Source: Bradyrhizobium prioriisuperbiae
Lineage (GTDB): Bacteria; Pseudomonadota; Alphaproteobacteria; Rhizobiales; Xanthobacteraceae
Assembly (NCBI RefSeq): GCF_032397745.1
Contig: NZ_CP135921.1
Location: 2,418,001 to 2,482,000 of the forward strand
Direction: 5' to 3'
Length of the DNA stretch: 64,000 nt
The notes under the pieces are model-generated. The model saw only the letters and a program-made list of their open reading frames with translations. It did not search any database and was not told the DNA's origin. Position 1 is the stretch's first letter, and each line of letters begins with the position of its first letter. The position numbers and the translations under genes were made by a program. Positions 1 through 64,000 of this stretch are shown in pieces.

Positions 1-72
1 GTCAGCCAGGGACAGCAACTGCCGATCGTGCTGCCCGCCGACCGGCTTCGCGTCTATCCGCTGGAGGCGTGA
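1..72 (+). CDS. C-terminal end of an ABC transporter ATP-binding protein (partial)
   Basis: Only the last 23 codons and the TGA stop lie in the window. The reading frame ends DRLRVYPLEA, which looks like the last strand of a TOBE-type regulatory domain found at the C-terminus of MalK/FbpC-like importer ATPases. The stop is one base before the ATG of the fused permease that follows, so the two are translationally coupled and this is very probably the energy-coupling subunit of the same importer. The nucleotide-binding domain itself is outside the window, so the call depends on context. Confidence 0.6.
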   Translation, partial: VSQGQQLPIVLPADRLRVYPLEA

Positions 73-73
73 C

Positions 74-2098
74 ATGGCGGATGTCACCATCGCGTCGGGC
101 GCAGCTGGCATCGACGCGCCGGTCCGGGTGCGGCCGAGGCTGTCTCAGGACGAGGCATTGCAGCGCGGCCTGCTGGGATGGGTCATCCTGTACCTGGTGT
201 GCGCGCTGCTGATACCGCTCGGCATGGTCGGGATGAAGGCGTTCCAGACCTTTTCGTTCCGGCTCGACCAGGTCGAGGTGGAATTCCAGCGCGACGGCCG
301 CTGGGGCGAGCGCGCCACGCTGGCCGATTGGGCCGCGCGGTCGAATTACATCGTCAATGGCGGACTGCGCGCGAGCGAGCGAACCCGCGAGCTGCCGAGC
401 AAGATCATCTCGCGCGGCGATCGCCGGGGCGTCAGCGCGATGCGTCTGCGCGACCTGTCGGCGAGCAGCAACCTGCTGATGGTCGACAGTGCCGCCGTTC
501 GGTCCGGCGACTGGTGGGAGGTCCCGGCAAGCGCATTCGGACAGGTGCAGATCCGCCCGGCGATGGCCTACGGCATCGACAATTTCCGGCATTATTTCGG
601 AACGCCGTCGCTGCGGCAGTCGATCCTCAATTCGGTTGGCATCGCGCTCTTGGTGTCGGCGATCGTCACGCCGATCGCCTTCATCTTCGCGTATGGCCTG
701 ACCCGCACCAACATGCGCGGCAAGGGGACGTTCCGCCTGATCGCGTCGGTGCCGGTGCTGATCCCATCTTTGTTGCCCGCGATCGGGTTGATCTATCTGT
801 TCGGCAAGCAGGGCGTGCTGACGCCGCTGTTGTTCGGCGCCTCGATCTACGGGCCGCTCGGCATCGTGCTCGCCAGCATCTTCTTCACCTTGCCGCACGC
901 GCTGGTCATCATGATCGTGGCACTGGGGGCGGCCGACCAGCGCCTGTATGAGGCCGCCGAGGTGCTGCGGGCGTCGCCATGGCGCATCTTCCGCACCGTC
1001 ACCCTGCCCGGCGCGCGTTATGGCCTGATCTCCGCGACGTTCGTGGTGTTCACCCTGGTGGTAACCGATTTCGGCGTGCCCAAGGTGGTCGGTGGCGATT
1101 TCCAGATGCTGGCGCTGGATATCTACAAGCAGGTCATCGGCCAGCAGAATTTCCAGATGGGCGCGGTGGTCTCGATGATCCTGCTGGTGCCCGCGGTGTT
1201 CGCCTTTGCGCTCGACCGTGTCGTCAGCCGCAAACAGGTCGCGTTGTTGACCGCGCGCGCCGTGCCTTACGAGCCGAAGCTGGATCCGGCGCGGGACCGC
1301 GCGTTCTTCGCCGCCTGCGCCATGATCTCGGTGTTCATCCTGGCTGTGCTCGCCACCTGCCAGATCGCAGCCATCGCCAAGTTCTGGCCTTATGACCTCA
1401 CGCCCAGCCTGCGGCATTTCGATTTCAACCGCATGGACGGTGGCGGCTGGAAATCCTACTGGAATTCATTGCAGCTCGCGGTGCTGGTCGCGACCATCGG
1501 CGCGGTGCTGATCTTCCTCGGCGCCTATCTGATGGAAAAGACCCGTGGCTTCGAGGTCGGCCGGCTGATCACGCACCTGCTGGCAATGGTGCCGATGGCG
1601 GTGCCCGGCATGGTGCTGGGCCTTGCCTACATCTTCTTTTTCAACAATCCGTCCAATCCGCTGCATGTGATCTACGGCACCATGGCCATCCTGGTGGTGT
1701 GCACGGTCAGCCATCTCTACACCGTGCCGCATCTCACCGCCTCCACCGCGCTGAAGCAGATGGACGGCGAGTTCGAGTCGGTGTCGATGTCGCTGAAGCA
1801 GCCGTTCTGGCGGACGTTGGGGCGGGTGAGCGCGCCGGTCTGTTTCCCCTCGATCGCCGAGATCTGGATCTATCTGTTCGTCAACGCCATGACTACGGTG
1901 TCGGCGGTGGTGTTCCTCTACAGCCCGTCGACCACGCTGGCCTCGATCGCCGTGCTCAACATGGACGATGCCGGCGATATCGCACCGGCCGCGGCGATGG
2001 GCATGATGATTTTCTACACCAACGTCGCGGTGCGGGTCGCCCACACCTGGCTGGTGGGGATGATGGTCGAGCGTGGCCAGAAGTGGCGCAAGCGCTAA
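74..2098 (+). CDS. ABC transporter permease, two fused membrane domains, probably aminophosphonate uptake
   Basis: Inner-membrane subunit of an importer of the iron(III)/2-aminoethylphosphonate (FbpB/PhnV-like) class, 674 residues. It holds two homologous transmembrane halves. Each has an ATPase-docking EAA-type loop: EAAEVLRASPWRIF near residue 300 and FESVSMSLKQPFWRTL near residue 570. A periplasmic segment of about 100 residues follows the first membrane helix (roughly residues 45-150), an extension I do not recognise. The gene lies directly behind the ATPase end and is followed 26 bases later by an FAD oxidoreductase and phosphonoacetaldehyde hydrolase, so aminophosphonate is the likely substrate. 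The substrate-binding protein must lie upstream of the window. Family membership is secure; substrate is inferred from neighbours. Confidence 0.85.
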   Translation: MADVTIASGAAGIDAPVRVRPRLSQDEALQRGLLGWVILYLVCALLIPLGMVGMKAFQTFSFRLDQVEVEFQRDGRWGERATLADWAARSNYIVNGGLRASERTRELPSKIISRGDRRGVSAMRLRDLSASSNLLMVDSAAVRSGDWWEVPASAFGQVQIRPAMAYGIDNFRHYFGTPSLRQSILNSVGIALLVSAIVTPIAFIFAYGLTRTNMRGKGTFRLIASVPVLIPSLLPAIGLIYLFGKQGVLTPLLFGASIYGPLGIVLASIFFTLPHALVIMIVALGAADQRLYEAAEVLRASPWRIFRTVTLPGARYGLISATFVVFTLVVTDFGVPKVVGGDFQMLALDIYKQVIGQQNFQMGAVVSMILLVPAVFAFALDRVVSRKQVALLTARAVPYEPKLDPARDRAFFAACAMISVFILAVLATCQIAAIAKFWPYDLTPSLRHFDFNRMDGGGWKSYWNSLQLAVLVATIGAVLIFLGAYLMEKTRGFEVGRLITHLLAMVPMAVPGMVLGLAYIFFFNNPSNPLHVIYGTMAILVVCTVSHLYTVPHLTASTALKQMDGEFESVSMSLKQPFWRTLGRVSAPVCFPSIAEIWIYLFVNAMTTVSAVVFLYSPSTTLASIAVLNMDDAGDIAPAAAMGMMIFYTNVAVRVAHTWLVGMMVERGQKWRKR

Positions 2099-2124
2099 CG
2101 ATTGCTCGAAATGGAAAGTGAGTC

Positions 2125-3279
2125 ATGACTGACGGATATGATCTTGCGGTGGTGGGTGCCGGCATTGTCGGGCTCGGGGTGGCGCTGGCGGCGGCGCGGC
2201 AGGGCAAGCGCGTGGTTGTGCTGGAGCGCAATCCGCAGGCCATCGGCGCGTCGATCCGCAATTTCGGTTTTGTGACCGTCAGTGGCCAGCGCGCCGGCGA
2301 TCACTGGGCGCGCGCGATGCGCAGCCGCGACATCTGGGCCGAGATCGTCAATGAGGCCGGGATTGCAGTTCATCATCGCGGCCTGCTCATGCCGGCACGG
2401 CGCGACGAAGCGGCGACGGTGCTGGAGGCCTTCCTGAAGACCCCGATGGGGCGGGACTGCCGTCTGATCACCCATGCGGAAGCCGCTGATATGGTACCGT
2501 CGCTGCGGATCGAACCGGTGCAGTCGATCCTCTACAGTCCGCATGAGTTGCGGGTCGAATCCGCGGACGCGCTGCCGAGGCTTGCAGCCTGGCTCACCCA
2601 CAAGCACGGCGTTGAGATTCGCTGGCGAACCGCGGTTCGCGCCATCGATGGCCACCGCATCGAAACCAGCCGCGGGCCGGTGCATGCGGACGCGGTTGCG
2701 GTTTGTCCGGGCGACGATTTCTCGACGCTCTACCCCGAGCGCATTGCCGCCCACAATTTGCGTGTCTGCACCTTGCAGATGCTGCGCGTTGCGCCCGGTC
2801 GCACCACGCCGTTCCGCGCGGCCGTGATGTCCGACATGAGCCTCGCCCGTTACGAAGGGTTCGCGGCGCTGCCGGAAGCCGACGCGCTGGCCAAACGGCT
2901 GGATAGCGAGCAGGCGGAAAGCCGCGCGGCGGGCGTCCACCTGATTGCGGTGCAATCCGCGGACGGATCGCTCGTGGTTGGCGACAGCCATGTCTATGGC
3001 GACGCCCAGCAGCCGTTTGCCAGCGAACGTTTCGATCAGCTGATTCTCGACGAGTTCGACCGGGTGTTCGACCTGCCGGAGCGGACGGTGTCGCGCCGCT
3101 GGATCGGGACCTATGCCTCGTCGCACGAGCACACGGTGCTGGTCGATCGGCCGGAGGATCACATCCGGATCGTTTTGGTGACCGGCGGCACCGGCGCATC
3201 GACAGGGTTCGCGCTCGGCGAACAGGTGATCGACGATCTCTATGGTTCAGAATCAGTGATGAAGCGGGTGGCGGGATGA
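2125..3279 (+). CDS. FAD-dependent amine oxidoreductase of the phosphonate-associated (TIGR03364-like) group
   Basis: A 384-residue member of the DAO/glycine oxidase superfamily. The N-terminus carries the FAD-binding Rossmann motif GAGIVG at residues 11-16, followed by an acidic strand end (VVVLERN). The C-terminal TGGTGASTGFALGE segment is the second FAD contact typical of the fold. It is preceded by a purine-rich ribosome site (GGAAAGTGAG), and its stop overlaps the start of phnX by ATGA. This subgroup is known mainly from phosphonate loci, where it is proposed to deaminate an aminophosphonate oxidatively, giving phosphonoacetaldehyde for PhnX. No PhnW transaminase is visible here, so this enzyme may replace it; that substitution is inference. 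Confidence 0.8.
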   Translation: MTDGYDLAVVGAGIVGLGVALAAARQGKRVVVLERNPQAIGASIRNFGFVTVSGQRAGDHWARAMRSRDIWAEIVNEAGIAVHHRGLLMPARRDEAATVLEAFLKTPMGRDCRLITHAEAADMVPSLRIEPVQSILYSPHELRVESADALPRLAAWLTHKHGVEIRWRTAVRAIDGHRIETSRGPVHADAVAVCPGDDFSTLYPERIAAHNLRVCTLQMLRVAPGRTTPFRAAVMSDMSLARYEGFAALPEADALAKRLDSEQAESRAAGVHLIAVQSADGSLVVGDSHVYGDAQQPFASERFDQLILDEFDRVFDLPERTVSRRWIGTYASSHEHTVLVDRPEDHIRIVLVTGGTGASTGFALGEQVIDDLYGSESVMKRVAG

Positions 3280-4079
3280 CCAAACTCAAGGCGGCGGTTT
3301 TCGACTGGGCGGGCACGGTGATCGATTTCGGCTCGTTCGCCCCGATGGGGGTTTTTGTCGAGGCGTTCCATCGCTTCGGCATCGAGGTGACGATCCCTGA
3401 GGCGCGCGGCCCAATGGGCTTGCCGAAATGGGATCACATCAACGCCATGTTGCAGTTGCCCCGGATTCGCGACGCCTGGGCGGCCCGCCACGGTGCGCCA
3501 CCGACATCTGCCGATGTCGATGCGGTGTACAAGGTGTTCGTGCCGATGAACGAAGAGGTGGTGCATCGCTATGCCGAGCTGGTGCCTGGCACCGCCGAGG
3601 TCGCCAAGGCGTTGCGCGCCCGTGGCCTGAAGATCGGCTCCACCACCGGTTACACCCGCTCCATCATGGAGCGCCTGCTACCGCTGGCGAAGGCGCAGGA
3701 TTATGAAGCGGACAATCTGGTCTGCGCCGGCGACCTGCCCGAGGGGCGGCCGACACCGATGAACATGTACAAATGTTTTCTCGATCTCGGGGTCTGGCCC
3801 GGGTCCGCGGTGGTCAAGGTGGACGACACCGGCGTCGGCATCGACGAAGGCGTGGCCGCCGGTTGCTGGACGGTCGGTGTGACCCTCAGCGGCAACGAAG
3901 CCGGCCTCACGCCGAAGGAGATCGCTGAATTGTCTCCCGACGCGCTGGAGCAGGTGCGGCAGCGTGCGGCCGCGGCGCTGCGCGCCCATGGCGCCCATTA
4001 TCTGATCGACACCGTGGCCGACCTGATGCCGGTGATCGACGACATCGAACGCCGGCTCGCCGCCGGAGAGCGGCCGTAA
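3276..4079 (+). CDS. phnX: phosphonoacetaldehyde hydrolase (phosphonatase)
   Basis: Cleaves the C-P bond of phosphonoacetaldehyde to acetaldehyde and phosphate in the cytoplasm. It is a HAD-superfamily protein of 267 residues, the usual length. Diagnostic residues are visible: the nucleophile Asp10 in DWAGTVID with Ala12 where other HAD enzymes have Asp, the Schiff-base Lys51 in PMGLPKWDH, and the Mg-binding VKVDDTGVGIDEG loop. The start codon overlaps the stop of the FAD oxidoreductase (ATGA), indicating one operon. It is the last gene of that operon; the next gene begins 319 bases on. High confidence. Confidence 0.96.
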   Translation: MTKLKAAVFDWAGTVIDFGSFAPMGVFVEAFHRFGIEVTIPEARGPMGLPKWDHINAMLQLPRIRDAWAARHGAPPTSADVDAVYKVFVPMNEEVVHRYAELVPGTAEVAKALRARGLKIGSTTGYTRSIMERLLPLAKAQDYEADNLVCAGDLPEGRPTPMNMYKCFLDLGVWPGSAVVKVDDTGVGIDEGVAAGCWTVGVTLSGNEAGLTPKEIAELSPDALEQVRQRAAAALRAHGAHYLIDTVADLMPVIDDIERRLAAGERP

Positions 4080-4257
4080 GCGCAACGGTCAAGCCGCGCA
4101 AACAGGGAGCGCGCCGGAGCATGGCATGCTGCGGTGATGCAGTGCGCGTGGCTGCGGGTTCCCGACAGGCGCACGCGCAGAACCCGCCGCCCGGCAAAAA
4201 GTTTCAAAATGCGCGAAAAATATATCCCGAAACCGCCTGTCCGGCGCCTCCGTAGAT

Positions 4258-4346
4258 CGAGCAACGACAGCCAACAGCTCTTGGGTTTCAAGCCCTGGGT
4301 TCAAGCCCTGGGTTTCACCGGGGCTTCCAAGCTCGCTGTCGTTGAG
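4258..4346. repeat. long imperfect inverted repeat with a 13-bp tandem repeat in the loop, upstream of the fasciclin gene
   Basis: Within the 319-base gap between phnX and the fasciclin gene, CAACGACAGC (4262-4271) is the exact reverse complement of GCTGTCGTTG (4335-4344). Inside lie two adjacent copies of TTCAAGCCCTGGG (4287-4299 and 4300-4312), themselves followed by a related GGGTTTCACCGGGGC. The whole can fold into a long hairpin ending about 50 bases before the ATG at 4399. It could be a structured 5' leader or an interspersed repeat. No open frame or promoter was convincing in the rest of the gap. Confidence 0.5.
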
Positions 4347-4398
4347 ACCTTGATCGCGGGCGGATGGTCCGCCGCAAAATCCAGTCGGGAGATGTCGC

Positions 4399-4977
4399 AT
4401 GTCGAAGTACGCAAGCTTGCTGTCGGCCGTTGCAATCGGAGCGCTGATGATCTCGGCGCCGGCCGGCGCGCAGGACAAGATGTCGAGTGAGAAAACCGTG
4501 AATGTCGGCGGCGCGCCGATGTATCCGTCCAAGAACATTGTCCAGAACGCGGTCAATTCGAAGGATCACACCACGCTGGTCGCCGCGGTGAAAGCCGCCG
4601 GCCTGGTCGATACCCTCTCGGGCGCCGGTCCCTTCACGGTGTTCGCGCCGACCAACGCAGCATTCACCAAGCTGCCCGCAGGCACCGTCGACACCCTGCT
4701 GAAGCCCGAGAACAAGCCGAAGCTGACAGCGGTTCTGACCTATCACGTGGTGCCGGGGCGCCTGACCGCGGCCGCGCTGATGAAGGCGGTCAAGGACGGC
4801 GGCGGCATGGCCAAGTACAAGACGGTCGAGGGCGATGAGCTGACCATCAAGCAGCCGTCCGCCGGCAAGCTGTCGGTCACCGATGCCAAGGGCGGCACCT
4901 CGATGGTGACGATTCCCGACGTGCTGCAGTCGAACGGCGTGATCCACGTGGTCGATACCGTGCTGCTGCCGGGCTGA
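4399..4977 (+). CDS. secreted fasciclin-domain protein
   Basis: A 192-residue exported protein. Residues 1-24 form a Sec signal peptide ending near PAGAQ. After a short linker (MYPSKNIVQNAVNSKD), residues of about 50-190 form one FAS1 domain, recognised by the hallmark stretches GPFTVFAPTNAAFTKLP and YHVVPG and the terminal GVIHVVDTVLLP. FAS1 domains mediate adhesion or matrix contacts; the bacterial role here is unknown. A GGGAGATG ribosome site precedes the ATG, and the gene is monocistronic, ended by a strong terminator 48 bases downstream. Confidence 0.9.
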   Translation: MSKYASLLSAVAIGALMISAPAGAQDKMSSEKTVNVGGAPMYPSKNIVQNAVNSKDHTTLVAAVKAAGLVDTLSGAGPFTVFAPTNAAFTKLPAGTVDTLLKPENKPKLTAVLTYHVVPGRLTAAALMKAVKDGGGMAKYKTVEGDELTIKQPSAGKLSVTDAKGGTSMVTIPDVLQSNGVIHVVDTVLLPG

Positions 4978-5025
4978 GGGTGTTCACGACGGACAGTCCC
5001 CAAAACCGATCCCCATAGTGCGAGC

Positions 5026-5058
5026 AGCGAGCCGGGGTAACCCGGCTCGCTTTTTTTT
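5026..5058 (+). terminator. Rho-independent terminator of the fasciclin gene
   Basis: Perfect 11-bp stem AGCGAGCCGGG / CCCGGCTCGCT around a GTAA loop, immediately followed by a run of eight T. It lies 48 bases after the fasciclin stop. Confidence 0.95.
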
Positions 5059-5238
5059 AGCCCCGATCTTTCATACCTTGAGATGTCCGGACGTCGATAC
5101 CGCGACCGGTCTGAATGCGAGAGTCCCAAGCTCACGGAAAACTGATAAATTCGAAGTAGCGGGAAATTTAACCCGTGTAACGAGTGTTAGTTTATTGCGT
5201 AGCAAGAGATAGTCGAACCGCATTCCACGGAACCGCCC

Positions 5239-5886
5239 ATGTCCAGTGTCACAGCCGATCACGATCATGTGTCCGACGCCCCAGCCAAGATTCCAACCAA
5301 GTCAAAGGTGATTCAGCCCGGCTGGGTGCGGATCGTGCACTGGATCAACGCGGTCGCGATGATCCTGATGATTATGTCCGGCTGGCAGATCTACAACGCC
5401 TCGCCTTTGTTCAATTTCACCTTCTCGCCCTCGATCACGCTTGGCGGCTGGCTCGGCGGTGGCCTGCTGTGGCATTTCGCAGCGATGTGGTTGTTGATGG
5501 TCAACGGCCTGGTGTACCTGACCGTCGGGCTGCTCACCGGGCGCTTTCGCAAGAAGCTACTGCCGCTGTCACCATCCGGCGTGGTCGCCGACACCAGGGC
5601 GGCGTTCACCGGCAAGCTCTCCCATGATGACCTGACCAAGTACAATCAGGTGCAGAAGCTGCTGTATGCCGGCATCATCATTGTCGGCATCGTCATCGTG
5701 CTGTCCGGTCTCTCGATTTGGAAGCCGGTGCAACTGCAATGGCTGACTGCGCTGTTCGGTGGTTACGATGTCGCGCGCTACGTGCACTTCGTCTGTATGG
5801 CGGCGATCGTCGGCTTTCTGGTCATTCACGTCGCTCTCGCGCTGATCGTGCCGAAGAGCCTGCGCACCATGATTATCGGTCGCTGA
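5239..5886 (+). CDS. cytochrome b561-type membrane protein, electron donor to the following molybdoenzyme
   Basis: A 215-residue inner-membrane di-haem cytochrome b. Four membrane helices are visible (about residues 28-52, 72-100, 138-160 and 178-206). Four helix histidines, His34, His79, His183 and His197, fit two haem b ligand pairs. It ends 10 bases before a molybdopterin oxidoreductase gene, so the pair resembles MsrQ-MsrP or other cytochrome b / sulfite-oxidase-family modules, although this cytochrome is not MsrQ itself. Probable role: passing quinol electrons across the membrane to the exported partner, or taking electrons from it. Direction of flow cannot be read from the sequence. Confidence 0.85.
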   Translation: MSSVTADHDHVSDAPAKIPTKSKVIQPGWVRIVHWINAVAMILMIMSGWQIYNASPLFNFTFSPSITLGGWLGGGLLWHFAAMWLLMVNGLVYLTVGLLTGRFRKKLLPLSPSGVVADTRAAFTGKLSHDDLTKYNQVQKLLYAGIIIVGIVIVLSGLSIWKPVQLQWLTALFGGYDVARYVHFVCMAAIVGFLVIHVALALIVPKSLRTMIIGR

Positions 5887-5896
5887 GGATCGTTTC

Positions 5897-6676
5897 ATGA
5901 GAAAACTTCGCGAATTGATCATCCCCGGTGTCGACAAGCAGTTGCTGGTCAAGGACGCGGTCAAGCTGATGCCCGACGTGACGCGGCGGCGTTTCATCGC
6001 CGGCGGCGCGAGTTTCGGCGCGCTGACGCTGCTGACCGGTTGCGACGTCTCGGATAGTTTTTCCGCAGACAATCTGTTGACCCACATTTCGAAATTCAAC
6101 GACTCGGTGCAGGCGGCACTGTTCAACCCCAACACGCTGGCGCCGACATTTCCCGACAGCGCGATCACCAAGCCGTTTCCGTTCAATGCGTATTATTCGC
6201 TGGACGAAGCTCCCGAGGTCGACGGCGAGGAGTACAGGTTCGAGGTCACGGGCCTGGTCGAGAACAAGAAGGCCTGGACGCTGAAGGAGCTGCACGCGCT
6301 GCCGCAGGTCAAGCAGGTCACCCGCCACATCTGCGTGGAGGGATGGAGCGCGATTGGAAGCTGGACCGGCACGCCGCTGCGCGACTTTCTCAAGCTTGTC
6401 GGCGCCGACACCACGGCCAAATATTGCTGGTTCCGCTGCGCCGAGGGTTACACCAGCACACTCGACATGCCGACCGCGCTGCATTCGCAGACCCAGATGA
6501 CCTTCAAGTTCGGCGACGAGATCCTGCCCAAAGCTTACGGTTATCCGATGAAGATCCGGGTCCCGACCAAACTCGGGTTCAAGAATCCGAAATACGTCAT
6601 CGGCATGGATATCACCAACGACTACCGGGGCGGCTACTGGGAAGACCAGGGCTACAATGCCTTCAGCGGCAGCTAG
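5897..6676 (+). CDS. exported sulfite-oxidase-family molybdopterin oxidoreductase
   Basis: A 259-residue single-domain molybdoenzyme of the SuoX/YedY superfamily. The putative molybdenum-ligating cysteine is Cys146 in HICVEGWSAIGSW, followed by GTPLRDFLK and the substrate-side CAEGYTSTLDMP. The N-terminus has a Tat twin-arginine motif (TRRRFIAGG, residues 29-37) and then LLTGC with Cys49, which would make it a lipoprotein, so it may be folded and anchored on the outer face of the inner membrane. About 25 residues precede the Tat motif; a start at Met25 is possible. It follows the cytochrome b gene by 10 bases and is probably its redox partner. Substrate unknown; the family includes sulfite dehydrogenases and methionine-sulfoxide reductases. 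Confidence 0.87.
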   Translation: MRKLRELIIPGVDKQLLVKDAVKLMPDVTRRRFIAGGASFGALTLLTGCDVSDSFSADNLLTHISKFNDSVQAALFNPNTLAPTFPDSAITKPFPFNAYYSLDEAPEVDGEEYRFEVTGLVENKKAWTLKELHALPQVKQVTRHICVEGWSAIGSWTGTPLRDFLKLVGADTTAKYCWFRCAEGYTSTLDMPTALHSQTQMTFKFGDEILPKAYGYPMKIRVPTKLGFKNPKYVIGMDITNDYRGGYWEDQGYNAFSGS

Positions 6677-6817
6677 TGGCGGCATCCGACTGACGGCCTC
6701 CGCCGATTGTGGAGCCTCGAGGTATGCCTTTCACACCTTACAAGGTATGCCGTTGTGGCGTGTCTTTTCGCAGGACGTGCTAGTTTATCCCATCGCCAAT
6801 CAAGCCATGAGGTCATG

Positions 6818-7327
6818 ATGATCGTTCGCGCTTTGCTCACCGCCGTCGCTTTTGTCGCACTCGCCACCAACTGCGCCGTCGCCCAGACGGCGAAGGCTGC
6901 CGTCAAGAACGCGGATGGCGCCACCGTCGGCAGCATCGATTTGACGCAGGTGTCCGACGGCGTGCTGGTGAAGCTTGCCGTCAAGGGCCTGCCGCCCGGC
7001 GAACACGCGTTTCACGTCCACGCAGTGGGAAAGTGCGAGCCGCCGTTCACCACGGCCGGTGGTCACTTCAATCCCGGCAACAAGAAGCACGGCATGATGT
7101 CGACTGAGGGCCATCACGCCGGCGATATGCCGAACCTGATCGTCCCGGCGTCCGGCGAAGTCGCGGTCGAGGTGGTCAATACCGGTGTGACCCTCGAAAA
7201 GGGCAAGCCGAACTCGCTCTACAAGCCCGAAGGGACCGCGTTCGTGATCCATGCCGCAGCGGACGATTACAAGACCGACCCCACCGGCAATGCCGGCGGT
7301 CGCATCGCCTGCGCCGTGGTCGAATAA
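6818..7327 (+). CDS. sodC: periplasmic Cu/Zn superoxide dismutase
   Basis: Converts superoxide to peroxide and oxygen in the periplasm. The protein has a Sec signal peptide ending near CAVAQ and a complete SodC core. HAFHVH gives two copper ligands, GGHFNP the bridging His, KKHG, EGHHAGD the zinc ligands including Asp, and VIHAAADD the last copper His. Two cysteines (GKCEPP and IACAVV) can form the usual disulfide, and the active-site Arg is in GGRIAC. ATG codons stand at 6815 and 6818; the second gives better spacing from GAGG. It lies 141 bases after the molybdoenzyme gene and probably has its own promoter. Confidence 0.93.
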   Translation: MIVRALLTAVAFVALATNCAVAQTAKAAVKNADGATVGSIDLTQVSDGVLVKLAVKGLPPGEHAFHVHAVGKCEPPFTTAGGHFNPGNKKHGMMSTEGHHAGDMPNLIVPASGEVAVEVVNTGVTLEKGKPNSLYKPEGTAFVIHAAADDYKTDPTGNAGGRIACAVVE

Positions 7328-7381
7328 CCAGTCTTTGGATACCGCTCGCCCGGTCCGGTTCCGGGGGCTGTTGGATACCGC

Positions 7382-7414
7382 GTCCGCCTCCGGAATAAAT
7401 TCCGGGTGGCGGAC
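7382..7414 (+). terminator. hairpin downstream of sodC, probable terminator
   Basis: Nested stem: GTCCGCC (7382-7388) pairs with GGCGGAC (7408-7414), and CCGGAA with TTCCGG inside, around a TAAA loop. It is followed by GTTGCTTTT, a weak T-rich tail. It sits 54 bases after the sodC stop. Confidence 0.65.
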
Positions 7415-7476
7415 GTTGCTTTTCCTGGGCCCGACTTGTTGTCAGGAAACTTGCTCCGATCGCGATCTAACGTAAT

Positions 7477-7492
7477 CGTGAGCGCTCTCACG
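7477..7492. promoter_or_regulatory. palindrome upstream of the RND efflux genes, candidate operator
   Basis: CGTGAG-CGCT-CTCACG is a perfect inverted repeat in the 350-base gap between sodC and the efflux adaptor gene, about 185 bases before its ATG. No regulator gene is adjacent. Apart from this and the sodC hairpin, nothing recognisable was seen in 7328-7677. Confidence 0.3.
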
Positions 7493-7677
7493 GCTTCAAA
7501 AACTCTTTCCGCTCCATGCGTTACGCCGACGCGACAACAGGTCGCCGGGCGCTGATGTTGCGATGCAAAAGGATGCGGCTCATGTTGGCCAATGAACAGA
7601 TCTTCAGAATCAATCGCGTTTGATTCCGTCTGCGATCTCTCAATCATCTCATCTGAAGGCTTCAAGAAGGACCTGGA

Positions 7678-8895
7678 ATGTTAGGGCGCTTACACGTGGT
7701 TCCGTCGATGCTGCTGGTGTTCGGCGCGGCGGTGCTTCTCTCCGGTTGCAACGAGCAGAGCGTGGCGTCCGCGTCGCCTCCCGAGCCGCCGGAGGTCAGC
7801 GTCGTTACGGTCAAGCCGTCGCCGCGCGCGATCGTTCGCGAATTGCCGGGGCGCATCGCGCCGCTGCGGGTCGCCGAGGTCAGGCCGCGGGTGTCCGGAA
7901 TCATCGTAGCGCGCTCGTTCCAGCAAGGCAGCCGCGTCAAAGCCGGCGATGCGCTCTATCAGATCGATCCGAAGCCGTTCGAAGTGGAACTGCAGGCGAC
8001 CGAAGCCGCATTGGCAAAAGCCGAAGCGGTGAAGGAACAGGCGGGGCAGCACGCCCGGCGTGTCGGCATTCTCGCCAGCGGCCAGGCCGCGTCGCAAGCC
8101 TCGAACGAGACCGCGATCGCTTCGCTGCGTCAGGCCGAGGCCGATATCGCCGCGCGCCAGGCGGATGTCGCGCGCGCGCGGCTCAATCTCGGCTACGCCA
8201 CCATCCGCGCGCCGATCAGCGGCGTCATCGGTGCGGCGCTGCTGAGCGAAGGCGCGCTGGTGGTGCAGAATGAAGCCAGCAGCCTCGCCACCATCCAGCA
8301 GCTCGATTCGGTTTATGCGGACTTCACCCAGTCGATCAGTGAAATGAACCGGCTGCGCCGGGATTTCGAGCGCGGCGATCTCGATCGCGTTGCGCCGGAC
8401 GCGGCCAAGGTCCGCCTCGTGCTGGACGACGGATCGGTCTATCCGGAAAATGGCAAGCTGCTGTTCTCCGATGCCAAGGTCGACGCCAACACCGGGCAGG
8501 TCACACTGCGCGGCGAATTCAGGAATCCAAAGCAGGAGCTGCTGCCCGGCCTGTATGTCCGCGTGCTGATCGAACAGGGCCGTGATCCGGATGCTCTCAG
8601 CGTGCCGCCGCAGGCGATCCAGCGGAACAGCTCGGGGGCCAGCGAAGTCTACCTGGTGAAGGACGACAATCGCATTGTTGCGCAACCGGTCCGCACCGGA
8701 AACCTGGTCGACGGCCAATGGCTGATCACTGAAGGCCTGGAACCCGGCCAGCGCGTCGTGGTCGAGGGTTTCCAGAAATTCGCCGTGGGCGACGTCGTCA
8801 GGCCCAGCGCATGGAACGACGCGCAGGCGGTCGACGGTGCGGCAGCCCGCGATCAATCCGCCGCGGCCAAGCAGACTCAGCCGGCGGTGCGCTGA
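7678..8895 (+). CDS. RND efflux periplasmic adaptor (membrane fusion) lipoprotein
   Basis: AcrA/MexA-type adaptor of 405 residues linking an inner-membrane RND pump to an outer-membrane channel. The N-terminal signal has a lipobox LLSGC with the acylated Cys24. The biotinyl-lipoyl-like half-motifs are visible (GRIAPLRVAEVRPRVSG and LNLGYATIRAPISGVIG) on either side of an Ala/Glu/Gln-rich coiled-coil hairpin (about residues 105-165). A beta-barrel and membrane-proximal domain follow. A strong ribosome site (AAGAAGGA) precedes the ATG. The pump gene lies 281 bases downstream, separated by repeats. Confidence 0.92.
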   Translation: MLGRLHVVPSMLLVFGAAVLLSGCNEQSVASASPPEPPEVSVVTVKPSPRAIVRELPGRIAPLRVAEVRPRVSGIIVARSFQQGSRVKAGDALYQIDPKPFEVELQATEAALAKAEAVKEQAGQHARRVGILASGQAASQASNETAIASLRQAEADIAARQADVARARLNLGYATIRAPISGVIGAALLSEGALVVQNEASSLATIQQLDSVYADFTQSISEMNRLRRDFERGDLDRVAPDAAKVRLVLDDGSVYPENGKLLFSDAKVDANTGQVTLRGEFRNPKQELLPGLYVRVLIEQGRDPDALSVPPQAIQRNSSGASEVYLVKDDNRIVAQPVRTGNLVDGQWLITEGLEPGQRVVVEGFQKFAVGDVVRPSAWNDAQAVDGAAARDQSAAAKQTQPAVR

Positions 8896-8916
8896 CGAGA
8901 GATCGGACTGAGTGTC

Positions 8917-8961
8917 TCCTCATGGTGAGGAGGCGCGATAGCGCCGTCTCGAACCATATGG
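8917..8961. repeat. interspersed palindromic repeat, family A (single copy)
   Basis: CCTCATGGTGAGGAGGCGCG followed by ATAGCGCCGTCTCGAACCAT. The same architecture (a CTCA..TGAGGAG head, an inner GC hairpin and a GTCTCGAA tail) occurs twice at 35453-35553. It lies between the efflux adaptor and pump genes. Confidence 0.7.
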
Positions 8962-9041
8962 TCTCATTTGCCGAGAGGTAGCCAAAGCTGCTGCTCGGAG
9001 TCTGACTTAAAGAATAGCTGAAGGCAGCTCGCCACATTCAG

Positions 9042-9140
9042 CGTCATCACCGGGTTGACCCGGTGATCCAGCTTAGACCCGATCTTTGCCGTTGTTTTGC
9101 AGAAGAAAGCTGGATTGCCGGGTCGAGCCCGGCAATGACG
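9042..9140. repeat. interspersed double-hairpin repeat, family B
   Basis: Two short palindromes, CCGGGTTGACCCGG and CCGGGTCGAGCCCGG, are set head to head so that the outer parts also pair: GTCAT...ATCCAGCTT on the left against AAGCTGGAT...ATGAC on the right. A second member is at 33435-33521. It fills most of the gap before the RND pump gene and could form a strong cruciform or RNA fold in an adaptor-pump transcript. Confidence 0.75.
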
Positions 9141-9176
9141 GAGTGGGGACGATGCGACATACAGGGACGTAAACCA

Positions 9177-12100
9177 ATGCCAGCGTTTTTCATCGACCGC
9201 CCGATCTTCGCCTGGGTGGTCGCGCTCTTCATTTGCTTGCTCGGCGCGATTTCGATTCCGTTCCTGGCGATCGCGCAGTATCCGATCATCGCGCCACCGT
9301 CGATTTCGATTTCGACCAGTTATCCCGGCGCGTCGCCGGAAGAGCTCTACAACAGCACCACGCGGCTGATCGAAGAGGAGCTCAATGGCGCCTCCGGCAT
9401 CCTGAATTTTGAATCCACCAGCGATTCGCTGGGGCAGGTCGAGATTATCGCCAACTTCGTGCCGGGCACCGACTCCAGCCTTGCCTCGGTCGAAGTGCAG
9501 AACCGCATCAAGCGCGTCGAAGCGCGGCTTCCCCGCGCCGTGATCCAGCAAGGCATCCTGGTCGAGGAAGCCTCCAGCGCGGTGCTGCAGATCGTCACGC
9601 TGCAGTCGACCGACGGAAGCCTCGACGAGGTCGGTCTCGGCGATTTCATGATCCGCAACGTGGTCGGCGAAATCCGCCGTATTCCCGGCGTCGGCCGCGC
9701 CACGCTGTATTCGACCGAACGCTCGCTGCGGGTCTGGATCGATCCCGCCAAGCTGGTGGGCTTCAATCTGACCGCCGACGATGTGACCAGGGCGATCACC
9801 GCGCAGAACGCACAGGTCGCTTCGGGCAGCATCGGCGCGGAGCCCAGTCCCAAGGATCAGCAGATTTCCGCACTGGTGCTGGTGAAGGGACAGCTTGCGT
9901 CCACCGAGGAGTTCGGCGCTATCGTGCTGCGCGCCAATCCGGACGGTTCGACCGTGCGGCTGCGCGACGTCGCGCGCATCGAAGTCGGCGGTCTGGGTTA
10001 TCAGTTCACCACCCGCCAGGATGGCAAGTCCAGCGCCGGTCTCTCCGTGCTGCTGTCGCCGACCGGCAATGCGCTGGCCACCGCGAGCGCGGTGGAAGCC
10101 AAGATGAGGGAGCTGTCGAAGTTCTTTCCGTCCACCATCACCTACGACATTCCCTACAACATCACGCCGGTGGTCAAGGCGTCGATCACCAAGGTTCTTG
10201 AGACCCTGGTCGAGGCGGTCGCCCTCGTCTTTGTCGTGATGTTCCTGTTCCTGCAGAACTTCCGCTATACACTGATCCCCACCATCGTCGTTCCGGTGGC
10301 GCTGCTCGGCACCTGCTTCACGCTGTTCCTGTTCGGCTATTCCATCAACATGCTCACCATGTTCGGCATGGTGCTGGCGATCGGCATCCTGGTCGATGAC
10401 GCCATCGTGGTGGTGGAGAACGTCGAGCGCATCATGGCCGAGGAAGGCCTGTCGCCGCGCGAGGCGACGCGCAAGGCGATGACCCAGATCACCAGCGCGA
10501 TCATCGGTATCACCTTGGTGCTGATTGCGGTGCTCGTGCCGATGGCGTTCTTTCCGGGATCGGTCGGCATCATCTACAAGCAGTTCTCGGTCACCATCGT
10601 CGCCGCCATCGCCTTCTCGGCGCTGATGGCGCTGACGCTGACGCCGGCGCTGTGCGCGACCCTGCTCAAGCCAGTCGAGGCCGGGCATGGCCATGCCCGC
10701 AAGGGTGTGTTCGGCTGGTTCAACACCCGGCTCGATCAGGTGAAAGATGGTTATGGCCGCGTCGTCGGCTGGTCGATCCGCCGCACCGGCCGACTGTTGC
10801 TGATCTATCTGGCGCTGCTTGCCGGTCTCACCTTCGCCTTCATCCGCCTGCCCGGCGGCTTCCTGCCGATCGACGATCAGGGCTTTATGACGGTCGACGT
10901 GCAGACGCCGCCGGAATCGTCGTTTAATCGCACCGAGGGCGCGGTCGAGAAGGTCGAAGCTTATCTCAAGACCCGTGCGGGTATCGAAAACGTGACCTTC
11001 CTGACCGGGTTCAGCTTCCTCGGCCAGGGCATGAATACCGCGCAGGCGTTCGTCACCCTGAAGAACTGGTCCGAGCGTGGGCCGAAGGAGTCCGCGGCTG
11101 CCATCGTCGATGACGTCAACAAGTCGCTGTCCTCGATCCGCGACGCCAAGATCTCGGCGTTGCAGCCGCCGCCGATCGACAACCTCGGAAATTCCAGCGG
11201 TTTCAGCTTCCGCCTGCAGGACCGCGGCCAGAAGGGCTACGACGCGCTGATGAAAGCGAAGGACGAATTGCTTGCGGCGGCGAAGCGCAGCCGCATTCTG
11301 CAGGACGTCTATGCCGAAGGCCTGCCCGAAGCACCGCAGGTGCAGTTGCTGATCGATCGTGAGCAGGCGGGCGCGCTCGGCGTGACGTTTGCCGATATCA
11401 ACAGCACGATCTCGACCAACCTCGGCTCGAACTATGTCAACGACTTCCCCAACCGCGGCCGCATGCAGCGGGTGATCGTGCAGGTCGACGGCATCAGCCG
11501 GATGAATCCGAACGACATCCTGGCCTACAACGTCAAGAACAGCCGCGGCGAACTGGTGCCGTTCTCCTCCTTCGCCACCGTCAAATGGGCGGTGGGGCCG
11601 ACCCAGATTATCGGCTTCAACTATTACCCGGCGGTGCGTATCAGCGGCTCGGCGCGTCCCGGCTTTACCTCGGGCGACGCCATTGCCGAGATGGAGAAGC
11701 TGGCGGCGCAGCTGCCGCGCGGCTTCGGCTTCGAGTGGACGGGGCAGTCGCTGCAGGAGAAGCTGTCGGGATCGCAGGCGCCGTTCCTGCTGGGATTGTC
11801 GGCCCTGGTGGTGTTCCTGTGCCTGGCCGCGCTCTATGAAAGCTGGACGATCCCGATCGCGGTGCTGATGACCGTTCCGCTCGGCATCTGCGGCGCCGTC
11901 ATCGCCGCCATGACGCGCGGTCTGCCCAACGACGTCTACTTCACGGTTGGCCTCGTGACGATCATCGGACTAGCCGCGAAGGATGCTATTCTGATCATCG
12001 AGTTCGCCAAGGATTTGCGCGCGCAAGGCAAGCCGTTGCTGGAGGCGACCATGGAGGCCTGCCATCTGCGTTTCCGCCCGATCCTAATGACCGGTTTGGC

Positions 12101-12386
12101 CTTCGTCTGCGGTGTGCTGCCGATGGTGATCGCCAGCGGTGCCGGCGCCAAGAGCCAGCAGGCGCTCGGCACCGGTGTGATGGGCGGCATGATCGCGGTG
12201 GTGGTGCTGGCGCTGTTGATGGTGCCGGTGTTTTTCGTGGCGGTGCAGAAGTTCTTCAGCCGCTCCGAGCGCGGCGATGCCGCGGGCGACGACACCACCG
12301 GCACGAAGCGCCGCCCCTGGTGGCAGCGGCTGCGCTTTGGCAGGTCCAGCACGGATCATGCGCCGCGTGCGGAGTCCGCAGAGTAG
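9177..12386 (+). CDS. RND multidrug efflux pump, inner-membrane permease (HAE1/AcrB type)
   Basis: Proton-driven drug exporter of 1069 residues, the usual length. It begins MPAFFIDRPIFAWV, the classic start of AcrB/MexB homologues, with AGGGACG upstream. Recognisable blocks include the porter-domain start TSYPGASPEEL, the helix-4 GILVDDAIVVVENVER with the paired aspartates of the proton relay, and the second-half GLAAKDAILIIEFAKDL. The reading frame is open upstream to 9063, but that extension is translated repeat sequence and was excluded. It works with the adaptor encoded at 7678; no TolC-like outer-membrane gene follows, so the pair presumably borrows a channel encoded elsewhere. Confidence 0.95.
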   Translation: MPAFFIDRPIFAWVVALFICLLGAISIPFLAIAQYPIIAPPSISISTSYPGASPEELYNSTTRLIEEELNGASGILNFESTSDSLGQVEIIANFVPGTDSSLASVEVQNRIKRVEARLPRAVIQQGILVEEASSAVLQIVTLQSTDGSLDEVGLGDFMIRNVVGEIRRIPGVGRATLYSTERSLRVWIDPAKLVGFNLTADDVTRAITAQNAQVASGSIGAEPSPKDQQISALVLVKGQLASTEEFGAIVLRANPDGSTVRLRDVARIEVGGLGYQFTTRQDGKSSAGLSVLLSPTGNALATASAVEAKMRELSKFFPSTITYDIPYNITPVVKASITKVLETLVEAVALVFVVMFLFLQNFRYTLIPTIVVPVALLGTCFTLFLFGYSINMLTMFGMVLAIGILVDDAIVVVENVERIMAEEGLSPREATRKAMTQITSAIIGITLVLIAVLVPMAFFPGSVGIIYKQFSVTIVAAIAFSALMALTLTPALCATLLKPVEAGHGHARKGVFGWFNTRLDQVKDGYGRVVGWSIRRTGRLLLIYLALLAGLTFAFIRLPGGFLPIDDQGFMTVDVQTPPESSFNRTEGAVEKVEAYLKTRAGIENVTFLTGFSFLGQGMNTAQAFVTLKNWSERGPKESAAAIVDDVNKSLSSIRDAKISALQPPPIDNLGNSSGFSFRLQDRGQKGYDALMKAKDELLAAAKRSRILQDVYAEGLPEAPQVQLLIDREQAGALGVTFADINSTISTNLGSNYVNDFPNRGRMQRVIVQVDGISRMNPNDILAYNVKNSRGELVPFSSFATVKWAVGPTQIIGFNYYPAVRISGSARPGFTSGDAIAEMEKLAAQLPRGFGFEWTGQSLQEKLSGSQAPFLLGLSALVVFLCLAALYESWTIPIAVLMTVPLGICGAVIAAMTRGLPNDVYFTVGLVTIIGLAAKDAILIIEFAKDLRAQGKPLLEATMEACHLRFRPILMTGLAFVCGVLPMVIASGAGAKSQQALGTGVMGGMIAVVVLALLMVPVFFVAVQKFFSRSERGDAAGDDTTGTKRRPWWQRLRFGRSSTDHAPRAESAE

Positions 12387-12401
12387 CCCTCCGCGTTCCG
12401 G

Positions 12402-13598
12402 TCACGCGGGCTGCGGCAACTTGCGCTGAAACGCGCTGGCAATCGCGCCGATGGCAAGTGTCAGCGCGGAGATGTTCAGCGCGGTGCCGAGGCTGCCCAT
12501 GGCATCGCTGATGGCGCCGGTAACGATCGGACCCAGTGTCTGGCCCAGGCTGAAGGCAATGGTCATCACCGCGATCGCTTTCGGCCACGCGTCCGGCGGA
12601 TAGTTGAACCGTACGAAGGCGGTGGTGGAGGTGACCACCGCAAAGAAGGCGTTGCCGAACACGAGCGCCGAGGCCACCAGCATCAGCGGCGAATGCCTCA
12701 GCAGCGGCAGCACCGCGCCGACCATTGTGATGCCGATCAGGATCCCCGTGCTCATGCCGCTGGCGCCACGCGCCATCAGTCTGCGCCAGACCCAGGGCGA
12801 AGCGAATGCGCCACTGCCGATCAGGCACCAGAACGCCGATTGCGCCAGCGGACTGCCCCCGGCGTCGCGCACATAGGCGATCATGAAGGTCATGTAGGCG
12901 ATATAGCCGGCGCCGAAACAGAAGTAGCCGACGAGATAGGCCAGCACGGGCGTCAGCGGAATCCGGATCGCGCTGGCGTGCGCCGGCAGCGGTGCGCTGG
13001 CGATCGGGTTGAGCATCAGCACGGCGGTCATCAGCGCGGAGATGGCGGCGAGCACCGCCCACACCGTCCACCAGGAGCCCGGGCCAAGAGCCTGCAGCAG
13101 GAACGGCGCGATCAGCCCCGACAGCACGATACCGAGTGCGGGGCCGGTGTAGAACAGGCTGAGCAGCAACGAAGCGCGCGCGGGCTGCGACTGCGCGATG
13201 GTGGCCCCGAGCGCGCCGCCGCCGACGAAGGAAATCGCAGCGCCCGCGCCGGCGAGGAACCGCGCCAGGCTCAGCACTGTGAAGTTGCCGGTGGCCGCGC
13301 ACATCGCCAGCGAGATCACGCAGATCACGGCCCCGATCCAGGCTGCGGCAAACAGGCCGGCGCGGCGCACGAAGCTGGCCGCGCCCAACGCGCCGGCGAG
13401 ATAGCCAATCGCGTTCATGGTGTTCATGAAGCCGGCGGCCGAATATGACCAGCCGAGGCTGTCGCGCATATCCGGGAGCACCAGCGAATAGGCAAAACGG
13501 CCGATGCCGAGCCCGATCGCCGGCGACAGGGCCAGAATGAGGATCAGGCGTGCGGGGTGTGCATAGGCTGGTGGCGTCTTGTCGGGGATGTGAACCAT
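12402..13598 (-). CDS. MFS transporter of the YbfB/YjiJ type
   Basis: A 398-residue polytopic membrane protein with about 12 hydrophobic segments. The first-helix signature GIGRFAYSLVLPDMRDSLGWSY (shown in part: GRFAYSLVLPDM) is typical of the YbfB/YjiJ branch of the major facilitator superfamily. The start at 13598 (MVHIPDK) has a GGAG ribosome site; the frame stays open further upstream without motif support. It converges on the RND pump gene (15 bases between stops) and diverges from leuB. Substrate unknown. Confidence 0.85.
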   Translation of the reverse strand: MVHIPDKTPPAYAHPARLILILALSPAIGLGIGRFAYSLVLPDMRDSLGWSYSAAGFMNTMNAIGYLAGALGAASFVRRAGLFAAAWIGAVICVISLAMCAATGNFTVLSLARFLAGAGAAISFVGGGALGATIAQSQPARASLLLSLFYTGPALGIVLSGLIAPFLLQALGPGSWWTVWAVLAAISALMTAVLMLNPIASAPLPAHASAIRIPLTPVLAYLVGYFCFGAGYIAYMTFMIAYVRDAGGSPLAQSAFWCLIGSGAFASPWVWRRLMARGASGMSTGILIGITMVGAVLPLLRHSPLMLVASALVFGNAFFAVVTSTTAFVRFNYPPDAWPKAIAVMTIAFSLGQTLGPIVTGAISDAMGSLGTALNISALTLAIGAIASAFQRKLPQPA

Positions 13599-13740
13599 CG
13601 AAGCTCCGGCGGGCCCCCATTTGGACAGCGCCGGCCCTGTTCCGCAAGCCGGGCGCCCGGAATTGGTGTCTTGCAAATCCCGCAATGGCACTCTAGCACG
13701 TGGCCATCTCATCCTTTGGTATCGGTAAAGGCGACCCCCA

Positions 13741-14868
13741 ATGTCGATAAATATGGCGACGACCCATAAGCTGCTGCTCCTGCCCGGTGACGGTATCGGC
13801 CCTGAGGTGATGGCCGAGGTGAAACGTCTGATCGACTGGCTGAATGCAAAGGGCATTGCCAAGTTCGAGACCGAAAGCGGCCTGGTGGGCGGCGCCAGCT
13901 ATGATGCGGACAAGGTGTCGATCACCGACAAGACCATGGCACTGGCGCAGGCCGCCGACGCCGTGATCTTCGGAGCGGTCGGCGGTCCGAAGTGGGACAG
14001 CGTGCCCTATGACGTGCGGCCCGAAGCCGGGCTGCTGCGGCTGCGCAAGGACCTCGCGCTGTTCGCCAATCTGCGGCCGGCGATCTGCTATCCGGCACTG
14101 GCGGAATCCTCCAGCCTGCGCCGCGAGGTGGTGGAAGGCCTCGACATCATGATCGTGCGCGAGCTCACCGGTGGCGTGTATTTCGGCGAGCCCAAGACCA
14201 TCACCGATCTCGGCAACGGCCAGAAGCGCGCCATCGATACCCAGGTCTACGACACCTATGAAATCGAGCGCATCGCCCGAGTCGCGTTCGATCTCGCGCG
14301 CAAGCGCCGCAACAAAGTCACCTCGATGGAAAAGCGCAACGTCATGAAGTCCGGCGTGCTCTGGAACGAGGTGGTGACGCAGGTGCATGGCCGCGAATAC
14401 AAGGACGTGCAGCTCGAGCACCAGCTCGCGGATTCCGGCGGCATGCAGCTGGTGAAGGCACCCAAGCAGTTCGACGTCATCGTCACTGACAACCTGTTCG
14501 GCGACATGCTGTCGGATATCGCGGCGATGCTGACGGGGTCGATCGGCATGCTGTCGTCGGCGTCGCTCGGCGAGACCGATGCCAAGACCGGCAAGCGCAA
14601 GGCGCTGTACGAGCCGGTGCATGGCTCGGCGCCCGATATCGCCGGCCAGGGCGCGGCCAATCCGATCGCGATGCTGGCATCGTTCGGCATGGCGCTGCGC
14701 TATTCGCTCGACCTCGGCACCCTTGCCGACAAGCTCGACGAAGCCATCGCGGCGGTGTTGGCCAAGGGGCTGCGCACCGGCGACATCAAGTCCGAAGGTT
14801 CGACCGTGGTCAGCACGGCACAGATGGGCGAAGCGATCGTGAATGAGCTGCAGGCGCTGCACGCCTGA
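13741..14868 (+). CDS. leuB: 3-isopropylmalate dehydrogenase
   Basis: Oxidatively decarboxylates 3-isopropylmalate to 2-oxoisocaproate with NAD, the third step of leucine synthesis, as a cytoplasmic dimer. Hallmarks: [14 protein letters not shown] at the N-terminus, [10 protein letters not shown], the substrate-binding arginines around [16 protein letters not shown], and the metal-binding signature [16 protein letters not shown] with the aspartates. Length about 375. Two starts are possible: 13741 (MSINM..., weak AAAGG 10 bases upstream) and 13753 (MATTHK..., closer to the usual family start). Other leu genes (leuD, leuC) lie 5-10 kb away on the other strand, so this gene is separately transcribed. 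Confidence 0.97.
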
Positions 14869-14904
14869 TCGGCAGGCTCACCGCGGGGAATAAAAGATTC
14901 CATA

Positions 14905-14935
14905 AAAAATGCCCGGCGGTGAGCCGGGCATTTTT
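14905..14935. terminator. bidirectional terminator between leuB and the convergent small gene
   Basis: AAAAATGCCCGGC (14905-14917) pairs with GCCGGGCATTTTT (14923-14935) around GGTGA. The A-run and T-run on opposite sides let it work on both strands. Confidence 0.92.
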
Positions 14936-14955
14936 CGTTGGGATAGATGAACCGC

Positions 14956-15327
14956 TCAATCCGGGTAGAACGGGAACCCGGTCGGATAACCGCCGACATC
15001 GGCCGGCGTGCTCAGCGGTGAGCGGCGGAAATCCATGTGCGAATTCAACCGGTCGAGGTTCTCGAAACGGCCAGGGCCGCCGGTCGCATAGTCGGTGAAC
15101 TTGCGCTCGCCCGGCAGCACTTCGGTGCCGGCATCGAGCCAGGACCGCTTGCTGACATAGATGCGGGTGCGTGGGCCGGCCTGATAAGAGGCGTTGACCG
15201 ATGATTTCGACGCATAAGCGCGCCGTTTCGGGGCCGCATCCGCCTCGTGGGTTGCGAAGGCCGTCATGAGAACGGCTGCGGCAACACCAATACTCAAGAG
15301 GGACGGGCTCAGGAATTTCAAAGTCAT
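14956..15327 (-). CDS. small exported protein of unknown function
   Basis: A 123-residue protein. It starts with an evident Sec signal peptide (MTLKFLSPSLLSIGVAAAVL onward, cleavage near EADAAP) followed by a basic stretch PKRRAYASK and a mature part rich in Gly, Pro, Tyr and Arg, ending GYPTGFPFYPD. GAGG is 5 bases before the ATG at 15327 and only 2 before the one at 15330, so the former is preferred. I do not recognise a domain. The terminator at 14905-14935 serves its 3' end. Confidence 0.7.
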   Translation of the reverse strand: MTLKFLSPSLLSIGVAAAVLMTAFATHEADAAPKRRAYASKSSVNASYQAGPRTRIYVSKRSWLDAGTEVLPGERKFTDYATGGPGRFENLDRLNSHMDFRRSPLSTPADVGGYPTGFPFYPD

Positions 15328-15523
15328 CATGTCCTCATCGGGAATCCGAATGTCGTCCCATTTTAGCCGGGCGGGCAAGGGAGCCACAAGGTGAATCGGG
15401 CAACACCTGCTTACAATAATCATCACCCGTGACGAAATATTTCATCAAAGGCAGGCCTTTAGCTCAGGTCCAATGGATATGGGTGGTCATGCGGCTTTTA
15501 CAAAGCCGGCCTTGCTTCACGAT

Positions 15524-16081
15524 CTAGATGCGGCCGCGCAGCCGCGGAGCGCCCTCTGTGTCGATCCCGTCCGCAGCCGCGGCTCTGTCACAGCGGCCGC
15601 GCTCGGCCTTGGCTTCGGTCTTGGCGAGGCCTTTCGCCTTGCCCTGCTCCTTGTCTTGGCAGGACACGTCGGTACGGCTCTTCGTCGGTTCCAGCAGTCG
15701 CTGGCGGCGCATCTGATCCCGTGGGGCCGGCGCGGGCGCTGCCACAGGTGGGGTCTGCTGATTGGCCGCTCGATCGGATGTGGTGTCCGTGGTTGGTGTT
15801 CGGTCGCCGTTCGGGATGCCATCGGAGGCTTGTTTTAATGGGGCTTCGGCCCTCGCGGATTCTTTAGAGGAGATTGTTTTTGTAGCCGAATCAATGAGTT
15901 CGGTCAGGTTAGATTGACTGGCGGACCACAGCTCCATGGCGATCAACACCAGCGCAATCGGGATGCAGAGATACGCCAGCAGCCGGAGCAGCAGTGCGCG
16001 GGTCTCCTGGGCAAAGCTGCGCAGCAGCGGGTGGACGCCGCCGTGTCTCTGGGATGCTTGATCGGACGAGGTCGGCGGCAT
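15524..16081 (-). CDS. hypothetical single-pass membrane protein
   Basis: A 185-residue frame with one clear hydrophobic segment at about residues 28-50 (LLLRLLAYLCIPIALVLIAM), a Ser/Thr/Ala-rich region, a Pro/Ala run (PPVAAPAPAPRDQ) and a basic, low-complexity Lys/Glu/Ala/Arg tail. It is divergent from asd with 187 bases between. The composition suits a membrane-anchored envelope protein, but the C-terminal third is compositionally biased and the start lacks a good ribosome site. No domain recognised. Confidence 0.5.
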   Translation of the reverse strand: MPPTSSDQASQRHGGVHPLLRSFAQETRALLLRLLAYLCIPIALVLIAMELWSASQSNLTELIDSATKTISSKESARAEAPLKQASDGIPNGDRTPTTDTTSDRAANQQTPPVAAPAPAPRDQMRRQRLLEPTKSRTDVSCQDKEQGKAKGLAKTEAKAERGRCDRAAAADGIDTEGAPRLRGRI

Positions 16082-16268
16082 AGCTGCAGGGGATGCTCTC
16101 GGTGGTCGGTGCGGTGATGCAAACGATGCTGTTTGCGATCAGGACGTGCCGGAATTCCCGGGTTTGGCTGCGGAAGCGTTGTATTTTGGGCGTTTTTCGC
16201 ATAGAAGCGCCCACGCTTCCGTTATCCGCAGTGCGGGTGCCGGAGCATTTTTGAGCGGAGAGTGAACG

Positions 16269-17303
16269 ATGGGTTACAAGGTTGCTGTGGTGGGCGCGAC
16301 CGGCAATGTGGGCCGGGAGATGCTCGACATCCTGTCCGAACGAAGCTTCCCGGCCGACGAGGTGGTTGCCCTCGCGTCCCGGCGCAGCCAGGGCGTGGAA
16401 GTGTCCTACGGCGACAAAACCCTCAAAGTCAAAGCCCTCGAGAATTACGATTTCAGCGACGTCGACATCTGCCTGATGTCGGCGGGCGGCAGCGTGTCGA
16501 AGGAATGGTCGCCGAAGATCGGCGCCGCCGGCGCCATCGTGATCGACAATTCGTCGGCGTTTCGCATGGATCCGGACGTTCCGCTGATCGTGCCGGAAGT
16601 GAATGCGGATGCGGTGGCGGGCTTCAGCAAGAAGAACATCATCGCCAATCCGAACTGCTCGACCGCGCAGCTCGTGGTGGCGCTGAAGCCGCTGCATGAC
16701 AAGGCCAAGATCACGCGCGTCGTGGTCGCGACCTATCAATCGGTGTCGGGTGCCGGCAAGGATGCGATGGACGAACTGTTCTCGCAGACCAAGGCCGTCT
16801 ACACCACCGAGGAGATCGTCACCAAGAAATTCCCCAAGCGCATCGCCTTCAACGTCATTCCCGAGATCGACGTCTTCATGGAAGACGGCTACACGAAGGA
16901 AGAGTGGAAGATGATGATGGAGACGAAAAAGATCCTCGATCCGAAGATCAAGCTCACCGCCACTTGCGTACGCGTGCCGGTGTTCGTCGGCCATTCCGAA
17001 GCGGTCAACGTCGAGTTCGAGAATCCGATCAGCGCGGATGAAGCCCGCAATATCCTGCGGACCGCGCCTGGCTGTCTCGTCATCGACAAGCGCGAGCCGG
17101 GCGGCTACGTCACGCCGTATGAGGCGGCAGGAGAAGACGCCACCTACATCAGCCGCATCCGCGAGGATGCGACGGTTGAGAACGGCCTGTCGTTCTGGTG
17201 CGTGTCGGACAACCTGCGCAAGGGCGCGGCGCTCAATGCGATCCAGATCGCCGAATGCCTGATCAACCGCAAGTTGATCAGCGCCAAGAAAAAGGCGGCC
17301 TGA
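16269..17303 (+). CDS. asd: aspartate-semialdehyde dehydrogenase
   Basis: Reduces aspartyl phosphate to aspartate semialdehyde, the branch point to lysine/diaminopimelate, threonine and methionine. 344 residues. The N-terminal NADP-binding GATGNVGREM (residues 10-19) and the catalytic Cys130 in ANPNCSTAQ are present, with the active-site TRVPVFVGHSE block (here CVRVPVFVGHSE). A clean GGAGAG ribosome site precedes the ATG. Monocistronic, ended by a strong terminator. Confidence 0.97.
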   Translation: MGYKVAVVGATGNVGREMLDILSERSFPADEVVALASRRSQGVEVSYGDKTLKVKALENYDFSDVDICLMSAGGSVSKEWSPKIGAAGAIVIDNSSAFRMDPDVPLIVPEVNADAVAGFSKKNIIANPNCSTAQLVVALKPLHDKAKITRVVVATYQSVSGAGKDAMDELFSQTKAVYTTEEIVTKKFPKRIAFNVIPEIDVFMEDGYTKEEWKMMMETKKILDPKIKLTATCVRVPVFVGHSEAVNVEFENPISADEARNILRTAPGCLVIDKREPGGYVTPYEAAGEDATYISRIREDATVENGLSFWCVSDNLRKGAALNAIQIAECLINRKLISAKKKAA

Positions 17304-17338
17304 TCCAGCCTTCTGACGTCAACTGATCCATCAACACG

Positions 17339-17373
17339 ATGCCCTCGAGTGACCTCGAGGGCATTTTGTTTTT
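17339..17373 (+). terminator. Rho-independent terminator of asd
   Basis: ATGCCCTCGAG (17339-17349) pairs with CTCGAGGGCAT (17354-17364) around TGAC, followed by a T-rich run TTTTGTTTTT. Confidence 0.95.
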
Positions 17374-17476
17374 AGAGCGTTTTCGAGCGAAGTGGATACC
17401 GGTTCGCGTGAAGAAAACGCGTCAAATCAAAAATCTAGAGCCCCGTTTCGATTCTATCGAAACGGGAAAGGCTCTA
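17374..17476. repeat. interspersed repeat, family C (about 103 bp)
   Basis: Begins AGAGCGTTTTCGAGCGAAGT and contains GGATACCGGTTCGCGTGAAG, then a CCCGTTTCGAT / ATCGAAACGGG hairpin, and ends GGCTCTA, the complement of its own TAGAGC start. A second copy at 37164-37270 matches closely over its first 60 bases. Non-coding, intergenic, no transposase: a MITE- or BIME-like element. Confidence 0.85.
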
Positions 17477-17482
17477 GGCGCG

Positions 17483-17734
17483 CTACTTCGCGTCGATGTT
17501 CTGCACGCAGTTGCCACCGGCGGCCGCGGCCTGCTGGCAGGTTTGATAATCGTAAAACCGGCAGTCGGTGCGCGTGCCGCCGCCGCCTTCGCCGCCGCCG
17601 CCTCGGGCGATGCAGAATGGTGGCGGGCCGCTGTGGACGGCGCTTCGCTTGGTGGCTGCAAGAGCCGGATTGATCAGGCTGAGAGCAATTGCGATCGCCG
17701 CTAATGTGGTGGGACCCGGATTTGAAATCGACAT
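17483..17734 (-). CDS. small exported DUF3551-like protein
   Basis: An 83-residue protein with an N-terminal signal peptide (TLAAIAIALSLINPALAA) and a mature part with four cysteines: PPFCIARGGG, TDCRFYDYQTCQQ and GGNCVQN. The C-x-FYDYQTCQQ-(A)-GGNC-x-QN pattern matches the DUF3551 family, common and multi-copy in Bradyrhizobium and relatives, function unknown. A Gly-rich insert (RGGGGEGGGG) is noteworthy. The start at 17734 has GGAG 7 bases upstream. Confidence 0.78.
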   Translation of the reverse strand: MSISNPGPTTLAAIAIALSLINPALAATKRSAVHSGPPPFCIARGGGGEGGGGTRTDCRFYDYQTCQQAAAAGGNCVQNIDAK

Positions 17735-17841
17735 CGGCAATCTCCGCGGAGTCGTGAACATCGCGTTCTATATGGGCGGGCAGCGATGTGAACGCCCATC
17801 ACAATCGCGCAACCGTGACCAGCGTGGGCTCGTCCGCGCGG

Positions 17842-18483
17842 TTACGCCGCAGCGACACTGACGAATTCGCCGGTCGCCTGGTCCAGCACCGAAAGCGATC
17901 CGCGGGCTACGCCGAAATAGGCGCCATGGAGATGCAGCTTGCCACGCTCGGCCAGGATCTGGACGCAGGGAAACGTCATCAGGTTCTGCAGGCTGGTGGA
18001 GACCGCCTTCTTCTCCAGCCGGGTGATGAAGTCCTGAAAGTCTTCGTTGGAGCGGCGCGCGTTCTGCTCCAGCGTCGGCTCGAGCAGGGACATCCATTTG
18101 CCGATGAAGTCGCCGGGCGACAGCGGGGCTGCGTCCTGCACCAGGGCTTTGATGCCACCGCACTGGGCGTGCCCGAGCACCACGATGTGCTTGACGCGGA
18201 GCACCTGCACCGCGAACTCCAGCGCGGCGGAGACGCCATGGGCGGCACCGTCCGGGGCGTAGGGCGGCACCAGGTTGGCGACGTTGCGCACCACGAACAG
18301 TTCGCCCGGGCCGGCGTCGAAGATCACCTCCGGCGACACCCGGCTGTCGCAGCAGCCGATCACCATCACTTCCGGCGACTGGCCGCGCTCCGACAGTTCG
18401 CGGTAGCGCGACTGCTCGGTGGGCAGGCGCTGGGTTGCGAACGTCCGGTAGCCGGCGACGAGGTCTTGCGGAAACGTGGTCAT
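17842..18483 (-). CDS. beta-class carbonic anhydrase
   Basis: Interconverts CO2 and bicarbonate in the cytoplasm, supplying bicarbonate to carboxylases. 213 residues from the ATG at 18483. Zinc ligands and catalytic residues are visible: Cys44, Asp46 and Arg48 in GCCDSRVSP, and His105 and Cys108 in LGHAQCGG. The frame is open 99 bases further upstream, but that part lies in an inverted repeat (18503-18579) and was excluded. Confidence 0.93.
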   Translation of the reverse strand: MTTFPQDLVAGYRTFATQRLPTEQSRYRELSERGQSPEVMVIGCCDSRVSPEVIFDAGPGELFVVRNVANLVPPYAPDGAAHGVSAALEFAVQVLRVKHIVVLGHAQCGGIKALVQDAAPLSPGDFIGKWMSLLEPTLEQNARRSNEDFQDFITRLEKKAVSTSLQNLMTFPCVQILAERGKLHLHGAYFGVARGSLSVLDQATGEFVSVAAA

Positions 18484-18502
18484 GCGTGATCCCGTGGTTG
18501 GT

Positions 18503-18579
18503 CTAGTGTCCCCGAATTCAAAGTTCGCCAAACCTGGCAGCACGCTCTTCAGCGAACTTCGAATTCGAGAGGACACTAG
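18503..18579. repeat. 77-bp inverted repeat, family D
   Basis: Left arm CTAGTGTCCCCGAATTCAAA GTTCGC and right arm GCGAACTTCGAATTCGAGAG GACACTAG are near-perfect reverse complements around a loop of about 20 bases. It lies between the divergent carbonic anhydrase and CoA-lyase genes, immediately beside a second, unrelated inverted repeat. Confidence 0.85.
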
Positions 18580-18590
18580 CAATCATGATT

Positions 18591-18666
18591 CTCGTGTGGT
18601 TTTGGGTCAGAAATTCCCCTGATGAGCCAGTTGCAAGGTTGGGGGAATTTCTGACCCCCACACGAG
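18591..18666. repeat. 76-bp inverted repeat, family E
   Basis: CTCGTGTGG...GGTCAGAAATTCCCC pairs with GGGGGAATTTCTGACC...CACACGAG (18641-18666). It begins 11 bases after the family D element ends. Together the two occupy most of the promoter region upstream of the CoA-lyase gene. Confidence 0.85.
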
Positions 18667-18763
18667 GATGGCTAATCATATGCGCTCGGCCCGAACAAGT
18701 CTTCCGCCGGAAGCCTTGAAATGCTATCGCGCAAGGCCTCAGCCAATTGACCGGAATGACCTC

Positions 18764-19639
18764 ATGATCCGTCCCCGCCGCAGCCTGCTGTTCATGCCCG
18801 GGTCCAATCCGCGCGCCCTGGAAAAGGCCCGCACCCTGCCGGTGGACGGCATCATCCTCGACCTCGAGGATGCGGTGGCCCCCGACGCCAAGGCGGTGGC
18901 GCGGGATCAGATCGCACAGACCATCGCGGCCGGCGGCTTCGGCAAGCGCGAGGTGCTGATCCGTATCAACGCGCTCGATACGCCCTGGTGGGTCGATGAC
19001 CTGGCGATGGCGGCCAAAGCTTTGCCCGACGGCATCGTGGTGCCGAAGGTCTCCAGTGTCGACGATCTCGCGGCGATTTCCGACCGGCTCAACGATCTTG
19101 GCGCGCCGATGTCGGTCAAGGTGTGGGCGATGATCGAAACGGCGTTTGCGATCCTGCATGTCGAGGAACTCTCGACCCAGGCCCGCCATGCCGAGGTGCG
19201 GCTGGCCGGCTACGTGATGGGGCCGAATGATATCGCCCGTGAGACCCGGATCCGGATGGTGGAGGGCCGCGCCACCATGCTGCCGTTCTACATCAATTGC
19301 ATTCTCGCCGCGCATGCCTACGGCCTCGAAATTCTCGACGGCCCCTACAGCGATTTCAGCAACGCGGCCGGCTTCGCCGCCGAATGCGCGCAAAGCCGCG
19401 ACATGGGCTTCGACGGCAAGACCCTGATCCATCCGAGCCAGATCGACGCCTGCAACGCCGCCTTCACTCCGCCGGCCGAAGAGGTTGCGCAGGCGCGGAG
19501 AATTCTCGCCGCGTTCGAGTTGCCGGAGAATGCCGGCCGTGGAGCGATTCAGCTCGATGGCCGCATGGTCGAGCGGCTGCACGCTGATATCGCGAGGCGG
19601 ACCATTGCGATTGCCGATGCGATTGCGGCGATGGGGTAG
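18764..19639 (+). CDS. CoA-ester lyase of the CitE / malyl-CoA lyase family
   Basis: A 291-residue TIM-barrel enzyme of the HpcH/HpaI/CitE superfamily that cleaves or condenses hydroxyacyl-CoA esters. It begins RPRRSLLFMPGSNPRALEKA, a family hallmark. IILDLEDAV carries the acidic motif near the CoA site; Mg ligands are expected from Glu in WAMIETAF and Asp in MGPNDIARE. No CitF/CitD or glyoxylate genes are near, so it stands alone and its substrate (malyl-CoA, citramalyl-CoA or similar) is open. The start at 18764 matches the family; the longer upstream frame is repeat sequence. Confidence 0.9.
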   Translation: MIRPRRSLLFMPGSNPRALEKARTLPVDGIILDLEDAVAPDAKAVARDQIAQTIAAGGFGKREVLIRINALDTPWWVDDLAMAAKALPDGIVVPKVSSVDDLAAISDRLNDLGAPMSVKVWAMIETAFAILHVEELSTQARHAEVRLAGYVMGPNDIARETRIRMVEGRATMLPFYINCILAAHAYGLEILDGPYSDFSNAAGFAAECAQSRDMGFDGKTLIHPSQIDACNAAFTPPAEEVAQARRILAAFELPENAGRGAIQLDGRMVERLHADIARRTIAIADAIAAMG

Positions 19640-19734
19640 GCCAACACGTTGCTGCACTCTCTGCAGTCCTGCCCGGCACAAGGCCGGGCAGGACGCAGAA
19701 TATAGCCAGTGATGTCGAGCTTCTGAGCGTCAGT

Positions 19735-20340
19735 TCACAGCCAGGGCCGCGAAACCTTTTCCTTGGCTTCGAAGCTGGCGATCGACGCGCTCTTTTCCAT
19801 GGTCAGGCCGATGTCGTCGAGGCCGTTGAGCAGGCAGTGCTTGCGGAACGCATCGATCTCGAATGTCACCGTGCCGCCGTCGGGGCCGCGGATTTCCTGC
19901 TTCACCAGGTCGACGGTGATGGTGGCGTTGGCGCCGCGTTCGGCGTCGTCGAACAGCTTCTCAAGATCTTCCGGCGAGACGCGGATCGGCAGGATGCCGT
20001 TCTTGAAACAGTTGTTGTAGAAGATGTCGCCGAACGAGGTCGAGATCACGCACTTGATGCCGAAATCGGCCAGCGCCCATGGCGCGTGTTCGCGGCTCGA
20101 GCCGCAGCCGAAATTGTCGCCGGCCACCAGGATCTTGGCGTTGCGATAGGACGGCTTGTTCAGCACGAAGTCCGGATTCTCGCTGCCGTCGTCCTTGTAG
20201 CGCTGCTCCGAGAAAAGCCCCTTGCCAAGGCCGGTGCGCTTGATGGTCTTGAGGTACTGCTTGGGAATGATCATGTCGGTATCGACATTGATGATCTTCA
20301 GCGGCGCCGCGACGCCTTCCAGTACCGTGAACTTGTCCAT
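19735..20340 (-). CDS. leuD: 3-isopropylmalate dehydratase small subunit
   Basis: Swivelling subunit that, with LeuC, isomerises 2- to 3-isopropylmalate. 201 residues, beginning [14 protein letters not shown], followed by [14 protein letters not shown]. The substrate-loop motif [17 protein letters not shown] is intact. AGGA lies 8 bases before the ATG at 20340. leuC is 2.7 kb upstream on the same strand with several unrelated genes between, so the two subunits are not co-transcribed. Confidence 0.97.
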
Positions 20341-20452
20341 CTTGGTTTGTCCTGAGCAGGGGCGTGCAATTCGCCCGTGGAGCTGAGTTTTTATCGCGAT
20401 TGGCCCTCGGGTAAAAGGCCGAAATCGCATGGCTGGTCATGGGAATGGCTGG

Positions 20453-20887
20453 TCACTGGATTTCGGCCTCGATCGCCTCCATGTCGGCGTCCGACAGGCC
20501 GAAATGGTGGCCGATTTCGTGAATCAGCACATGGCCGACGATATGGCCGAGGGTTTCGTCGTGATCCGCCCAGTAATCCAGGATCGGGCGGCGGTACAGC
20601 CAGATCATGTTGGGCAGCGGCGCCACCTCGTCGACGCTGCGGAACGGCAGTCCGACCCCCTGGAACAGCCCGAGCAGGTCGAACTCGCTCTCGGCCTTCA
20701 TGGTGTCCAGCACCTCGTCGGTCGGGAAATCGTCGATCTGGATGATCAGGCCCTCGCACAGCGCGCGAAAATCGGCCGGCAAGCGCTCAAACACATCACG
20801 CGCCATGATTTCGAACTCGGCCAGCGACGGCGCCTTGGCGGAGGTCCAAGGGGCACTGGATAAGACGTCGGATGGGGTATCGGTCAT
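20453..20887 (-). CDS. metallopeptidase-family (zincin-like, DUF1025) protein
   Basis: A 144-residue protein ending in a zinc-binding helix HEIGHHFGLSDADMEAIE, an HExxH motif with a downstream Asp/Glu that fits the small minigluzincin-like family annotated as metallopeptidase family protein. The preceding region, with IWLYRRPILDYW and GHIVGHVLIHE, also matches it. Physiological substrate unknown. The start at 20887 has AAGGA upstream. It sits between leuD and small secreted proteins without obvious partnership. Confidence 0.8.
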   Translation of the reverse strand: MTDTPSDVLSSAPWTSAKAPSLAEFEIMARDVFERLPADFRALCEGLIIQIDDFPTDEVLDTMKAESEFDLLGLFQGVGLPFRSVDEVAPLPNMIWLYRRPILDYWADHDETLGHIVGHVLIHEIGHHFGLSDADMEAIEAEIQ

Positions 20888-21025
20888 GGGTCCTTCAATA
20901 GAGCCCTGAAGGTCTCCGGCCAAGGCGATCTTGAAGGCGATCTTGGGCGGTTGACGGATGCGCGCTAATCGGAGAGCGTGGCGCCGATTGAGGGGTTTTG
21001 GTTATTTCGGGGTAAAGGCGTCGAC

Positions 21026-21334
21026 ATGCGGATCACAAAAGCGGCGATTTGGACTGCAGGCGCCCTTGCGCTCGCGATCGGTCTGGCCGGACTTGCGCCT
21101 GCCGAGGCATCGCCGATGAAGCGCGAGGGTGCGGTTGTCGCGCAACAGGGCCCGACTGATCTTTCGGCGCAAAGCCGACGCCGACGCAGCCCCACCCGGT
21201 TGCGGGTCTACCGCGAGTACGACTATCCCGGTCCCAATGCCACGCGCCAGTGCGTTGCCCATTATGAGCAGGAATACCGGCAGGCCGGCACCGTCATCGT
21301 GCCGCGCATGCGCTGCTGGTGGCAGCGCGGCTGA
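21026..21334 (+). CDS. small basic exported protein with a TDLSAQ-RRRR motif
   Basis: A 102-residue protein. Residues 1-29 are a signal peptide (cleavage near PAEAS). A short Gln-rich linker leads to TDLSAQSRRRRSP, then a C-terminal part with two cysteines (RQCVAHYEQEYRQ and RMRCWWQRG) and a YDYPGPNA stretch. The same TD-[LV]-SAQ-RRR element occurs in the Tyr-rich protein at 22247. Function unknown. The ATG at 21026 follows GGGGTAAAGG. Confidence 0.75.
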   Translation: MRITKAAIWTAGALALAIGLAGLAPAEASPMKREGAVVAQQGPTDLSAQSRRRRSPTRLRVYREYDYPGPNATRQCVAHYEQEYRQAGTVIVPRMRCWWQRG

Positions 21335-21371
21335 TCGCGGGCTCAGGCTGCGCGGGTGTTTCGCGACGTTG

Positions 21372-21572
21372 CTAATGTTTCCATAGCGGGCCGAGCAGGC
21401 CGGCGGCGACCACTGCCGCACACGATCCATAGACCACGACAGCCATGGCAATCTGAGTGAAGTCGCTTGCCGTGCCGGGCATGGTGCCCGGGCCTTGCGA
21501 AGCAACAGCCGCTGTCGAGCAGGCCCCGATCGCGGCGATAGTTCCGGCGACAATCGATAAGCGAGACATCAT
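21372..21572 (-). CDS. very small membrane or exported protein
   Basis: A 66-residue frame with two hydrophobic stretches (residues 3-24 and 40-61, the latter IAMAVVVYGSCAAVVAAGLL) separated by a Gly/Pro/Ser linker. GGGAG lies 5 bases before the first ATG at 21572. The size, ribosome site and two clean hydrophobic segments favour a real gene, but no domain is recognised and its 3' end converges on the gene at 21026. Confidence 0.5.
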   Translation of the reverse strand: MMSRLSIVAGTIAAIGACSTAAVASQGPGTMPGTASDFTQIAMAVVVYGSCAAVVAAGLLGPLWKH

Positions 21573-21729
21573 CGGGTCTCCCGAGTTGCGCGAACACGAC
21601 AAGATACGTCGCAGTCGGATTTCGGTTTCGCCGGGTCTGGACGCGAACCGCGAACTGATCAATGCACGCATTCACTTCGCGTTCACGTCGCGAGCCGTAG
21701 CCTTTGCAATGCCGATGCAACTTGAGTTG

Positions 21730-21753
21730 GGAACAATTTGCGGCGTCGGCGTT
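21730..21753 (+). promoter_or_regulatory. candidate EcfG-type general stress promoter
   Basis: GGAAC (21730-21734) and CGTT (21750-21753) are 15 bases apart and 34 bases before the ATG of the His-rich protein. Alphaproteobacterial general-stress sigma factors recognise GGAAC plus CGTT with about 16-17 bases between, so the spacing is one base short. Tentative. Confidence 0.35.
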
Positions 21754-21787
21754 ATTATGGCGCCCACTTGTCAGGAGGACTCCAGAA

Positions 21788-22027
21788 ATGAAAAAAATGT
21801 TCGGCTTGCTCGCTGTTGCAGGCTTGTTGTTCATTGCCGCTCCGACCCAGCATGCGCAGGCGCTTTCGCTTGCGAATCCCGGCGCCGCAGCGAGCACAAA
21901 ATTCGCGTCCGAAAATCTCGGAATCACCACGGACGTCCGCTGGCATCGCCATCACGGACGCCGCCATCACTGGCACCATCGCCATCACTGGCGCCGTCAT
22001 CATCACCGGCGTCACCACTGGCGCTGA
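21788..22027 (+). CDS. small exported histidine/arginine-rich protein
   Basis: A 79-residue protein. MKKMFGLLAVAGLLFIAAP is a signal peptide, with likely cleavage after AQA. The last 30 residues contain about 14 His and 10 Arg (for example WHRHHGRRHHWHHRHHWRR), preceded by TTDV. Such tails can bind divalent metals or nucleic acid; no test from sequence is possible. A strong AGGAGG ribosome site precedes it, and a GC-rich hairpin follows. Confidence 0.75.
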   Translation: MKKMFGLLAVAGLLFIAAPTQHAQALSLANPGAAASTKFASENLGITTDVRWHRHHGRRHHWHHRHHWRRHHHRRHHWR

Positions 22028-22054
22028 TCGCAGCGTCGGCGAAATCACGTCAAT

Positions 22055-22090
22055 GCAAGGCTTCGGCGCAGCTCGCGATCGAAGCCTTGC
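22055..22090 (+). terminator. hairpin downstream of the His-rich gene
   Basis: Perfect 11-bp stem GCAAGGCTTCG (22055-22065) / CGAAGCCTTGC (22080-22090) with a 14-base loop, then GTGTTTCG. No long T-run, so termination may be imperfect. Confidence 0.55.
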
Positions 22091-22246
22091 GTGTTTCGAC
22101 GGCCTGCTGTGTCACCACGGTTTGATCGAAATGCTGTGACCAAGTGTCGCGATCCGCTGGGTCGCTGATGGCCTTGGGGTTCATGCTCTCGCTAATATTT
22201 CGCGCGGATGGGAGGCGTGGACCAACAGCAGAAGGAGTTTCTTGTG

Positions 22247-22585
22247 ATGAGATCGTTGATTGGAGCGATCACGGCGGCCGCGGCGTTGATCGTCATCTCG
22301 ACCGCGGGTGTCGCACCGGCATCCGCGAAGGCGTCGACGTCGTCATCTGGATATGATGCACGCCTCAACGAGACGGGCGCGACTGATGTCAGCGCCCAGC
22401 GGCGGCGGCATCGTCACTATCGCCATTACCGCCCCCACAGCTACTATCAGCCTTACAGCTATCACGGCCCGAGCTACAGTTATTATCGGCCGGCCTACCG
22501 ACCCTATTACTATCGCCCGTATTATTACCGGCCTTACAGTCCGGTGGTGCCGTTCTATGGTTTCGGCTTCGGGTTCGGCTGGTAA
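22247..22585 (+). CDS. small exported tyrosine-rich protein
   Basis: A 112-residue protein. A signal peptide (residues 1-28, ending near PASAKA) is followed by GATDVSAQRRRHRHYRHYRP and then a low-complexity tail rich in Tyr, Pro, Arg and Ser (YYRPAYRPYYYRPYYYRPY), closing with GFGFGFGW. It shares the TD-[LV]-SAQ-RRR element with the protein at 21026. AAGGAG lies about 9 bases before the ATG, with an in-frame GTG one codon earlier. Function unknown; a cell-surface or matrix role is a guess. Confidence 0.75.
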   Translation: MRSLIGAITAAAALIVISTAGVAPASAKASTSSSGYDARLNETGATDVSAQRRRHRHYRHYRPHSYYQPYSYHGPSYSYYRPAYRPYYYRPYYYRPYSPVVPFYGFGFGFGW

Positions 22586-22638
22586 CGTCAGGCGTTGACG
22601 CTCTCAAACAAACAGGCGCTTCTCTGAAGCGCCTATTG

Positions 22639-22938
22639 TCATGAGACGGGGGCGAAACCCTTGACCAGCAGCACCACGGCTTCCGCGCCGGCCTTGCGGT
22701 CGCGGGAAATCTCCTGATAGCCGGGCGATTGTTCAAACGCGCGAAACGAAGCCTCGTCGGGAAACGACATCATCACGAGCTTGTCGCGCTCCCAATCACC
22801 CTCGAGCACCGCAGGCTGTTCGTCAGCCGCAAGCAGGCGCCCGCTGAACTGTCGGAACACCTCGAAGAAGCGTGCCTGATAACGATCATAGGCGGCGCGA
22901 TCGGTCATCTTGAGCTGGGCGATCACATACACCGTCAT
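22639..22938 (-). CDS. DUF1330 domain protein
   Basis: A 99-residue ferredoxin-fold, dimeric alpha-beta-barrel-type protein of the DUF1330 family. The layout MTVYVIAQLKMTDRAAYDRY ... LLAADEQPAVLEGDWERDKLV (quoted in part) ... FPDEASFRAFEQSPGYQEI is characteristic. Biochemical role is undefined for the family. GAGGGG precedes the ATG. It lies downstream of leuC on the same strand, separated by a palindromic repeat. Confidence 0.85.
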   Translation of the reverse strand: MTVYVIAQLKMTDRAAYDRYQARFFEVFRQFSGRLLAADEQPAVLEGDWERDKLVMMSFPDEASFRAFEQSPGYQEISRDRKAGAEAVVLLVKGFAPVS

Positions 22939-22978
22939 GATTACCCCTCTCGTTGCCTGCGTGTGCTGTCGTTAGCCG

Positions 22979-23013
22979 GTAGGATGGGTTTCGCTGCGCT
23001 CAACCCATCCTAC
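22979..23013. repeat. 35-bp palindromic repeat
   Basis: GTAGGATGGGTT (22979-22990) is the exact complement of AACCCATCCTAC (23002-23013) around TCGCTGCGCTC. It lies 31 bases after the leuC stop and may act as the leuC 3' hairpin as well as an interspersed repeat. Confidence 0.8.
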
Positions 23014-23044
23014 ATCCGACCCGACCCAATGTCCGCGATGAAAC

Positions 23045-24469
23045 TCAGCGCCAGTCGCGGATGTCGACGAAGTGGCCGGCGATCGCCGCGGCTGCCGCCA
23101 TCGCCGGCGACACCAGGTGGGTGCGGCCCTTGAAGCCCTGGCGGCCCTCGAAGTTGCGGTTCGAGGTGGAGGCGCAACGCTCTTCCGGCGCGAGCTTGTC
23201 CGGGTTCATCGCCAGGCACATCGAGCAGCCCGGTTCGCGCCATTCGAAGCCGGCCTTCAGGAAGATCTTGTCGAGCCCTTCGGCTTCCGCCTGCTCCTTC
23301 ACCAGGCCGGAGCCCGGCACGATCATCGCGCTGACATGGCCGTTGACCGTGCGGCCATCGACCACCTTGGCGGCCGCGCGCAGATCCTCGATGCGGCCAT
23401 TGGTGCAGGAGCCGATGAAGATGCGGTCGAGCTTGATGTCGGTGATCTTGGTGCCGGCGACCAGGCCCATATAGGCCAGCGCGCGCTCCTTCGAGGCGCG
23501 CTTGGTCAGGTCGGCGATATCTTCGGGATTGGGCACCATGCCAGTGACGGAGATCACATCCTCGGGCGAGGTGCCCCAGGTGACGATCGGCGGCAGTTTC
23601 GCGGCGTCGAGCCGCAGTTCGGCGTCGAAGTGCGCACCTTCATCCGTGCGCAGCGTCTCCCAGTAACGCATCGCGGCGTCCCAGTCGGTGCCTTTCGGCG
23701 ACTTCGGACGTCCCTTCAGGAATTCGTAGGCCTTCTCGTCCGGAGCGACCAGGCCGGCGCGGGCGCCACCTTCGATCGACATGTTGCAGACGGTCATGCG
23801 GCCTTCCATCGACAGCGCGCGGATTGCGTCGCCGGCGTACTCCAGCACATGGCCGGTGCCGCCCGCGGTGCCGATCTCGCCGATGATGGCGAGGATGATG
23901 TCCTTGGCGGTGACGCCGTCGGGCAATGCGCCGTCGACGGTGACGCGCATGTTCTTGGCTTTCTTCTGGATCAGTGTCTGCGTCGCCAGCACGTGCTCGA
24001 CCTCGGAGGTGCCGATGCCGTGGGCCAGCGCGCCGAATGCACCATGGGTCGAGGTGTGGCTGTCGCCGCACACGATGGTGGTGCCGGGCAGGGTGAAGCC
24101 TTGCTCGGGGCCAATGATGTGGACGACGCCCTGGCGCTTGTCGAACTCGTCATAATATTCGACGCCGAAATCGCGGGCGTTGTCCGCCAGCGTCTTGATC
24201 TGCTCGGCGCTCTCCGGATCCGGGTTCGGCTTGCTGCGATCGGTGGTTGGCACGTTGTGGTCGACAACGGCGAGCGTTTTCTCCGGTGCTCGCACCTTGC
24301 GCCCGGTCAGGCGCAGGCCTTCGAAGGCCTGCGGCGAGGTCACCTCATGGACCAGATGGCGGTCGATATAGAGCAGGCAGGTGCCGTCGGGCTGCTCGTC
24401 GACCAGATGGTCGGCCCAGATCTTGTCGTACAGGGTGGTTGGTTTAACGGACGTTGATTTAGCGGACAT
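23045..24469 (-). CDS. leuC: 3-isopropylmalate dehydratase large subunit
   Basis: Catalytic 4Fe-4S subunit of isopropylmalate isomerase, 474 residues, aconitase family. Cluster ligands are Cys355 in IGSCTNGR and Cys415 and Cys418 in [10 protein letters not shown]. Other aconitase-type blocks seen are [19 protein letters not shown] and [16 protein letters not shown] lies 8 bases before the ATG. The next gene upstream is rplS, ended by its own terminator, so leuC is probably transcribed from the 275-base gap at 24470-24744. Partner is LeuD at 19735. Confidence 0.98.
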
Positions 24470-24744
24470 GGGATCAGTCCCTCGATAAGCGTTGAATGGG
24501 TTCGACCGGCAGCGCCGGCGCAGGCATCAGCGGCGCGAGCGTCAAAGGCCCGCGGCGATCGAGGCTGTGAACCGTCCATAGAATCGCCCGGGCAGGCGGC
24601 GGTGATCGTCGAGCACGATCCGCTCCGTCGGCAGGCTGGCTATGGTGGTGTCTGGAACCATTCTACGTTTCTATCACCGGTGTCCGGCCGCCACAATCAA
24701 GCAGCCATGCTTTGGCGGAACGATCACATATGCACGCCCAACAA

Positions 24745-24773
24745 AAAAGCGCGGCCCGTAAGGCCGCGCTTTT
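24745..24773 (-). terminator. Rho-independent terminator of trmD-rplS
   Basis: On the minus strand GCGCGGCC pairs with GGCCGCGC around a TTACG loop and is followed by TTTTTT. It lies just past the rplS stop. Confidence 0.92.
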
Positions 24774-24798
24774 GTAAAACTCTCCGTGAGGAGAAAAA

Positions 24799-25182
24799 TT
24801 ACTCGCCGACGGCGGCCTGGCGTTCCTGCTTCTTCTCGACAATGCGGGCAGATTTGCCGCGCAGGCCGCGAAGATAATACAGCTTGGCACGACGCACCTT
24901 GCCGTGACGCACCACCTTGATGGAGTCGATCATCGGCGAATAGAGCGGAAACACGCGCTCGACGCCCTCGCCATAGGAAATCTTGCGGACGGTGAAGCTC
25001 TGGTGGATGCCACCGCCCTGACGGCCGATGCAAACGCCTTCATAGGCCTGCACGCGGGTACGATCGCCTTCCTTCACCTTCACATTGACGATGACGGTGT
25101 CGCCCGGGCCGAAGTCGGGGATATCGCGACCGGCAGACAGCTTGTCGAGCTGCTCTTTGTCGATCTCTTGAATAAGGTTCAT
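24799..25182 (-). CDS. rplS: 50S ribosomal protein L19
   Basis: Structural protein at the interface of the ribosomal subunits. 127 residues beginning [14 protein letters not shown], with the family blocks [32 protein letters not shown] and the basic C-terminal [15 protein letters not shown]. It follows trmD by 98 bases, in the usual trmD-rplS order, and has its own 3' terminator. Confidence 0.98.
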
Positions 25183-25280
25183 AGTGAAATCTCCATCGGC
25201 GGCGCTCCCGGTCGGCGGGGCGCAACGTCCTTCTATCCTGCGCGGATTGGGCGCTCCTATACGGCAAAGCAGACCGGTTG

Positions 25281-26051
25281 TCACCCTTCCGTCGTCTTTT
25301 TTGGCGGCTTTTTGGCCGGGCGGGTGGCGATTTTTGCGGCCCACAAGTCGGGCCGGCGGGCTTGGGTCAGGGCCTCGGCCTCGGCCAGGCGCCAGGCGGC
25401 GACCTTGGCGTGATCCCCGGACAGTAAGATCTCGGGGATCGTCCGCCCTTCGAACTCCTGAGGGCGGGTGTATTGCGGGTATTCCAGTAGTCCGTGAGAA
25501 AAACTCTCATCATCTCCAGAGCTTAGTCGACCCATCACTCCCGGCAGCAGCCGCACGCAGGCATCGATCAGGGCCATGGCGGCGATCTCACCGCCGGAGA
25601 GGACATAGTCACCGATGGAAACCTCCTCCAGCCCCCTGGCCTCGATCACCCGCTGGTCAATGCCCTCAAATCGGCCGCAGACTATCAGCGGGCCGGGCCC
25701 GGCAGCGAGTTCCGCCACCCGCCTCTGAGTGAGGGGGGCGCCGCGCGGGCTCATCAGCAGCCTTGGGCCCGCCGTCTCCACCCCATCGATCGCGCGTGCC
25801 AGGACATCGGCCCGCAGCACCATGCCCGGGCCGCCGCCGGCCGGCGTGTCGTCGACACTCCGATGCCGATCCGTTGCGGCATCACGGATGTCGCGCGCCG
25901 TCAGGGCCCATAGCCCGGACGCCAGCGCCCTGCCGGCGAGGCTGATGCCCAGTGGTCCCGGAAACATCTCGGGAAACAGGGTCAGCACAGTGGCCTGCCA
26001 CGGTGCGGCCGGCGGATCTGGAAGCGAAGTGTCTGGAATCGAGGTCGTCAT
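25281..26051 (-). CDS. trmD: tRNA (guanine-37-N1)-methyltransferase
   Basis: Methylates G37 in tRNAs reading CNN codons, preventing frameshifting; SAM-dependent SPOUT knot enzyme. 256 residues. Visible blocks: [14 protein letters not shown] at the N-terminus, [13 protein letters not shown], the knot segment [16 protein letters not shown] and [11 protein letters not shown], followed by [15 protein letters not shown]. The start at 26051 is set by family length; the frame is open upstream through the neighbouring MFS gene. In related genomes trmD directly follows rimM; here it is separated by 6.8 kb and lies only 32 bases behind an MFS gene on the same strand, which may now drive its transcription. 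Confidence 0.97.
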
Positions 26052-26083
26052 GGCCGGCAAACTGGCCTGCCGCGTGCGTGAGG

Positions 26084-27277
26084 TCAAACCCGCGCCCGGG
26101 TCAGATGTGGCGCAAGAATGAAGGCGAGAGGACATATCGCCATGGCCGTGATCGCTGTCGCCATAGTGGCCGCGGTGGGTCCCAGAGCATCGCCGAGCAC
26201 GCCATAAAGGATCGGGGCGATCGCGCCCGAGCCGATGGTGCCGGTGTAGAACAAAGCAAAAGCGCGCTCCGTGCGACCGGGTGCAAGCTCCGGCACGGTG
26301 CCGTACAGCACCGATGAGGTGCCGTTCAGCATCACGCCGAGCAGCGGCAGCAGCATCATCGTTCCTGCGAGAGGCAGCACCAGAACCGCAAGGATGCACG
26401 CCGCGGTGCCGCCTTCCGTCAGCAGGATCGTTCGCAATGTGCCGACCCGCTCGCCGAGCCACCCGCATACGAATTTGCCGGCGGCACCGCCGATGAAAAC
26501 GAGTGTGAGCGCAAGGCCGCTGGTCGGAAGCGAAGCGCCCTTTGCCTGCAGCAGAAACGGCAGGAACGTCAGCAGCCCCATTCTGACGGCGGTGTCGAGA
26601 ATGCCGATGGTGAACAGCAGCGTGAAGCCGCTGTTGGTTGTCCCAGTCGACGATGCCGCGGCAACTGGCCGTCCTGCGCGTGTTTTTCCAATCGGCGGCA
26701 TCGCGGCGGCGATGTAGATCGCCACTGCTGTTCCGGCGAGCGCCAGCACGAGCAAGGCGTGGCGCCATGGCATGATGATCAGCAGCAAGGACAGCAGCGC
26801 CGGGATCGCAGCCTTTCCCAGATCGCCGGTGAAATTGTAGATGCCGAGCGGTCCCTTGGCGGCCGCGCCGTAGGCGCGCGACACCGCAGCCGATGCAAGA
26901 GGGTGCTGTGTGCTCGATCCGGCGCCGGACAGCAGCAATGCGAGACAGAGTCCGATGGCGCTGCCGGAAAGTCCGGCGAGACCATAGCCAAGCGCCGACA
27001 GCACCGTCCCGATCACAAGCACGATCTTGCCGTCGATACGCTCGGCGAGGCGCCCGGCGGGAATTTGCAGCCCGGCCATGGCGCCTGCGTAGAGCGCCCG
27101 CATCAGCGCAAGGGCGCCGTAGCCGAGTGCGAACTCGTTCTGCCAGATCGGCAGCAGCACATAGATCAGATCGGTATAGCCGTCATGGAGAGCATGATTG
27201 ACGCCGGTGGTTGCCAGCGTACGCCGGCGATTGCCATGCGTGGTGTCCGGGATCGGCGTTGCGGTCAGTTGATCCAA
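26084..27277 (-). CDS. MFS transporter, fosmidomycin-resistance-like
   Basis: A 397-residue 12-helix carrier. The N-terminal [19 protein letters not shown] followed by [18 protein letters not shown] resembles the Fsr branch of the major facilitator superfamily. It starts with TTG at 27277, supported by a strong GGAGG six bases upstream. It is divergent from a LysR gene, which probably regulates it. It lies at the trmD-proximal edge of the accessory block and may carry trmD-rplS on its transcript (32-base gap). Substrate unknown. Confidence 0.85.
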
Positions 27278-27402
27278 GATTGTCCTCCGATCATGGCGCC
27301 GATCGCTCGTCCGGCTTCACGCCGCACCTCGGCGTTTCGAGTAGCTAGAAAATCTGATTTTGCGGCTGGAGTTGGCCGGCGCCTGATGTTTGTTATAAAG
27401 CT

Positions 27403-27492
27403 AAGATTCTCCAAGATTCTTAAGGCACTATGAGCCGCTTTTTGCCCCGTCACAAATGAGTAATAATCTGGCTATGGGTTAGAGAATCTAAC
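27403..27492. promoter_or_regulatory. repeated AGATTCT/AGAATCT motifs in the MFS-LysR divergent promoter
   Basis: Two direct AAGATTCT copies (27403-27410 and 27413-27420) are spaced exactly 10 bases apart, on one face of the helix. A palindrome GTTAGA-GAA-TCTAAC (27478-27492) containing AGAATCT abuts the LysR ATG. They look like binding sites for the divergent LysR protein. Confidence 0.5.
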
Positions 27493-27493
27493 A

Positions 27494-28411
27494 ATGGCTA
27501 TGCTTGCTCGACGCCGTACCCTGCCGCCGCTCAACGCCATCCGCGCCTTCGAGGCGGCTGCGCGTCTCGGCAGCTTCAAGGACGCGGCCGGCGAACTCGG
27601 TGTCACGCACGGCGCGATCAGCCAGCAGGTGCGCGTGCTGGAGCAATGGCTCGGCGCGCCAGCGCTGTTCCGGCGCTCCACCCGGCGCGTGGTGCTGACG
27701 GAGAGCGGCGCGACCTTGCTGGCCGAGGTGGGTCCCGCGCTCGATCGTATCGCGGCGGCCGTGCGTCATCACATCGAGCGCCAGGGCAGATCGCCAGCCA
27801 TGGTGCTGCGCGTCAATGCGCTGGCGACATTCAGCCTGCGCTGGCTGATGCCGCGGATGGCGCTGTTTCGCGCCATGCATCCCGACATCGAGGTGCGGCT
27901 GACCACGTCGAACGATCCGGTGGATGCGCTGCCCGAGGCCTTCGACGTGGTGATCCGTGGAGGCCCGGACGCGTTCCACGGCTTTGTCTCGCGACTGGTG
28001 CTGTCGGAGCGGCGGTTGCCGGTGTGCGCTCCCGCGCTGCTGACAAGCCTGCCGCTCACCGACATCGCGGATCTGTCGCGCCACACGCTGTTGCATGTGA
28101 CGTCGATGCCGCGGCTGTGGCGCGACTGGCTGACCCTGGCGGGACAAACGGGTCTGGAGTCCGCGGCGGCGCTGACCTTCGACCACTTCTATCTCACCAT
28201 CCAGGCGGCGCTCGACGGGCTCGGCGTGGCGATGGGGCCGACGGCGCTGGTGGCCGACGATCTCGCGGCCGGCCGCCTCGTGACGCCGTTTCCGCACCCG
28301 AGCCTGCCCGCGCGAAGTTACTTCGCCTACCTGCCCGAGGCGCATCAGGCCGATCCGCCGTCTCTCTTGTTCTGCGATTGGTTGGCGCAGCAGGGACAGC
28401 CGGAGATGTGA
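27494..28411 (+). CDS. LysR-family transcriptional regulator (GcvA-like)
   Basis: A 305-residue DNA-binding regulator. The N-terminal winged helix reads LPPLNAIRAFEAAARLGSFK followed by ELGVTHGAISQQVRVLE, close to the GcvA/AmpR subgroup; residues of about 95-300 form the effector-binding domain. It is divergent from the MFS gene at 26084-27277 and likely controls it and itself through the motifs at 27403-27492. No ribosome site is seen because the palindrome abuts the ATG. Confidence 0.9.
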   Translation: MAMLARRRTLPPLNAIRAFEAAARLGSFKDAAGELGVTHGAISQQVRVLEQWLGAPALFRRSTRRVVLTESGATLLAEVGPALDRIAAAVRHHIERQGRSPAMVLRVNALATFSLRWLMPRMALFRAMHPDIEVRLTTSNDPVDALPEAFDVVIRGGPDAFHGFVSRLVLSERRLPVCAPALLTSLPLTDIADLSRHTLLHVTSMPRLWRDWLTLAGQTGLESAAALTFDHFYLTIQAALDGLGVAMGPTALVADDLAAGRLVTPFPHPSLPARSYFAYLPEAHQADPPSLLFCDWLAQQGQPEM

Positions 28412-28443
28412 AGGCGACAGATCCGTACTGCGCGGTCTGGAGC

Positions 28444-29520
28444 TCAAGCGCTCCCTGCGGGCTTGCTGAAGATGTCCGACAGGGCCAACAGCAGCCGGTC
28501 GATCTGGCTGTCCGTGCCCACGGTGATCCGCAGATAATCGGAGATGCGAGGCGCGGAAAAATGACGGACGATCACGGCCCGTTCGCGTAGCGTGGCCGCC
28601 AGCACCGCGCCATCATGCGTCGGATGACGGGCGAAGACGAAATTGGCGGCGGATGGCAGCACGTCGAAGCCAAGCCGGATCAGTCCGTGGTTGAGCCGCT
28701 CCCGTCCCTGGATCACGAGAGCCCGGCACTGCTGAAAATAGGCTTCGTCCTCCAGGGCGGCGATGGCGCCGGCCTGGGCGGGACGGCCGAGAGGATAGGA
28801 GTTGAAGCTGTCCTTCACCCGGGTGAGCGCTTCGATCAGGTCGGCATCACCGATCGCATAACCAACCCGCAGCCCGGCCAACGCCCGGGACTTCGACATG
28901 GTCTGAACGACCAGAAGATTTGGGTAAGAGGCGACGAGCGGAATTGCGGTCTCCGCTCCGAAATCGACATAGGCCTCGTCGATCACCACGGGAGCGTCAG
29001 GATGCTGTTCCAGCAATGTCACGATCTCAGCACGTGATAGGGCGATCCCTGTTGGTGCATTCGGATTGGGAATGATGAGGGCGCCGGCCGGCCGGCGATA
29101 GTCGGCAACACGAATCTGCAGGGACCGATCGAGTGGCACGGTTTCATGAGTGATGCCGAACAGGCGGCAATAGACCGGGTAGAAGCTGTAGGTGATATCA
29201 GGGAAAAGCAGCGGCGCATCATGTTTCAGCAAGGCAGCGAAGACATGGGCCAGCACCTCGTCCGAACCGTTGCCGACGAACACTTGTTCGGGTCGTACCT
29301 GGTGGTAGGCGGCGAGGGCTGCCCGCAGCGCGGTGGCCTGTGGGTCGGGATACAGACGCAGCGTATCGGTGGCTTCGCCGCGAATGGCCTCCAGCGCCCG
29401 TGGTGAAGGGCCAACCGGGCTTTCGTTGGTGTTGAGCTTGACCAGATCCGCGATGCGAGGCTGTTCGCCCGGCACATAAGGCTTCAGGCCGTGGGTCAGG
29501 CTGCTCCAGAAGCGACTCAT
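28444..29520 (-). CDS. hisC: histidinol-phosphate aminotransferase-type enzyme
   Basis: PLP-dependent fold-type I aminotransferase, 358 residues. The internal aldimine lysine is Lys210 in [27 protein letters not shown] near the N-terminus, NPNAPTG and DEAYVDFG complete the HisC pattern. It may transaminate imidazole-acetol phosphate and/or aromatic amino acids; it is isolated from other his genes and lies in the accessory block, so it may be a paralogue with a separate role. Symbol given by family only. Confidence 0.85.
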
Positions 29521-29670
29521 TTTTTATCCAGATCTCAAGGCAGCACGGCCGCCGACAAGTTGAAACGCGATGGTCTCTTTAACGCCGGGGAAGCTCTGCA
29601 GAAACATCCAAAGGTGGATGCGGCAAAACTTTTTGTGATCTGACGATTGTCTGCTGAGACCAGCCTCGGC

Positions 29671-30236
29671 TCACACCGTGCAAGCCCGCACAATTGTCGG
29701 GAGATGGCTCTGGCAGAAATCCAGATACGTCCTGACGATGGTGGATTGGTAACGGTGCGGCGGATAGAGCAGGTTGAGGGACCATTCGGGCAGCGGATGC
29801 TGCGGCAGCAGGTGCATCAAACGCTTCTCCCGGATTGGCGCGGCCGCCAGGAAGGGCGGTAGTTCCGTGACTACGGAGCCACCGAGGGCGAGATCGCACA
29901 AGTGATGATAGTCGTTGGTGGTCAGCACGGGCTTGAGCTCGATCGCGTGATCGCCCAATTCCCACCGGGTGGGGACATCGCCGCGCGACGCCCACACCGC
30001 GCATGGGAAACGATGAAGCGCATCGGGCTGTGCGGGTTTGCCCAAGCGTTTCACCAGCCGTGGGCTGGCCACGAGAACATTGCGAAAACATCACGCGTCG
30101 CGCCACCATCGCCTCGTGAACAATCGCGCCGACGCGAAGGGCGACATCGATGCCATCCTCGACCAGGTCCATCCGACGCTCGGTTGAGTAGACGTGAATC
30201 TGAATGTCCGGATAGCGTCGCTGGTCATCTCTCCGT
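29671..30236 (-). pseudogene. remnant of a LysR-family regulator (effector-binding domain only, frameshifted)
   Basis: Two frames together rebuild the C-terminal domain of a LysR regulator. Upstream, RRYPDIQIHVYSTERRMDLV and then EDGIDVALRVGAIVHEAMVARRVM runs in one frame. Near 30075-30085 it must shift to another frame that continues NVLVASPRLVKRLGKP to TYLDFCQSHLP and a stop at 29671. A TGA lies just before the first segment, and no winged-helix domain precedes it, because an AraC gene starts divergently at 30295. Both truncation and frameshift point to a decayed gene. Confidence 0.8.
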
Positions 30237-30294
30237 GGTCATCGGCGACAGCTGCAGCTAGAATAATCCCCGCGATATGGTCAGGGGCACATGC

Positions 30295-31101
30295 ATGCGG
30301 AGCCAAACCCGGAAGGCGTCGCGGTCACTCGGTCAACGCGGGCCGTCTCCGCAACGGCCGATTCGCGTTTTTGTCGATAGCCACGAGAGCCGGACCTATG
30401 TGGTGCCGCATCGCCATCTCGATCATATGCAGTTTCTCATCCCGACGCAGGGGGTCCTCAAGGTCGCCTCGGCCGACGCATTCTGGATCGTGCCACCGAA
30501 ACGTGGGATCGTGATCCCGAGGGCTTTCGAGCATTCGACGGCCATGCTTGGCCGCGCCACACTGGTGGTCGCGAACATTCATCCCGATGCCATCGAGGAG
30601 GCGGACGCGTGTTGTCGGGTCGTGAACGTGAACGAGCTCATCATGACCTTGCTCGGGACCATAGCAGACATGTCGCCGGAATATTCGCCGGACTCCCCCG
30701 AGTCGCGGCTGATCAACGTCTTCTTCGACCAGTTCCGGGCGGCGCCGGCTGAGCCGTTCCGGCTGTCCCGCCCCCGCAATGCCAAGTTGCGCGCGATAGC
30801 GGACACCCTGATCGCGACGCCGGACGACAGCACCACTCTCGCGGAATGGGGCCGCAGGCTGGGAGCGAGCCAGAGAACGTTGGCGAGGCTCTTCGACGCC
30901 GAGACGGGGATGGGTTTCCGGGACTATCGCAAGCAGGTCCAGATGCACGCGGCGATCGGACTGCTGGCGACGGGCGCGCCCATCAGCCAGGTGGCGCTGG
31001 ATCTCGGATACGAAACGCCCTCGGCCTTCATCCACGCCTTCCGTTCCGCGATGGGAATTACGCCCGGCCGATTTCGTGGCGTGCCGCGGGCGGATCGGTA
31101 G
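30295..31101 (+). CDS. AraC-family transcriptional regulator
   Basis: A 268-residue regulator with an N-terminal cupin-like sensor (YVVPHRHLDHMQFLIPTQGV, then AFWIVPPKRGIVIP) and a C-terminal pair of helix-turn-helix motifs (LAEWGRRLGASQRTLARLF and ISQVALDLGYETPSAFIHAF). This layout matches the NimR-like subgroup, often next to small-molecule exporters or reductases. The ATG at 30295 has AGGGG 9 bases upstream; an earlier in-frame ATG at 30277 has none. It converges on the MOSC-reductase gene, its likely target. Confidence 0.88.
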   Translation: MRSQTRKASRSLGQRGPSPQRPIRVFVDSHESRTYVVPHRHLDHMQFLIPTQGVLKVASADAFWIVPPKRGIVIPRAFEHSTAMLGRATLVVANIHPDAIEEADACCRVVNVNELIMTLLGTIADMSPEYSPDSPESRLINVFFDQFRAAPAEPFRLSRPRNAKLRAIADTLIATPDDSTTLAEWGRRLGASQRTLARLFDAETGMGFRDYRKQVQMHAAIGLLATGAPISQVALDLGYETPSAFIHAFRSAMGITPGRFRGVPRADR

Positions 31102-31125
31102 GGTTGCTAGCATTCCCATCCATTG

Positions 31126-32637
31126 TCACAGATCCAGCACGAGCGATGGGGTTTTCGTGCCGGAGCAGCACGTGATCATCTGATCGTTCCGTGCGTGTTC
31201 GTCCGGACTCAAGACCTGGTCGCGATGATCCGGCAGGCCTTCGAGGACCCGCACCTTGCACGATCCGCAGACGCCCTCCTTGCAGGAATGCGGGACGTCG
31301 ATCCTTGCGGCCAGCAGGGTCTCCAGGATCGTGCTTCCCCGTCCCACCTTGAGCGTCAATTTGGAGCGGTGAAGGCGGATCTCGAATCCGCCCGCAGTCG
31401 CCGGCGCTCCCTTCCTTGCGAAATGCTCGACATGGATCTGCGATCGCGGCAGCGCCACGGTCGCCTCCTCGAAAGCGGCGATCATGGGTTGGGGGCCGCA
31501 ACAGTAGAAGTGCGAGAACGCGGGCGCGGCCGACACGATTGCGGCGAGGTCGAGCCGCGCCCCGTTTGCTTCCGCGCCGAAATGCAACCGGACGCGCCCT
31601 GGCCGGAGGCTCTCCAGATGCTGCAGTTCGTCGAGAAACGCCGCCGCGGCCCGATTTTTCGCAGCGTAGAAAAGTTGCCAGCTCAGGCCCTGGCTCCCCA
31701 GCCTGTGGATCATCGCCATCAGTGGCGTGATGCCGATGCCTCCCGCGATCAGCACCGTGTGCTGCGCGGTTTCGTCGAGCTTGAAGTTGTTGCGCGGCGG
31801 ATTGATCCGGATGCGGTCGCTGACCCGAAGGTCCTCATGGACATGACGGGAGCCGCCGCGGCTGCCCGGATCCTTCATGACGGAAACGACATAGCGGTCC
31901 CGCTGCTGCGGATCGTTGCTCAGCGAGTAGCTCCTTGTGAGGTTGGGCGCGAGGAGCAGGTCGATATGCGATCCGGCGGTGAAGGGCGGCAGGATGCCGT
32001 CGTCCAGAGCACGAAGTTCCAGCGAATGGATGCCTTCGGCCTCCCGGCGGATCGTGCTGATTCGGAGCTCGAGTTCCGGCACCCGGTAGATGAGCGGTTC
32101 ATGCGGCAGCGGCGGGAGCTCGACCTCGATGGGATCGCCGGGCCGCACGTCGCCCCCTTTCAGGACGATGCTCATGACGCCCGCGCGGCGGACAAGGCCG
32201 GTCGGCTTCGGCTTCACGACATGTTTCAGCAGTCCGGGCTGAAACGTCTCGATCTGATGGCACGGATTGCGCAGGCCGGTTAGCTCGATCACCGCCTCCG
32301 GACCGAGCCGAAGACGGGTGCCGGTCGGCAGACCCAGCAGGTCGATATTGCGCGTCGACACGTTCTCGCCGAGGTCGCCGGGGCGAACCCTGTGTCCCTT
32401 CCCGGACAACTCGTCGAACAGCTCTGTCTGGATCAGGTGGACCTGCCGCAGGTTCGGACGATGGCCAAATCGCCTGATGTGGTAGAGATGCTGGTCGGCC
32501 GCGCCGGCATGCGCGTCGCCATCGACCCCGAAGTTCTCGATCAGCCGGATCACATCGGCCGGCGGCTTGCTGAAAGCGTGCTTCTTGCTGATCTGCACGC
32601 CAGCGACCCTGGGTAGATTCTCGTCATCGATCGTCAT
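31126..32637 (-). CDS. MOSC-domain / flavin reductase / 2Fe-2S ferredoxin fusion protein
   Basis: A 503-residue, three-part cytoplasmic redox protein. Residues 1-185 are a YiiM-like MOSC domain with the conserved molybdenum-ligand candidate Cys126 in GLRNPCHQIE. Residues of about 188-415 are a ferredoxin-NADP-reductase-like module with the flavin motif RSYSLSND (235-242) and GGIGITPLMAM for NAD(P)H. The C-terminus is a plant-type ferredoxin domain with Cys452, Cys457, Cys460 and Cys490 (C-x4-C-x2-C-x29-C). The last two parts equal a phthalate-dioxygenase/VanB-type reductase. MOSC proteins reduce N-hydroxylated bases and amidoximes; here the electron supply seems built in. It follows rimM on the same strand by 188 bases. 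Confidence 0.9.
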   Translation of the reverse strand: MTIDDENLPRVAGVQISKKHAFSKPPADVIRLIENFGVDGDAHAGAADQHLYHIRRFGHRPNLRQVHLIQTELFDELSGKGHRVRPGDLGENVSTRNIDLLGLPTGTRLRLGPEAVIELTGLRNPCHQIETFQPGLLKHVVKPKPTGLVRRAGVMSIVLKGGDVRPGDPIEVELPPLPHEPLIYRVPELELRISTIRREAEGIHSLELRALDDGILPPFTAGSHIDLLLAPNLTRSYSLSNDPQQRDRYVVSVMKDPGSRGGSRHVHEDLRVSDRIRINPPRNNFKLDETAQHTVLIAGGIGITPLMAMIHRLGSQGLSWQLFYAAKNRAAAAFLDELQHLESLRPGRVRLHFGAEANGARLDLAAIVSAAPAFSHFYCCGPQPMIAAFEEATVALPRSQIHVEHFARKGAPATAGGFEIRLHRSKLTLKVGRGSTILETLLAARIDVPHSCKEGVCGSCKVRVLEGLPDHRDQVLSPDEHARNDQMITCCSGTKTPSLVLDL

Positions 32638-32726
32638 CGATCATCGCTCTCCGAATCACGAGGACATGCGTCTTCGGCCCTCACATCTCCGGCATGATAA
32701 GGGCTGCCGCCCCGGGCTGTCTGGCG

Positions 32727-32739
32727 ATAGTTTGACTAT
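32727..32739. promoter_or_regulatory. palindrome upstream of the MOSC-fusion gene
   Basis: ATAGT-TTG-ACTAT in an AT-rich patch within a GC-rich gap, 90 bases upstream of the MOSC-fusion start on the minus strand. It could be an operator or part of a promoter for that gene. Weak evidence. Confidence 0.3.
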
Positions 32740-32825
32740 AAATGTCGATGTTCGGTCAGACACACAAAACTCCGCTCACGCGGCGGCGCCGGCATCGAAC
32801 AAGGTGTTCTTGCGAAGAGGGCGCT

Positions 32826-33407
32826 TCAGGCTGACGGCGCCGCCGCGTCCGGGCTGTCGCCCTCGATCTCCCGCGGCAGCTCAATGATGACGCGTCCTGC
32901 TGCGAGGTCGACGGTCGGCACTACGGCGTTGGTGAACGGCAGCAGCAGGGTAGGGCCTTGCGGCGGCGCGATCTCGATGATGTTGCCGGCACCGAAATTG
33001 TGGATGGCGGTGACACGACCGATGGGTGCGCCAGCGGTGGTTTCCGCAGCCAATCCGATCAGGTCGGTATGGTAATATTCGTCCTCGTCGGTCGCGGGCA
33101 GTTTGTCGCGCGCGATATAGAGTTCGAGGCCATTGAGGCGCTCGGCGTCATCGCGGCTGGCGACGCCTTTCAGCACGGCAACCAGATGTCCCTTGGCCTC
33201 ACGTGCGCGCGTCACTTCGAACTGGCGCGCGCCGTCCTTGGTGGACAGCGGCCCATAGTGCAGCACCGCGAGCGGATCTTCGGTAAATGGCCACAGTTTC
33301 ACCTCGCCGCGCACACCATGCGCGGCGCCGATTTTCGCAACGCAGATTTTGGTGTCCTGCGCCAATGGCTTGTCCGGCGAAACTTGTGATGGCGTTGGGA
33401 TACGCAT
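32826..33407 (-). CDS. rimM: 16S rRNA maturation factor RimM
   Basis: Assists 30S head maturation through binding S19. 193 residues. [20 protein letters not shown] at the N-terminal domain and [18 protein letters not shown] and [19 protein letters not shown] in the PRC-barrel domain identify it. The start at 33407 is the first sensible Met; the frame continues upstream into the family B repeat at 33435-33521. It follows rpsP, as usual; what normally comes next, trmD, is displaced. Confidence 0.96.
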
Positions 33408-33434
33408 GAAAAGCCCGTGCGTATCCCACTTTGT

Positions 33435-33521
33435 CGTCGTTGCCGGGCTTGTCCCGGCAACCCCGCATAGGGAGGCACTGCGCCGATGATCGGGATGGCC
33501 GGGACAAGCCCGGCCATGACG
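33435..33521. repeat. interspersed double-hairpin repeat, family B, between rpsP and rimM
   Basis: GTTGCCGGGCTTGTCCCGGC on one side and GCCGGGACAAGCCCGGCCAT on the other, arranged head to head, each with its own stem and mutually complementary. Same family as 9042-9140. It fills the rpsP-rimM spacer inside an essential operon. Confidence 0.75.
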
Positions 33522-33536
33522 AAAACTCAAGCCAGC

Positions 33537-33854
33537 TTAGGCCGCGGCGGCCTTGCGTTCCTTGCGCGGCACCGCCTTCTCGGGGTTCTTGCGCGCCGGG
33601 CGCTTGGCAATGCCGGCGGCATCGAGGAAACGCAGCACGCGGTCGGAGGGCTGCGCGCCCTTGGCGAGCCAGGCCTTCACCTTCTCAAGGTCGAGCTTGA
33701 GGCGGGCTTCGTTGTCCTTCGGCAGCAGCGGATTGAAGTGGCCGAGACGCTCGATGAAGCGGCCGTCGCGCGGAAAGCGGGAGTCGGCGACGACGACGTG
33801 ATAGACCGGACGCTTCTTGGTGCCTGCACGAGCGAGGCGGATCACAACGGACAT
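33537..33854 (-). CDS. rpsP: 30S ribosomal protein S16
   Basis: Structural 30S protein, 105 residues. Starts [20 protein letters not shown], then [20 protein letters not shown] and [15 protein letters not shown], all diagnostic. The basic Ala/Lys C-terminal extension (about 25 residues) is usual in alphaproteobacteria. It lies 45 bases downstream of ffh. Confidence 0.98.
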
Positions 33855-33899
33855 AATGTTCTCCTTTGAATGTCTGTTCGGTGAATTGCTGTGTGAGAG

Positions 33900-35435
33900 T
33901 TATTTCTTCTTGCCGAAGCCCGGAAAACCTCCGAGGCCCGGCAATGTCGGCTTTCCGAGGCCTGGAAGGCCCGGCAGTCCGGACGGCGAGCCGCCCGGAA
34001 AATCCTTTGGTAGTGACGGCATACCCTGAGGCAACCCGCCCGGCATTTTCTCGGCCATGGCCTTGAGCTGGTCCGGCGAGGGCATGCCGCCGCCGAAACC
34101 CATCGCCTGCGCAAGGCCCGCCATCGGGCCGCGCTTGCCGCTGCCCATGGCCTTCATCATGTCGGCCATGTTCCGGTGCATCTTGAGGAGCTTGTTGACC
34201 TCCTCGACCTTGCTGCCGGCGCCGGCGGCAATGCGCTTCTTGCGGCTGGCCTTGAGGATGTCGGGGTTCTTGCGTTCGCCGCGAGTCATCGAATCGATGA
34301 TCGCGACCTGACGCTTCACCACCTTCTCATCGAGATTGGCGGCGGCGAGCTGGTTCTTCATTTTCGCGATGCCGGGCATCAGGCCCATCAGGCCGCTGAG
34401 GCCACCCATGTTCTGCATCTGCAGAAGCTGTTCGCGCAGATCGGCCAGGTCGAACTGGCCCTTGCGCATTTTCTCGGCGGCGCGTGCGGCCTTCTCGGCG
34501 TCGATATTAGCGGCGGCCTTTTCCACCAGCGACACCACGTCGCCCATGCCGAGGATGCGGCCGGCGATGCGGTCCGGATGGAAGTCTTCCAGCGCATCGG
34601 TCTTTTCGCCGGTGCCGATCAGCTTGATCGGCCGTCCGGTGACCGCGCGCATCGACAGCGCCGCGCCGCCGCGGCCGTCGCCGTCCACACGGGTCAGCAC
34701 GATGCCGGTCAGGCCGACACGCTCATTGAAGGCGCGCGCGACATTGACCGCGTCCTGGCCCGTCAGCGAGTCGGCGACCAGCAGCACTTCGTGCGGCTGT
34801 CCGGCAACTTTGACCTGCGCGGCCTCGTTCATCATCTCTTCGTCGAGGGTCGTGCGGCCGGCGGTGTCGAGCAGCACCACGTCGTAGCCGCCGAGCCTGG
34901 CGGCCTGGATGGCGCGGGTGGCGATCTGCGGCGGCATCTGCCCCGCGACGATCGGCAGCGTGTCGACGCCGACGTCGCGACCGAGCACGGCCAATTGCTC
35001 CATCGCCGCCGGACGGCGGACGTCGAGCGAGGCCATCAGAACTTTACGCTTGTCGCGGGTGGTGAGACGGCGGGCGAGCTTTGCGGTGGTGGTGGTTTTG
35101 CCGGAGCCCTGCAGGCCGACCATCATGATCGCGACCGGGGCCGGCGCATTGAGGTCGATGACCTGGCTGTCGGAGCCCAGTGTCTGGATCAGCTGGTCGT
35201 GAACGATCTTCACCACCATCTGGCCCGGCGTCACCGACTTGACCACGGTGGCGCCGATCGCCTGCTCACGCACCCTGTCGGTGAACTCGCGCACCACGTC
35301 CAGCGCGACGTCGGCTTCCAGCAGCGCGCGGCGCACTTCGCGCATGGCCGCATCGACGTCGGCCTCGGTCAGCGCACCGCGCCGCGTCAGCCGATCGAGA
35401 ATGCCACCAAGCTTTTCCGACAGATTGTCGAACAT
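33900..35435 (-). CDS. ffh: signal recognition particle protein (SRP54 GTPase)
   Basis: Binds signal sequences of nascent membrane proteins and 4.5S RNA and delivers them to FtsY. 511 residues: N domain (1-90), GTPase G domain with Walker A GLQGSGKTTT (107-116) and LLDTAGR, and the Met-rich M domain from about residue 300. The C-terminus carries a long Gly/Pro/Leu tail (repeats of the type GLPGLPGLGKPTLPGLGGF) ending KKK, beyond the M-domain core. First gene of ffh-rpsP-rimM. Partner FtsY is encoded at 51963. Confidence 0.98.
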   Translation of the reverse strand: MFDNLSEKLGGILDRLTRRGALTEADVDAAMREVRRALLEADVALDVVREFTDRVREQAIGATVVKSVTPGQMVVKIVHDQLIQTLGSDSQVIDLNAPAPVAIMMVGLQGSGKTTTTAKLARRLTTRDKRKVLMASLDVRRPAAMEQLAVLGRDVGVDTLPIVAGQMPPQIATRAIQAARLGGYDVVLLDTAGRTTLDEEMMNEAAQVKVAGQPHEVLLVADSLTGQDAVNVARAFNERVGLTGIVLTRVDGDGRGGAALSMRAVTGRPIKLIGTGEKTDALEDFHPDRIAGRILGMGDVVSLVEKAAANIDAEKAARAAEKMRKGQFDLADLREQLLQMQNMGGLSGLMGLMPGIAKMKNQLAAANLDEKVVKRQVAIIDSMTRGERKNPDILKASRKKRIAAGAGSKVEEVNKLLKMHRNMADMMKAMGSGKRGPMAGLAQAMGFGGGMPSPDQLKAMAEKMPGGLPQGMPSLPKDFPGGSPSGLPGLPGLGKPTLPGLGGFPGFGKKK

Positions 35436-35452
35436 GCCGTCGCTTCCTGCTG

Positions 35453-35553
35453 CCTCACCCTGAGGAGCATGCGCAGCATGCGTCTCGAAGGGTGGCTATT
35501 CTGCCGTGGCCTCGTCCTTCGAGACGCCGCTTCGCGGCTCCTCAGGATGAGGG
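35453..35553. repeat. pair of family A repeats in inverted orientation upstream of ffh
   Basis: Copy one is CCTCACCCTGAGGAGCATGC ...GCATGCGTCTCGAAGGGTGG (35453-35495). Copy two, CCTCGTCCTTCGAGACGCCG ...GGCTCCTCAGGATGAGGG (35510-35553), is in the opposite orientation. They lie only 17 bases upstream of the ffh start, so they are in the ffh promoter or leader. The rest of 35436-35747 shows only the terminator at 35699. Confidence 0.8.
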
Positions 35554-35698
35554 TCTAAATCCAAACACCTTTACACCCGAGGGCGCATCGCGCTGTCGGG
35601 TGTTGACCTCCGGCCTCTGGGACCGGGCGGCGGGTCGAAAAGAAACTCTTTCCGAAAGATGGCGGACTTAAAGCCGCTGGAGGGGGCAAAGTCAACCG

Positions 35699-35725
35699 AA
35701 AAAGGCCGGCAAGGGCGACCCGGCC
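35699..35725 (-). terminator. terminator of the small gene at 35748
   Basis: On the minus strand GGCCGG pairs with CCGGCC and is followed by TTTTT (plus-strand positions 35699-35703). It lies 22 bases beyond the stop codon. Confidence 0.75.
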
Positions 35726-35747
35726 AGCGGCTATCAGGTTGATTAAA

Positions 35748-36098
35748 CTAGAATTTTTCGTCTCCGCGGTGCCGGAAGTCATCCGGGAAATCGCGATAAA
35801 GCGCGAATTTCACATTCTGGACCGAGGAATTGACGCCAAAATGCAGGCTTTCGATGGGGTCGCGGCGGGAGCCGACGCGCTGGAACGCGCGGTCGAACTG
35901 ATCGAGGGTTTCGAACTCCATCATCAGATGGAATTCGCCGACATCGGCCGCGCTCAGCCCCAGCTTGCGGCGCATCAGCCGCCAGCCGGCCAACAGGCCC
36001 TCGGCCGCGAGGCCGTTCATATAGGTGGCCAGCCGATCGCAGAATTCGACGTCGCTGAGGCCAGGCTTGAGGTCGAACCAGGCGTTGTAAATATTCAT
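35748..36098 (-). CDS. small conserved cytoplasmic protein (possibly DUF6614)
   Basis: A 116-residue soluble protein beginning MNIYNAWFDLKPGLSDVEF, with GLLAGWRLMRRKLGLS and FHLMMEFETLDQFDRAFQRV. The alternation of strands and helices suggests a dimeric alpha-beta-barrel (NIPSNAP-like) fold. I associate it with a conserved family of unknown function in this group but cannot verify the family number. Start at 36098 chosen over a Met four codons upstream. Confidence 0.7.
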   Translation of the reverse strand: MNIYNAWFDLKPGLSDVEFCDRLATYMNGLAAEGLLAGWRLMRRKLGLSAADVGEFHLMMEFETLDQFDRAFQRVGSRRDPIESLHFGVNSSVQNVKFALYRDFPDDFRHRGDEKF

Positions 36099-36191
36099 TG
36101 TCGGCACCATCTCGCTGGGGTGCCAGTGTAATGGCTATCGCGCCGGGCCTTCCACCCGATTTCCGTCATTCGAAGTTGTCCGGACCTCTTG

Positions 36192-37166
36192 ATGCCGACC
36201 TACCAAGGCCCTGTCTCCGATCATTTCAACGGCACGCACTTTTTCGATCCCGACGGCGTCGCGCCGAAACGGCTCGGCGATGTCTGGCGCTGGCAGCGGA
36301 CCCGCAAGCCGGCGAAATGGCCGGCGTGGCAGCCGTCGTCCTATGCCGACACGCCGCCGCAGCGTGTGAATGGCACCGCGGCGCGCTTCTCGTTTGTCGG
36401 CCATGCCTCATGGCTGATCCAGGCCGGCGGACTCAATATCCTGGTCGATCCGGTGTGGTCGCAGCGCGCCTCACCGTTCAAGTTGCTGGGGCCCAAGCGC
36501 GTCAACGATCCCGGCATTGCGTTTGAGGCGCTGCCGCCGATCGATGTGGTGCTGGTGTCGCACGGTCATTACGACCATCTCGATCTGGCGACGCTGTCAC
36601 GGCTCACCACGAAGTTCTCACCGCGTGTGATCACCCCGCTCGGCAACGACCTGACCATGCAGGCGTTCGACCGCAAGATTCGCGCTGAGGCCTTCGACTG
36701 GGGCGACCGCATCGATCTCGGCGGTGGCGTTGCGGTGAATCTCGTCGCGACGCGGCACTGGACGGCGCGCGGCCTGTTCGATCGCAACAAGGCGCTGTGG
36801 GCGAGCTTCGTGCTGGAGACACCGGCCGGGAAAATCTATGCCGTCGGCGATTCCGGTTATGGCACCGGCGCGCATTTCCGCCGGGTGCGGGAACAACACG
36901 GAGAGTTGCGTTTGGCGCTGCTGCCGATCGGCGCCTACGAGCCGCGCTGGTTCATGCGCGACCAGCACATGAACCCGGACGATGCGGTGAAGGCATTGTC
37001 CGACTGCGGTGCGCAGCAGGCACTCGCGCATCATCATGGCACCTTCCAGCTCACCGACGAGCCGATCGACGAGCCCGCGCAGGGGCTCACTACCGCGCTT
37101 GATGCCGCCGGCGTCGCGCGCAACACGTTTGTCGCGCTGAAGCCGGGACAGGTGTTCGAGATCTAG
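36192..37166 (+). CDS. metallo-beta-lactamase-fold hydrolase (NAPE-PLD / UlaG-like)
   Basis: A 324-residue metal-dependent hydrolase. The Zn signature HGHYDHLD and upstream FVGHASWLIQAGGLNILVDP (20 residues) are typical of the branch that includes N-acyl-phosphatidylethanolamine phospholipase D and RomA-like proteins. The ligand AVGDSGYG and a distal His in LAHHHGTF complete the site. ATG at 36192 has no strong ribosome site. The last codon, the TAG stop, is already the beginning of a family C repeat. Physiological substrate unknown. Confidence 0.88.
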   Translation: MPTYQGPVSDHFNGTHFFDPDGVAPKRLGDVWRWQRTRKPAKWPAWQPSSYADTPPQRVNGTAARFSFVGHASWLIQAGGLNILVDPVWSQRASPFKLLGPKRVNDPGIAFEALPPIDVVLVSHGHYDHLDLATLSRLTTKFSPRVITPLGNDLTMQAFDRKIRAEAFDWGDRIDLGGGVAVNLVATRHWTARGLFDRNKALWASFVLETPAGKIYAVGDSGYGTGAHFRRVREQHGELRLALLPIGAYEPRWFMRDQHMNPDDAVKALSDCGAQQALAHHHGTFQLTDEPIDEPAQGLTTALDAAGVARNTFVALKPGQVFEI

Positions 37167-37270
37167 AGCGTTTTCGAGCGAAGTGGATACCGGTTCGCGT
37201 GAAGAAAACGCGTCAAAACAAAAATCTAGAGCCTCTGTTGTGATTCAACCAGAACGGAAAAGGCTCTAGA
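37164..37270. repeat. interspersed repeat, family C, overlapping the end of the hydrolase gene
   Basis: Matches 17374-17476 closely from AGAGCGTTTTCGAGCGAAGT through GGATACCGGTTCGCGTGAAG and ends GGCTCTAGA. Its first three bases provide the TAG stop of the metallo-hydrolase gene. Confidence 0.85.
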
Positions 37271-37303
37271 ACCTGATCCCAGCGCAAACGCGACGCGCGG
37301 AGC

Positions 37304-38239
37304 TCAGCCCGGCTTCTTTGGCTGAGTCAGCAGTTTGGCCAGCAGCCGCCCGCTCGGCGGCAATGGCCGATCGATCGCTGATATCAGCGAGAACTGTGTT
37401 GTGTAGCGGAAAGCCTCTGCCCCCCGGACTTCCTGGAGACGATGGATGGGCCCCAGCATCTCGACGTAATGCGTCGGCAAAAAGCCGATGAAACGGCCGC
37501 CGACCAGCATCGTTGCGACGGCTTCCAGCCCAAAGGCGACGGCATGCTGCTTGATCTGCAGGCGTCTCGCCAGGTTCTGTGTGCGTCGGTCGTTTGTGCG
37601 CGTCACCAGAACAATCTCGCTGTCGTGCAAATCATCCAGCTCCAGCGGTAGTCCCGCTGCCGCATACAGCCGGAATTCTTCCGTAAACAACGAGGTGTAT
37701 TCGAGCTTGCCGTTGCTCGCGGGCTGACCGCTGATGGCAAAGTGCAGGCGTCGTTCCAGGACGTCCTCGACCAGCGCGCTTGGCAGGCCGATCGAGATAT
37801 TGAGCGTGACATCGGGCGCGGCTTCGCGAAAGTGCGTCAGTGTCTCGGCCAGTTGGCAGCGCGGGTTGGACAGGCAATTGTCGGCAATGCCGATCTTCAG
37901 TTCGCCCGATAGAATGTTTCGGGCCAGATTGAGTTCGTGACGCACCATGTCCAGCGCATCGCAGGCCGCGATGCTGGCATGCAAAGTCCTTCGACCGAAA
38001 TCGGTCAGCTCGAAGCCCGACGGACCGCGAAAACAGAGCCGGCCACCCAGTCGTGTTTCCAGCGCCAGCAGATGCCGGCTGATGGTCGAGCGCTCCATGC
38101 CGAGCTGGGTTTCCGCGGCGGTCAGTCCGCCGGCTTCCGCGACGGCGCGAAACACCCGCAGCAGCCTCAGATCCGTTTCGGTGAGTTGTGGAACCGGCGC
38201 AGGCGTGACGTGCTTCATCGCGGGCGATACGTGCTTCAT
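37304..38239 (-). CDS. LysR-family regulator divergent from the ureohydrolase-ABC operon
   Basis: A 311-residue LysR protein. The winged helix is LRLLRVFRAVAEAGGLTAAE followed by LGMERSTISRHLLALETRLG; the effector domain spans about 105-305. The N-terminus holds a direct duplication, MKHVSPA MKHVTPA. GGGAG lies 7 bases before the ATG at 38239. It diverges from the operon at 38399-44102 across 159 bases, so it probably senses the imported compound or a product and controls that operon. Confidence 0.9.
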   Translation of the reverse strand: MKHVSPAMKHVTPAPVPQLTETDLRLLRVFRAVAEAGGLTAAETQLGMERSTISRHLLALETRLGGRLCFRGPSGFELTDFGRRTLHASIAACDALDMVRHELNLARNILSGELKIGIADNCLSNPRCQLAETLTHFREAAPDVTLNISIGLPSALVEDVLERRLHFAISGQPASNGKLEYTSLFTEEFRLYAAAGLPLELDDLHDSEIVLVTRTNDRRTQNLARRLQIKQHAVAFGLEAVATMLVGGRFIGFLPTHYVEMLGPIHRLQEVRGAEAFRYTTQFSLISAIDRPLPPSGRLLAKLLTQPKKPG

Positions 38240-38355
38240 GTTGCACTCCCTACAAGCATGGTTTCAGCAGTCGTCATTCTGCACAAGGCGAAGCCCGGAT
38301 TACCGTGCGCCATCACCTCGGCGACCCGCGGGCCGATCGCTTTTCGGTCAGATGC

Positions 38356-38374
38356 CGATTTGTTCGGCAAATCG
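38356..38374. promoter_or_regulatory. inverted repeat upstream of the first ureohydrolase, candidate LysR operator
   Basis: CGATTTG-TTCGG-CAAATCG, a perfect 7-bp inverted repeat containing a T-N11-A core, the LysR-box form. It ends 24 bases before the ATG at 38399. It could equally be a hairpin in the mRNA leader. Confidence 0.45.
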
Positions 38375-38398
38375 AACACGGCGTTATTTGGAGGACGT

Positions 38399-39364
38399 AT
38401 GGCTCTGCCCTTGACGGTGCCGCCTTCGCTAAAGCACCAGAGCCTGCTCTGGTCGCCCATCTGCACCGATCTCGATGCTCTTGACGCGCACGTCGCCATT
38501 CTCGGCATCCCGTTTGGCAGCGCTTACCAGGCCTCCGCGATCACGAACGATCAGAGCAAGGCGCCGGATGCGGTTCGGTCCGTCACCGATCGCATCTGCC
38601 GCGGCCTGGAACGCTACGATTATGACGTCGGCGGCCCGATCTACGGCGGACGTGCCTTGAAAGTGGTCGATGTCGGCAATGTTCCCGCCGACATGACCGA
38701 CCTCCGCAGCCATTACGTTCGCGCCGAACAAGCAGTAAGCAAGATTCTTGCCGCCGGTGCCCTGCCGATCACCATCGGCGGTGACCACGGCATCCCGATC
38801 CCGATCCTGCGCGCCTACAAGGACCATGGCCCGATCACGCTGATCCAGGTCGATGCGCACATCGACTGGCGCGACCATGTCAATGGCGTCCGCGATGGCC
38901 TGTCGAGCCCGATCCGCCGGGCATCGGAGATGCCGCATATCGGCGAAATCTTCCAGATCGGGATCCGTGCGCAAGGCAGTGCGCGCCCGGAGGAGGTCGA
39001 GGCGGCGGCTGCCTACGGGTCCAACATCATTCCGGCATACGAAGTGCATGACCGTGGCATGGACACGGTGCTCGAGCGGATCCCGGACGGGGGCCAGTAC
39101 TACATCACCATCGATGCCGATGGCCTTGACCCGAGCGTGATGCCGGCCGTCGAGGGCCCGGCTCCCGGTGGGCTCACCTTCCATCAGGTGCGCAAGCTAA
39201 TCCACGGCCTCGTTCGCAAGGGACGCGTCGTGGGCATGGACATCGTGGAGATCACGCCGTCCACCGACGTCAACATGATCTCCTGCATCACCGCCGGTCG
39301 CCTGATCGTGAATCTGATCGGGGCGGCCGTGCGGGCGAACTATTTCGACGCGCCGCCCGCCTGA
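38399..39364 (+). CDS. ureohydrolase (agmatinase/arginase family), copy 1
   Basis: A 321-residue Mn-dependent ureohydrolase, a family that hydrolyses guanidino compounds to urea plus an amine. Metal ligands are in place: His130 in GGDHGIP, Asp152, His154 and Asp156 in VDAHIDW, Asp239 and Asp241 in TIDADGLDP. Where agmatinases have HGTxF after the metal loop, this protein has RDGLSSPIRR, so agmatine is not an obvious substrate; guanidinoacids, guanidinobutyrate or guanidine are alternatives. A strong GGAGG precedes the ATG at 38399. First gene of a co-directional block with an ABC importer. Confidence 0.88.
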   Translation: MALPLTVPPSLKHQSLLWSPICTDLDALDAHVAILGIPFGSAYQASAITNDQSKAPDAVRSVTDRICRGLERYDYDVGGPIYGGRALKVVDVGNVPADMTDLRSHYVRAEQAVSKILAAGALPITIGGDHGIPIPILRAYKDHGPITLIQVDAHIDWRDHVNGVRDGLSSPIRRASEMPHIGEIFQIGIRAQGSARPEEVEAAAAYGSNIIPAYEVHDRGMDTVLERIPDGGQYYITIDADGLDPSVMPAVEGPAPGGLTFHQVRKLIHGLVRKGRVVGMDIVEITPSTDVNMISCITAGRLIVNLIGAAVRANYFDAPPA

Positions 39365-39403
39365 GACGATGTCATCATCCGCAACAGCAGAAGAGGTGCC
39401 GCC

Positions 39404-40261
39404 ATGCCGCAGATCAAACGCAAAGTGATGGGTCTTCTCGCAGGGAGTGCCTGTTTCGTCGTCGCTGCGAGCGCGCCTGCCTTCGCCGAGACGACGCTGG
39501 AGAAGATCAAGCGGACCGGCGAGGTGACGGTCGGCACCGAAGCCGCCTATCCGCCGTTCGAATTCGTCAGGGATGGCAAGATCGTCGGCTACGGCCCCGA
39601 CATCCTGGCTGAGGTGGTGAAGGAATTCGGTGTCAAGAAACTGAATCAGCTCGATCTGCCCTGGCAAGGCATCTTGCCGGGTGTGCTGGCCGGCAAGTTC
39701 GATTTCGTCGCCACCACGGTCGGCATCAATCCGGAGCGCGCCAAACGTTATGCCTACACCATGCCGATCGCCGACGGCGTGTCGTATGCCATGAAGCGCA
39801 AGGGCGACAAGCTGAGCAAGCCGGAAGACCTCAACGGCAAGGTCGTCGGGACACAGCTCGCGTCCTCGACGGAGCCAGTGGCGCGGGCCCTCGACGCCAA
39901 GCTGAAGGCTGCGGGTGGATCGGGCTTCAAGGAATTGAAGCTGTTCACGGCGTTCCCCGAAAGCTACGTCGCACTCGCCAATGGCGAGGTCGATGCGGTG
40001 ATCCAGCCGCTGCCGAGCCTCGCCGCACTGGTCAAGGACAAGCCCGACGTGTTCGAGCTGCTGGCCCCGACGCCTCAGGACGGAGGCTTCACGTATCTGT
40101 CCTGGGTCACGCGACCCGACGACAAGGATCTGCGCGATGCCATTTCCGCCGTCATCCGCAAGATGCGCGACGACGGCCGGCTCAGCGCACTGCAGAAAAA
40201 ATGGTTCGGTTTCGAGATGAAGATTCCGGACGACGGCTACCTGCCGCCTGGTGCGATGTAG
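39404..40261 (+). CDS. periplasmic substrate-binding protein, polar amino acid type
   Basis: A 285-residue solute receptor. The signal peptide ends near PAFAE, then two lobes (RTGEVTVGTEAAYPPFEFV is the classic lobe-1 start). The ligand-carboxylate arginine of the HisJ/LAO family is probably in GINPERAKR. The aspartate that normally holds the ligand alpha-amino group (D in the pattern AFQDEVAA) is replaced: AVIQPLPSLAALV. The substrate may therefore carry a carboxylate without a standard alpha-amino group. The gene precedes its two permeases and lies between two ureohydrolase genes. Confidence 0.9.
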   Translation: MPQIKRKVMGLLAGSACFVVAASAPAFAETTLEKIKRTGEVTVGTEAAYPPFEFVRDGKIVGYGPDILAEVVKEFGVKKLNQLDLPWQGILPGVLAGKFDFVATTVGINPERAKRYAYTMPIADGVSYAMKRKGDKLSKPEDLNGKVVGTQLASSTEPVARALDAKLKAAGGSGFKELKLFTAFPESYVALANGEVDAVIQPLPSLAALVKDKPDVFELLAPTPQDGGFTYLSWVTRPDDKDLRDAISAVIRKMRDDGRLSALQKKWFGFEMKIPDDGYLPPGAM

Positions 40262-40305
40262 GCGAGTGGATGGGCGGTCTTTGACCGGCGTGAAAGGTCG
40301 ATTGC

Positions 40306-40965
40306 ATGGGCTTCAAGCTCGATTATCTGCTCTCGATCCTGCCCGCTCTGATGCGCGCGGCGGCCGTCAACATCCGCCTGGCGCTTCTGATCATGCTGCT
40401 GGCGCTGGCGCTTGGCACCGCGCTCACCATCCTGCGCTCCCGCAAGATTGCCGCGGTAAACGCGTTCATCGCCGTCGTCATCAGCTTCGTGCGCGGCACG
40501 CCGCTGCTGATCCAGATCTTCATCGCCTATTATGTGCTGCCGGCTGTTGGTCTTGATCTCTCGCCGCAAGTCGCGGGTGTCTCCGCCATTGCGTTCAACA
40601 GCATGGTCTTCGTCAGCGAGAGCATGCGCGGCGGCCTCGCGACCATCGATTCCGGTCAGATCGAGGCAGCGACCGCGCTCGGCCTGCCGCCGCGCGCCAT
40701 CTGGTTCAAGGTGGTGCTGCCGCAGCTATTCCGCCGCATCGTGCCGGTGCTGATCAACGAGGCGACCATCGTGGTGAAGGGCACCGCGCTGCTGTCGGTC
40801 ATCACCGTGGTCGAGGTGCTGCGCACGGCCCAGCAGATTGCAAGCGCGAGCTATCGGCCGTTCGAGACTTTGATTGGCGCGGCGCTGATGTTTCTGGCCA
40901 TCAATCTCGTTATCAGCCTGTCCGGCCGGGTGGCGGAGAGCCGGTTCGCGCGGTCGCGGATCTGA
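40306..40965 (+). CDS. ABC importer permease 1 (HisM/HisQ type)
   Basis: A 219-residue inner-membrane permease of the polar amino acid family with about five helices. The ATPase-docking loop is [20 protein letters not shown], and [16 protein letters not shown] near residue 65 is a further family hallmark. It pairs with the permease that starts three bases after its stop. Confidence 0.92.
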
Positions 40966-40968
40966 GCC

Positions 40969-41691
40969 ATGCATTTCAATCCCGCTTTGCTGCTCGATTA
41001 CTGGCCGCTGTTGCTGCAGGGCGCTTGGCTGACCGTCCAGGTCTCGGCCACGGCCCTGGTCATCGGCTATGCCGCAGGGATTGCGGTCGCATTGATTGCG
41101 CTGATGCCGGGGTGGCCGCCGCGGCTGGTCACCGGGCTCTATATCGAAACGCTGCGCAACATTCCCTTCATCATCCTGCTGTTCGTCGTTTATTACGGAC
41201 TGCCGTTTTCAGGCATTCGCCTGCCGGCGACCTTCGTCGGGACGCTGGCGCTCGCGCTGTTCGCCAGCGCCTATTATGCCGAGATCGTGCGTGCGGCGAT
41301 CCTGGCGCTGCCGCGCGGCCAGTTCGAAAGCGCGCGCGCCATCGGCATGTCGCCGGCAGAGGCGATGTGGCATGTGGTGGCGCCGCAGATCCTGCGCACG
41401 CTGGTGCCGCCGTCCACCAATATGACGCTGACGATGATGAAGGAGTCCGCCGTACTCTCCTCCATCACGGTGCCGGAGCTCACCTACCAGAGCCTTGTCG
41501 TGCAGGGGAACACGTTTGCGCCCTTCGAGGTATTCGCGGCGGTGGCGTCGATCTACTGGCTGATCGCGGCCGTGATTGCGGAATGCTCCAGGTGGCTGGA
41601 GCGCCGCGTTGGCGCGACCCAGGCCGGCGGCGTCAGCCGCAACACCATCGCCGAGCGTTACCTATCCCTTGTCGCGCGGAGGGCCTCATGA
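40969..41691 (+). CDS. ABC importer permease 2 (HisM/HisQ type)
   Basis: A 240-residue partner permease. Hallmarks: [20 protein letters not shown] and the docking loop [20 protein letters not shown]. Its stop overlaps the ATG of the ATPase gene, so translation is coupled. Together with the upstream permease it forms the heterodimeric channel. Confidence 0.92.
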
Positions 41692-42500
41692 GCGCGACGC
41701 CGATCCTCCGCGTCTCGGGCCTGACCAAACGCTTTTTCGGCGCTGTTGCACTCGACAATCTGTATCTCGACGTGCGCCCGAGCGAGATCGTCGCGCTGAT
41801 CGGCCCGAGCGGTTGCGGCAAGAGCACATTGCTGCGCTGCCTGACCTGGCTGGAACAGCCCGACGACGGCTTCATCGAGGTGATCGGCAAGCCGTTCGGG
41901 CGGGAGTTGACCGGTGGCGGCGTGGTGCGCCGTCAGAGCCGGCGCGAGATCGATGCGCTGCGACCGAAGATCGGCCTGGTGTTTCAGCAGTTCAATCTCT
42001 GGCCGCACATGACGGCGCTGGAAAACGTGGTGCGCCCGCAGATGGTGGTGCTGGGGCGATCGCGGGCCGAGGCGACCCGGCGTGGCGAAGAATTGCTGGT
42101 GCGGCTGGGGCTCGCGGACCGGATCGATCGCCATCCGCATGCGCTGTCCGGAGGGCAGAAGCAGCGGGTAGCCATTGCCCGCGCGCTCGCGATGGATCCA
42201 GCCTTGATGCTGTTCGACGAACCGACCTCGGCGCTCGATCCGGAGTTGGTCGGCGAGGTGCTGGCGGTGCTGCGGTCGCTGGCCGAGACCGGCATGACCA
42301 TGCTGGTGGTCACCCACGAGATCGGATTTGCGGCCAACGTTGCCGACCGTATCGCCTTCATGGATCACGGCCGCATCCTGGAAGAGGGGCCGGCACGCGA
42401 GATTATCGCCGCGCCCAAGGAGCCGCGGCTGCGCAATTTTCTCGATCTGGTGCTGGCGGGCCGCCGTCAGGCCGCGTCCGCGATCAATTCAACGGAGTAA
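41688..42500 (+). CDS. ABC importer ATP-binding protein (HisP type)
   Basis: A 270-residue ATPase. Walker [11 protein letters not shown]-loop [10 protein letters not shown], signature ALSGGQKQR, Walker [15 protein letters not shown] and the switch His in VVTHEIGFA are all intact. An insert of about 14 residues ([18 protein letters not shown]) between Walker A and the Q-loop is longer than in HisP. The ATG overlaps the upstream permease stop. Completes the importer with 39404-41691. Confidence 0.94.
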
Positions 42501-42504
42501 CGTC

Positions 42505-43488
42505 ATGTCCTTCAACGTCATGTCCCGCGTCAACCGGCCCTATGTCGGCATCCCGTCGTTCCTGCGTGCACGGATCTGCGAGGACCTGTCGAAACTCGAC
42601 GCGGCCATCGCCGTGCTTGGCGTGCCCTTTGACGAAGGCTCGCCGTTTATGCCCGGCAGCCGCTTCGCGCCGCGCGCACTGCGCGAACATTCGCTGCGAT
42701 TTTATGGCGGCGGCAAGGGTTACTACGATCCGGAGACGCGCTGCGAATATCTCGTCGAGGAGATGTCGCAGGGCCTGATCGCCGACGTCGGCGATGTCGA
42801 TATCCATCCGGCCAACGCGCCGCGCACCTTTGAGAACATTACCGCCATGGTGCGCGGCATTCTCGATCGCGGCGCGCTGCCGGTGGTGCTTGGCGGCGAC
42901 CACTCAATCACCTATCCGATCTTCCGCGCGTTCGACGAGAAACTGCACGTCATTCACTTTGACGCGCACACCGACTACGCGCCGTTCGAGAACGATCTGA
43001 CCCTGACCAACAGCCACGCCTTTCGCCACATCGCCGGCATGGATAACGCGCTGAGCCTGACCCAGGTCGGCATCCGCAGCCTGCGCCATTCGCCGGCGCA
43101 GGTGGAGGACGTCATCGCGTCGGGCAATCGCATCATTCCAATGGGCGAGTTCCGCCGGATCGGCCCGCAAGGCGTTGCCGATCTGCTGCCGGCTGGCTCG
43201 CGCGTCTATGTCAGCATCGATGTCGATGCGATGGACATGTCGCTGGTGCCGGGCTGCGTCTCGGCCGAGCCCAACGGGCTGACCTATCCTGAATTGCGCG
43301 ACAGCCTGAAGGCCATTGCCGAGCGCCACGATATCGCGGGCTTCGACTTCGTCGAGGTCAATCCGCCGCTCGATGTCGGCACCGGCGTCACCGCCTATCT
43401 GGGGGCGCTGACCGTGATCGAATTTCTTGGCCACATCTGCGCCCAGCCCCGTTGGGCCGCTCGTCGCAACACCCGTTTCGCCGCTTGA
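42505..43488 (+). CDS. ureohydrolase (agmatinase/arginase family), copy 2
   Basis: A 327-residue ureohydrolase, clearly different from the one at 38399. Metal ligands: His133 in GGDHSITYP, Asp153, His155 and Asp157 in HFDAHTDYA, Asp239 and Asp241 in SIDVDAMDM. The usual DxDxxDP triad end is DxDxxDM here, and NSHAFRH stands where agmatinase has HGTxF. It has a GGAG ribosome site and starts 4 bases after the ATPase stop. Two different enzymes in one operon suggest sequential or alternative guanidino substrates. Confidence 0.88.
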   Translation: MSFNVMSRVNRPYVGIPSFLRARICEDLSKLDAAIAVLGVPFDEGSPFMPGSRFAPRALREHSLRFYGGGKGYYDPETRCEYLVEEMSQGLIADVGDVDIHPANAPRTFENITAMVRGILDRGALPVVLGGDHSITYPIFRAFDEKLHVIHFDAHTDYAPFENDLTLTNSHAFRHIAGMDNALSLTQVGIRSLRHSPAQVEDVIASGNRIIPMGEFRRIGPQGVADLLPAGSRVYVSIDVDAMDMSLVPGCVSAEPNGLTYPELRDSLKAIAERHDIAGFDFVEVNPPLDVGTGVTAYLGALTVIEFLGHICAQPRWAARRNTRFAA

Positions 43489-43499
43489 AGGAGATCATC

Positions 43500-44102
43500 A
43501 TGAGCGAAGTCAGCGAGACCATTCCCGCCACCCGCGGCAAAGCCATTCGTCTTGGCCGGGGCCAGGCCGTCAAGGTGATCAACACCCACGGCTCCCAGGT
43601 GGTGGACACCTGGGCGTTCTGCATCGAGGATCTGCGACATCACATGTCGATGGAGCATACCAGGGTCGAGAACGCCCGGCTGATGCCGGCCGCCGGCCAG
43701 ACGCTGTTCACCAACAAGCGCGAGCCGATCCTGGTGCTGGAAGAAGATACCTCGCCCGGAATCCACGACACGCTGATGGCCGCGTGCGACCGCTGGCGTT
43801 ACAAGCATCTCGGCTGCACCGATTATCATCGCAACTGCGCCGACAACATGATCGAGGCCATGGCGGAGATCGGCTTGAGCGCCGGCCATGTGCCGCAGCC
43901 GCTCAATCTGTTCATGAACATCCCGGTCAACAGCGATCTCAGTCTGACCCAAGGCGAGCCGGTCTCGCGCCCAGGCGATCATGTGCTGCTGCGGGCGACA
44001 CGGGATTGCTACGTGGTCTTCTCCGCCTGCCCGCAGGACATCACGCCGATCAACGGCGCCGAACGCAAACCGACCGAGGCGCATATTCAGCTGATGGGCT
44101 GA
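43500..44102 (+). CDS. DUF1989 / urea-carboxylase-associated family protein
   Basis: A 200-residue protein of the DUF1989 family. Recognisable stretches: VINTHGSQVVDTWAFCIEDL, the HMSMEHTR block, LGCTDYHRNCADNM and PQPLNLFMNIPV. Members associated with urea (guanidine) carboxylase include the carboxyguanidine deiminase subunits CgdA/CgdB, so a link to guanidine-type nitrogen chemistry is known for the family. There is no carboxylase or allophanate hydrolase gene here. GAAGGAG lies 6 bases before the ATG. Last gene of the operon, followed by a hairpin. Confidence 0.85.
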   Translation: MSEVSETIPATRGKAIRLGRGQAVKVINTHGSQVVDTWAFCIEDLRHHMSMEHTRVENARLMPAAGQTLFTNKREPILVLEEDTSPGIHDTLMAACDRWRYKHLGCTDYHRNCADNMIEAMAEIGLSAGHVPQPLNLFMNIPVNSDLSLTQGEPVSRPGDHVLLRATRDCYVVFSACPQDITPINGAERKPTEAHIQLMG

Positions 44103-44123
44103 TCGCGTCGGATGGGAGGCCCG

Positions 44124-44150
44124 GGGATTCTCACATTAAGCGAGAATCCC
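44124..44150. terminator. hairpin between convergent DUF1989 and EamA genes
   Basis: Perfect 9-bp stem GGGATTCTC (44124-44132) / GAGAATCCC (44142-44150). No strong T-run on either side, so termination strength is uncertain. Confidence 0.6.
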
Positions 44151-44153
44151 ACA

Positions 44154-45041
44154 TCAATGTATGCGTGTCGTGCCGTCGCGCGGGGCTCTCAGCCATTCCG
44201 CGGGGAGCACGATGATCGAAAGGCCCAGCAGGATCAGGGCCATGCCGGCGTAACGCGCCGGACTGAAGATCTCGCCGAACACCAGCGCTGAGGCCAGCAC
44301 GCCCGTACAGGGCGACAGCAGAGCAAACGGGGCAACTGCGCCGGCAGGATAGCTTTGCAGCAGATCGCCCCAGATCGCATAGGCCATTGTCGCGGCCGCT
44401 CCGAGATAAACGGCGCCTGCGAGTCCCAGGAACGAGGCGTCCGAAATCGCTGTTATGAAGCTCGGCTCGTGGTTTTGCAGCGCGGAGATTACTAGCGACG
44501 GCAGCGGCGGGATGAGGCTCGCCCACACGATGATGGAAAAGATCGGCACCGCGGGCGCTCGCTTGACCAGCACATTGCCAACCGCCCAACTCAGCGCACC
44601 AGCCAGCGCAAGCCCCAGCGCCAATGGTTTGAAATCGGTCCCGACGGTCAGCCCGATCAATATCAGCCCCGCAAAGGCGACAGCCATGCCCGTGCATTGG
44701 CGTCGGTTGGGAATGTCGCGCAGGACAATGGCGGAGAGCAGCACGGTTAGAAAAACCTGCATCTGCTGCGTCACGGACGCGAGGCCCGGTGGCAGGCCAG
44801 CTTCGAAAGCGAAGAACAACAGCAGGAATTGTCCGGCGAACAGGGTGGTCCCGATCATCACCAGCATGCACCATCCGATCCGTGGTCGCGGCACAAACAG
44901 GATGGGCACGCTCGCGATCAGAAACCGCAAGGCGGTGAGCTGCGGTGCGGAGAAGCTTTCCAGGCCCCACTTGGTCGCGACAAAAGCGAAACCCCAGATT
45001 AAGGACGTGAGGGCCGCCAGGATCATGTGACGCGGGGTCAT
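44154..45041 (-). CDS. EamA-family (DMT) metabolite exporter
   Basis: A 295-residue inner-membrane protein with ten predicted helices in two EamA repeats (first: LAALTSLIWGFAFVATKWG; second begins near ALSWAVGNVLVKR). Related proteins export cysteine, O-acetylserine or other amino acids. It is divergent from a MocR regulator, a frequent arrangement in which the regulator controls the exporter. Confidence 0.9.
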   Translation of the reverse strand: MTPRHMILAALTSLIWGFAFVATKWGLESFSAPQLTALRFLIASVPILFVPRPRIGWCMLVMIGTTLFAGQFLLLFFAFEAGLPPGLASVTQQMQVFLTVLLSAIVLRDIPNRRQCTGMAVAFAGLILIGLTVGTDFKPLALGLALAGALSWAVGNVLVKRAPAVPIFSIIVWASLIPPLPSLVISALQNHEPSFITAISDASFLGLAGAVYLGAAATMAYAIWGDLLQSYPAGAVAPFALLSPCTGVLASALVFGEIFSPARYAGMALILLGLSIIVLPAEWLRAPRDGTTRIH

Positions 45042-45120
45042 CGCGCGCGCTCGTTTCCGCTTGCCGGGTCTCGGGTGGGATGGTGAGCGAGAGGTTAATT
45101 TGCTAATGGATCTGCAAGAA

Positions 45121-45147
45121 GGTCCACTTTCAATATTTAGGTAGACC
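45121..45147. promoter_or_regulatory. inverted repeat between the EamA exporter and MocR genes
   Basis: GGTCCAC (45121-45127) and GTAGACC (45141-45147), a near-perfect inverted repeat with a 13-base AT-rich spacer. Two bases downstream is the earliest possible start of the MocR gene. A likely MocR binding site that could also overlap the promoter. Confidence 0.55.
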
Positions 45148-45149
45148 AC

Positions 45150-46703
45150 TTGAACGAAAAGCGCCCACGTTCGCCCCGTCATCGGGATCAAGTGCTGCCG
45201 GCTGCGAGGCCGGGATGGGCCATGCTCTATGACTGGCGACAGGTGGATCGCGGCAGCGAGGCCTCGGTCGTTCACCAGGCCTATTTGCAGGTTCGCTCGG
45301 CTATCCTGTCGCGGGGGCTTCGTTCCGGAGCCAGATTGCCGTCCTCGCGCAGTCTGGCGTCGCGGCTCGGCATTGCGCGTGCGTCGGTCATCGCCGCTTA
45401 TGAGCAACTGCTCGCCGAAGGATATCTCTCGTCCAAACGAGGTTCGGGGACTTACGTTTCGACCGATCTTCCCGAAAGGGTCGACACGGGCTCGCCGGAT
45501 CGGCAGCGGCATTCGCTGCAGGCAGATCATGTGCGACAAGAAGATCCTGTCCCGGTTGAAAGCGCCGCTGGGTTTCTGGCTCACACGGACGAGCGGCCCT
45601 TCAACACGGGGCGCACGCTGCTGGATGAGCGTACCGTCGAGGTCTGGCGGCGCCTGACCCGGCATGCGGCCCGGACTTTCGGGCCCGACCACCTCGGCTA
45701 CGCCAATCCCTGCGGCTCGCCGGAGCTGCGCCGCGCGATCTGCGATTACCTGCGGGCTGCGCGGGCGGTGCGTTGCGATCCCGGACAGATCATCGTCACC
45801 GCGGGCACGCAGCACGCGATCGATATTGCGACCCGCGTGCTGCTTCGCCCTGGAGACCAGGCCTGGGTCGAGGATCCCGGCTATCCCTTTGTCCGGCAGG
45901 CGCTCATCAGTTGTGGAATCGTCGTTCGGCCGGTTCCGGTGGATGCGCAGGGGTTGGATGTCGGTGCAGGCATCGGACTGGCGCTGGCGGCGCGGGCGGC
46001 GTTCGTGACGCCCTCTCATCAGTATCCGACCGGCGTGGTGCTCTCGATGGCGCGACGGCTCGAGCTTCTTGCATGGGCACGCACGAACGACGCCTGGATT
46101 GTCGAGGACGACTATGCCAGTGAATTCCGCTATTCGGGCCGGCCGCTGGCGTCGCTCCAGGGCCTCGATGACAGTGGGCGGGTGATCTACATCGGCACGC
46201 TCAACAAGGCGCTGTTTCCCGGTCTGCGGCTCGGCTATGCCGTGGTACCGGCGCCATTGCTTGCGACATTCGCGACCGCGCGCAGTCTCATGGATCGGCA
46301 ACCGCCGAGCCTGCAACAGGCAGTTATGACCGCGTTCATGCGCGACGGTCATCTCGCCGCTCACATCCGCCGCATGCGATTGCAGTATCGCGTGCAACGT
46401 GATGCGCTTGCGGAGGAGCTGACGCGGACGGCGGGTGACGTACTCACCGTGGACGTGCCGGATCAGGGCATGCATCTGGTCACCTATCTCGGCGATGGAC
46501 TCTCCGACGTCGCTGTCGAGCAATCGGCGCGTGCGCGCGGCGTGATCGTCAAGGCCATGAGCAAGCTATACATCGATGCGCCTGCGCGCTCGGCGCTCAT
46601 GCTCGGCTTCAGCGGATATCCTCGTGAGGTGATCGTGCCCGCAGCCGCGCGTCTGGCCAAAATCGTGATTGCGGCGAAGCGAGCCAGGCGAACGGAATCG
46701 TGA
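45150..46703 (+). CDS. MocR/PdxR-type GntR regulator with aminotransferase domain
   Basis: A 517-residue fusion of a GntR winged helix (residues about 40-110: LRSGARLPSSRSLASRLGIA and SSKRGSGTYVS) and a fold-type I aminotransferase domain with the PLP lysine in YIGTLNKALFPGLRLGY. Such proteins sense PLP or an amine and regulate transcription. The start is uncertain: TTG at 45150 abuts the operator-like repeat, GTG at 45189 and ATG at 45222 (MLYDW...) are alternatives, none with a strong ribosome site. It diverges from the EamA exporter gene it probably regulates. Confidence 0.88.
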   Translation: MNEKRPRSPRHRDQVLPAARPGWAMLYDWRQVDRGSEASVVHQAYLQVRSAILSRGLRSGARLPSSRSLASRLGIARASVIAAYEQLLAEGYLSSKRGSGTYVSTDLPERVDTGSPDRQRHSLQADHVRQEDPVPVESAAGFLAHTDERPFNTGRTLLDERTVEVWRRLTRHAARTFGPDHLGYANPCGSPELRRAICDYLRAARAVRCDPGQIIVTAGTQHAIDIATRVLLRPGDQAWVEDPGYPFVRQALISCGIVVRPVPVDAQGLDVGAGIGLALAARAAFVTPSHQYPTGVVLSMARRLELLAWARTNDAWIVEDDYASEFRYSGRPLASLQGLDDSGRVIYIGTLNKALFPGLRLGYAVVPAPLLATFATARSLMDRQPPSLQQAVMTAFMRDGHLAAHIRRMRLQYRVQRDALAEELTRTAGDVLTVDVPDQGMHLVTYLGDGLSDVAVEQSARARGVIVKAMSKLYIDAPARSALMLGFSGYPREVIVPAAARLAKIVIAAKRARRTES

Positions 46704-46710
46704 ACGGAAC

Positions 46711-46746
46711 TCATTCCGGAGAGCCGCGGCGCGGCTTCCGGAATGA
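46711..46746. repeat. palindrome between convergent MocR and SIMPL genes
   Basis: TCATTCCGGA (46711-46720) pairs with TCCGGAATGA (46737-46746), enclosing a second stem GAGCCGC / GCGGCTT. Probably an interspersed repeat that also acts as a bidirectional 3' hairpin. Confidence 0.6.
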
Positions 46747-46772
46747 CGATTTCATGAAGGTCAATTCTTAAA

Positions 46773-47492
46773 TTACTGCTGCTTGATGGCGTAGGACACA
46801 CTCACCGCGATCCGCAGCGTCTCTGCGCCCGGTGCGATCGGAGTCGAGTCGGCGCTGGCCGACATCTTGCGCGCATACATCGGCACCGGGCCCGGCGATC
46901 CCTCTTCGGAAATGCTGATCGGCGCGCCGAGGTTGACATTGGCGGCCTTGGCGTAGATCTCCGCCTTGCGCTGGGCGTCGGCGATGGCGTGGCTGCGCGC
47001 CTCGTCCAGCAGTTTCGAGGCCTGCGACACCGAGAAGCTGATGCCGCTGATCTCGTTGGCGCCGGCGCTGACCAGGGTGTCGATGGCGGTCGCAACCTTG
47101 GTGACGTCGCGCAGCGTTAGCGTCACGCGGTTGCTGGCGCGATAGCCGGTGATCTGCACCGGTCCGTTGGGATTGCTGCGCGGCGCGCTCTGCTGCGGCT
47201 GCAGCGACAGCCGCGAGGTCTGGATGTCCTTCTCGGCAATGCCCGAGGCTTTCAGGGCCGCCAGCACGGCGCTCATCGCCTTGTTGTTGGCCTCGGCCGC
47301 TTCGCGCGCGGTCTTCGCCTCGGTGGTGACGCCGCCATCGATCTCCGCCCGGTCCGGAGCCACCGAGATGGTGGCTTCACCAGCCACCGTGATCGCCGGC
47401 GGCATGGTCTGCGCATGGGCCATCGATCCGGCAAAGGAGGTGCCGGCTAGGGCCGCAGCACAGATCAGAGCGAGAGAGGTCTTGCGCATCAT
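46773..47492 (-). CDS. periplasmic SIMPL-domain (DUF541) protein
   Basis: A 239-residue exported protein. The signal peptide ends near SMAHAQ. The mature part follows the SIMPL/DUF541 pattern: ITVAGEATISVAPDRAEIDG, GVTTEAKTAREAAEANN, then IQTSRLSLQPQ and YRASNRVTLTLRDV, closing with AETLRIAVSVSYAIKQQ. Some homologues protect against oxidative stress or form oligomers in the periplasm; function here is unknown. Followed on the same strand, upstream, by a second exported protein gene (23 bases between). Confidence 0.9.
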   Translation of the reverse strand: MMRKTSLALICAAALAGTSFAGSMAHAQTMPPAITVAGEATISVAPDRAEIDGGVTTEAKTAREAAEANNKAMSAVLAALKASGIAEKDIQTSRLSLQPQQSAPRSNPNGPVQITGYRASNRVTLTLRDVTKVATAIDTLVSAGANEISGISFSVSQASKLLDEARSHAIADAQRKAEIYAKAANVNLGAPISISEEGSPGPVPMYARKMSASADSTPIAPGAETLRIAVSVSYAIKQQ

Positions 47493-47514
47493 TGAAAACT
47501 CACTTCCAAAAACC

Positions 47515-48243
47515 TCACTTCAGAGGCACGAACACATTGATGACGAGCTTGTCTTCCGCGGTCTTCAGCGGATCGGTGACATACTCCTCGATGAAGGTGT
47601 CTTTTGCCTCCAGCTTTTTGTCATCAAGATGGTTGGTGATGGCCTCGTAGGTATTGTCCATGTTGTCGTAGGAGCCGCGGTGCACGAACTTCAGCACCTT
47701 GCCCTCCGGCGATTTGCTGACCGACATGTCCTTCGCCAGGTTCTTCGGCTCCTGCTCGACCGGAATTTCCGCCAGGAACGTGAAGCCAGCGTCGTCGGTC
47801 GAGGTGTAGACGATCATCGAGGAGCCGGCCGCCTTGACGCCCTGCTTGTCCAGGAACGTGGTGAGGGTCTTCAGCGAGTCGGTCAGGGTGTCGAAGGCGG
47901 AATCCCAGTTTGCGGTGCCCTTGAGCGCCAGCACGGTTTTCGGCGCCAGGGTCTGTTCCTCGCCGAACGGGTCGACGACCTGGGCCTTCTGATCGGCGGG
48001 GGGCGGCGTGGCCGGGGTCTGTGCCGTGGCGGGCGGGGTCGCGGGGGCCTGGGCGGCGGGTGGTGAAGCCGGAGTTGGTGTCGCCGGTGTGGCTGGGGTT
48101 GCCGGGGGTGTGGTGGCCGCCGGCGGTGTCGCGGGGGTGGCGGCCGTAGGAGACTGAGCCCAGCCCGTAGTCAGGGTCAGGGATATGGCGGCGGCCGGGA
48201 TCAACAGGGTGATCGCATGACAAAAAAGGCGGACGCGGCTCAT
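47515..48243 (-). CDS. exported GyrI-like (effector-binding) domain protein
   Basis: A 242-residue protein. A signal peptide (residues 1-30, ending TTGWAQS) is followed by a low-complexity Pro/Ala/Thr linker of about 60 residues (ATPATPPAATTPPATPAT and so on). The C-terminal 150 residues resemble a GyrI/SOUL-type AraC effector-binding domain: FLAEIPVEQEP, KVLKFVHRGSYDNMDNTYEA and DTFIEEYVTDPL. Such domains normally bind small ligands in the cytoplasm; here the signal peptide places it outside. GGGGAGA precedes the ATG. It is probably co-transcribed with the SIMPL gene downstream. Confidence 0.8.
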   Translation of the reverse strand: MSRVRLFCHAITLLIPAAAISLTLTTGWAQSPTAATPATPPAATTPPATPATPATPTPASPPAAQAPATPPATAQTPATPPPADQKAQVVDPFGEEQTLAPKTVLALKGTANWDSAFDTLTDSLKTLTTFLDKQGVKAAGSSMIVYTSTDDAGFTFLAEIPVEQEPKNLAKDMSVSKSPEGKVLKFVHRGSYDNMDNTYEAITNHLDDKKLEAKDTFIEEYVTDPLKTAEDKLVINVFVPLK

Positions 48244-48340
48244 TCAAAATCTCCCCAGGATGATCGCCAGACGTCGACCTGTAAAAGTCGAACGTTTCAC
48301 GTGACGGATCAGACTACCACGCCAAATCCGCTTTCGTCTC

Positions 48341-48356
48341 ATGACAGATATGTCAT
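48341..48356. promoter_or_regulatory. palindrome upstream of dapF
   Basis: ATGACA-GATA-TGTCAT, followed seven bases later by CATGAC. It lies in the divergent region between the GyrI-like gene and dapF, 85 bases before dapF. Candidate operator; no regulator identified. Confidence 0.3.
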
Positions 48357-48440
48357 GCGATCATGACGGCGAAAAGCAGGCGGAAACGCCGCTCTGGCCA
48401 ATCCGCAGGCATTCGCCATATAAGGTTTCAAAGGATTGTC

Positions 48441-49310
48441 ATGAGCGCGCTCGCCAACCATAGCTTCGTCAAGATGAACGGCATCGGCAACGAGATTGTC
48501 GTGCTGGATCTGCGCGACTCTGCCGGTTCGGTCAGTGCCGACGAAGCCCGGGCGATCGCAGCCCCAGCCGGGGTTCCGTACGATCAGCTGATGGTGCTGA
48601 TGAAGCCGCAGCTGGCTGGCACCGAGGCCTTCATCCGGATCTATAACAATGATGGTTCGGAGGCGGCGGCTTGCGGCAACGGCATGCGCTGCGTGGCGCG
48701 CCGGACCTTCGAGGCCACCGGCAAGACCGCGCTGACGTTCCAGACCAAGGCCGGCCTGCTGAACTGCTGGCAGGGGCCTGAGGCGGACACCTACACCGTC
48801 GACATGGGCCCGCCGCGGCTGGGATGGAAGGATATCCCGCTGGCCGAAGAGTTTCGCGACACCCGCGCCATCGAGCTGCAGATCGGCCCGATCGATGCGC
48901 CGGTGCTGCACACGCCGTCCGTGGTCAGCATGGGCAATCCGCATGCGGTGTTCTGGGTCGATGACGTCAACGCCCACGATCTCGGCCGTTTCGGTCCGCT
49001 GCTGGAAAACCACCCGATCTTCCCCGAACGCGCCAATATCACGCTGGCCCATATCGTCGACCGCGAGCACATCGTGATCCGTACCTGGGAGCGCGGCGCG
49101 GGACTGACCAGGGCCTGTGGCTCGGCCGCATGCGCCACCGCGGTGGCCGCCGCACGGCTGCGGCGCGCCAACCGCAAGGTCAGGATTACGCTGCCTGGCG
49201 GCGATCTCGTGATCGAATGGCGCGAGAGCGACGACCATGTGCTGATGACCGGCGCCGCAGACTTCGAGTTCGAAGGCAAGTTCGATCCGGCGCTGTTTAC
49301 ACGAGCATGA
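48441..49310 (+). CDS. dapF: diaminopimelate epimerase
   Basis: Interconverts LL- and meso-diaminopimelate for peptidoglycan and lysine. 289 residues. The two active-site cysteines are Cys78 in AACGNGMRC and Cys226 in ACGSAACAT, acting as base and acid. [17 protein letters not shown] marks the start of the first domain. AAGGA precedes the ATG at 48441. The final codons and the TGA stop fall inside an interspersed repeat beginning at 49303. mtaB follows 64 bases downstream, as in many relatives. Confidence 0.97.
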
Positions 49311-49352
49311 TCCGGAAAAGTGGATACCGGTTTTCTGATGAAGGTCATGCTC
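49303..49352. repeat. short interspersed repeat overlapping the dapF 3' end
   Basis: GAGCATGA at 49303-49310 pairs with TCATGCTC at 49345-49352; between them is CCGGAAAAGTGGATACCGGT, whose GTGGATACCGGTT core is shared with the family C repeats at 17374 and 37164. The dapF stop codon is within its left arm. Confidence 0.7.
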
Positions 49353-49374
49353 AAGAAAAACGTCGCTTAATCGG

Positions 49375-50649
49375 ATGAGCGTCGACGTCGTCACCTTCGG
49401 CTGCCGCCTCAACGCGTTCGAGTCCGAAGTGATTCGCCGCGAGGCAGAGGGTGCGGGCCTGGCCGACACCGTCGTGGTCAATACCTGCGCGGTGACCAAC
49501 GAGGCCGTGGCACAGGCCCGGCAAAGCATTCGCAAGTTGCGGCGTGAGCGCCCCGAGGCCCGCATCGTGGTCACGGGCTGTGCCGCGCAGACGCAGGGGC
49601 CGATGTTTGCCGCGATGGACGAAGTCGATCGCGTGCTCGGCAATGACGACAAGATGCAGAGTGCCGCCTGGCGTGCCACCCGTGCCGCGTTCGATGCGGC
49701 GCCGGCGTTTGGCATCGACAGCACGCAGAAAATTGCCGTGTCGGACATCATGGCCGTCACCGAGATGGCGCCGCATCTGGTTGAGGGTTTTGGTGCCGGA
49801 CAGCCGCGGGCGTTCGTCCAGGTGCAGAACGGCTGCGATCATCGCTGCACCTTCTGCATCATCCCTTATGGCCGGGGCAATTCGCGCTCAGTGCCGATGG
49901 GCGTCGTGGTCGATCAGGTGCGCGCGCTGGTGGAGGCCGGCCACGCCGAGATCGTGCTCACCGGTGTCGATCTCACCAGTTATGGCGCGGACCTGCCCGG
50001 TGCGCCCAAGCTCGGCATGCTGACGCGGCAGATTTTGCGGCACGTGCCGGAATTGCAGCGGTTGCGCATCTCCTCGATCGATTCGATCGAGGCGGATCGC
50101 GACCTGCTCGAGGTCATCGCCGATGATGTCAGGCTGATGCCGCATCTGCATCTGTCGCTGCAGGCTGGCGACGACATGATCCTGAAGCGGATGAAGCGGC
50201 GGCATTCGCGGGACGATGCGATTGCATTCTGCGCCCAGGTGCGCCGGCTGCGACCCGACATGGTGTTCGGCGCCGACATCATTGCCGGCTTCCCGACCGA
50301 GACCGAGGACATGTTTGCGCGCTCACTCGATCTGGTCGAAGTCTGCGATCTCACCTTCCTGCATGTGTTTCCGTATTCCCCGCGGCCCGGCACGCCGGCG
50401 GCGCGCATGCCGCAGGTCAAGGGCGATATCATCCGCGACCGCGCGCGGCGGCTGCGCGCCAGCGGCGAACGTGCTTTGCAGCGGCGGCTGGCCGCCGATG
50501 TCGGCCAGACCCGCGCCGTGCTGATCGAAAGCGCAAGCCAGGGCCGCACCGAACATTTCCTACCCGTTGCGATCGCCGGCGAGATGCCCGGCGCGGTTCG
50601 TGCGCTGACCGTGACCGGCCATGACAACAGCCGGCTGCGCGTCGCCTGA
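49375..50649 (+). CDS. mtaB: tRNA t6A37 methylthiotransferase
   Basis: Radical-SAM enzyme adding a methylthio group to N6-threonylcarbamoyladenosine at tRNA position 37. 424 residues. N-terminal UPF0004 domain with Cys10, Cys38 and Cys69 for the auxiliary 4Fe-4S cluster; radical-SAM Cys154, Cys158 and Cys161 in NGCDHRCTFCIIPYGRG. The C-terminal TRAM-like part is short. The TGA stop shares one base with the ATG of the next gene, so the two are coupled. Confidence 0.96.
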   Translation: MSVDVVTFGCRLNAFESEVIRREAEGAGLADTVVVNTCAVTNEAVAQARQSIRKLRRERPEARIVVTGCAAQTQGPMFAAMDEVDRVLGNDDKMQSAAWRATRAAFDAAPAFGIDSTQKIAVSDIMAVTEMAPHLVEGFGAGQPRAFVQVQNGCDHRCTFCIIPYGRGNSRSVPMGVVVDQVRALVEAGHAEIVLTGVDLTSYGADLPGAPKLGMLTRQILRHVPELQRLRISSIDSIEADRDLLEVIADDVRLMPHLHLSLQAGDDMILKRMKRRHSRDDAIAFCAQVRRLRPDMVFGADIIAGFPTETEDMFARSLDLVEVCDLTFLHVFPYSPRPGTPAARMPQVKGDIIRDRARRLRASGERALQRRLAADVGQTRAVLIESASQGRTEHFLPVAIAGEMPGAVRALTVTGHDNSRLRVA

Positions 50650-51176
50650 TGGCTTTCGCGGTCTGCCTGCTGCTTGACGCGGCGTCGTCATCGGCCATCC
50701 GCGCCTATTGGGAGCGGCTGGCGGCGGCGAATGTGTCGCGATCGATGGTCGACCTCGGCTATCCGCCGCATGTCACGCTGGCGGTGTACGACACGCTTGA
50801 CCGGGACGCCGCGCTGATTGCTCTGGATTGTGTGTTTGCGGGCCGTCCGGCTCTCGATTTCGCGCTGACGCTGCTTGAGACGTTCGGCGCCGAAAGCGGT
50901 GTGCTTTATGCCGCGCTCGCGGTTTCGGATGAATTACAGCAGCTCCAGAGCGAGGTTGTCACGGCGATTACCGGTGACTGCCGGTTGCATTACCAATCGC
51001 AACACTGGACGCCACATTGCACCATGGCAACGGGACTGTCCGCGGCCAAACTCGATGCGACCCAGCGGTTGCTGCAGCAATATTGGCAATCGAGGCCAGG
51101 CGTCTTTCAGGCGGCCGAGCTGATCGAATTTGTTCCGGTTACATCGATCAGGCGCTGGGATCTAGCGCCTCGTTAG
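50649..51176 (+). CDS. 2H-phosphoesterase / 2'-5' RNA ligase-like protein
   Basis: A 175-residue protein with the two HxT motifs of the 2H superfamily: PPHVTLAVYD near residue 40 and WTPHCTMATG near residue 120, in a duplicated fold. Family members process 2'-5' or cyclic phosphates in RNA. The start overlaps the mtaB stop by one base, suggesting an RNA-related role. Its 3' end overlaps the convergent pseudouridine synthase gene by 29 bases. Confidence 0.85.
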   Translation: MAFAVCLLLDAASSSAIRAYWERLAAANVSRSMVDLGYPPHVTLAVYDTLDRDAALIALDCVFAGRPALDFALTLLETFGAESGVLYAALAVSDELQQLQSEVVTAITGDCRLHYQSQHWTPHCTMATGLSAAKLDATQRLLQQYWQSRPGVFQAAELIEFVPVTSIRRWDLAPR

Positions 51177-51867
51177 CATTCCAGCCACAGGCCAGCATGC
51201 GTTCGTGCAGATGGTCCGGCACCGGCGCGGTCACGCACACCGGCGGCTTGTTCTTTGACAGCGGGACCACGATCTCGCGAGCATGCAGATGCAGCGACGG
51301 CTCGCCGAAGCGCGGACCATTGCCGTAGATGTTGTCGCCGACGATCGGCCAACCCATCGCCGCGCAATGCACGCGCAACTGGTGGGTGCGGCCGGTGATG
51401 GGTTCAAGGGCCAGCCAGGTCAGTCCGTTGCCGCGGCCCATCACTTTCCATGTGGTCTGTGACGGCAGGCCATCGGGATCCGGTTTCTGCCACCAGCCGC
51501 GCTCCTCGTTCAGCCGGCCCAGTGGAATATTGATCTCACCTTCGGCCTCAACGGGGCCGTCCTCGACCACGGCCCAGTAGGTCTTGGAAATCTTGCTGTG
51601 CTTGAACAGCAGCCCCAGCGAGGCCGTCGCCTTGCGATGCCGCCCAAGAACAAGGCAGCCGGAGGTATCACGGTCGAGCCGATGGGCCAGCACCGGGGGC
51701 CGCGGCAGGCCGAAGCGCAGCGCATCGAACGAGGCCTCCAGATTGGCGCCGCCTTTCGGCCCGCGATGCACCGGAATTCCGGCCGGCTTGTCGATCACCA
51801 GCATCAGCCCGTCGCGATGAAGCACGCGGGCCTGGATTTGTTCCGGGGTGGGTTGCGGCGTATCCAT
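51148..51867 (-). CDS. RluA-family RNA pseudouridine synthase
   Basis: Isomerises uridine to pseudouridine in rRNA or tRNA. 239 residues. The catalytic Asp65 is in AHRLDRDTSGCLVLG. Other blocks: VIDKPAGIPVHRGP and LEPITGRTHQLRVHCAAMG. No S4 domain precedes the catalytic domain. The RNA target cannot be told from sequence. It converges on and overlaps the 2H gene by 29 bases. Confidence 0.93.
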   Translation of the reverse strand: MDTPQPTPEQIQARVLHRDGLMLVIDKPAGIPVHRGPKGGANLEASFDALRFGLPRPPVLAHRLDRDTSGCLVLGRHRKATASLGLLFKHSKISKTYWAVVEDGPVEAEGEINIPLGRLNEERGWWQKPDPDGLPSQTTWKVMGRGNGLTWLALEPITGRTHQLRVHCAAMGWPIVGDNIYGNGPRFGEPSLHLHAREIVVPLSKNKPPVCVTAPVPDHLHERMLACGWNANEALDPSA

Positions 51868-51962
51868 GAATTAAGTGAGCCGGATCAAGGGAGACGGAGC
51901 CAATCGGGATGGAGCAATGGTGACTTTCGTTATGGCCGCGAAACCGCTAACACGGGAAAATC

Positions 51963-52907
51963 ATGAACGATAGCGCGGAACAACCCAAACAGAGCTGGTG
52001 GCGCCGGCTCTCCAGCGGCCTGAAGCGGACCTCGAGTTCGCTCGGCAGCGCCGTGGCCGATCTCGTCACCAAGCGCAAGCTCGACCGCGCCATGGTTGAG
52101 GACATCGAGGACGTGCTGCTGCGCGCCGATCTCGGCACCGAGGTGGCGGCGCGGATTGCAGCCGCCGTCGGTCATGGCCGTTACGACAAGGCGATCTCGG
52201 CGGACGAGGTCAAGGCCGTGGTCGCCACCGAAGTCGAAAAAGTGCTGGCGCCGGTGGCGCTGCCGCTTGTCGTCGATGGCGCGCGGAAGCCATTCGTTAT
52301 TCTTGTCGTCGGGGTCAACGGCTCCGGCAAGACCACCACCATCGGCAAGCTCGCATCCAAATTGACCCACGAAGGTCACAAGGTGATGCTCGCGGCCGGC
52401 GATACCTTTCGCGCCGCGGCGATCGAGCAGTTGAAGATCTGGGGCGAGCGGACCGGTGCGCCGGTGATCGCGCGAAGCCAGGGTTCGGATTCTGCGGGGC
52501 TGGCGTTCGATGCGCTGTCCGCCGCGAAGGCGGATGGCCGCGACATCTTGCTGATCGACACCGCCGGCCGTTTGCAGAATAAAGCCGAGCTGATGAACGA
52601 ACTCGAGAAGGTGGTGCGTGTCCTCAAGAAGGTCGACGCGAGCGCGCCGCATGCTGTGCTGCTGGTGCTCGATGCCACCGTCGGCCAGAACGCGCTGTCG
52701 CAGGTCGATGCCTTCCAGAAGACGGCCGGCGTCACCGGCCTGGTTATGACCAAGCTCGACGGCACCGCGCGCGGCGGCATCCTGGTGGCGCTGGCCGAGA
52801 GATACAAGCTGCCGGTGCATTTCATCGGCGTCGGCGAGGGGATCGACGATCTCGCGCCGTTCACCGCGCGGGATTTCGCCCGCGCGATTGCGGGACAAGA
52901 AGGTTAG
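51963..52907 (+). CDS. ftsY: signal recognition particle receptor FtsY
   Basis: Membrane-associated GTPase receptor for SRP. 314 residues: short N-terminal segment, N domain (about 20-100), G domain with Walker [33 protein letters not shown] and [10 protein letters not shown]. The long acidic A domain of enterobacterial FtsY is missing, common in alphaproteobacteria. Partner Ffh is encoded at 33900. yciB follows 16 bases later. Confidence 0.97.
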
Positions 52908-52923
52908 AGGGCTGAAGGCTGAC

Positions 52924-53526
52924 ATGAACAAAACCGCGCCGCATCCGCTGTTCAAACTCGCCACCGAACTCGGCCCTCTGGTGATTTTCTTCATCGCCAA
53001 TGCCAAGGCCAACCTGTTCGTGGCCACCGGCGCCTTCATGGTCGCGGTGGTGGTGGCAATGGCGGTGTCCTATTCAGTGACCCGGCATGTGCCGATCATG
53101 GCCATCGTTTCCGGCATCATCGTTCTGGTGTTCGGCTCGCTGACGTTGTGGTTGCACGACGAGACTTTCATCAAGATCAAGCCGACCATCATCTATGCGC
53201 TGTTCAGCCTGATCCTTGGCGGCGGCCTGCTGTTCGGCCGTTCCTTCATCGCGATCCTGTTCGACCAGGCGTTTAATCTGACGCCGGCGGGCTGGCGGCT
53301 GCTGACACTGCGCTGGGCGTTGTTCTTCGGCGCCATGGCGGTGCTGAACGAGATCATCTGGCGCACCCAGAGCACGGATGTCTGGGTCTCGTTCAAGGCG
53401 TTTGGCATGATTCCGCTGACCATGATCTTCATGATGACACAGATGCCGCTGATCAAGCGCCACCATCTGGAGCCGGCCACGGCGGAAGCCGGTGATGCCG
53501 AACGCGGCGACGTCAGCAAGGGTTGA
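52924..53526 (+). CDS. yciB: inner-membrane-spanning protein YciB (septation protein A / IspZ)
   Basis: A 200-residue polytopic inner-membrane protein. The family signature is [20 protein letters not shown] near the N-terminus and a C-terminal [20 protein letters not shown], followed by [13 protein letters not shown]. Linked to cell-envelope synthesis and division in other bacteria. ATG at 52924 is the conserved start ([11 protein letters not shown]). Likely co-transcribed with ftsY. Confidence 0.95.
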
Positions 53527-53571
53527 CCAGCAAGCATTCACCGAACCGTTCTTCCAACCGGATTGTGGCTC

Positions 53572-54834
53572 ATGACAATCGACCCCGGACTTTCGAAGAC
53601 CTCTCTCCTGTCCCACGACGAACGGCTTGATCGTCTCGCCGAGATTGCGATCAGAGTCGGTCTGCAACTTCGCGCCGGCCAGGAACTGGTGTTGACGGCG
53701 CCGGTGGATGCGCTGCCGCTGGTGCGTCGGATCACCGAGCACGCGTACAAGGCCGGCGCATCGCTGGTGACCACGCTGTATTCCGACGACGAGACCACGC
53801 TGGCGCGGTTCCGGCATGCGCCCGATGAAAGTTTCGATCGTGCCAGCGGCTGGCTCTATGATGGCATGGCGGCAGCGTTCCGCAGCGGAGCCGCGCGGCT
53901 TGCCGTGATCGGTGAAGACCCGTCGCTGCTGTCGGGACAGGATTCGCAGAAAGTCGCCCGCGCCAACCGCGCGCGCTCCGCCGCCTACAAGCCGGCACTC
54001 GAACTGATTGTCGGCTTCGATATCAACTGGAGCATCGTGTCCTACGCGACGCCGGCCTGGGCCAAGGCGGTGTTTCCGGACGATCCGGCACCGGTGGCGC
54101 TGGCGCGGCTGTGGGATGCGATCTTCGCCGCGTCACGGGTCGATGGACCGGATCCGGTGGCCGCCTGGAAACAACACAATGCGGCGCTCAACGCCCGCAC
54201 CTCGCTGCTCAATGACAAGCGTTTTTCGGCCCTGCATTTCCAAGGCCCCGGCACCGACCTGACGGTCGGCCTCGCCGATGACCATTGGTGGGAGGGCGGC
54301 GCGTCGACCGCCAAGAACGGCATCGTCTGCAATGCCAATATCCCGACCGAGGAAGTGTTCACCACCCCGCATCGGCTGCGGGTCGACGGCACCGTGCGCT
54401 CGACCAAGCCGCTGTCCTATCAGGGCACCCTGATCGAGGACATCGCGGTGCGGTTCGAGGGCGGGCGCATTGTCGAATCGAGTGCGCGTACCGGTGCCGA
54501 CGTGCTGGCCAAGGTGCTTGCCACCGACGAGGGCGCGCGGCGGCTGGGCGAAGTGGCGCTGGTGCCGCATTCCTCGCCGATCTCCCACAGCGGCATCCTG
54601 TTCTACAACACCCTGTTCGACGAAAATGCCGCGAGCCACATCGCGCTGGGACAGGCCTACACCAAGTGCATCCGCGACGGTGACAAGCTGACCCCACCGC
54701 AGCTGACCGAAAAGGGCGCCAACACCAGCCTCATTCACATCGACTGGATGATCGGCTCCGACCAGATCAATGTCGACGGCATTCGTGGCGACGGTGGTCG
54801 CGAGCCGCTGATGCGCGGCGGCGAGTGGGCCTGA
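53572..54834 (+). CDS. M29-family aminopeptidase
   Basis: A 420-residue metalloaminopeptidase of the AmpS/PepS (thermophilic metalloprotease) family. Metal-ligand segments seen: NIPTEEVFTTPHRLRVDG, LGEVALVPHSSPIS, FDENAASHIALGQAY and the terminal LIHIDWMIGSDQI. Begins at ATG 53572. Cytoplasmic, no signal peptide. It lies 45 bases after yciB. Confidence 0.93.
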   Translation: MTIDPGLSKTSLLSHDERLDRLAEIAIRVGLQLRAGQELVLTAPVDALPLVRRITEHAYKAGASLVTTLYSDDETTLARFRHAPDESFDRASGWLYDGMAAAFRSGAARLAVIGEDPSLLSGQDSQKVARANRARSAAYKPALELIVGFDINWSIVSYATPAWAKAVFPDDPAPVALARLWDAIFAASRVDGPDPVAAWKQHNAALNARTSLLNDKRFSALHFQGPGTDLTVGLADDHWWEGGASTAKNGIVCNANIPTEEVFTTPHRLRVDGTVRSTKPLSYQGTLIEDIAVRFEGGRIVESSARTGADVLAKVLATDEGARRLGEVALVPHSSPISHSGILFYNTLFDENAASHIALGQAYTKCIRDGDKLTPPQLTEKGANTSLIHIDWMIGSDQINVDGIRGDGGREPLMRGGEWA

Positions 54835-54971
54835 TTTTTCGCCGGGCGACAGTGTTTCGACGCTTGAATCCTGCCGCAACAGCTGCGCCGGCACGCGGCT
54901 GCGCCCGCTGTTCGGCTTGAGCGCCGAACGGAGTTAACGCATGATCCGGCCCTCGCTATACGAGGGACGGC

Positions 54972-55865
54972 ATGATCATCAAGAATGAGCAGGACGTCAC
55001 CGTCGATGCGCTGGCGGTGATGCAGCGGACCACCGACCCGCGGCTGCGCGAGATCATGGTGTCACTGGTCAGGCATCTGCACGGCTTCATTCGCGATGTT
55101 CGCCTCACCGAAGCGGAGTTTCGCGAGGCGACCGCCATTCTCAACGCGATCGGCAAGCAGACCACCGACACCCACAACGAGGCCGTTCTGATGGCCGGTT
55201 CGCTCGGGGTGTCGTCGCTGGTCTGCCTGCTGAACAATGGCGACGGCGGCAATACGGAGACGTCGCAGTCGCTGCTCGGGCCATTCTGGCGCCTGAACTC
55301 TCCGCGGGTGGCGAATGGCGGTACCATTGTCCGCTCGGACACGCCCGGCGATCCGCTGTTCGTCACCGCGCGCGTGATCGATCCGTCCGGCCGCGCCATT
55401 GCGGGTGCCGAGGTCGACATATGGCACGCATCGCCGGTGGGGTTGTATGAAAATCAGGATCCCGAGCAGGCCGACATGAACCTGCGAGGCAAGTTCACCA
55501 CCGACACGGATGGTCGCTTCTGGTTCAGGACGGTCAAGATGGTCGGCTATCCCATTCCGACCGATGGCGTGGTCGGCCGGCTGCTCGCGGCACAGAGCAG
55601 GCATCCGTTCCGGCCCGCGCATCTGCATGCGCTGATCTTCAGGCATGGATACAAGGTGCTGATCTCGCAGGTCTACGATCCTGAGGACCCGCACATCGAC
55701 AGCGACGTGCAGTTCGGAGTGACCAGCGCGCTGGTCGGCAATTATGTGCGGCACGACGAGCCGCATCCCTCGGATACCGGCGTGGCCTCGCCGTGGTATG
55801 CGCTCGACTACACCTATGTCATGGAGCCCGGCGAGGCGGTGCTGCCGCGCGCACCCATCAAGTAG
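54972..55865 (+). CDS. intradiol ring-cleavage dioxygenase
   Basis: A 297-residue Fe(III) dioxygenase of the catechol/hydroxyquinol 1,2-dioxygenase family. The N-terminal helical dimerisation domain (about 1-100) is followed by the catalytic beta sandwich. Fe ligands: Tyr159 in PVGLYENQ, Tyr193 in VGYPIPTDG, His217 and His219 in RPAHLHALI. Whether it cleaves catechol or hydroxyquinol is not decided by sequence alone; a six-carbon aromatic diol is expected. No muconate-pathway neighbours, so it is an isolated gene. Confidence 0.9.
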   Translation: MIIKNEQDVTVDALAVMQRTTDPRLREIMVSLVRHLHGFIRDVRLTEAEFREATAILNAIGKQTTDTHNEAVLMAGSLGVSSLVCLLNNGDGGNTETSQSLLGPFWRLNSPRVANGGTIVRSDTPGDPLFVTARVIDPSGRAIAGAEVDIWHASPVGLYENQDPEQADMNLRGKFTTDTDGRFWFRTVKMVGYPIPTDGVVGRLLAAQSRHPFRPAHLHALIFRHGYKVLISQVYDPEDPHIDSDVQFGVTSALVGNYVRHDEPHPSDTGVASPWYALDYTYVMEPGEAVLPRAPIK

Positions 55866-55898
55866 CCGCAGTGCAGACAAAGCAGCACAAACAAGAAC

Positions 55899-55920
55899 GC
55901 ACCGGCATTGCCGCCGGTGC
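55899..55920. terminator. hairpin between convergent dioxygenase and HhH genes
   Basis: GCACCGGC (55899-55906) pairs with GCCGGTGC (55913-55920) with a 6-base loop. On the minus strand it is followed by a T-rich GTTCTTGTTTG. Probable bidirectional terminator. Confidence 0.6.
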
Positions 55921-55945
55921 GCTCATGTCGAAATGATTCGAACGT

Positions 55946-56311
55946 TCAGCTCTTCTGCTTGGCGATGATCTTGTCCTTGATGCCGTCGTAGGTTTTCTCC
56001 GGCACGATCTTCTTCTGCACCAGCTCATCCTTGCCCTTGTACGGGCGGCCCTTGATGATGGCGGCCGAATAGGCCTTGCCGACGCCGGGAAGCGCGTCGA
56101 GCTGGTCGGCGGTCGCGGAATTGATATCCAGCAGTTCGGCCTTCGGGGCCGGCGCCATCTTCGACTCCGTCGCGGGCGCCATCTTGCCTGCGGGTGCGGG
56201 AGCCGGAGCCATTTTCGAGGTGCTGGTTGCAGGCGCAGGCGTTTGGGCCATCAGCGGCGTGGCCGCGATCAGGCCGAGGGCAGTGATTGCTGCAAGCGTG
56301 AAATGACGCAT
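55946..56311 (-). CDS. exported helix-hairpin-helix (ComEA-like) protein
   Basis: A 121-residue protein. Signal peptide (residues 1-22, ending PLMAQ), then a low-complexity linker with repeats of the type [20 protein letters not shown], and a C-terminal HhH domain [20 protein letters not shown] followed by [12 protein letters not shown]. The domain is the DNA-binding fold of ComEA; export suggests binding extracellular DNA, but similar proteins exist in non-competent bacteria. Confidence 0.85.
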
Positions 56312-56477
56312 TAGAGTTGTCCCTCCAAGGACAGGGTGTGAGCGAATGGAGTGATCCTGAGTTCGCCCGAGGTGTCGTCGCCACTTCGTGTCGACATCAT
56401 CAAGCTAGCTTTGATTTCGTGGCGGCGCCATGGCCGCAAAATGAATGGCAGATAAATGTGCGAAATATTTTAGAGGC

Positions 56478-56819
56478 TTAGCCGGCATTTCTGAATGTTG
56501 CTTCATCGTCGCCGCCTGGCGTGACGAGCGGGACGTAGCGGCTTTCAGCTACGCTGAACCAGGACAGCTCGGTCTTTCCGGCTGCGCGAAGATACGCGAT
56601 GGCTTCGACGAACAAGGGATAGTGCAGGTCTTGCGCGGTCAGAGCGTGGCTGTCGGATGTCATGAACGACGCCGCGTGCGGCGTGTCGGAATAAGCCCGC
56701 GCCATGTACCACGTCGCGCCGTCCGAGAAGGTGAAGATGTCGTACTCATAGTGATAGTCGTGGAAGCCTTCAGCGTCCGGCTCCGATGCATCCACATGAT
56801 GAGAGACATCGATCTTCAT
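56478..56819 (-). CDS. hypothetical small protein downstream of ccmG
   Basis: A 113-residue acidic, soluble frame starting MKIDVSHHVDASEPDAEGF, with aromatic-rich YHYEYDIFTFSDGATWYMAR. No domain recognised. It begins 8 bases after the ccmG stop on the same strand, so it may be the last gene of the ccm transcript. No strong ribosome site; real but unassigned. Confidence 0.6.
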   Translation of the reverse strand: MKIDVSHHVDASEPDAEGFHDYHYEYDIFTFSDGATWYMARAYSDTPHAASFMTSDSHALTAQDLHYPLFVEAIAYLRAAGKTELSWFSVAESRYVPLVTPGGDDEATFRNAG

Positions 56820-56827
56820 CACGGACA

Positions 56828-57442
56828 CTATGAGCCTGCTGCAAGCGCCTTGACGATCTCGGGCCGCAGCTTGCTTTCGACATTCTCCGGCGTCACGCCG
56901 CCGATCAGTTTGTAGGTGATGCGGCCGTCGCGGCCGACCACGAACGTTTCCGGCACGCCATAGACGCCCCATTCGATCGAGCCGCGGCCGTTGCCGTCGA
57001 CGCCGACGATGTCGAATGGATTGCCGTAGCGCCCGAGAAACCGCCGGGCGTTGTCAGGCGCATCCTTCTGATTGATGCCGATCATCTGCACGCCTTTGGC
57101 CCGCAGCTCCTTGCCGAGGGTGAGCAGCAGCGGCGCCTCGTCATGGCAGGGCACGCACCATGAGGCCCAGACGTTGACGATGCTGACGCGGCCTTGCAGC
57201 GCGGCGGGGTCGAGGCCGGGCACCGGCGCGCCGGCGCTGACAAGGCCGTCGAGGGCGGGCAGTTTCATTTGTGGCGCGGGGCGGCCGATCAAGGCGGAGG
57301 GGATCTTCGACGGATCGCCGGATCCCAGGCGAAACCAGAAAATCGCGGCGAGGCCGGCGAATACGATCAGCGGCACGGCCACGAGCCAGGAGCGGCGGCG
57401 TGGTGCGGGCTGTTGGTTGTTTGGCTGCACGTCGCTGCTCAC
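56828..57442 (-). CDS. ccmG: cytochrome c maturation thioredoxin (CcmG/DsbE)
   Basis: Membrane-anchored, periplasmic thioredoxin that keeps apocytochrome cysteines reduced for haem attachment. 204 residues: one N-terminal membrane anchor (about 19-41), then a thioredoxin fold with the active-site [10 protein letters not shown] and the cis-proline region [11 protein letters not shown]. Start is GTG at 57442, overlapping the ccmD stop (GTGA). Alternative name in Bradyrhizobium: cycY. Confidence 0.95.
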
Positions 57443-57618
57443 GCGGCCTCGCGTCCTGATCGACGGGTGATGCCCTTGGCGTCGAGATCGCGCAAGATCG
57501 CCTGCTGGCGGCGATAGTCGCTCACCACCCAGCCGATCAGCGCCAGCACCACGACGGTGACGATGGCATAAGACCACACGATGAACGCGGCGTAGGGACC
57601 CAGCATGGCGAAACTCAT
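57439..57618 (-). CDS. ccmD: haem exporter subunit CcmD
   Basis: A 59-residue single-pass protein, [20 protein letters not shown] then a hydrophobic segment and a basic, charged tail ([13 protein letters not shown]). It holds CcmABC and CcmE together during haem loading. Its start overlaps the ccmC stop by ATGA and its stop overlaps the GTG of ccmG. The size and these overlaps identify it. Confidence 0.93.
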
Positions 57619-58346
57619 GTCGGCTGCCGGCTGGCCTGCAGCAGTTGCAGGCTGCGCACTCGGCGTCGCAGGATTTCGTTGCGCATCGCGGCGATGTGCA
57701 GCGTGATGAACAGCAGCGAGAACGCAATCGCCATGATCAGCAGCGGGATCAGGTAGGAGCGGTCCAGGGTCGGTCCGCCCATTCGCAGCACTGATGCACC
57801 CTGGTGCAGCGTGTTCCACCAGTCGACCGAAAACTTGATGATCGGCAGGTTGATGGCGCCGACCAGGGTCAGGATCGCGGCCGCACGCGCCGCGCGCGAC
57901 GGATCCTCGACCGCGCGCCACAGCACCATCAGCCCCAGATACATCAGGAACAGGATCAGCACCGAGGTCAGCCGGGCATCCCATTCCCAATAGGTGCCCC
58001 ACATCGGCCGGCCCCACAGCGAGCCGGTGACCAGTGCCAGGAAGGTAAACGCCGCGCCCAGCGGGGCGGCTGCCTTGGCCGCGACGTCGGCCAGCGGATG
58101 CCGCCACACCAGCGTGCCCAGCGCGGCAATGCTCATGACCCCCCAGACGAACATCGACAGCCAGGCGTTCGGCACATGGATGAACATGATCTTGACGGTG
58201 GCGCCCTGCTGGTAGTCGTCCGGCGCCATGACCGACTGCTGCAGGCCGACCAGCAGCAGGATCACTGTCACGGCGATCAGCCACGGCAGGGCGCGCGCGC
58301 TAAAGGCGAGAAAGCGGGTCGGGTTTGCGAGGTCGATCAGGGCCAT
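57615..58346 (-). CDS. ccmC: haem handling protein CcmC
   Basis: A 243-residue six-helix membrane protein that attaches haem to CcmE. The tryptophan-rich motif [11 protein letters not shown] and flanking histidines (HVPNAWL, LHQGAS) are diagnostic. It is normally directly preceded by ccmB, but here an amidohydrolase gene and a 106-base gap intervene. Confidence 0.95.
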
Positions 58347-58435
58347 AGCCGCGCCTTATAGCAGACCGGCGGGCCGTGTCAGGGCCTCACTGGATGACGT
58401 TGAGGTGACGGGGCTTTTCGCGTCCCAGACCCGCA

Positions 58436-58468
58436 GTCTTAAACGCGAAGTCTTAAACGCGAAGTCTT
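58436..58468. repeat. 14-bp tandem repeat spanning the amidohydrolase stop codon
   Basis: GTCTTAAACGCGAA at 58436-58449 and 58450-58463, then a partial GTCTT. The TTA of each copy is a TAA stop on the minus strand, so the end of the amidohydrolase gene is inside the repeat. Confidence 0.8.
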
Positions 58469-59580
58469 GGCAGCAGGCCCAGCGCGTTGTCACGCTCGAT
58501 CTTGCGCAGGTCGGGGGCGACCACCTTGCAGCCGGCGAGGTTGTTCACATGCTCGATGCTGGTCCGAAACGGGAAATCGGTGCCGAACACGATCTGGGTT
58601 GGCTCCACCAGCAGGCGCAGCGCGCCCATCGCGGCGGGATTGGAGGCCTGGGCGGTGTCGTAGAAAAAACGTTGCAGCGGCGCCCGCACGCCATTCGGCA
58701 CCATCTTGGCGGCCTGCGGCATGCGCGCCAGGAACTCGAAACGCTCGATCAGGAACGGCATGGTGCCGCCGGCGTGCGAGAAGATGAACTTGATGTCGGG
58801 CCAGCGTTCGGCGGCACCGGAAAAGATCAGGCTTGCGATGGTGCGGGTGGTGTCGGTGCCGAACTCGACCACGTTGTCGGGAATATAGGGAATGAGATTG
58901 CCACAGCAGGCCGCCGTGGTGGGATGCACCGAGACCACGGCCTTGCGCCGGTTGAGCTCTTCAAACACCGGAATGAAGGAGGCATCGCCAAGCCATTTGC
59001 CTTCGTAACTGGTGAACACCAGCACGCCGTCCGCCTTCAGCGTGTCGAGGGCGTAGCTGATCTCGCCCAGCGCCGCGTCTGCATTGGGCATCGGCACCGC
59101 CGCGAACGATCCGAACCGGCCCTTGTTCTCGAGACCGAGCTTGGCGGAATATTCATTGCACGCGCGGGCGAGCTTGGCGGACGCGGCGGCATCGCCGAAC
59201 CACAGTCCGGGGGTGGAGATCGACAGCATCGCTGTCTGCACGGCGGCCGCATCCATGTCGTCGAGCGTCTTGTTGATGGTCCAGTTCGTCGACGGCGGCG
59301 GAACTGTCGCCTTGCCGTGGACGGCGGTGATGTAGTCCGGCGGCGTCAGATGATGATGGACATCGATCCGGAACGGGGCGGGCGGCGTTGCGGCTTGTAC
59401 GGGAGGCTGCGCCGAGGTCTGCGCGATGGCCTTCGCAAACGGATCGACTGCTGTGGCGGCAAACGCGGCCGCGCCGGCCAGGAGATGGCGGCGGCTGATG
59501 CCGCACCCGCAGGTGGCCGTTGCGGCGTTCGCCGTCGTGTTGGGAGCGGAATGCTTCATTGCGTCGTCTCTGCGGGCCAT
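58453..59580 (-). CDS. Tat-exported amidohydrolase (ACMSD / Amidohydrolase_2 family)
   Basis: A 375-residue TIM-barrel metal enzyme. Metal ligands: HxH in IDVHHHLTP, His in VSVHPTTA, His in IFSHAGGTMPF and Asp in VFGTDFPFR, matching the amidohydrolase-related decarboxylases (ACMSD, gamma-resorcylate type). Residues of about 25-55 hold a Tat signal, SRRHLLAGAAAFAATAV, unusual since the relatives are cytoplasmic. The start at 59580 (MARRDD) has AGGA 8 bases upstream. It sits between ccmB and ccmC on the same strand. Confidence 0.87.
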   Translation of the reverse strand: MARRDDAMKHSAPNTTANAATATCGCGISRRHLLAGAAAFAATAVDPFAKAIAQTSAQPPVQAATPPAPFRIDVHHHLTPPDYITAVHGKATVPPPSTNWTINKTLDDMDAAAVQTAMLSISTPGLWFGDAAASAKLARACNEYSAKLGLENKGRFGSFAAVPMPNADAALGEISYALDTLKADGVLVFTSYEGKWLGDASFIPVFEELNRRKAVVSVHPTTAACCGNLIPYIPDNVVEFGTDTTRTIASLIFSGAAERWPDIKFIFSHAGGTMPFLIERFEFLARMPQAAKMVPNGVRAPLQRFFYDTAQASNPAAMGALRLLVEPTQIVFGTDFPFRTSIEHVNNLAGCKVVAPDLRKIERDNALGLLPRLRV

Positions 59581-59699
59581 CGGCGGCGTCCTATTATTCA
59601 GGACATTTGCAGACATACTCTGGTGTTTTTGCGGCATGTGCAATCGCTGTTGGCCGTGGCGGTTAACCGTGGCAGGCCGATTCAAGGCTTAATCAAGCC

Positions 59700-60359
59700 T
59701 CAATCCAGCCCTTGTCGCAGGGAGGCGGCCGCCGCGACCGGGCCAACCACCAGGCCGATCAGCGTCAACGCACCAAGGATCGACACCGGCGCACCCGGGT
59801 TTATTCCGTCGGTGACCATGGCGGTGGATGCTGCTACCCCGAAAATCAGAACCGGGATCGATAGCGGCAGCACCAGGACGGCCAGCAGAAGCCCGCCACG
59901 GCGCAGTGTCACCGCCAGCGCCGCGCCGATCATTCCGGTCAGGGTCAGGGCCGGCGTGCCGATCAAAAGCGTCAGCGCCACGGCGCCCGTGGCGGCGGCG
60001 TCCAGGTTGAGCAGCAGGCCGAGCACCGGTGTTGCGATGATCAACGGCAGGCCGGTGGCGAGCCAGTGCGCGATGGCCTTGGCAAGGCAGGCCAGCTCCA
60101 GCGAATGGCGGCCCATCACGATCAGATCGAGCGAACCGTCGTCGTGGTCGGCCGTGAACAGCCGGTCGAGCGTCAGCAGGCTCGCCAGCAAGGCGCCGAG
60201 CCAGAGGATCGCCGGCCCCAGCCGCTTCAGCAGGGCGATGTCGGGGCCGAGCGCGAACGGCATCAGCACCACCACGGTGAGGAAGAACAACACGCCGATC
60301 AGTGCGCCGCCGCCGGCCCGCCAGGCAATGCGCAGATCGCGGCGAATCAGGGCGATCAT
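59700..60359 (-). CDS. ccmB: haem exporter permease CcmB
   Basis: A 219-residue six-helix membrane subunit of the CcmABC complex. Hallmarks: the N-terminal [15 protein letters not shown] and [13 protein letters not shown]. Its start overlaps the ccmA stop (ATGA), so A and B are coupled. Downstream is the inserted amidohydrolase gene rather than ccmC. Confidence 0.95.
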
Positions 60360-61000
60360 GCGGCGTTGCCGATCCGCTGTTCGCGCACCGTCGTGGCGGG
60401 CAAACCGCCGTCGGGTGTGCCGATCCTGAGTGGTTCATGGGTGGCGGCAACGATCAGGCCGCCGGTGGCCAGATGATCGGACATCAACCGCGCCATCATG
60501 GCCTGGCCATCGGTGTCGAGTGACGAGGTCGGCTCGTCGAGCAGCCAGATCGGCCGCTTCACCGCGATCAGCCGCGCCATCGACAGCCGCCGCTTCTGTC
60601 CGGCGGACAAGGTGGAGGCCGGCAAGGTGCCGATATGGCCAAGGCCAGTGGCCGCGAGGCTGGCGTCGAGAGCGGCCTGTTCGCCGCCGAGGAAATTCCG
60701 CCAGAAAGCCAGGTTTTCATGCACGGTCAGTGCTGGCTTGAGCGCATCGCGATGGCCGAGATAGTGGGTCTGTTCGCTCAAGGTCAGATCGTCGCGGGGG
60801 CTGCCGTCCAGCGTCACGCGGCCGGCCGCGGCCTGCAGCAGGCCGGCGATCAGCCGCAGCAGCGACGATTTGCCGGCGCCGTTGCGCCCGGTGATCGCCA
60901 GCGCTTCGCCGGCGTCGACGTGAAAATCCAGTTCGGAAAACACCTCTCGCCCGCCGCGAATGCAGGTCAGGCCGACGCCGGAAAGCCGCAAAGTCTTCAT
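60356..61000 (-). CDS. ccmA: haem exporter ATP-binding protein CcmA
   Basis: A 214-residue ATPase that powers release of haem-bound CcmE. Walker [10 protein letters not shown], signature [15 protein letters not shown] and Walker [13 protein letters not shown] are intact. First gene of the ccm operon, divergent from acnA across 314 bases. Confidence 0.95.
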
Positions 61001-61147
61001 CGCGCCTTTCTAAGCATGATCGAGATCTGTTGGTACCGGTTTCGGCAGGCGTCGACGATCGAAACTGATTCGTCGATCTGCGCGCGACAGGTCAGTGACA
61101 GCAAGCGAGGCATATCTTGTTCGTATGGCAAACGCCTTCGCATTGCT

Positions 61148-61175
61148 CTTGGCGGCCACTTTAAAAAGATTATAA
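61148..61175 (+). promoter_or_regulatory. candidate housekeeping promoter of acnA
   Basis: TTGGCG (61148-61153) and TATAAA (61170-61175) are 16 bases apart, in an AT-rich patch of the ccmA-acnA spacer, giving a leader of about 130 bases. The rest of 61001-61314 holds a degenerate copy of the GCATGATC..GGTACCGGTTT repeat near 61013 and a small hairpin AGGTAT/ATACCT before acnA. No iron-box was seen. Confidence 0.35.
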
Positions 61176-61314
61176 ACCGGAGGAGACGATACCGAGTTTG
61201 TGCAGGGCAACACCCCGCGTCCCCCCGGCATGTGCAGGTATCTTAATACCTCCAAAAAGACCCCAAAAAAGACCCCCAAGGGTGTCCTTCCACATCCAAT
61301 CAGGATTGCCTCAC

Positions 61315-64000
<2,686 letters not shown>

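Follow-up and report, generated by a model that had tools for sequence, protein, structure and literature searches.

Gene block and control region

The window, i.e. the whole stretch of 64,000 nucleotides of Bradyrhizobium prioriisuperbiae DNA that was analysed, contains a block of eight genes at positions 37304-44102. A divergently oriented gene for a LysR-type regulator (37304..38239, minus strand; Pfam HTH_1 and LysR_substrate) is followed on the plus strand by genes for a hydrolase of the ureohydrolase superfamily (UH1; 38399..39364; Pfam Arginase, 202 bits), the periplasmic binding protein of an importer (39404..40261; SBP_bac_3), the ABC permeases A (40306..40965) and B (40969..41691; both BPD_transp_1), the importer ATPase (41688..42500; ABC_tran, 123 bits), a second, unlike hydrolase of the ureohydrolase superfamily (UH2; 42505..43488; Pfam Arginase, 214 bits), and a DUF1989 protein (43500..44102; Pfam DUF1989, 157 bits). 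LysR and UH1 are separated by 159 nt; the subsequent distances are 39, 44 and 3 nt, an overlap of 4 nt, and 4 and 11 nt. The positions match the layout of the original prediction, and Pfam agrees with it on the family of each gene.

In the region between LysR and UH1, alignment identified two candidate sites, neither assigned to a strand. A box next to the LysR start (38240..38265) contains GTTGC, CTACAA and GGTTT, which are identical in 8/8 aligned intergenic regions. It is a candidate regulator site, and part of it may be the ribosome site of LysR. The inverted repeat TGCCGA-N5-TCGGCA (38353..38369) is a candidate LysR operator; its TGCC..GGCA palindrome is present in seven of the eight aligned regions, the exception being L003. 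A scan for promoters and terminators gave no signal above shuffled sequence (0 and 2 found versus 1.5 and 4.7 in shuffles).

As stated originally, the block 37304-44102 contains no gene for urease, urea carboxylase or arginase. The argument drawn from this absence, that neither a plain arginine nor a plain guanidine carboxylase route fits, is weak because two ureases and one true arginase are encoded elsewhere in the same genome. A CgdA/CgdB pair is likewise encoded outside the block.

Conservation and genomic neighbours

The core genes are one real conserved unit of soil bacteria, present in scattered species beyond what chance would give, since an identical gene order recurs: of 65 loci tested, 18 contain the entire six-gene core from UH1 to UH2, as do two of 19 further loci. 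These 18 core loci include near-duplicates (two Chelatococcus, eight named Bradyrhizobium). A LysR gene of at least 40% identity accompanies 16 of them. The DUF1989 gene is optional because it follows UH2 in only 11 of the 18 and is absent from seven; with this reservation, the gene set, whose exact form had been proposed for a search of genomes, extends beyond one strain. UH1 and UH2 each also occur without the other among the loci surveyed; UH1 is often, and UH2 nearly always, associated with this importer. A relative lacking the unit has 161 bases at the site where the window has 9.6 kb, and a repeat scan around the inserted stretch found no repeats at its borders. The same-genus genome G289 aligns on the right flank only and is uninformative on insertion.

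Gene neighbours of the relatives were labelled with a small home-made reference set, so that an absent label means little, and the 54 UH1 loci include the near-duplicates L068/L123 and L070/L121. Aspartase adjoins UH1 relatives on two Aminobacter plasmids, and asparaginase on these and in two Paracoccus loci. HutF is a neighbour in two of four Azospirillum regions and is missing in the other two; MmgE/PrpD was found in 5/54 loci and a carbamoylase-type M20 gene in L094. Many UH1 loci carry none of these labels. UH1 relatives of Ewingella and Azospirillum adjoin ArgE-type M20 genes that score above the acetylornithine deacetylase cut-off. Around L012-L014, UH2 relatives that occur alone, the adjoining genes point to no clear pathway. 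Among related importers, one in Mesorhizobium ciceri is clustered with DUF1989 and three ureohydrolases, one of which is 64% identical to GpuA; a Paraburkholderia cluster contains a ureohydrolase 55% identical to GpuA; and another importer is followed by DUF1989 and a carbamoylase-type M20 gene.

The original prediction cited CgdA/CgdB as DUF1989 proteins that deiminate carboxyguanidine. The window protein is not one of these, because its scores of 102.5 and 57.7 bits are far below the NCBIfam UAAP2 and UAAP1 cut-offs (284.7 and 205.95), which the genome's CgdA/CgdB pair, located at 8.048 Mb, exceeds with scores of 332.4 and 304.4. CgdA/CgdB are a pair, whereas the window gene is single; shared are the domain and three candidate zinc cysteines (Cys96, Cys113, Cys177), which occur in 20/20 DUF1989 rows representing 17 distinct genes (three genes entered twice). 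In the accessible parts of PMC12560246, cysteines of DUF1989 proteins are described as binding zinc. The CgdAB/guanidine route was rejected on the basis of these scores.

Importer and hydrolase active sites

The importer has all components of the polar amino-acid class (arginine/glutamine/cystine/ectoine), namely a binding protein, an ATPase and two permeases with the HEQRo signature (HEQRo_perm_3TM; A, 73.3 bits and B, 88.2 bits, both above the cut-off of 42.2). In NCBIfam scoring, no importer gene reached an equivalog cut-off. The AlphaFold model of the binding protein (pLDDT 82) led in a fold search to amino-acid binding proteins whose ligands vary, and singled out no substrate. In binding proteins of this type, we take an Arg to hold the carboxylate and an Asp to hold the alpha-amino group of the ligand. 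Among 28 binding proteins, two of which (L079/L093) come from one genome, the Arg is present in 28/28 and the Asp, being replaced throughout, in 0/28. A plain amino acid is therefore an unlikely ligand, as judged from these residues. The Asp is kept in three PDB proteins (AncQR, ArtJ and a Thermotoga protein), in contrast to the window protein, and in two importers that have no ureohydrolase beside them; it is absent from three importers adjoining UH1-type genes. This distinction has its limits, as the Asp is missing from further importers too, and the DUF1989-rich importer L116 has it.

UH1 and UH2 are only 28% identical. All six metal ligands (H, D, H, D, D, D) are present in both (UH1, 21/21 and UH2, 12/12 tree rows), as is Glu284, which presumably holds the guanidinium group as its counterpart does in arginase. 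The Gln in the GGLTFHQ motif of UH1 had been considered as a replacement of a lost Glu; alignment to solved chains shows that this Glu is E284 of the DIVE motif and is present. The predicted model of UH1 has a pLDDT of 65, with active-site loops below 50.

In a tree of 59 chosen rows (six being partial PDB chains, and several long rows being flagged as unsure in place), UH1 and UH2 form separate supported clades outside agmatinase, guanidinobutyrase/propionase, guanidinase and classical HutG. Alignment rows shorter than 85% of the window protein were left out. UH2 groups (97/90) with L018 and the Deinococcus hut-operon enzyme 1WOG, its nearest solved relative, which was deposited as agmatinase; its occurrence in histidine operons suggests that 1WOG is a formimidoylglutamase. 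Both window enzymes score below the curated NCBIfam cut-offs for agmatinase (TIGR01230, 174.3; UH1 148.3, UH2 128.3 bits), arginase (TIGR01229, 227.6; 62.9 and 72.8) and HutG (TIGR01227, 229.15; 92.9 and 123.3). The Deinococcus enzyme itself fails TIGR01227 with 126.2 bits, which means that this model misses enzymes of its type. Having missed both profile cut-offs, UH1 and UH2 were rejected as plain arginase or agmatinase, and it is very likely that their clades do something other than agmatinase.

These scores bear on the idea that the block is an ordinary operon importing arginine, agmatine or a common amino acid, with UH1 and UH2 as a disguised arginase and agmatinase. It would account for the class of the importer, for the ArgE-type neighbours in Ewingella and Azospirillum and for the name agmatinase, given to 17/30 among the plasmid records listed for UH1 relatives. 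Given the two missed cut-offs, an arginase encoded by another gene (247.3 bits) and the loss of the amino-side Asp in all 28 binding proteins, we regard it as quite improbable.

The substrate sites of the two enzymes differ. UH1 has Trp157-Arg158 at the carboxylate site in 55/55 rows, and the same Arg is found in 8/8 rows of HutG. The substrate of HutG is a dicarboxylate. An Arg two residues after DAHxD, a HutG feature noticed here and not a published definition, occurs in UH1 (55/55) and not in UH2 (0/12), and also in L018 and in the Thermoplasma chain 3pzl, which was deposited as agmatine ureohydrolase. UH1 is only 20-23% identical to classical HutG, and the window operon contains no hut genes. 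UH2 has Ala or Gly at the Arg site in 12/12 rows; the argument for an acidic site therefore does not reach UH2. A second position is Thr in five of six reference chains and in the genome's arginase, but Gly, Ala or Ser in UH1 (54/55) and Ser in UH2 (12/12). Here, HutG has Ala (8/8) and the Deinococcus enzyme Ser (2/2). Since UH1 and UH2 are closer to these two enzymes at this position, N-formimino and guanidino substrates are to be considered on equal terms.

GbuA and GpuA of Pseudomonas aeruginosa (3NIO, 3NIP) act on guanidino acids. They share the superfamily, the metal ligands and the guanidinium Glu with UH1 and UH2, which could be new enzymes for linear omega-guanidino acids of different chain lengths (3-guanidinopropionate, 4-guanidinobutyrate, taurocyamine or creatine-like compounds) that release urea. 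The GpuA-like enzymes of the Mesorhizobium ciceri and Paraburkholderia clusters, the retained Glu284 and a binding protein that would suit an acid lacking the alpha-amino group are in line with this proposal. It is nevertheless unlikely: GbuA and GpuA are 29-32% identical to UH1 and UH2 and belong to another clade, they have Asn at the Arg site and Thr at the second position, and the aspartase, asparaginase and HutF neighbours would be left unexplained.

Two unlike ureohydrolases in one operon are also known from metformin hydrolase with its tandem genes, and a DUF1989 gene is part of the guanidine carboxylase pathway. UH1 and UH2 might thus form a heteromeric nickel hydrolase for free guanidine or metformin-type compounds, or the DUF1989 protein might be a carboxyguanidine deiminase. 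This is very improbable. The available text of PMC11410670 gives a Trp at the site corresponding to PF00491 position 223 as the criterion for guanidinases; GdmH (7ESR), which shares the superfamily and the metal ligands, has this Trp, whereas the window UH1 has Gly and UH2 Ser, and guanidinase was rejected as an assignment. One subunit of metformin hydrolase is called degenerated in the part of PMC11399263 that was accessible; a heteromer with such a subunit was set aside as improbable because, judged by their complete metal ligands, neither UH1 nor UH2 is degenerated, and each is also found singly. The DUF1989 scores argue in the same direction.

Proposed function of the unit

The unit probably serves to take up a small, acidic, nitrogen-containing compound, from which two unlike arginase-family enzymes would cut off a nitrogen-rich group. 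The general idea of the original prediction, import of a compound with an amidine group and hydrolysis of a C-N bond in it, is supported by the conserved unit, the intact metal ligands and Glu, an importer that is not of the ordinary amino-acid type, and related clusters with GpuA-like enzymes or DUF1989 and M20. Its specifics are not supported, given the DUF1989 scores, the position of UH1 and UH2 outside the guanidinobutyrase/propionase/agmatinase clade, and the Thr site.

Our main reading, to which we assign a probability of about 0.45, is a LysR-controlled nitrogen-scavenging operon for acidic N-amidino or N-formimino amino acids; its substrate, products, order of steps and regulation are what we infer, whereas the gene set and its conservation, the conserved active-site residues, the clade positions and the altered pocket of the binding protein are observed. 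The importer would take up a small acid derived from an acidic or short amino acid, with an amidine group blocking the amino nitrogen; we name guanidinosuccinate, guanidinoacetate, N-formimino-aspartate and N-formimino-glutamate as candidates. In the cytoplasm, Arg158 of UH1 would grip the carboxylate, and the two-metal centre would yield the amino acid and urea (or formamide). UH2 would perform a like reaction on a second, related substrate differing in chain length or stereochemistry, or on an intermediate. Where present, the DUF1989 protein may open an additional entry point through deimination of a guanidino group, which leaves a ureido group, and urea could pass to the genome's two ureases.

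For this acidic amidine reading speak the conserved unit, the binding protein with Arg kept and Asp lost, Arg158 as in HutG, the aspartase/asparaginase, HutF, MmgE/PrpD and M20 neighbours, the grouping of UH2 with the Deinococcus enzyme, the importer with DUF1989 and M20, and the two ureases. Against it count the separation of UH1 from classical HutG in the tree, the Arg in 3pzl, the Ala/Gly of UH2, the few lineages with informative neighbours, the loss of the Asp in further importers, and the Asp of L116. A more far-reaching version, which we consider rather unlikely, is a complete transferable uptake-hydrolysis pathway for an acidic N-amidino or N-formimino amino acid, e.g. guanidinosuccinate; two new ureohydrolase specificities would act consecutively or on a pair of stereoisomers, with a new DUF1989 deiminase as side entry. 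Among the matches listed in a literature search on guanidinosuccinate, the topics were human and animal metabolomics, kidney and soil metabolites, and none concerned bacterial catabolic genes.

Genes of the arginase family are readily named agmatinase, and this operon offers a binding protein, two enzymes and a regulator as handles to the actual compound. The window gene further reveals that one group of DUF1989 proteins lies outside the guanidine carboxylase pathway. Should the acidic amidine reading be true, the unit would provide genes for the catabolism of guanidinosuccinate and similar compounds.

Conservation and genomic setting of the gene unit

Gene calls on the window bore out the eight gene positions of the original prediction, and all eight family names were confirmed by Pfam. 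The unit (37304-44102) consists of a divergent LysR gene, followed by genes for a ureohydrolase (UH1), a binding protein (SBP), two permeases (PermA, PermB), an ATPase (ATP), a second, unlike ureohydrolase (UH2) and a DUF1989 protein. From UH1 onward, the intergenic distances are 39, 44, 3, -4, 4, and 11 bases. The LysR/UH1 gap of 159 bases contains a box with identical blocks in all eight aligned intergenic regions (38240-38265) and a TGCC..GGCA palindrome in seven of the eight (38353-38369). This is the pattern expected under LysR control, and both elements are candidate sites.

The core UH1-SBP-PermA-PermB-ATP-UH2 was sought in other genomes, as conservation of the exact gene set had been proposed as a check. 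A UH2 scan, limited to a single genome for each species, found 20 loci; with those added later, a total of 65 loci were searched with all eight window proteins. The core is complete in 18 of them, with DUF1989 following UH2 in 11 of the 18 and LysR present at an identity of at least 40% in 16. The 18 loci comprise eight named Bradyrhizobium, two Chelatococcus, 'Mycobacterium' KBS0706, Salipiger, Neorhizobium, MAGs (one Xanthobacteraceae, one Enterobacterales) and three others. Among 19 further UH1 loci, the core is present in L154 and in L161, which has zero DUF1989 genes; L155 is interrupted by a contig end. The copy in L154 (1762-5356) has three DUF1989 genes 3' of UH2, and the same number occurs in an importer operon on a Palleronia plasmid.

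The distribution of the unit is patchy. In a large genus of the same family as the host, taken here to be Bradyrhizobium, 8 of 242 genomes have UH2 at E <= 1e-90. With the window's genome included, the counts for UH1 are 22 of 289 genomes in the host's class (E <= 1e-60), 17 of 397 in its order (E <= 1e-95) and 5 of 398 in its phylum (E <= 1e-85). It also occurs in 5 of 369 genomes of the class of genome G517 (E <= 1e-95), and was found in neither of two other genomes of the window's own genus. UH2 is broken in a Paraburkholderia and in an Acetobacteraceae MAG (L016:6767-8937 and L017:8001-8956). In L016 importer pieces are broken too, and a second importer-M20-DUF1989-HTH-ureohydrolase set lies downstream.

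The host genome is a single contig of 9.08 Mb. In G317, a compared genome without the unit, both flanks align to the window with 73-84% DNA identity, and 161 bases stand in place of the 9.6 kb at 37167-46780. This stretch also holds genes for an EamA exporter (44154-45041, minus strand) and a regulator of the GntR-aminotransferase type (45150-46703, plus strand). In G795, the operon lies 5.5 Mb (contig coordinates) from dapF, which is its neighbour in the window. Furthermore, seven relatives that carry the operon were compared, and in six of them similarity stops at or near the operon borders; L005 has no DUF1989 gene, and there similarity stops where UH2 ends. The flank alignment, the displacement, and the loss of similarity at the borders imply that the block was gained in the window's genome or lost in G317. 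The G+C contents of block (0.634), operon (0.637), and remainder (0.636) do not differ, and a search for repeats at the borders of 37167-46780 found none.

Phylogeny and active sites of UH1 and UH2

UH1 and UH2 are 28% identical. In alignments to solved chains, both keep the six residues that we take to be the metal ligands and the Glu that presumably holds the guanidinium. In a tree of 59 rows, UH1 (21 rows, support 100/98) and UH2 (12 rows, 100/100) form clades separate from each other. Assignment of the enzymes to known guanidino-acid hydrolases could not be maintained, because both clades lie outside the group (100/96) of guanidinobutyrase (GbuA), guanidinopropionase (GpuA), SpeB, and proclavaminate amidinohydrolase. 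They are also apart from guanidinase and from classical formimidoylglutamase (HutG; 100/100). Both proteins score below the profile cut-offs for HutG, arginase, and agmatinase. The analysis lends no support to the name 'agmatinase' used in the records. The genome's own arginase is a different gene, located at 3.025 Mb.

All 55 UH1 rows contain Trp157-Arg158, with the Arg two residues past DAHxD. This site is Asn in the genome's arginase, GbuA, GpuA, and PAH; in arginase, this Asn contacts the carboxylate. Arg likewise stands at the site of Arg158 in eight of eight sequences of classical HutG, an enzyme that acts on a dicarboxylate. However, a HutG-like reading of this residue is countered by the Arg of the Thermoplasma chain 3pzl and of L018, and by the Ala or Gly found at the site in all 12 UH2 sequences. 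Position 253 is Thr in five of six references and in the genome's arginase, and Trp in guanidinase. It is Gly, Ala, or Ser in 54 of 55 UH1 rows, Ser in UH2 (12/12), Ala in HutG (8/8) and Ser in the Deinococcus enzyme (2/2).

The top PDB match of UH2 is 1WOG (191.6 bits), a Deinococcus chain deposited as agmatinase. Over its printed 293 residues, the chain matches residues 6-298 of a Deinococcus radiodurans protein exactly. The gene for this protein has hutU on one side, with one gene between them, and hutI-hutH on the other; the arrangement in D. proteolyticus is the same. In both of these Deinococcus plasmid records (gene at L115:4980-5894 and L134:4977-5909), the order is thus hutU-x-gene-hutI-hutH. 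Judged from this gene context, the 1WOG 'agmatinase' is probably the formimidoylglutamase of a histidine operon, although the enzyme scores 126.2, below the HutG cut-off of 229.15. UH2 groups with the Deinococcus enzyme and L018 (support 97/90) at 38-40% identity. Because this identity is distant, the grouping suggests, rather than establishes, that UH2 may catalyze the same reaction. Lone relatives of UH2 with 67-69% identity occur in L012-L014. The one in L012 (67%; 6488-8969), from a gammaproteobacterial MAG, lies downstream of a PhyH-type oxygenase gene.

Binding protein, DUF1989, and gene neighbourhoods

Pfam, profile, and fold searches place the binding protein in the polar amino-acid class. 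Among 28 aligned rows of its family, the Arg that we take to bind the carboxylate is kept in 28. The Asp presumed to bind the alpha-amino group is kept in none, being replaced by Ser (18), Pro (7), or Gly (3); AncQR, ArtJ, and a Thermotoga protein, in contrast, possess it. Six further importers were compared for this Asp. It is present in L067 SBP2, L074 SBP2 (not adjoining a ureohydrolase) and L116 (among three DUF1989 genes), and absent from L092, L073, and L120, all of which adjoin UH1-type genes. The pattern fits a ligand having a carboxylate and lacking a free alpha-amino group.

DUF1989 is an optional member of the unit and is not a carboxyguanidine deiminase of the CgdA/CgdB type, as had been considered: it scores far below both cut-offs, which the genome's own pair at 8.048 Mb passes. 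All 20 rows, which represent 17 distinct genes, keep three candidate zinc Cys residues; a zinc role is described in excerpts of PMC12560246. On Klebsiella and Pantoea plasmids, related DUF1989 genes lie 3' of an importer and an M20 gene, and the Klebsiella M20 is of the carbamoylase type (368.8 bits versus 204). Such importer-M20-DUF1989 sets suggest guanidino-to-ureido deimination, which would be followed by carbamoyl hydrolysis. At about 4.30 Mb, the window's genome has a second non-Cgd DUF1989 with cytosine-permease-like, azoreductase-like, and PuuE-like genes (L112:2889-7779). This set recurs on Rhizobium and Phyllobacterium plasmids.

UH1 contexts were assessed within 6.5 kb at 54 loci, using home-made labels and counting near-duplicates. 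The binding-protein family is found near UH1 in 28 loci, UH2 in 20, RidA in 9, ArgE-like M20 in 7, MmgE/PrpD in 5, asparaginase in 4, HutF in 3 (in L158 the label rests on a 27% match) and aspartase in 2. Seven loci have no label apart from possibly LysR. Two Aminobacter plasmids carry SBP-perm-perm-ATP-UH1-aspartase-ATPase-asparaginase, and two Paracoccus plasmids a similar set minus aspartase, assigned by homology as the records are unannotated there. Azospirillum ramasamyi and Azospirillum oryzae have RidA-UH1-HutF-ArgE; the arrangement lacks HutF in Azospirillum brasilense and TSH58. L094 has SBP-perm-perm-M20-UH1 with an M20 of the carbamoylase type (277.5 bits, cut-off 204). In L164, a UH1-ureohydrolase pair has beside it genes for MmgE/PrpD, an ArgE-like protein, and a lyase belonging to the argininosuccinate-lyase family. 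The MmgE/PrpD family includes iminodisuccinate epimerase, as stated in excerpts of PMC7347537, and a title cited there names an epimerase and a C-N lyase as requirements for the breakdown of iminodisuccinate. These neighbours, found in a minority of loci and absent from the window, point to N-substituted acidic amino acids as possible substrates. In L163:112-2254, L164:8602-10594, and L167:746-5402, a ureohydrolase from another group (label UHspeB) stands next to or near the UH1 relative; the pairing of unlike ureohydrolases is therefore recurrent.

Predicted function

The surveyed text of the open-licence papers listed on DUF1989, ureohydrolases/amidinohydrolases, carboxyguanidine deiminase, and guanidinosuccinate, PMC12186494 among them, does not describe the gene set. 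Excerpts of PMC9772407 state that human guanidino acid hydrolase does not cleave guanidinosuccinate, and those of PMC7268258 give arginine, agmatine, and 4-guanidinobutanoate-type compounds as substrates of the S. meliloti enzymes profiled. The general claim of the original prediction stands: this is a conserved unit, predicted to import an amidine compound and to hydrolyse a C-N bond in it. The evidence leans towards an acidic substrate whose amino group would be blocked, in either guanidino or formimino form.
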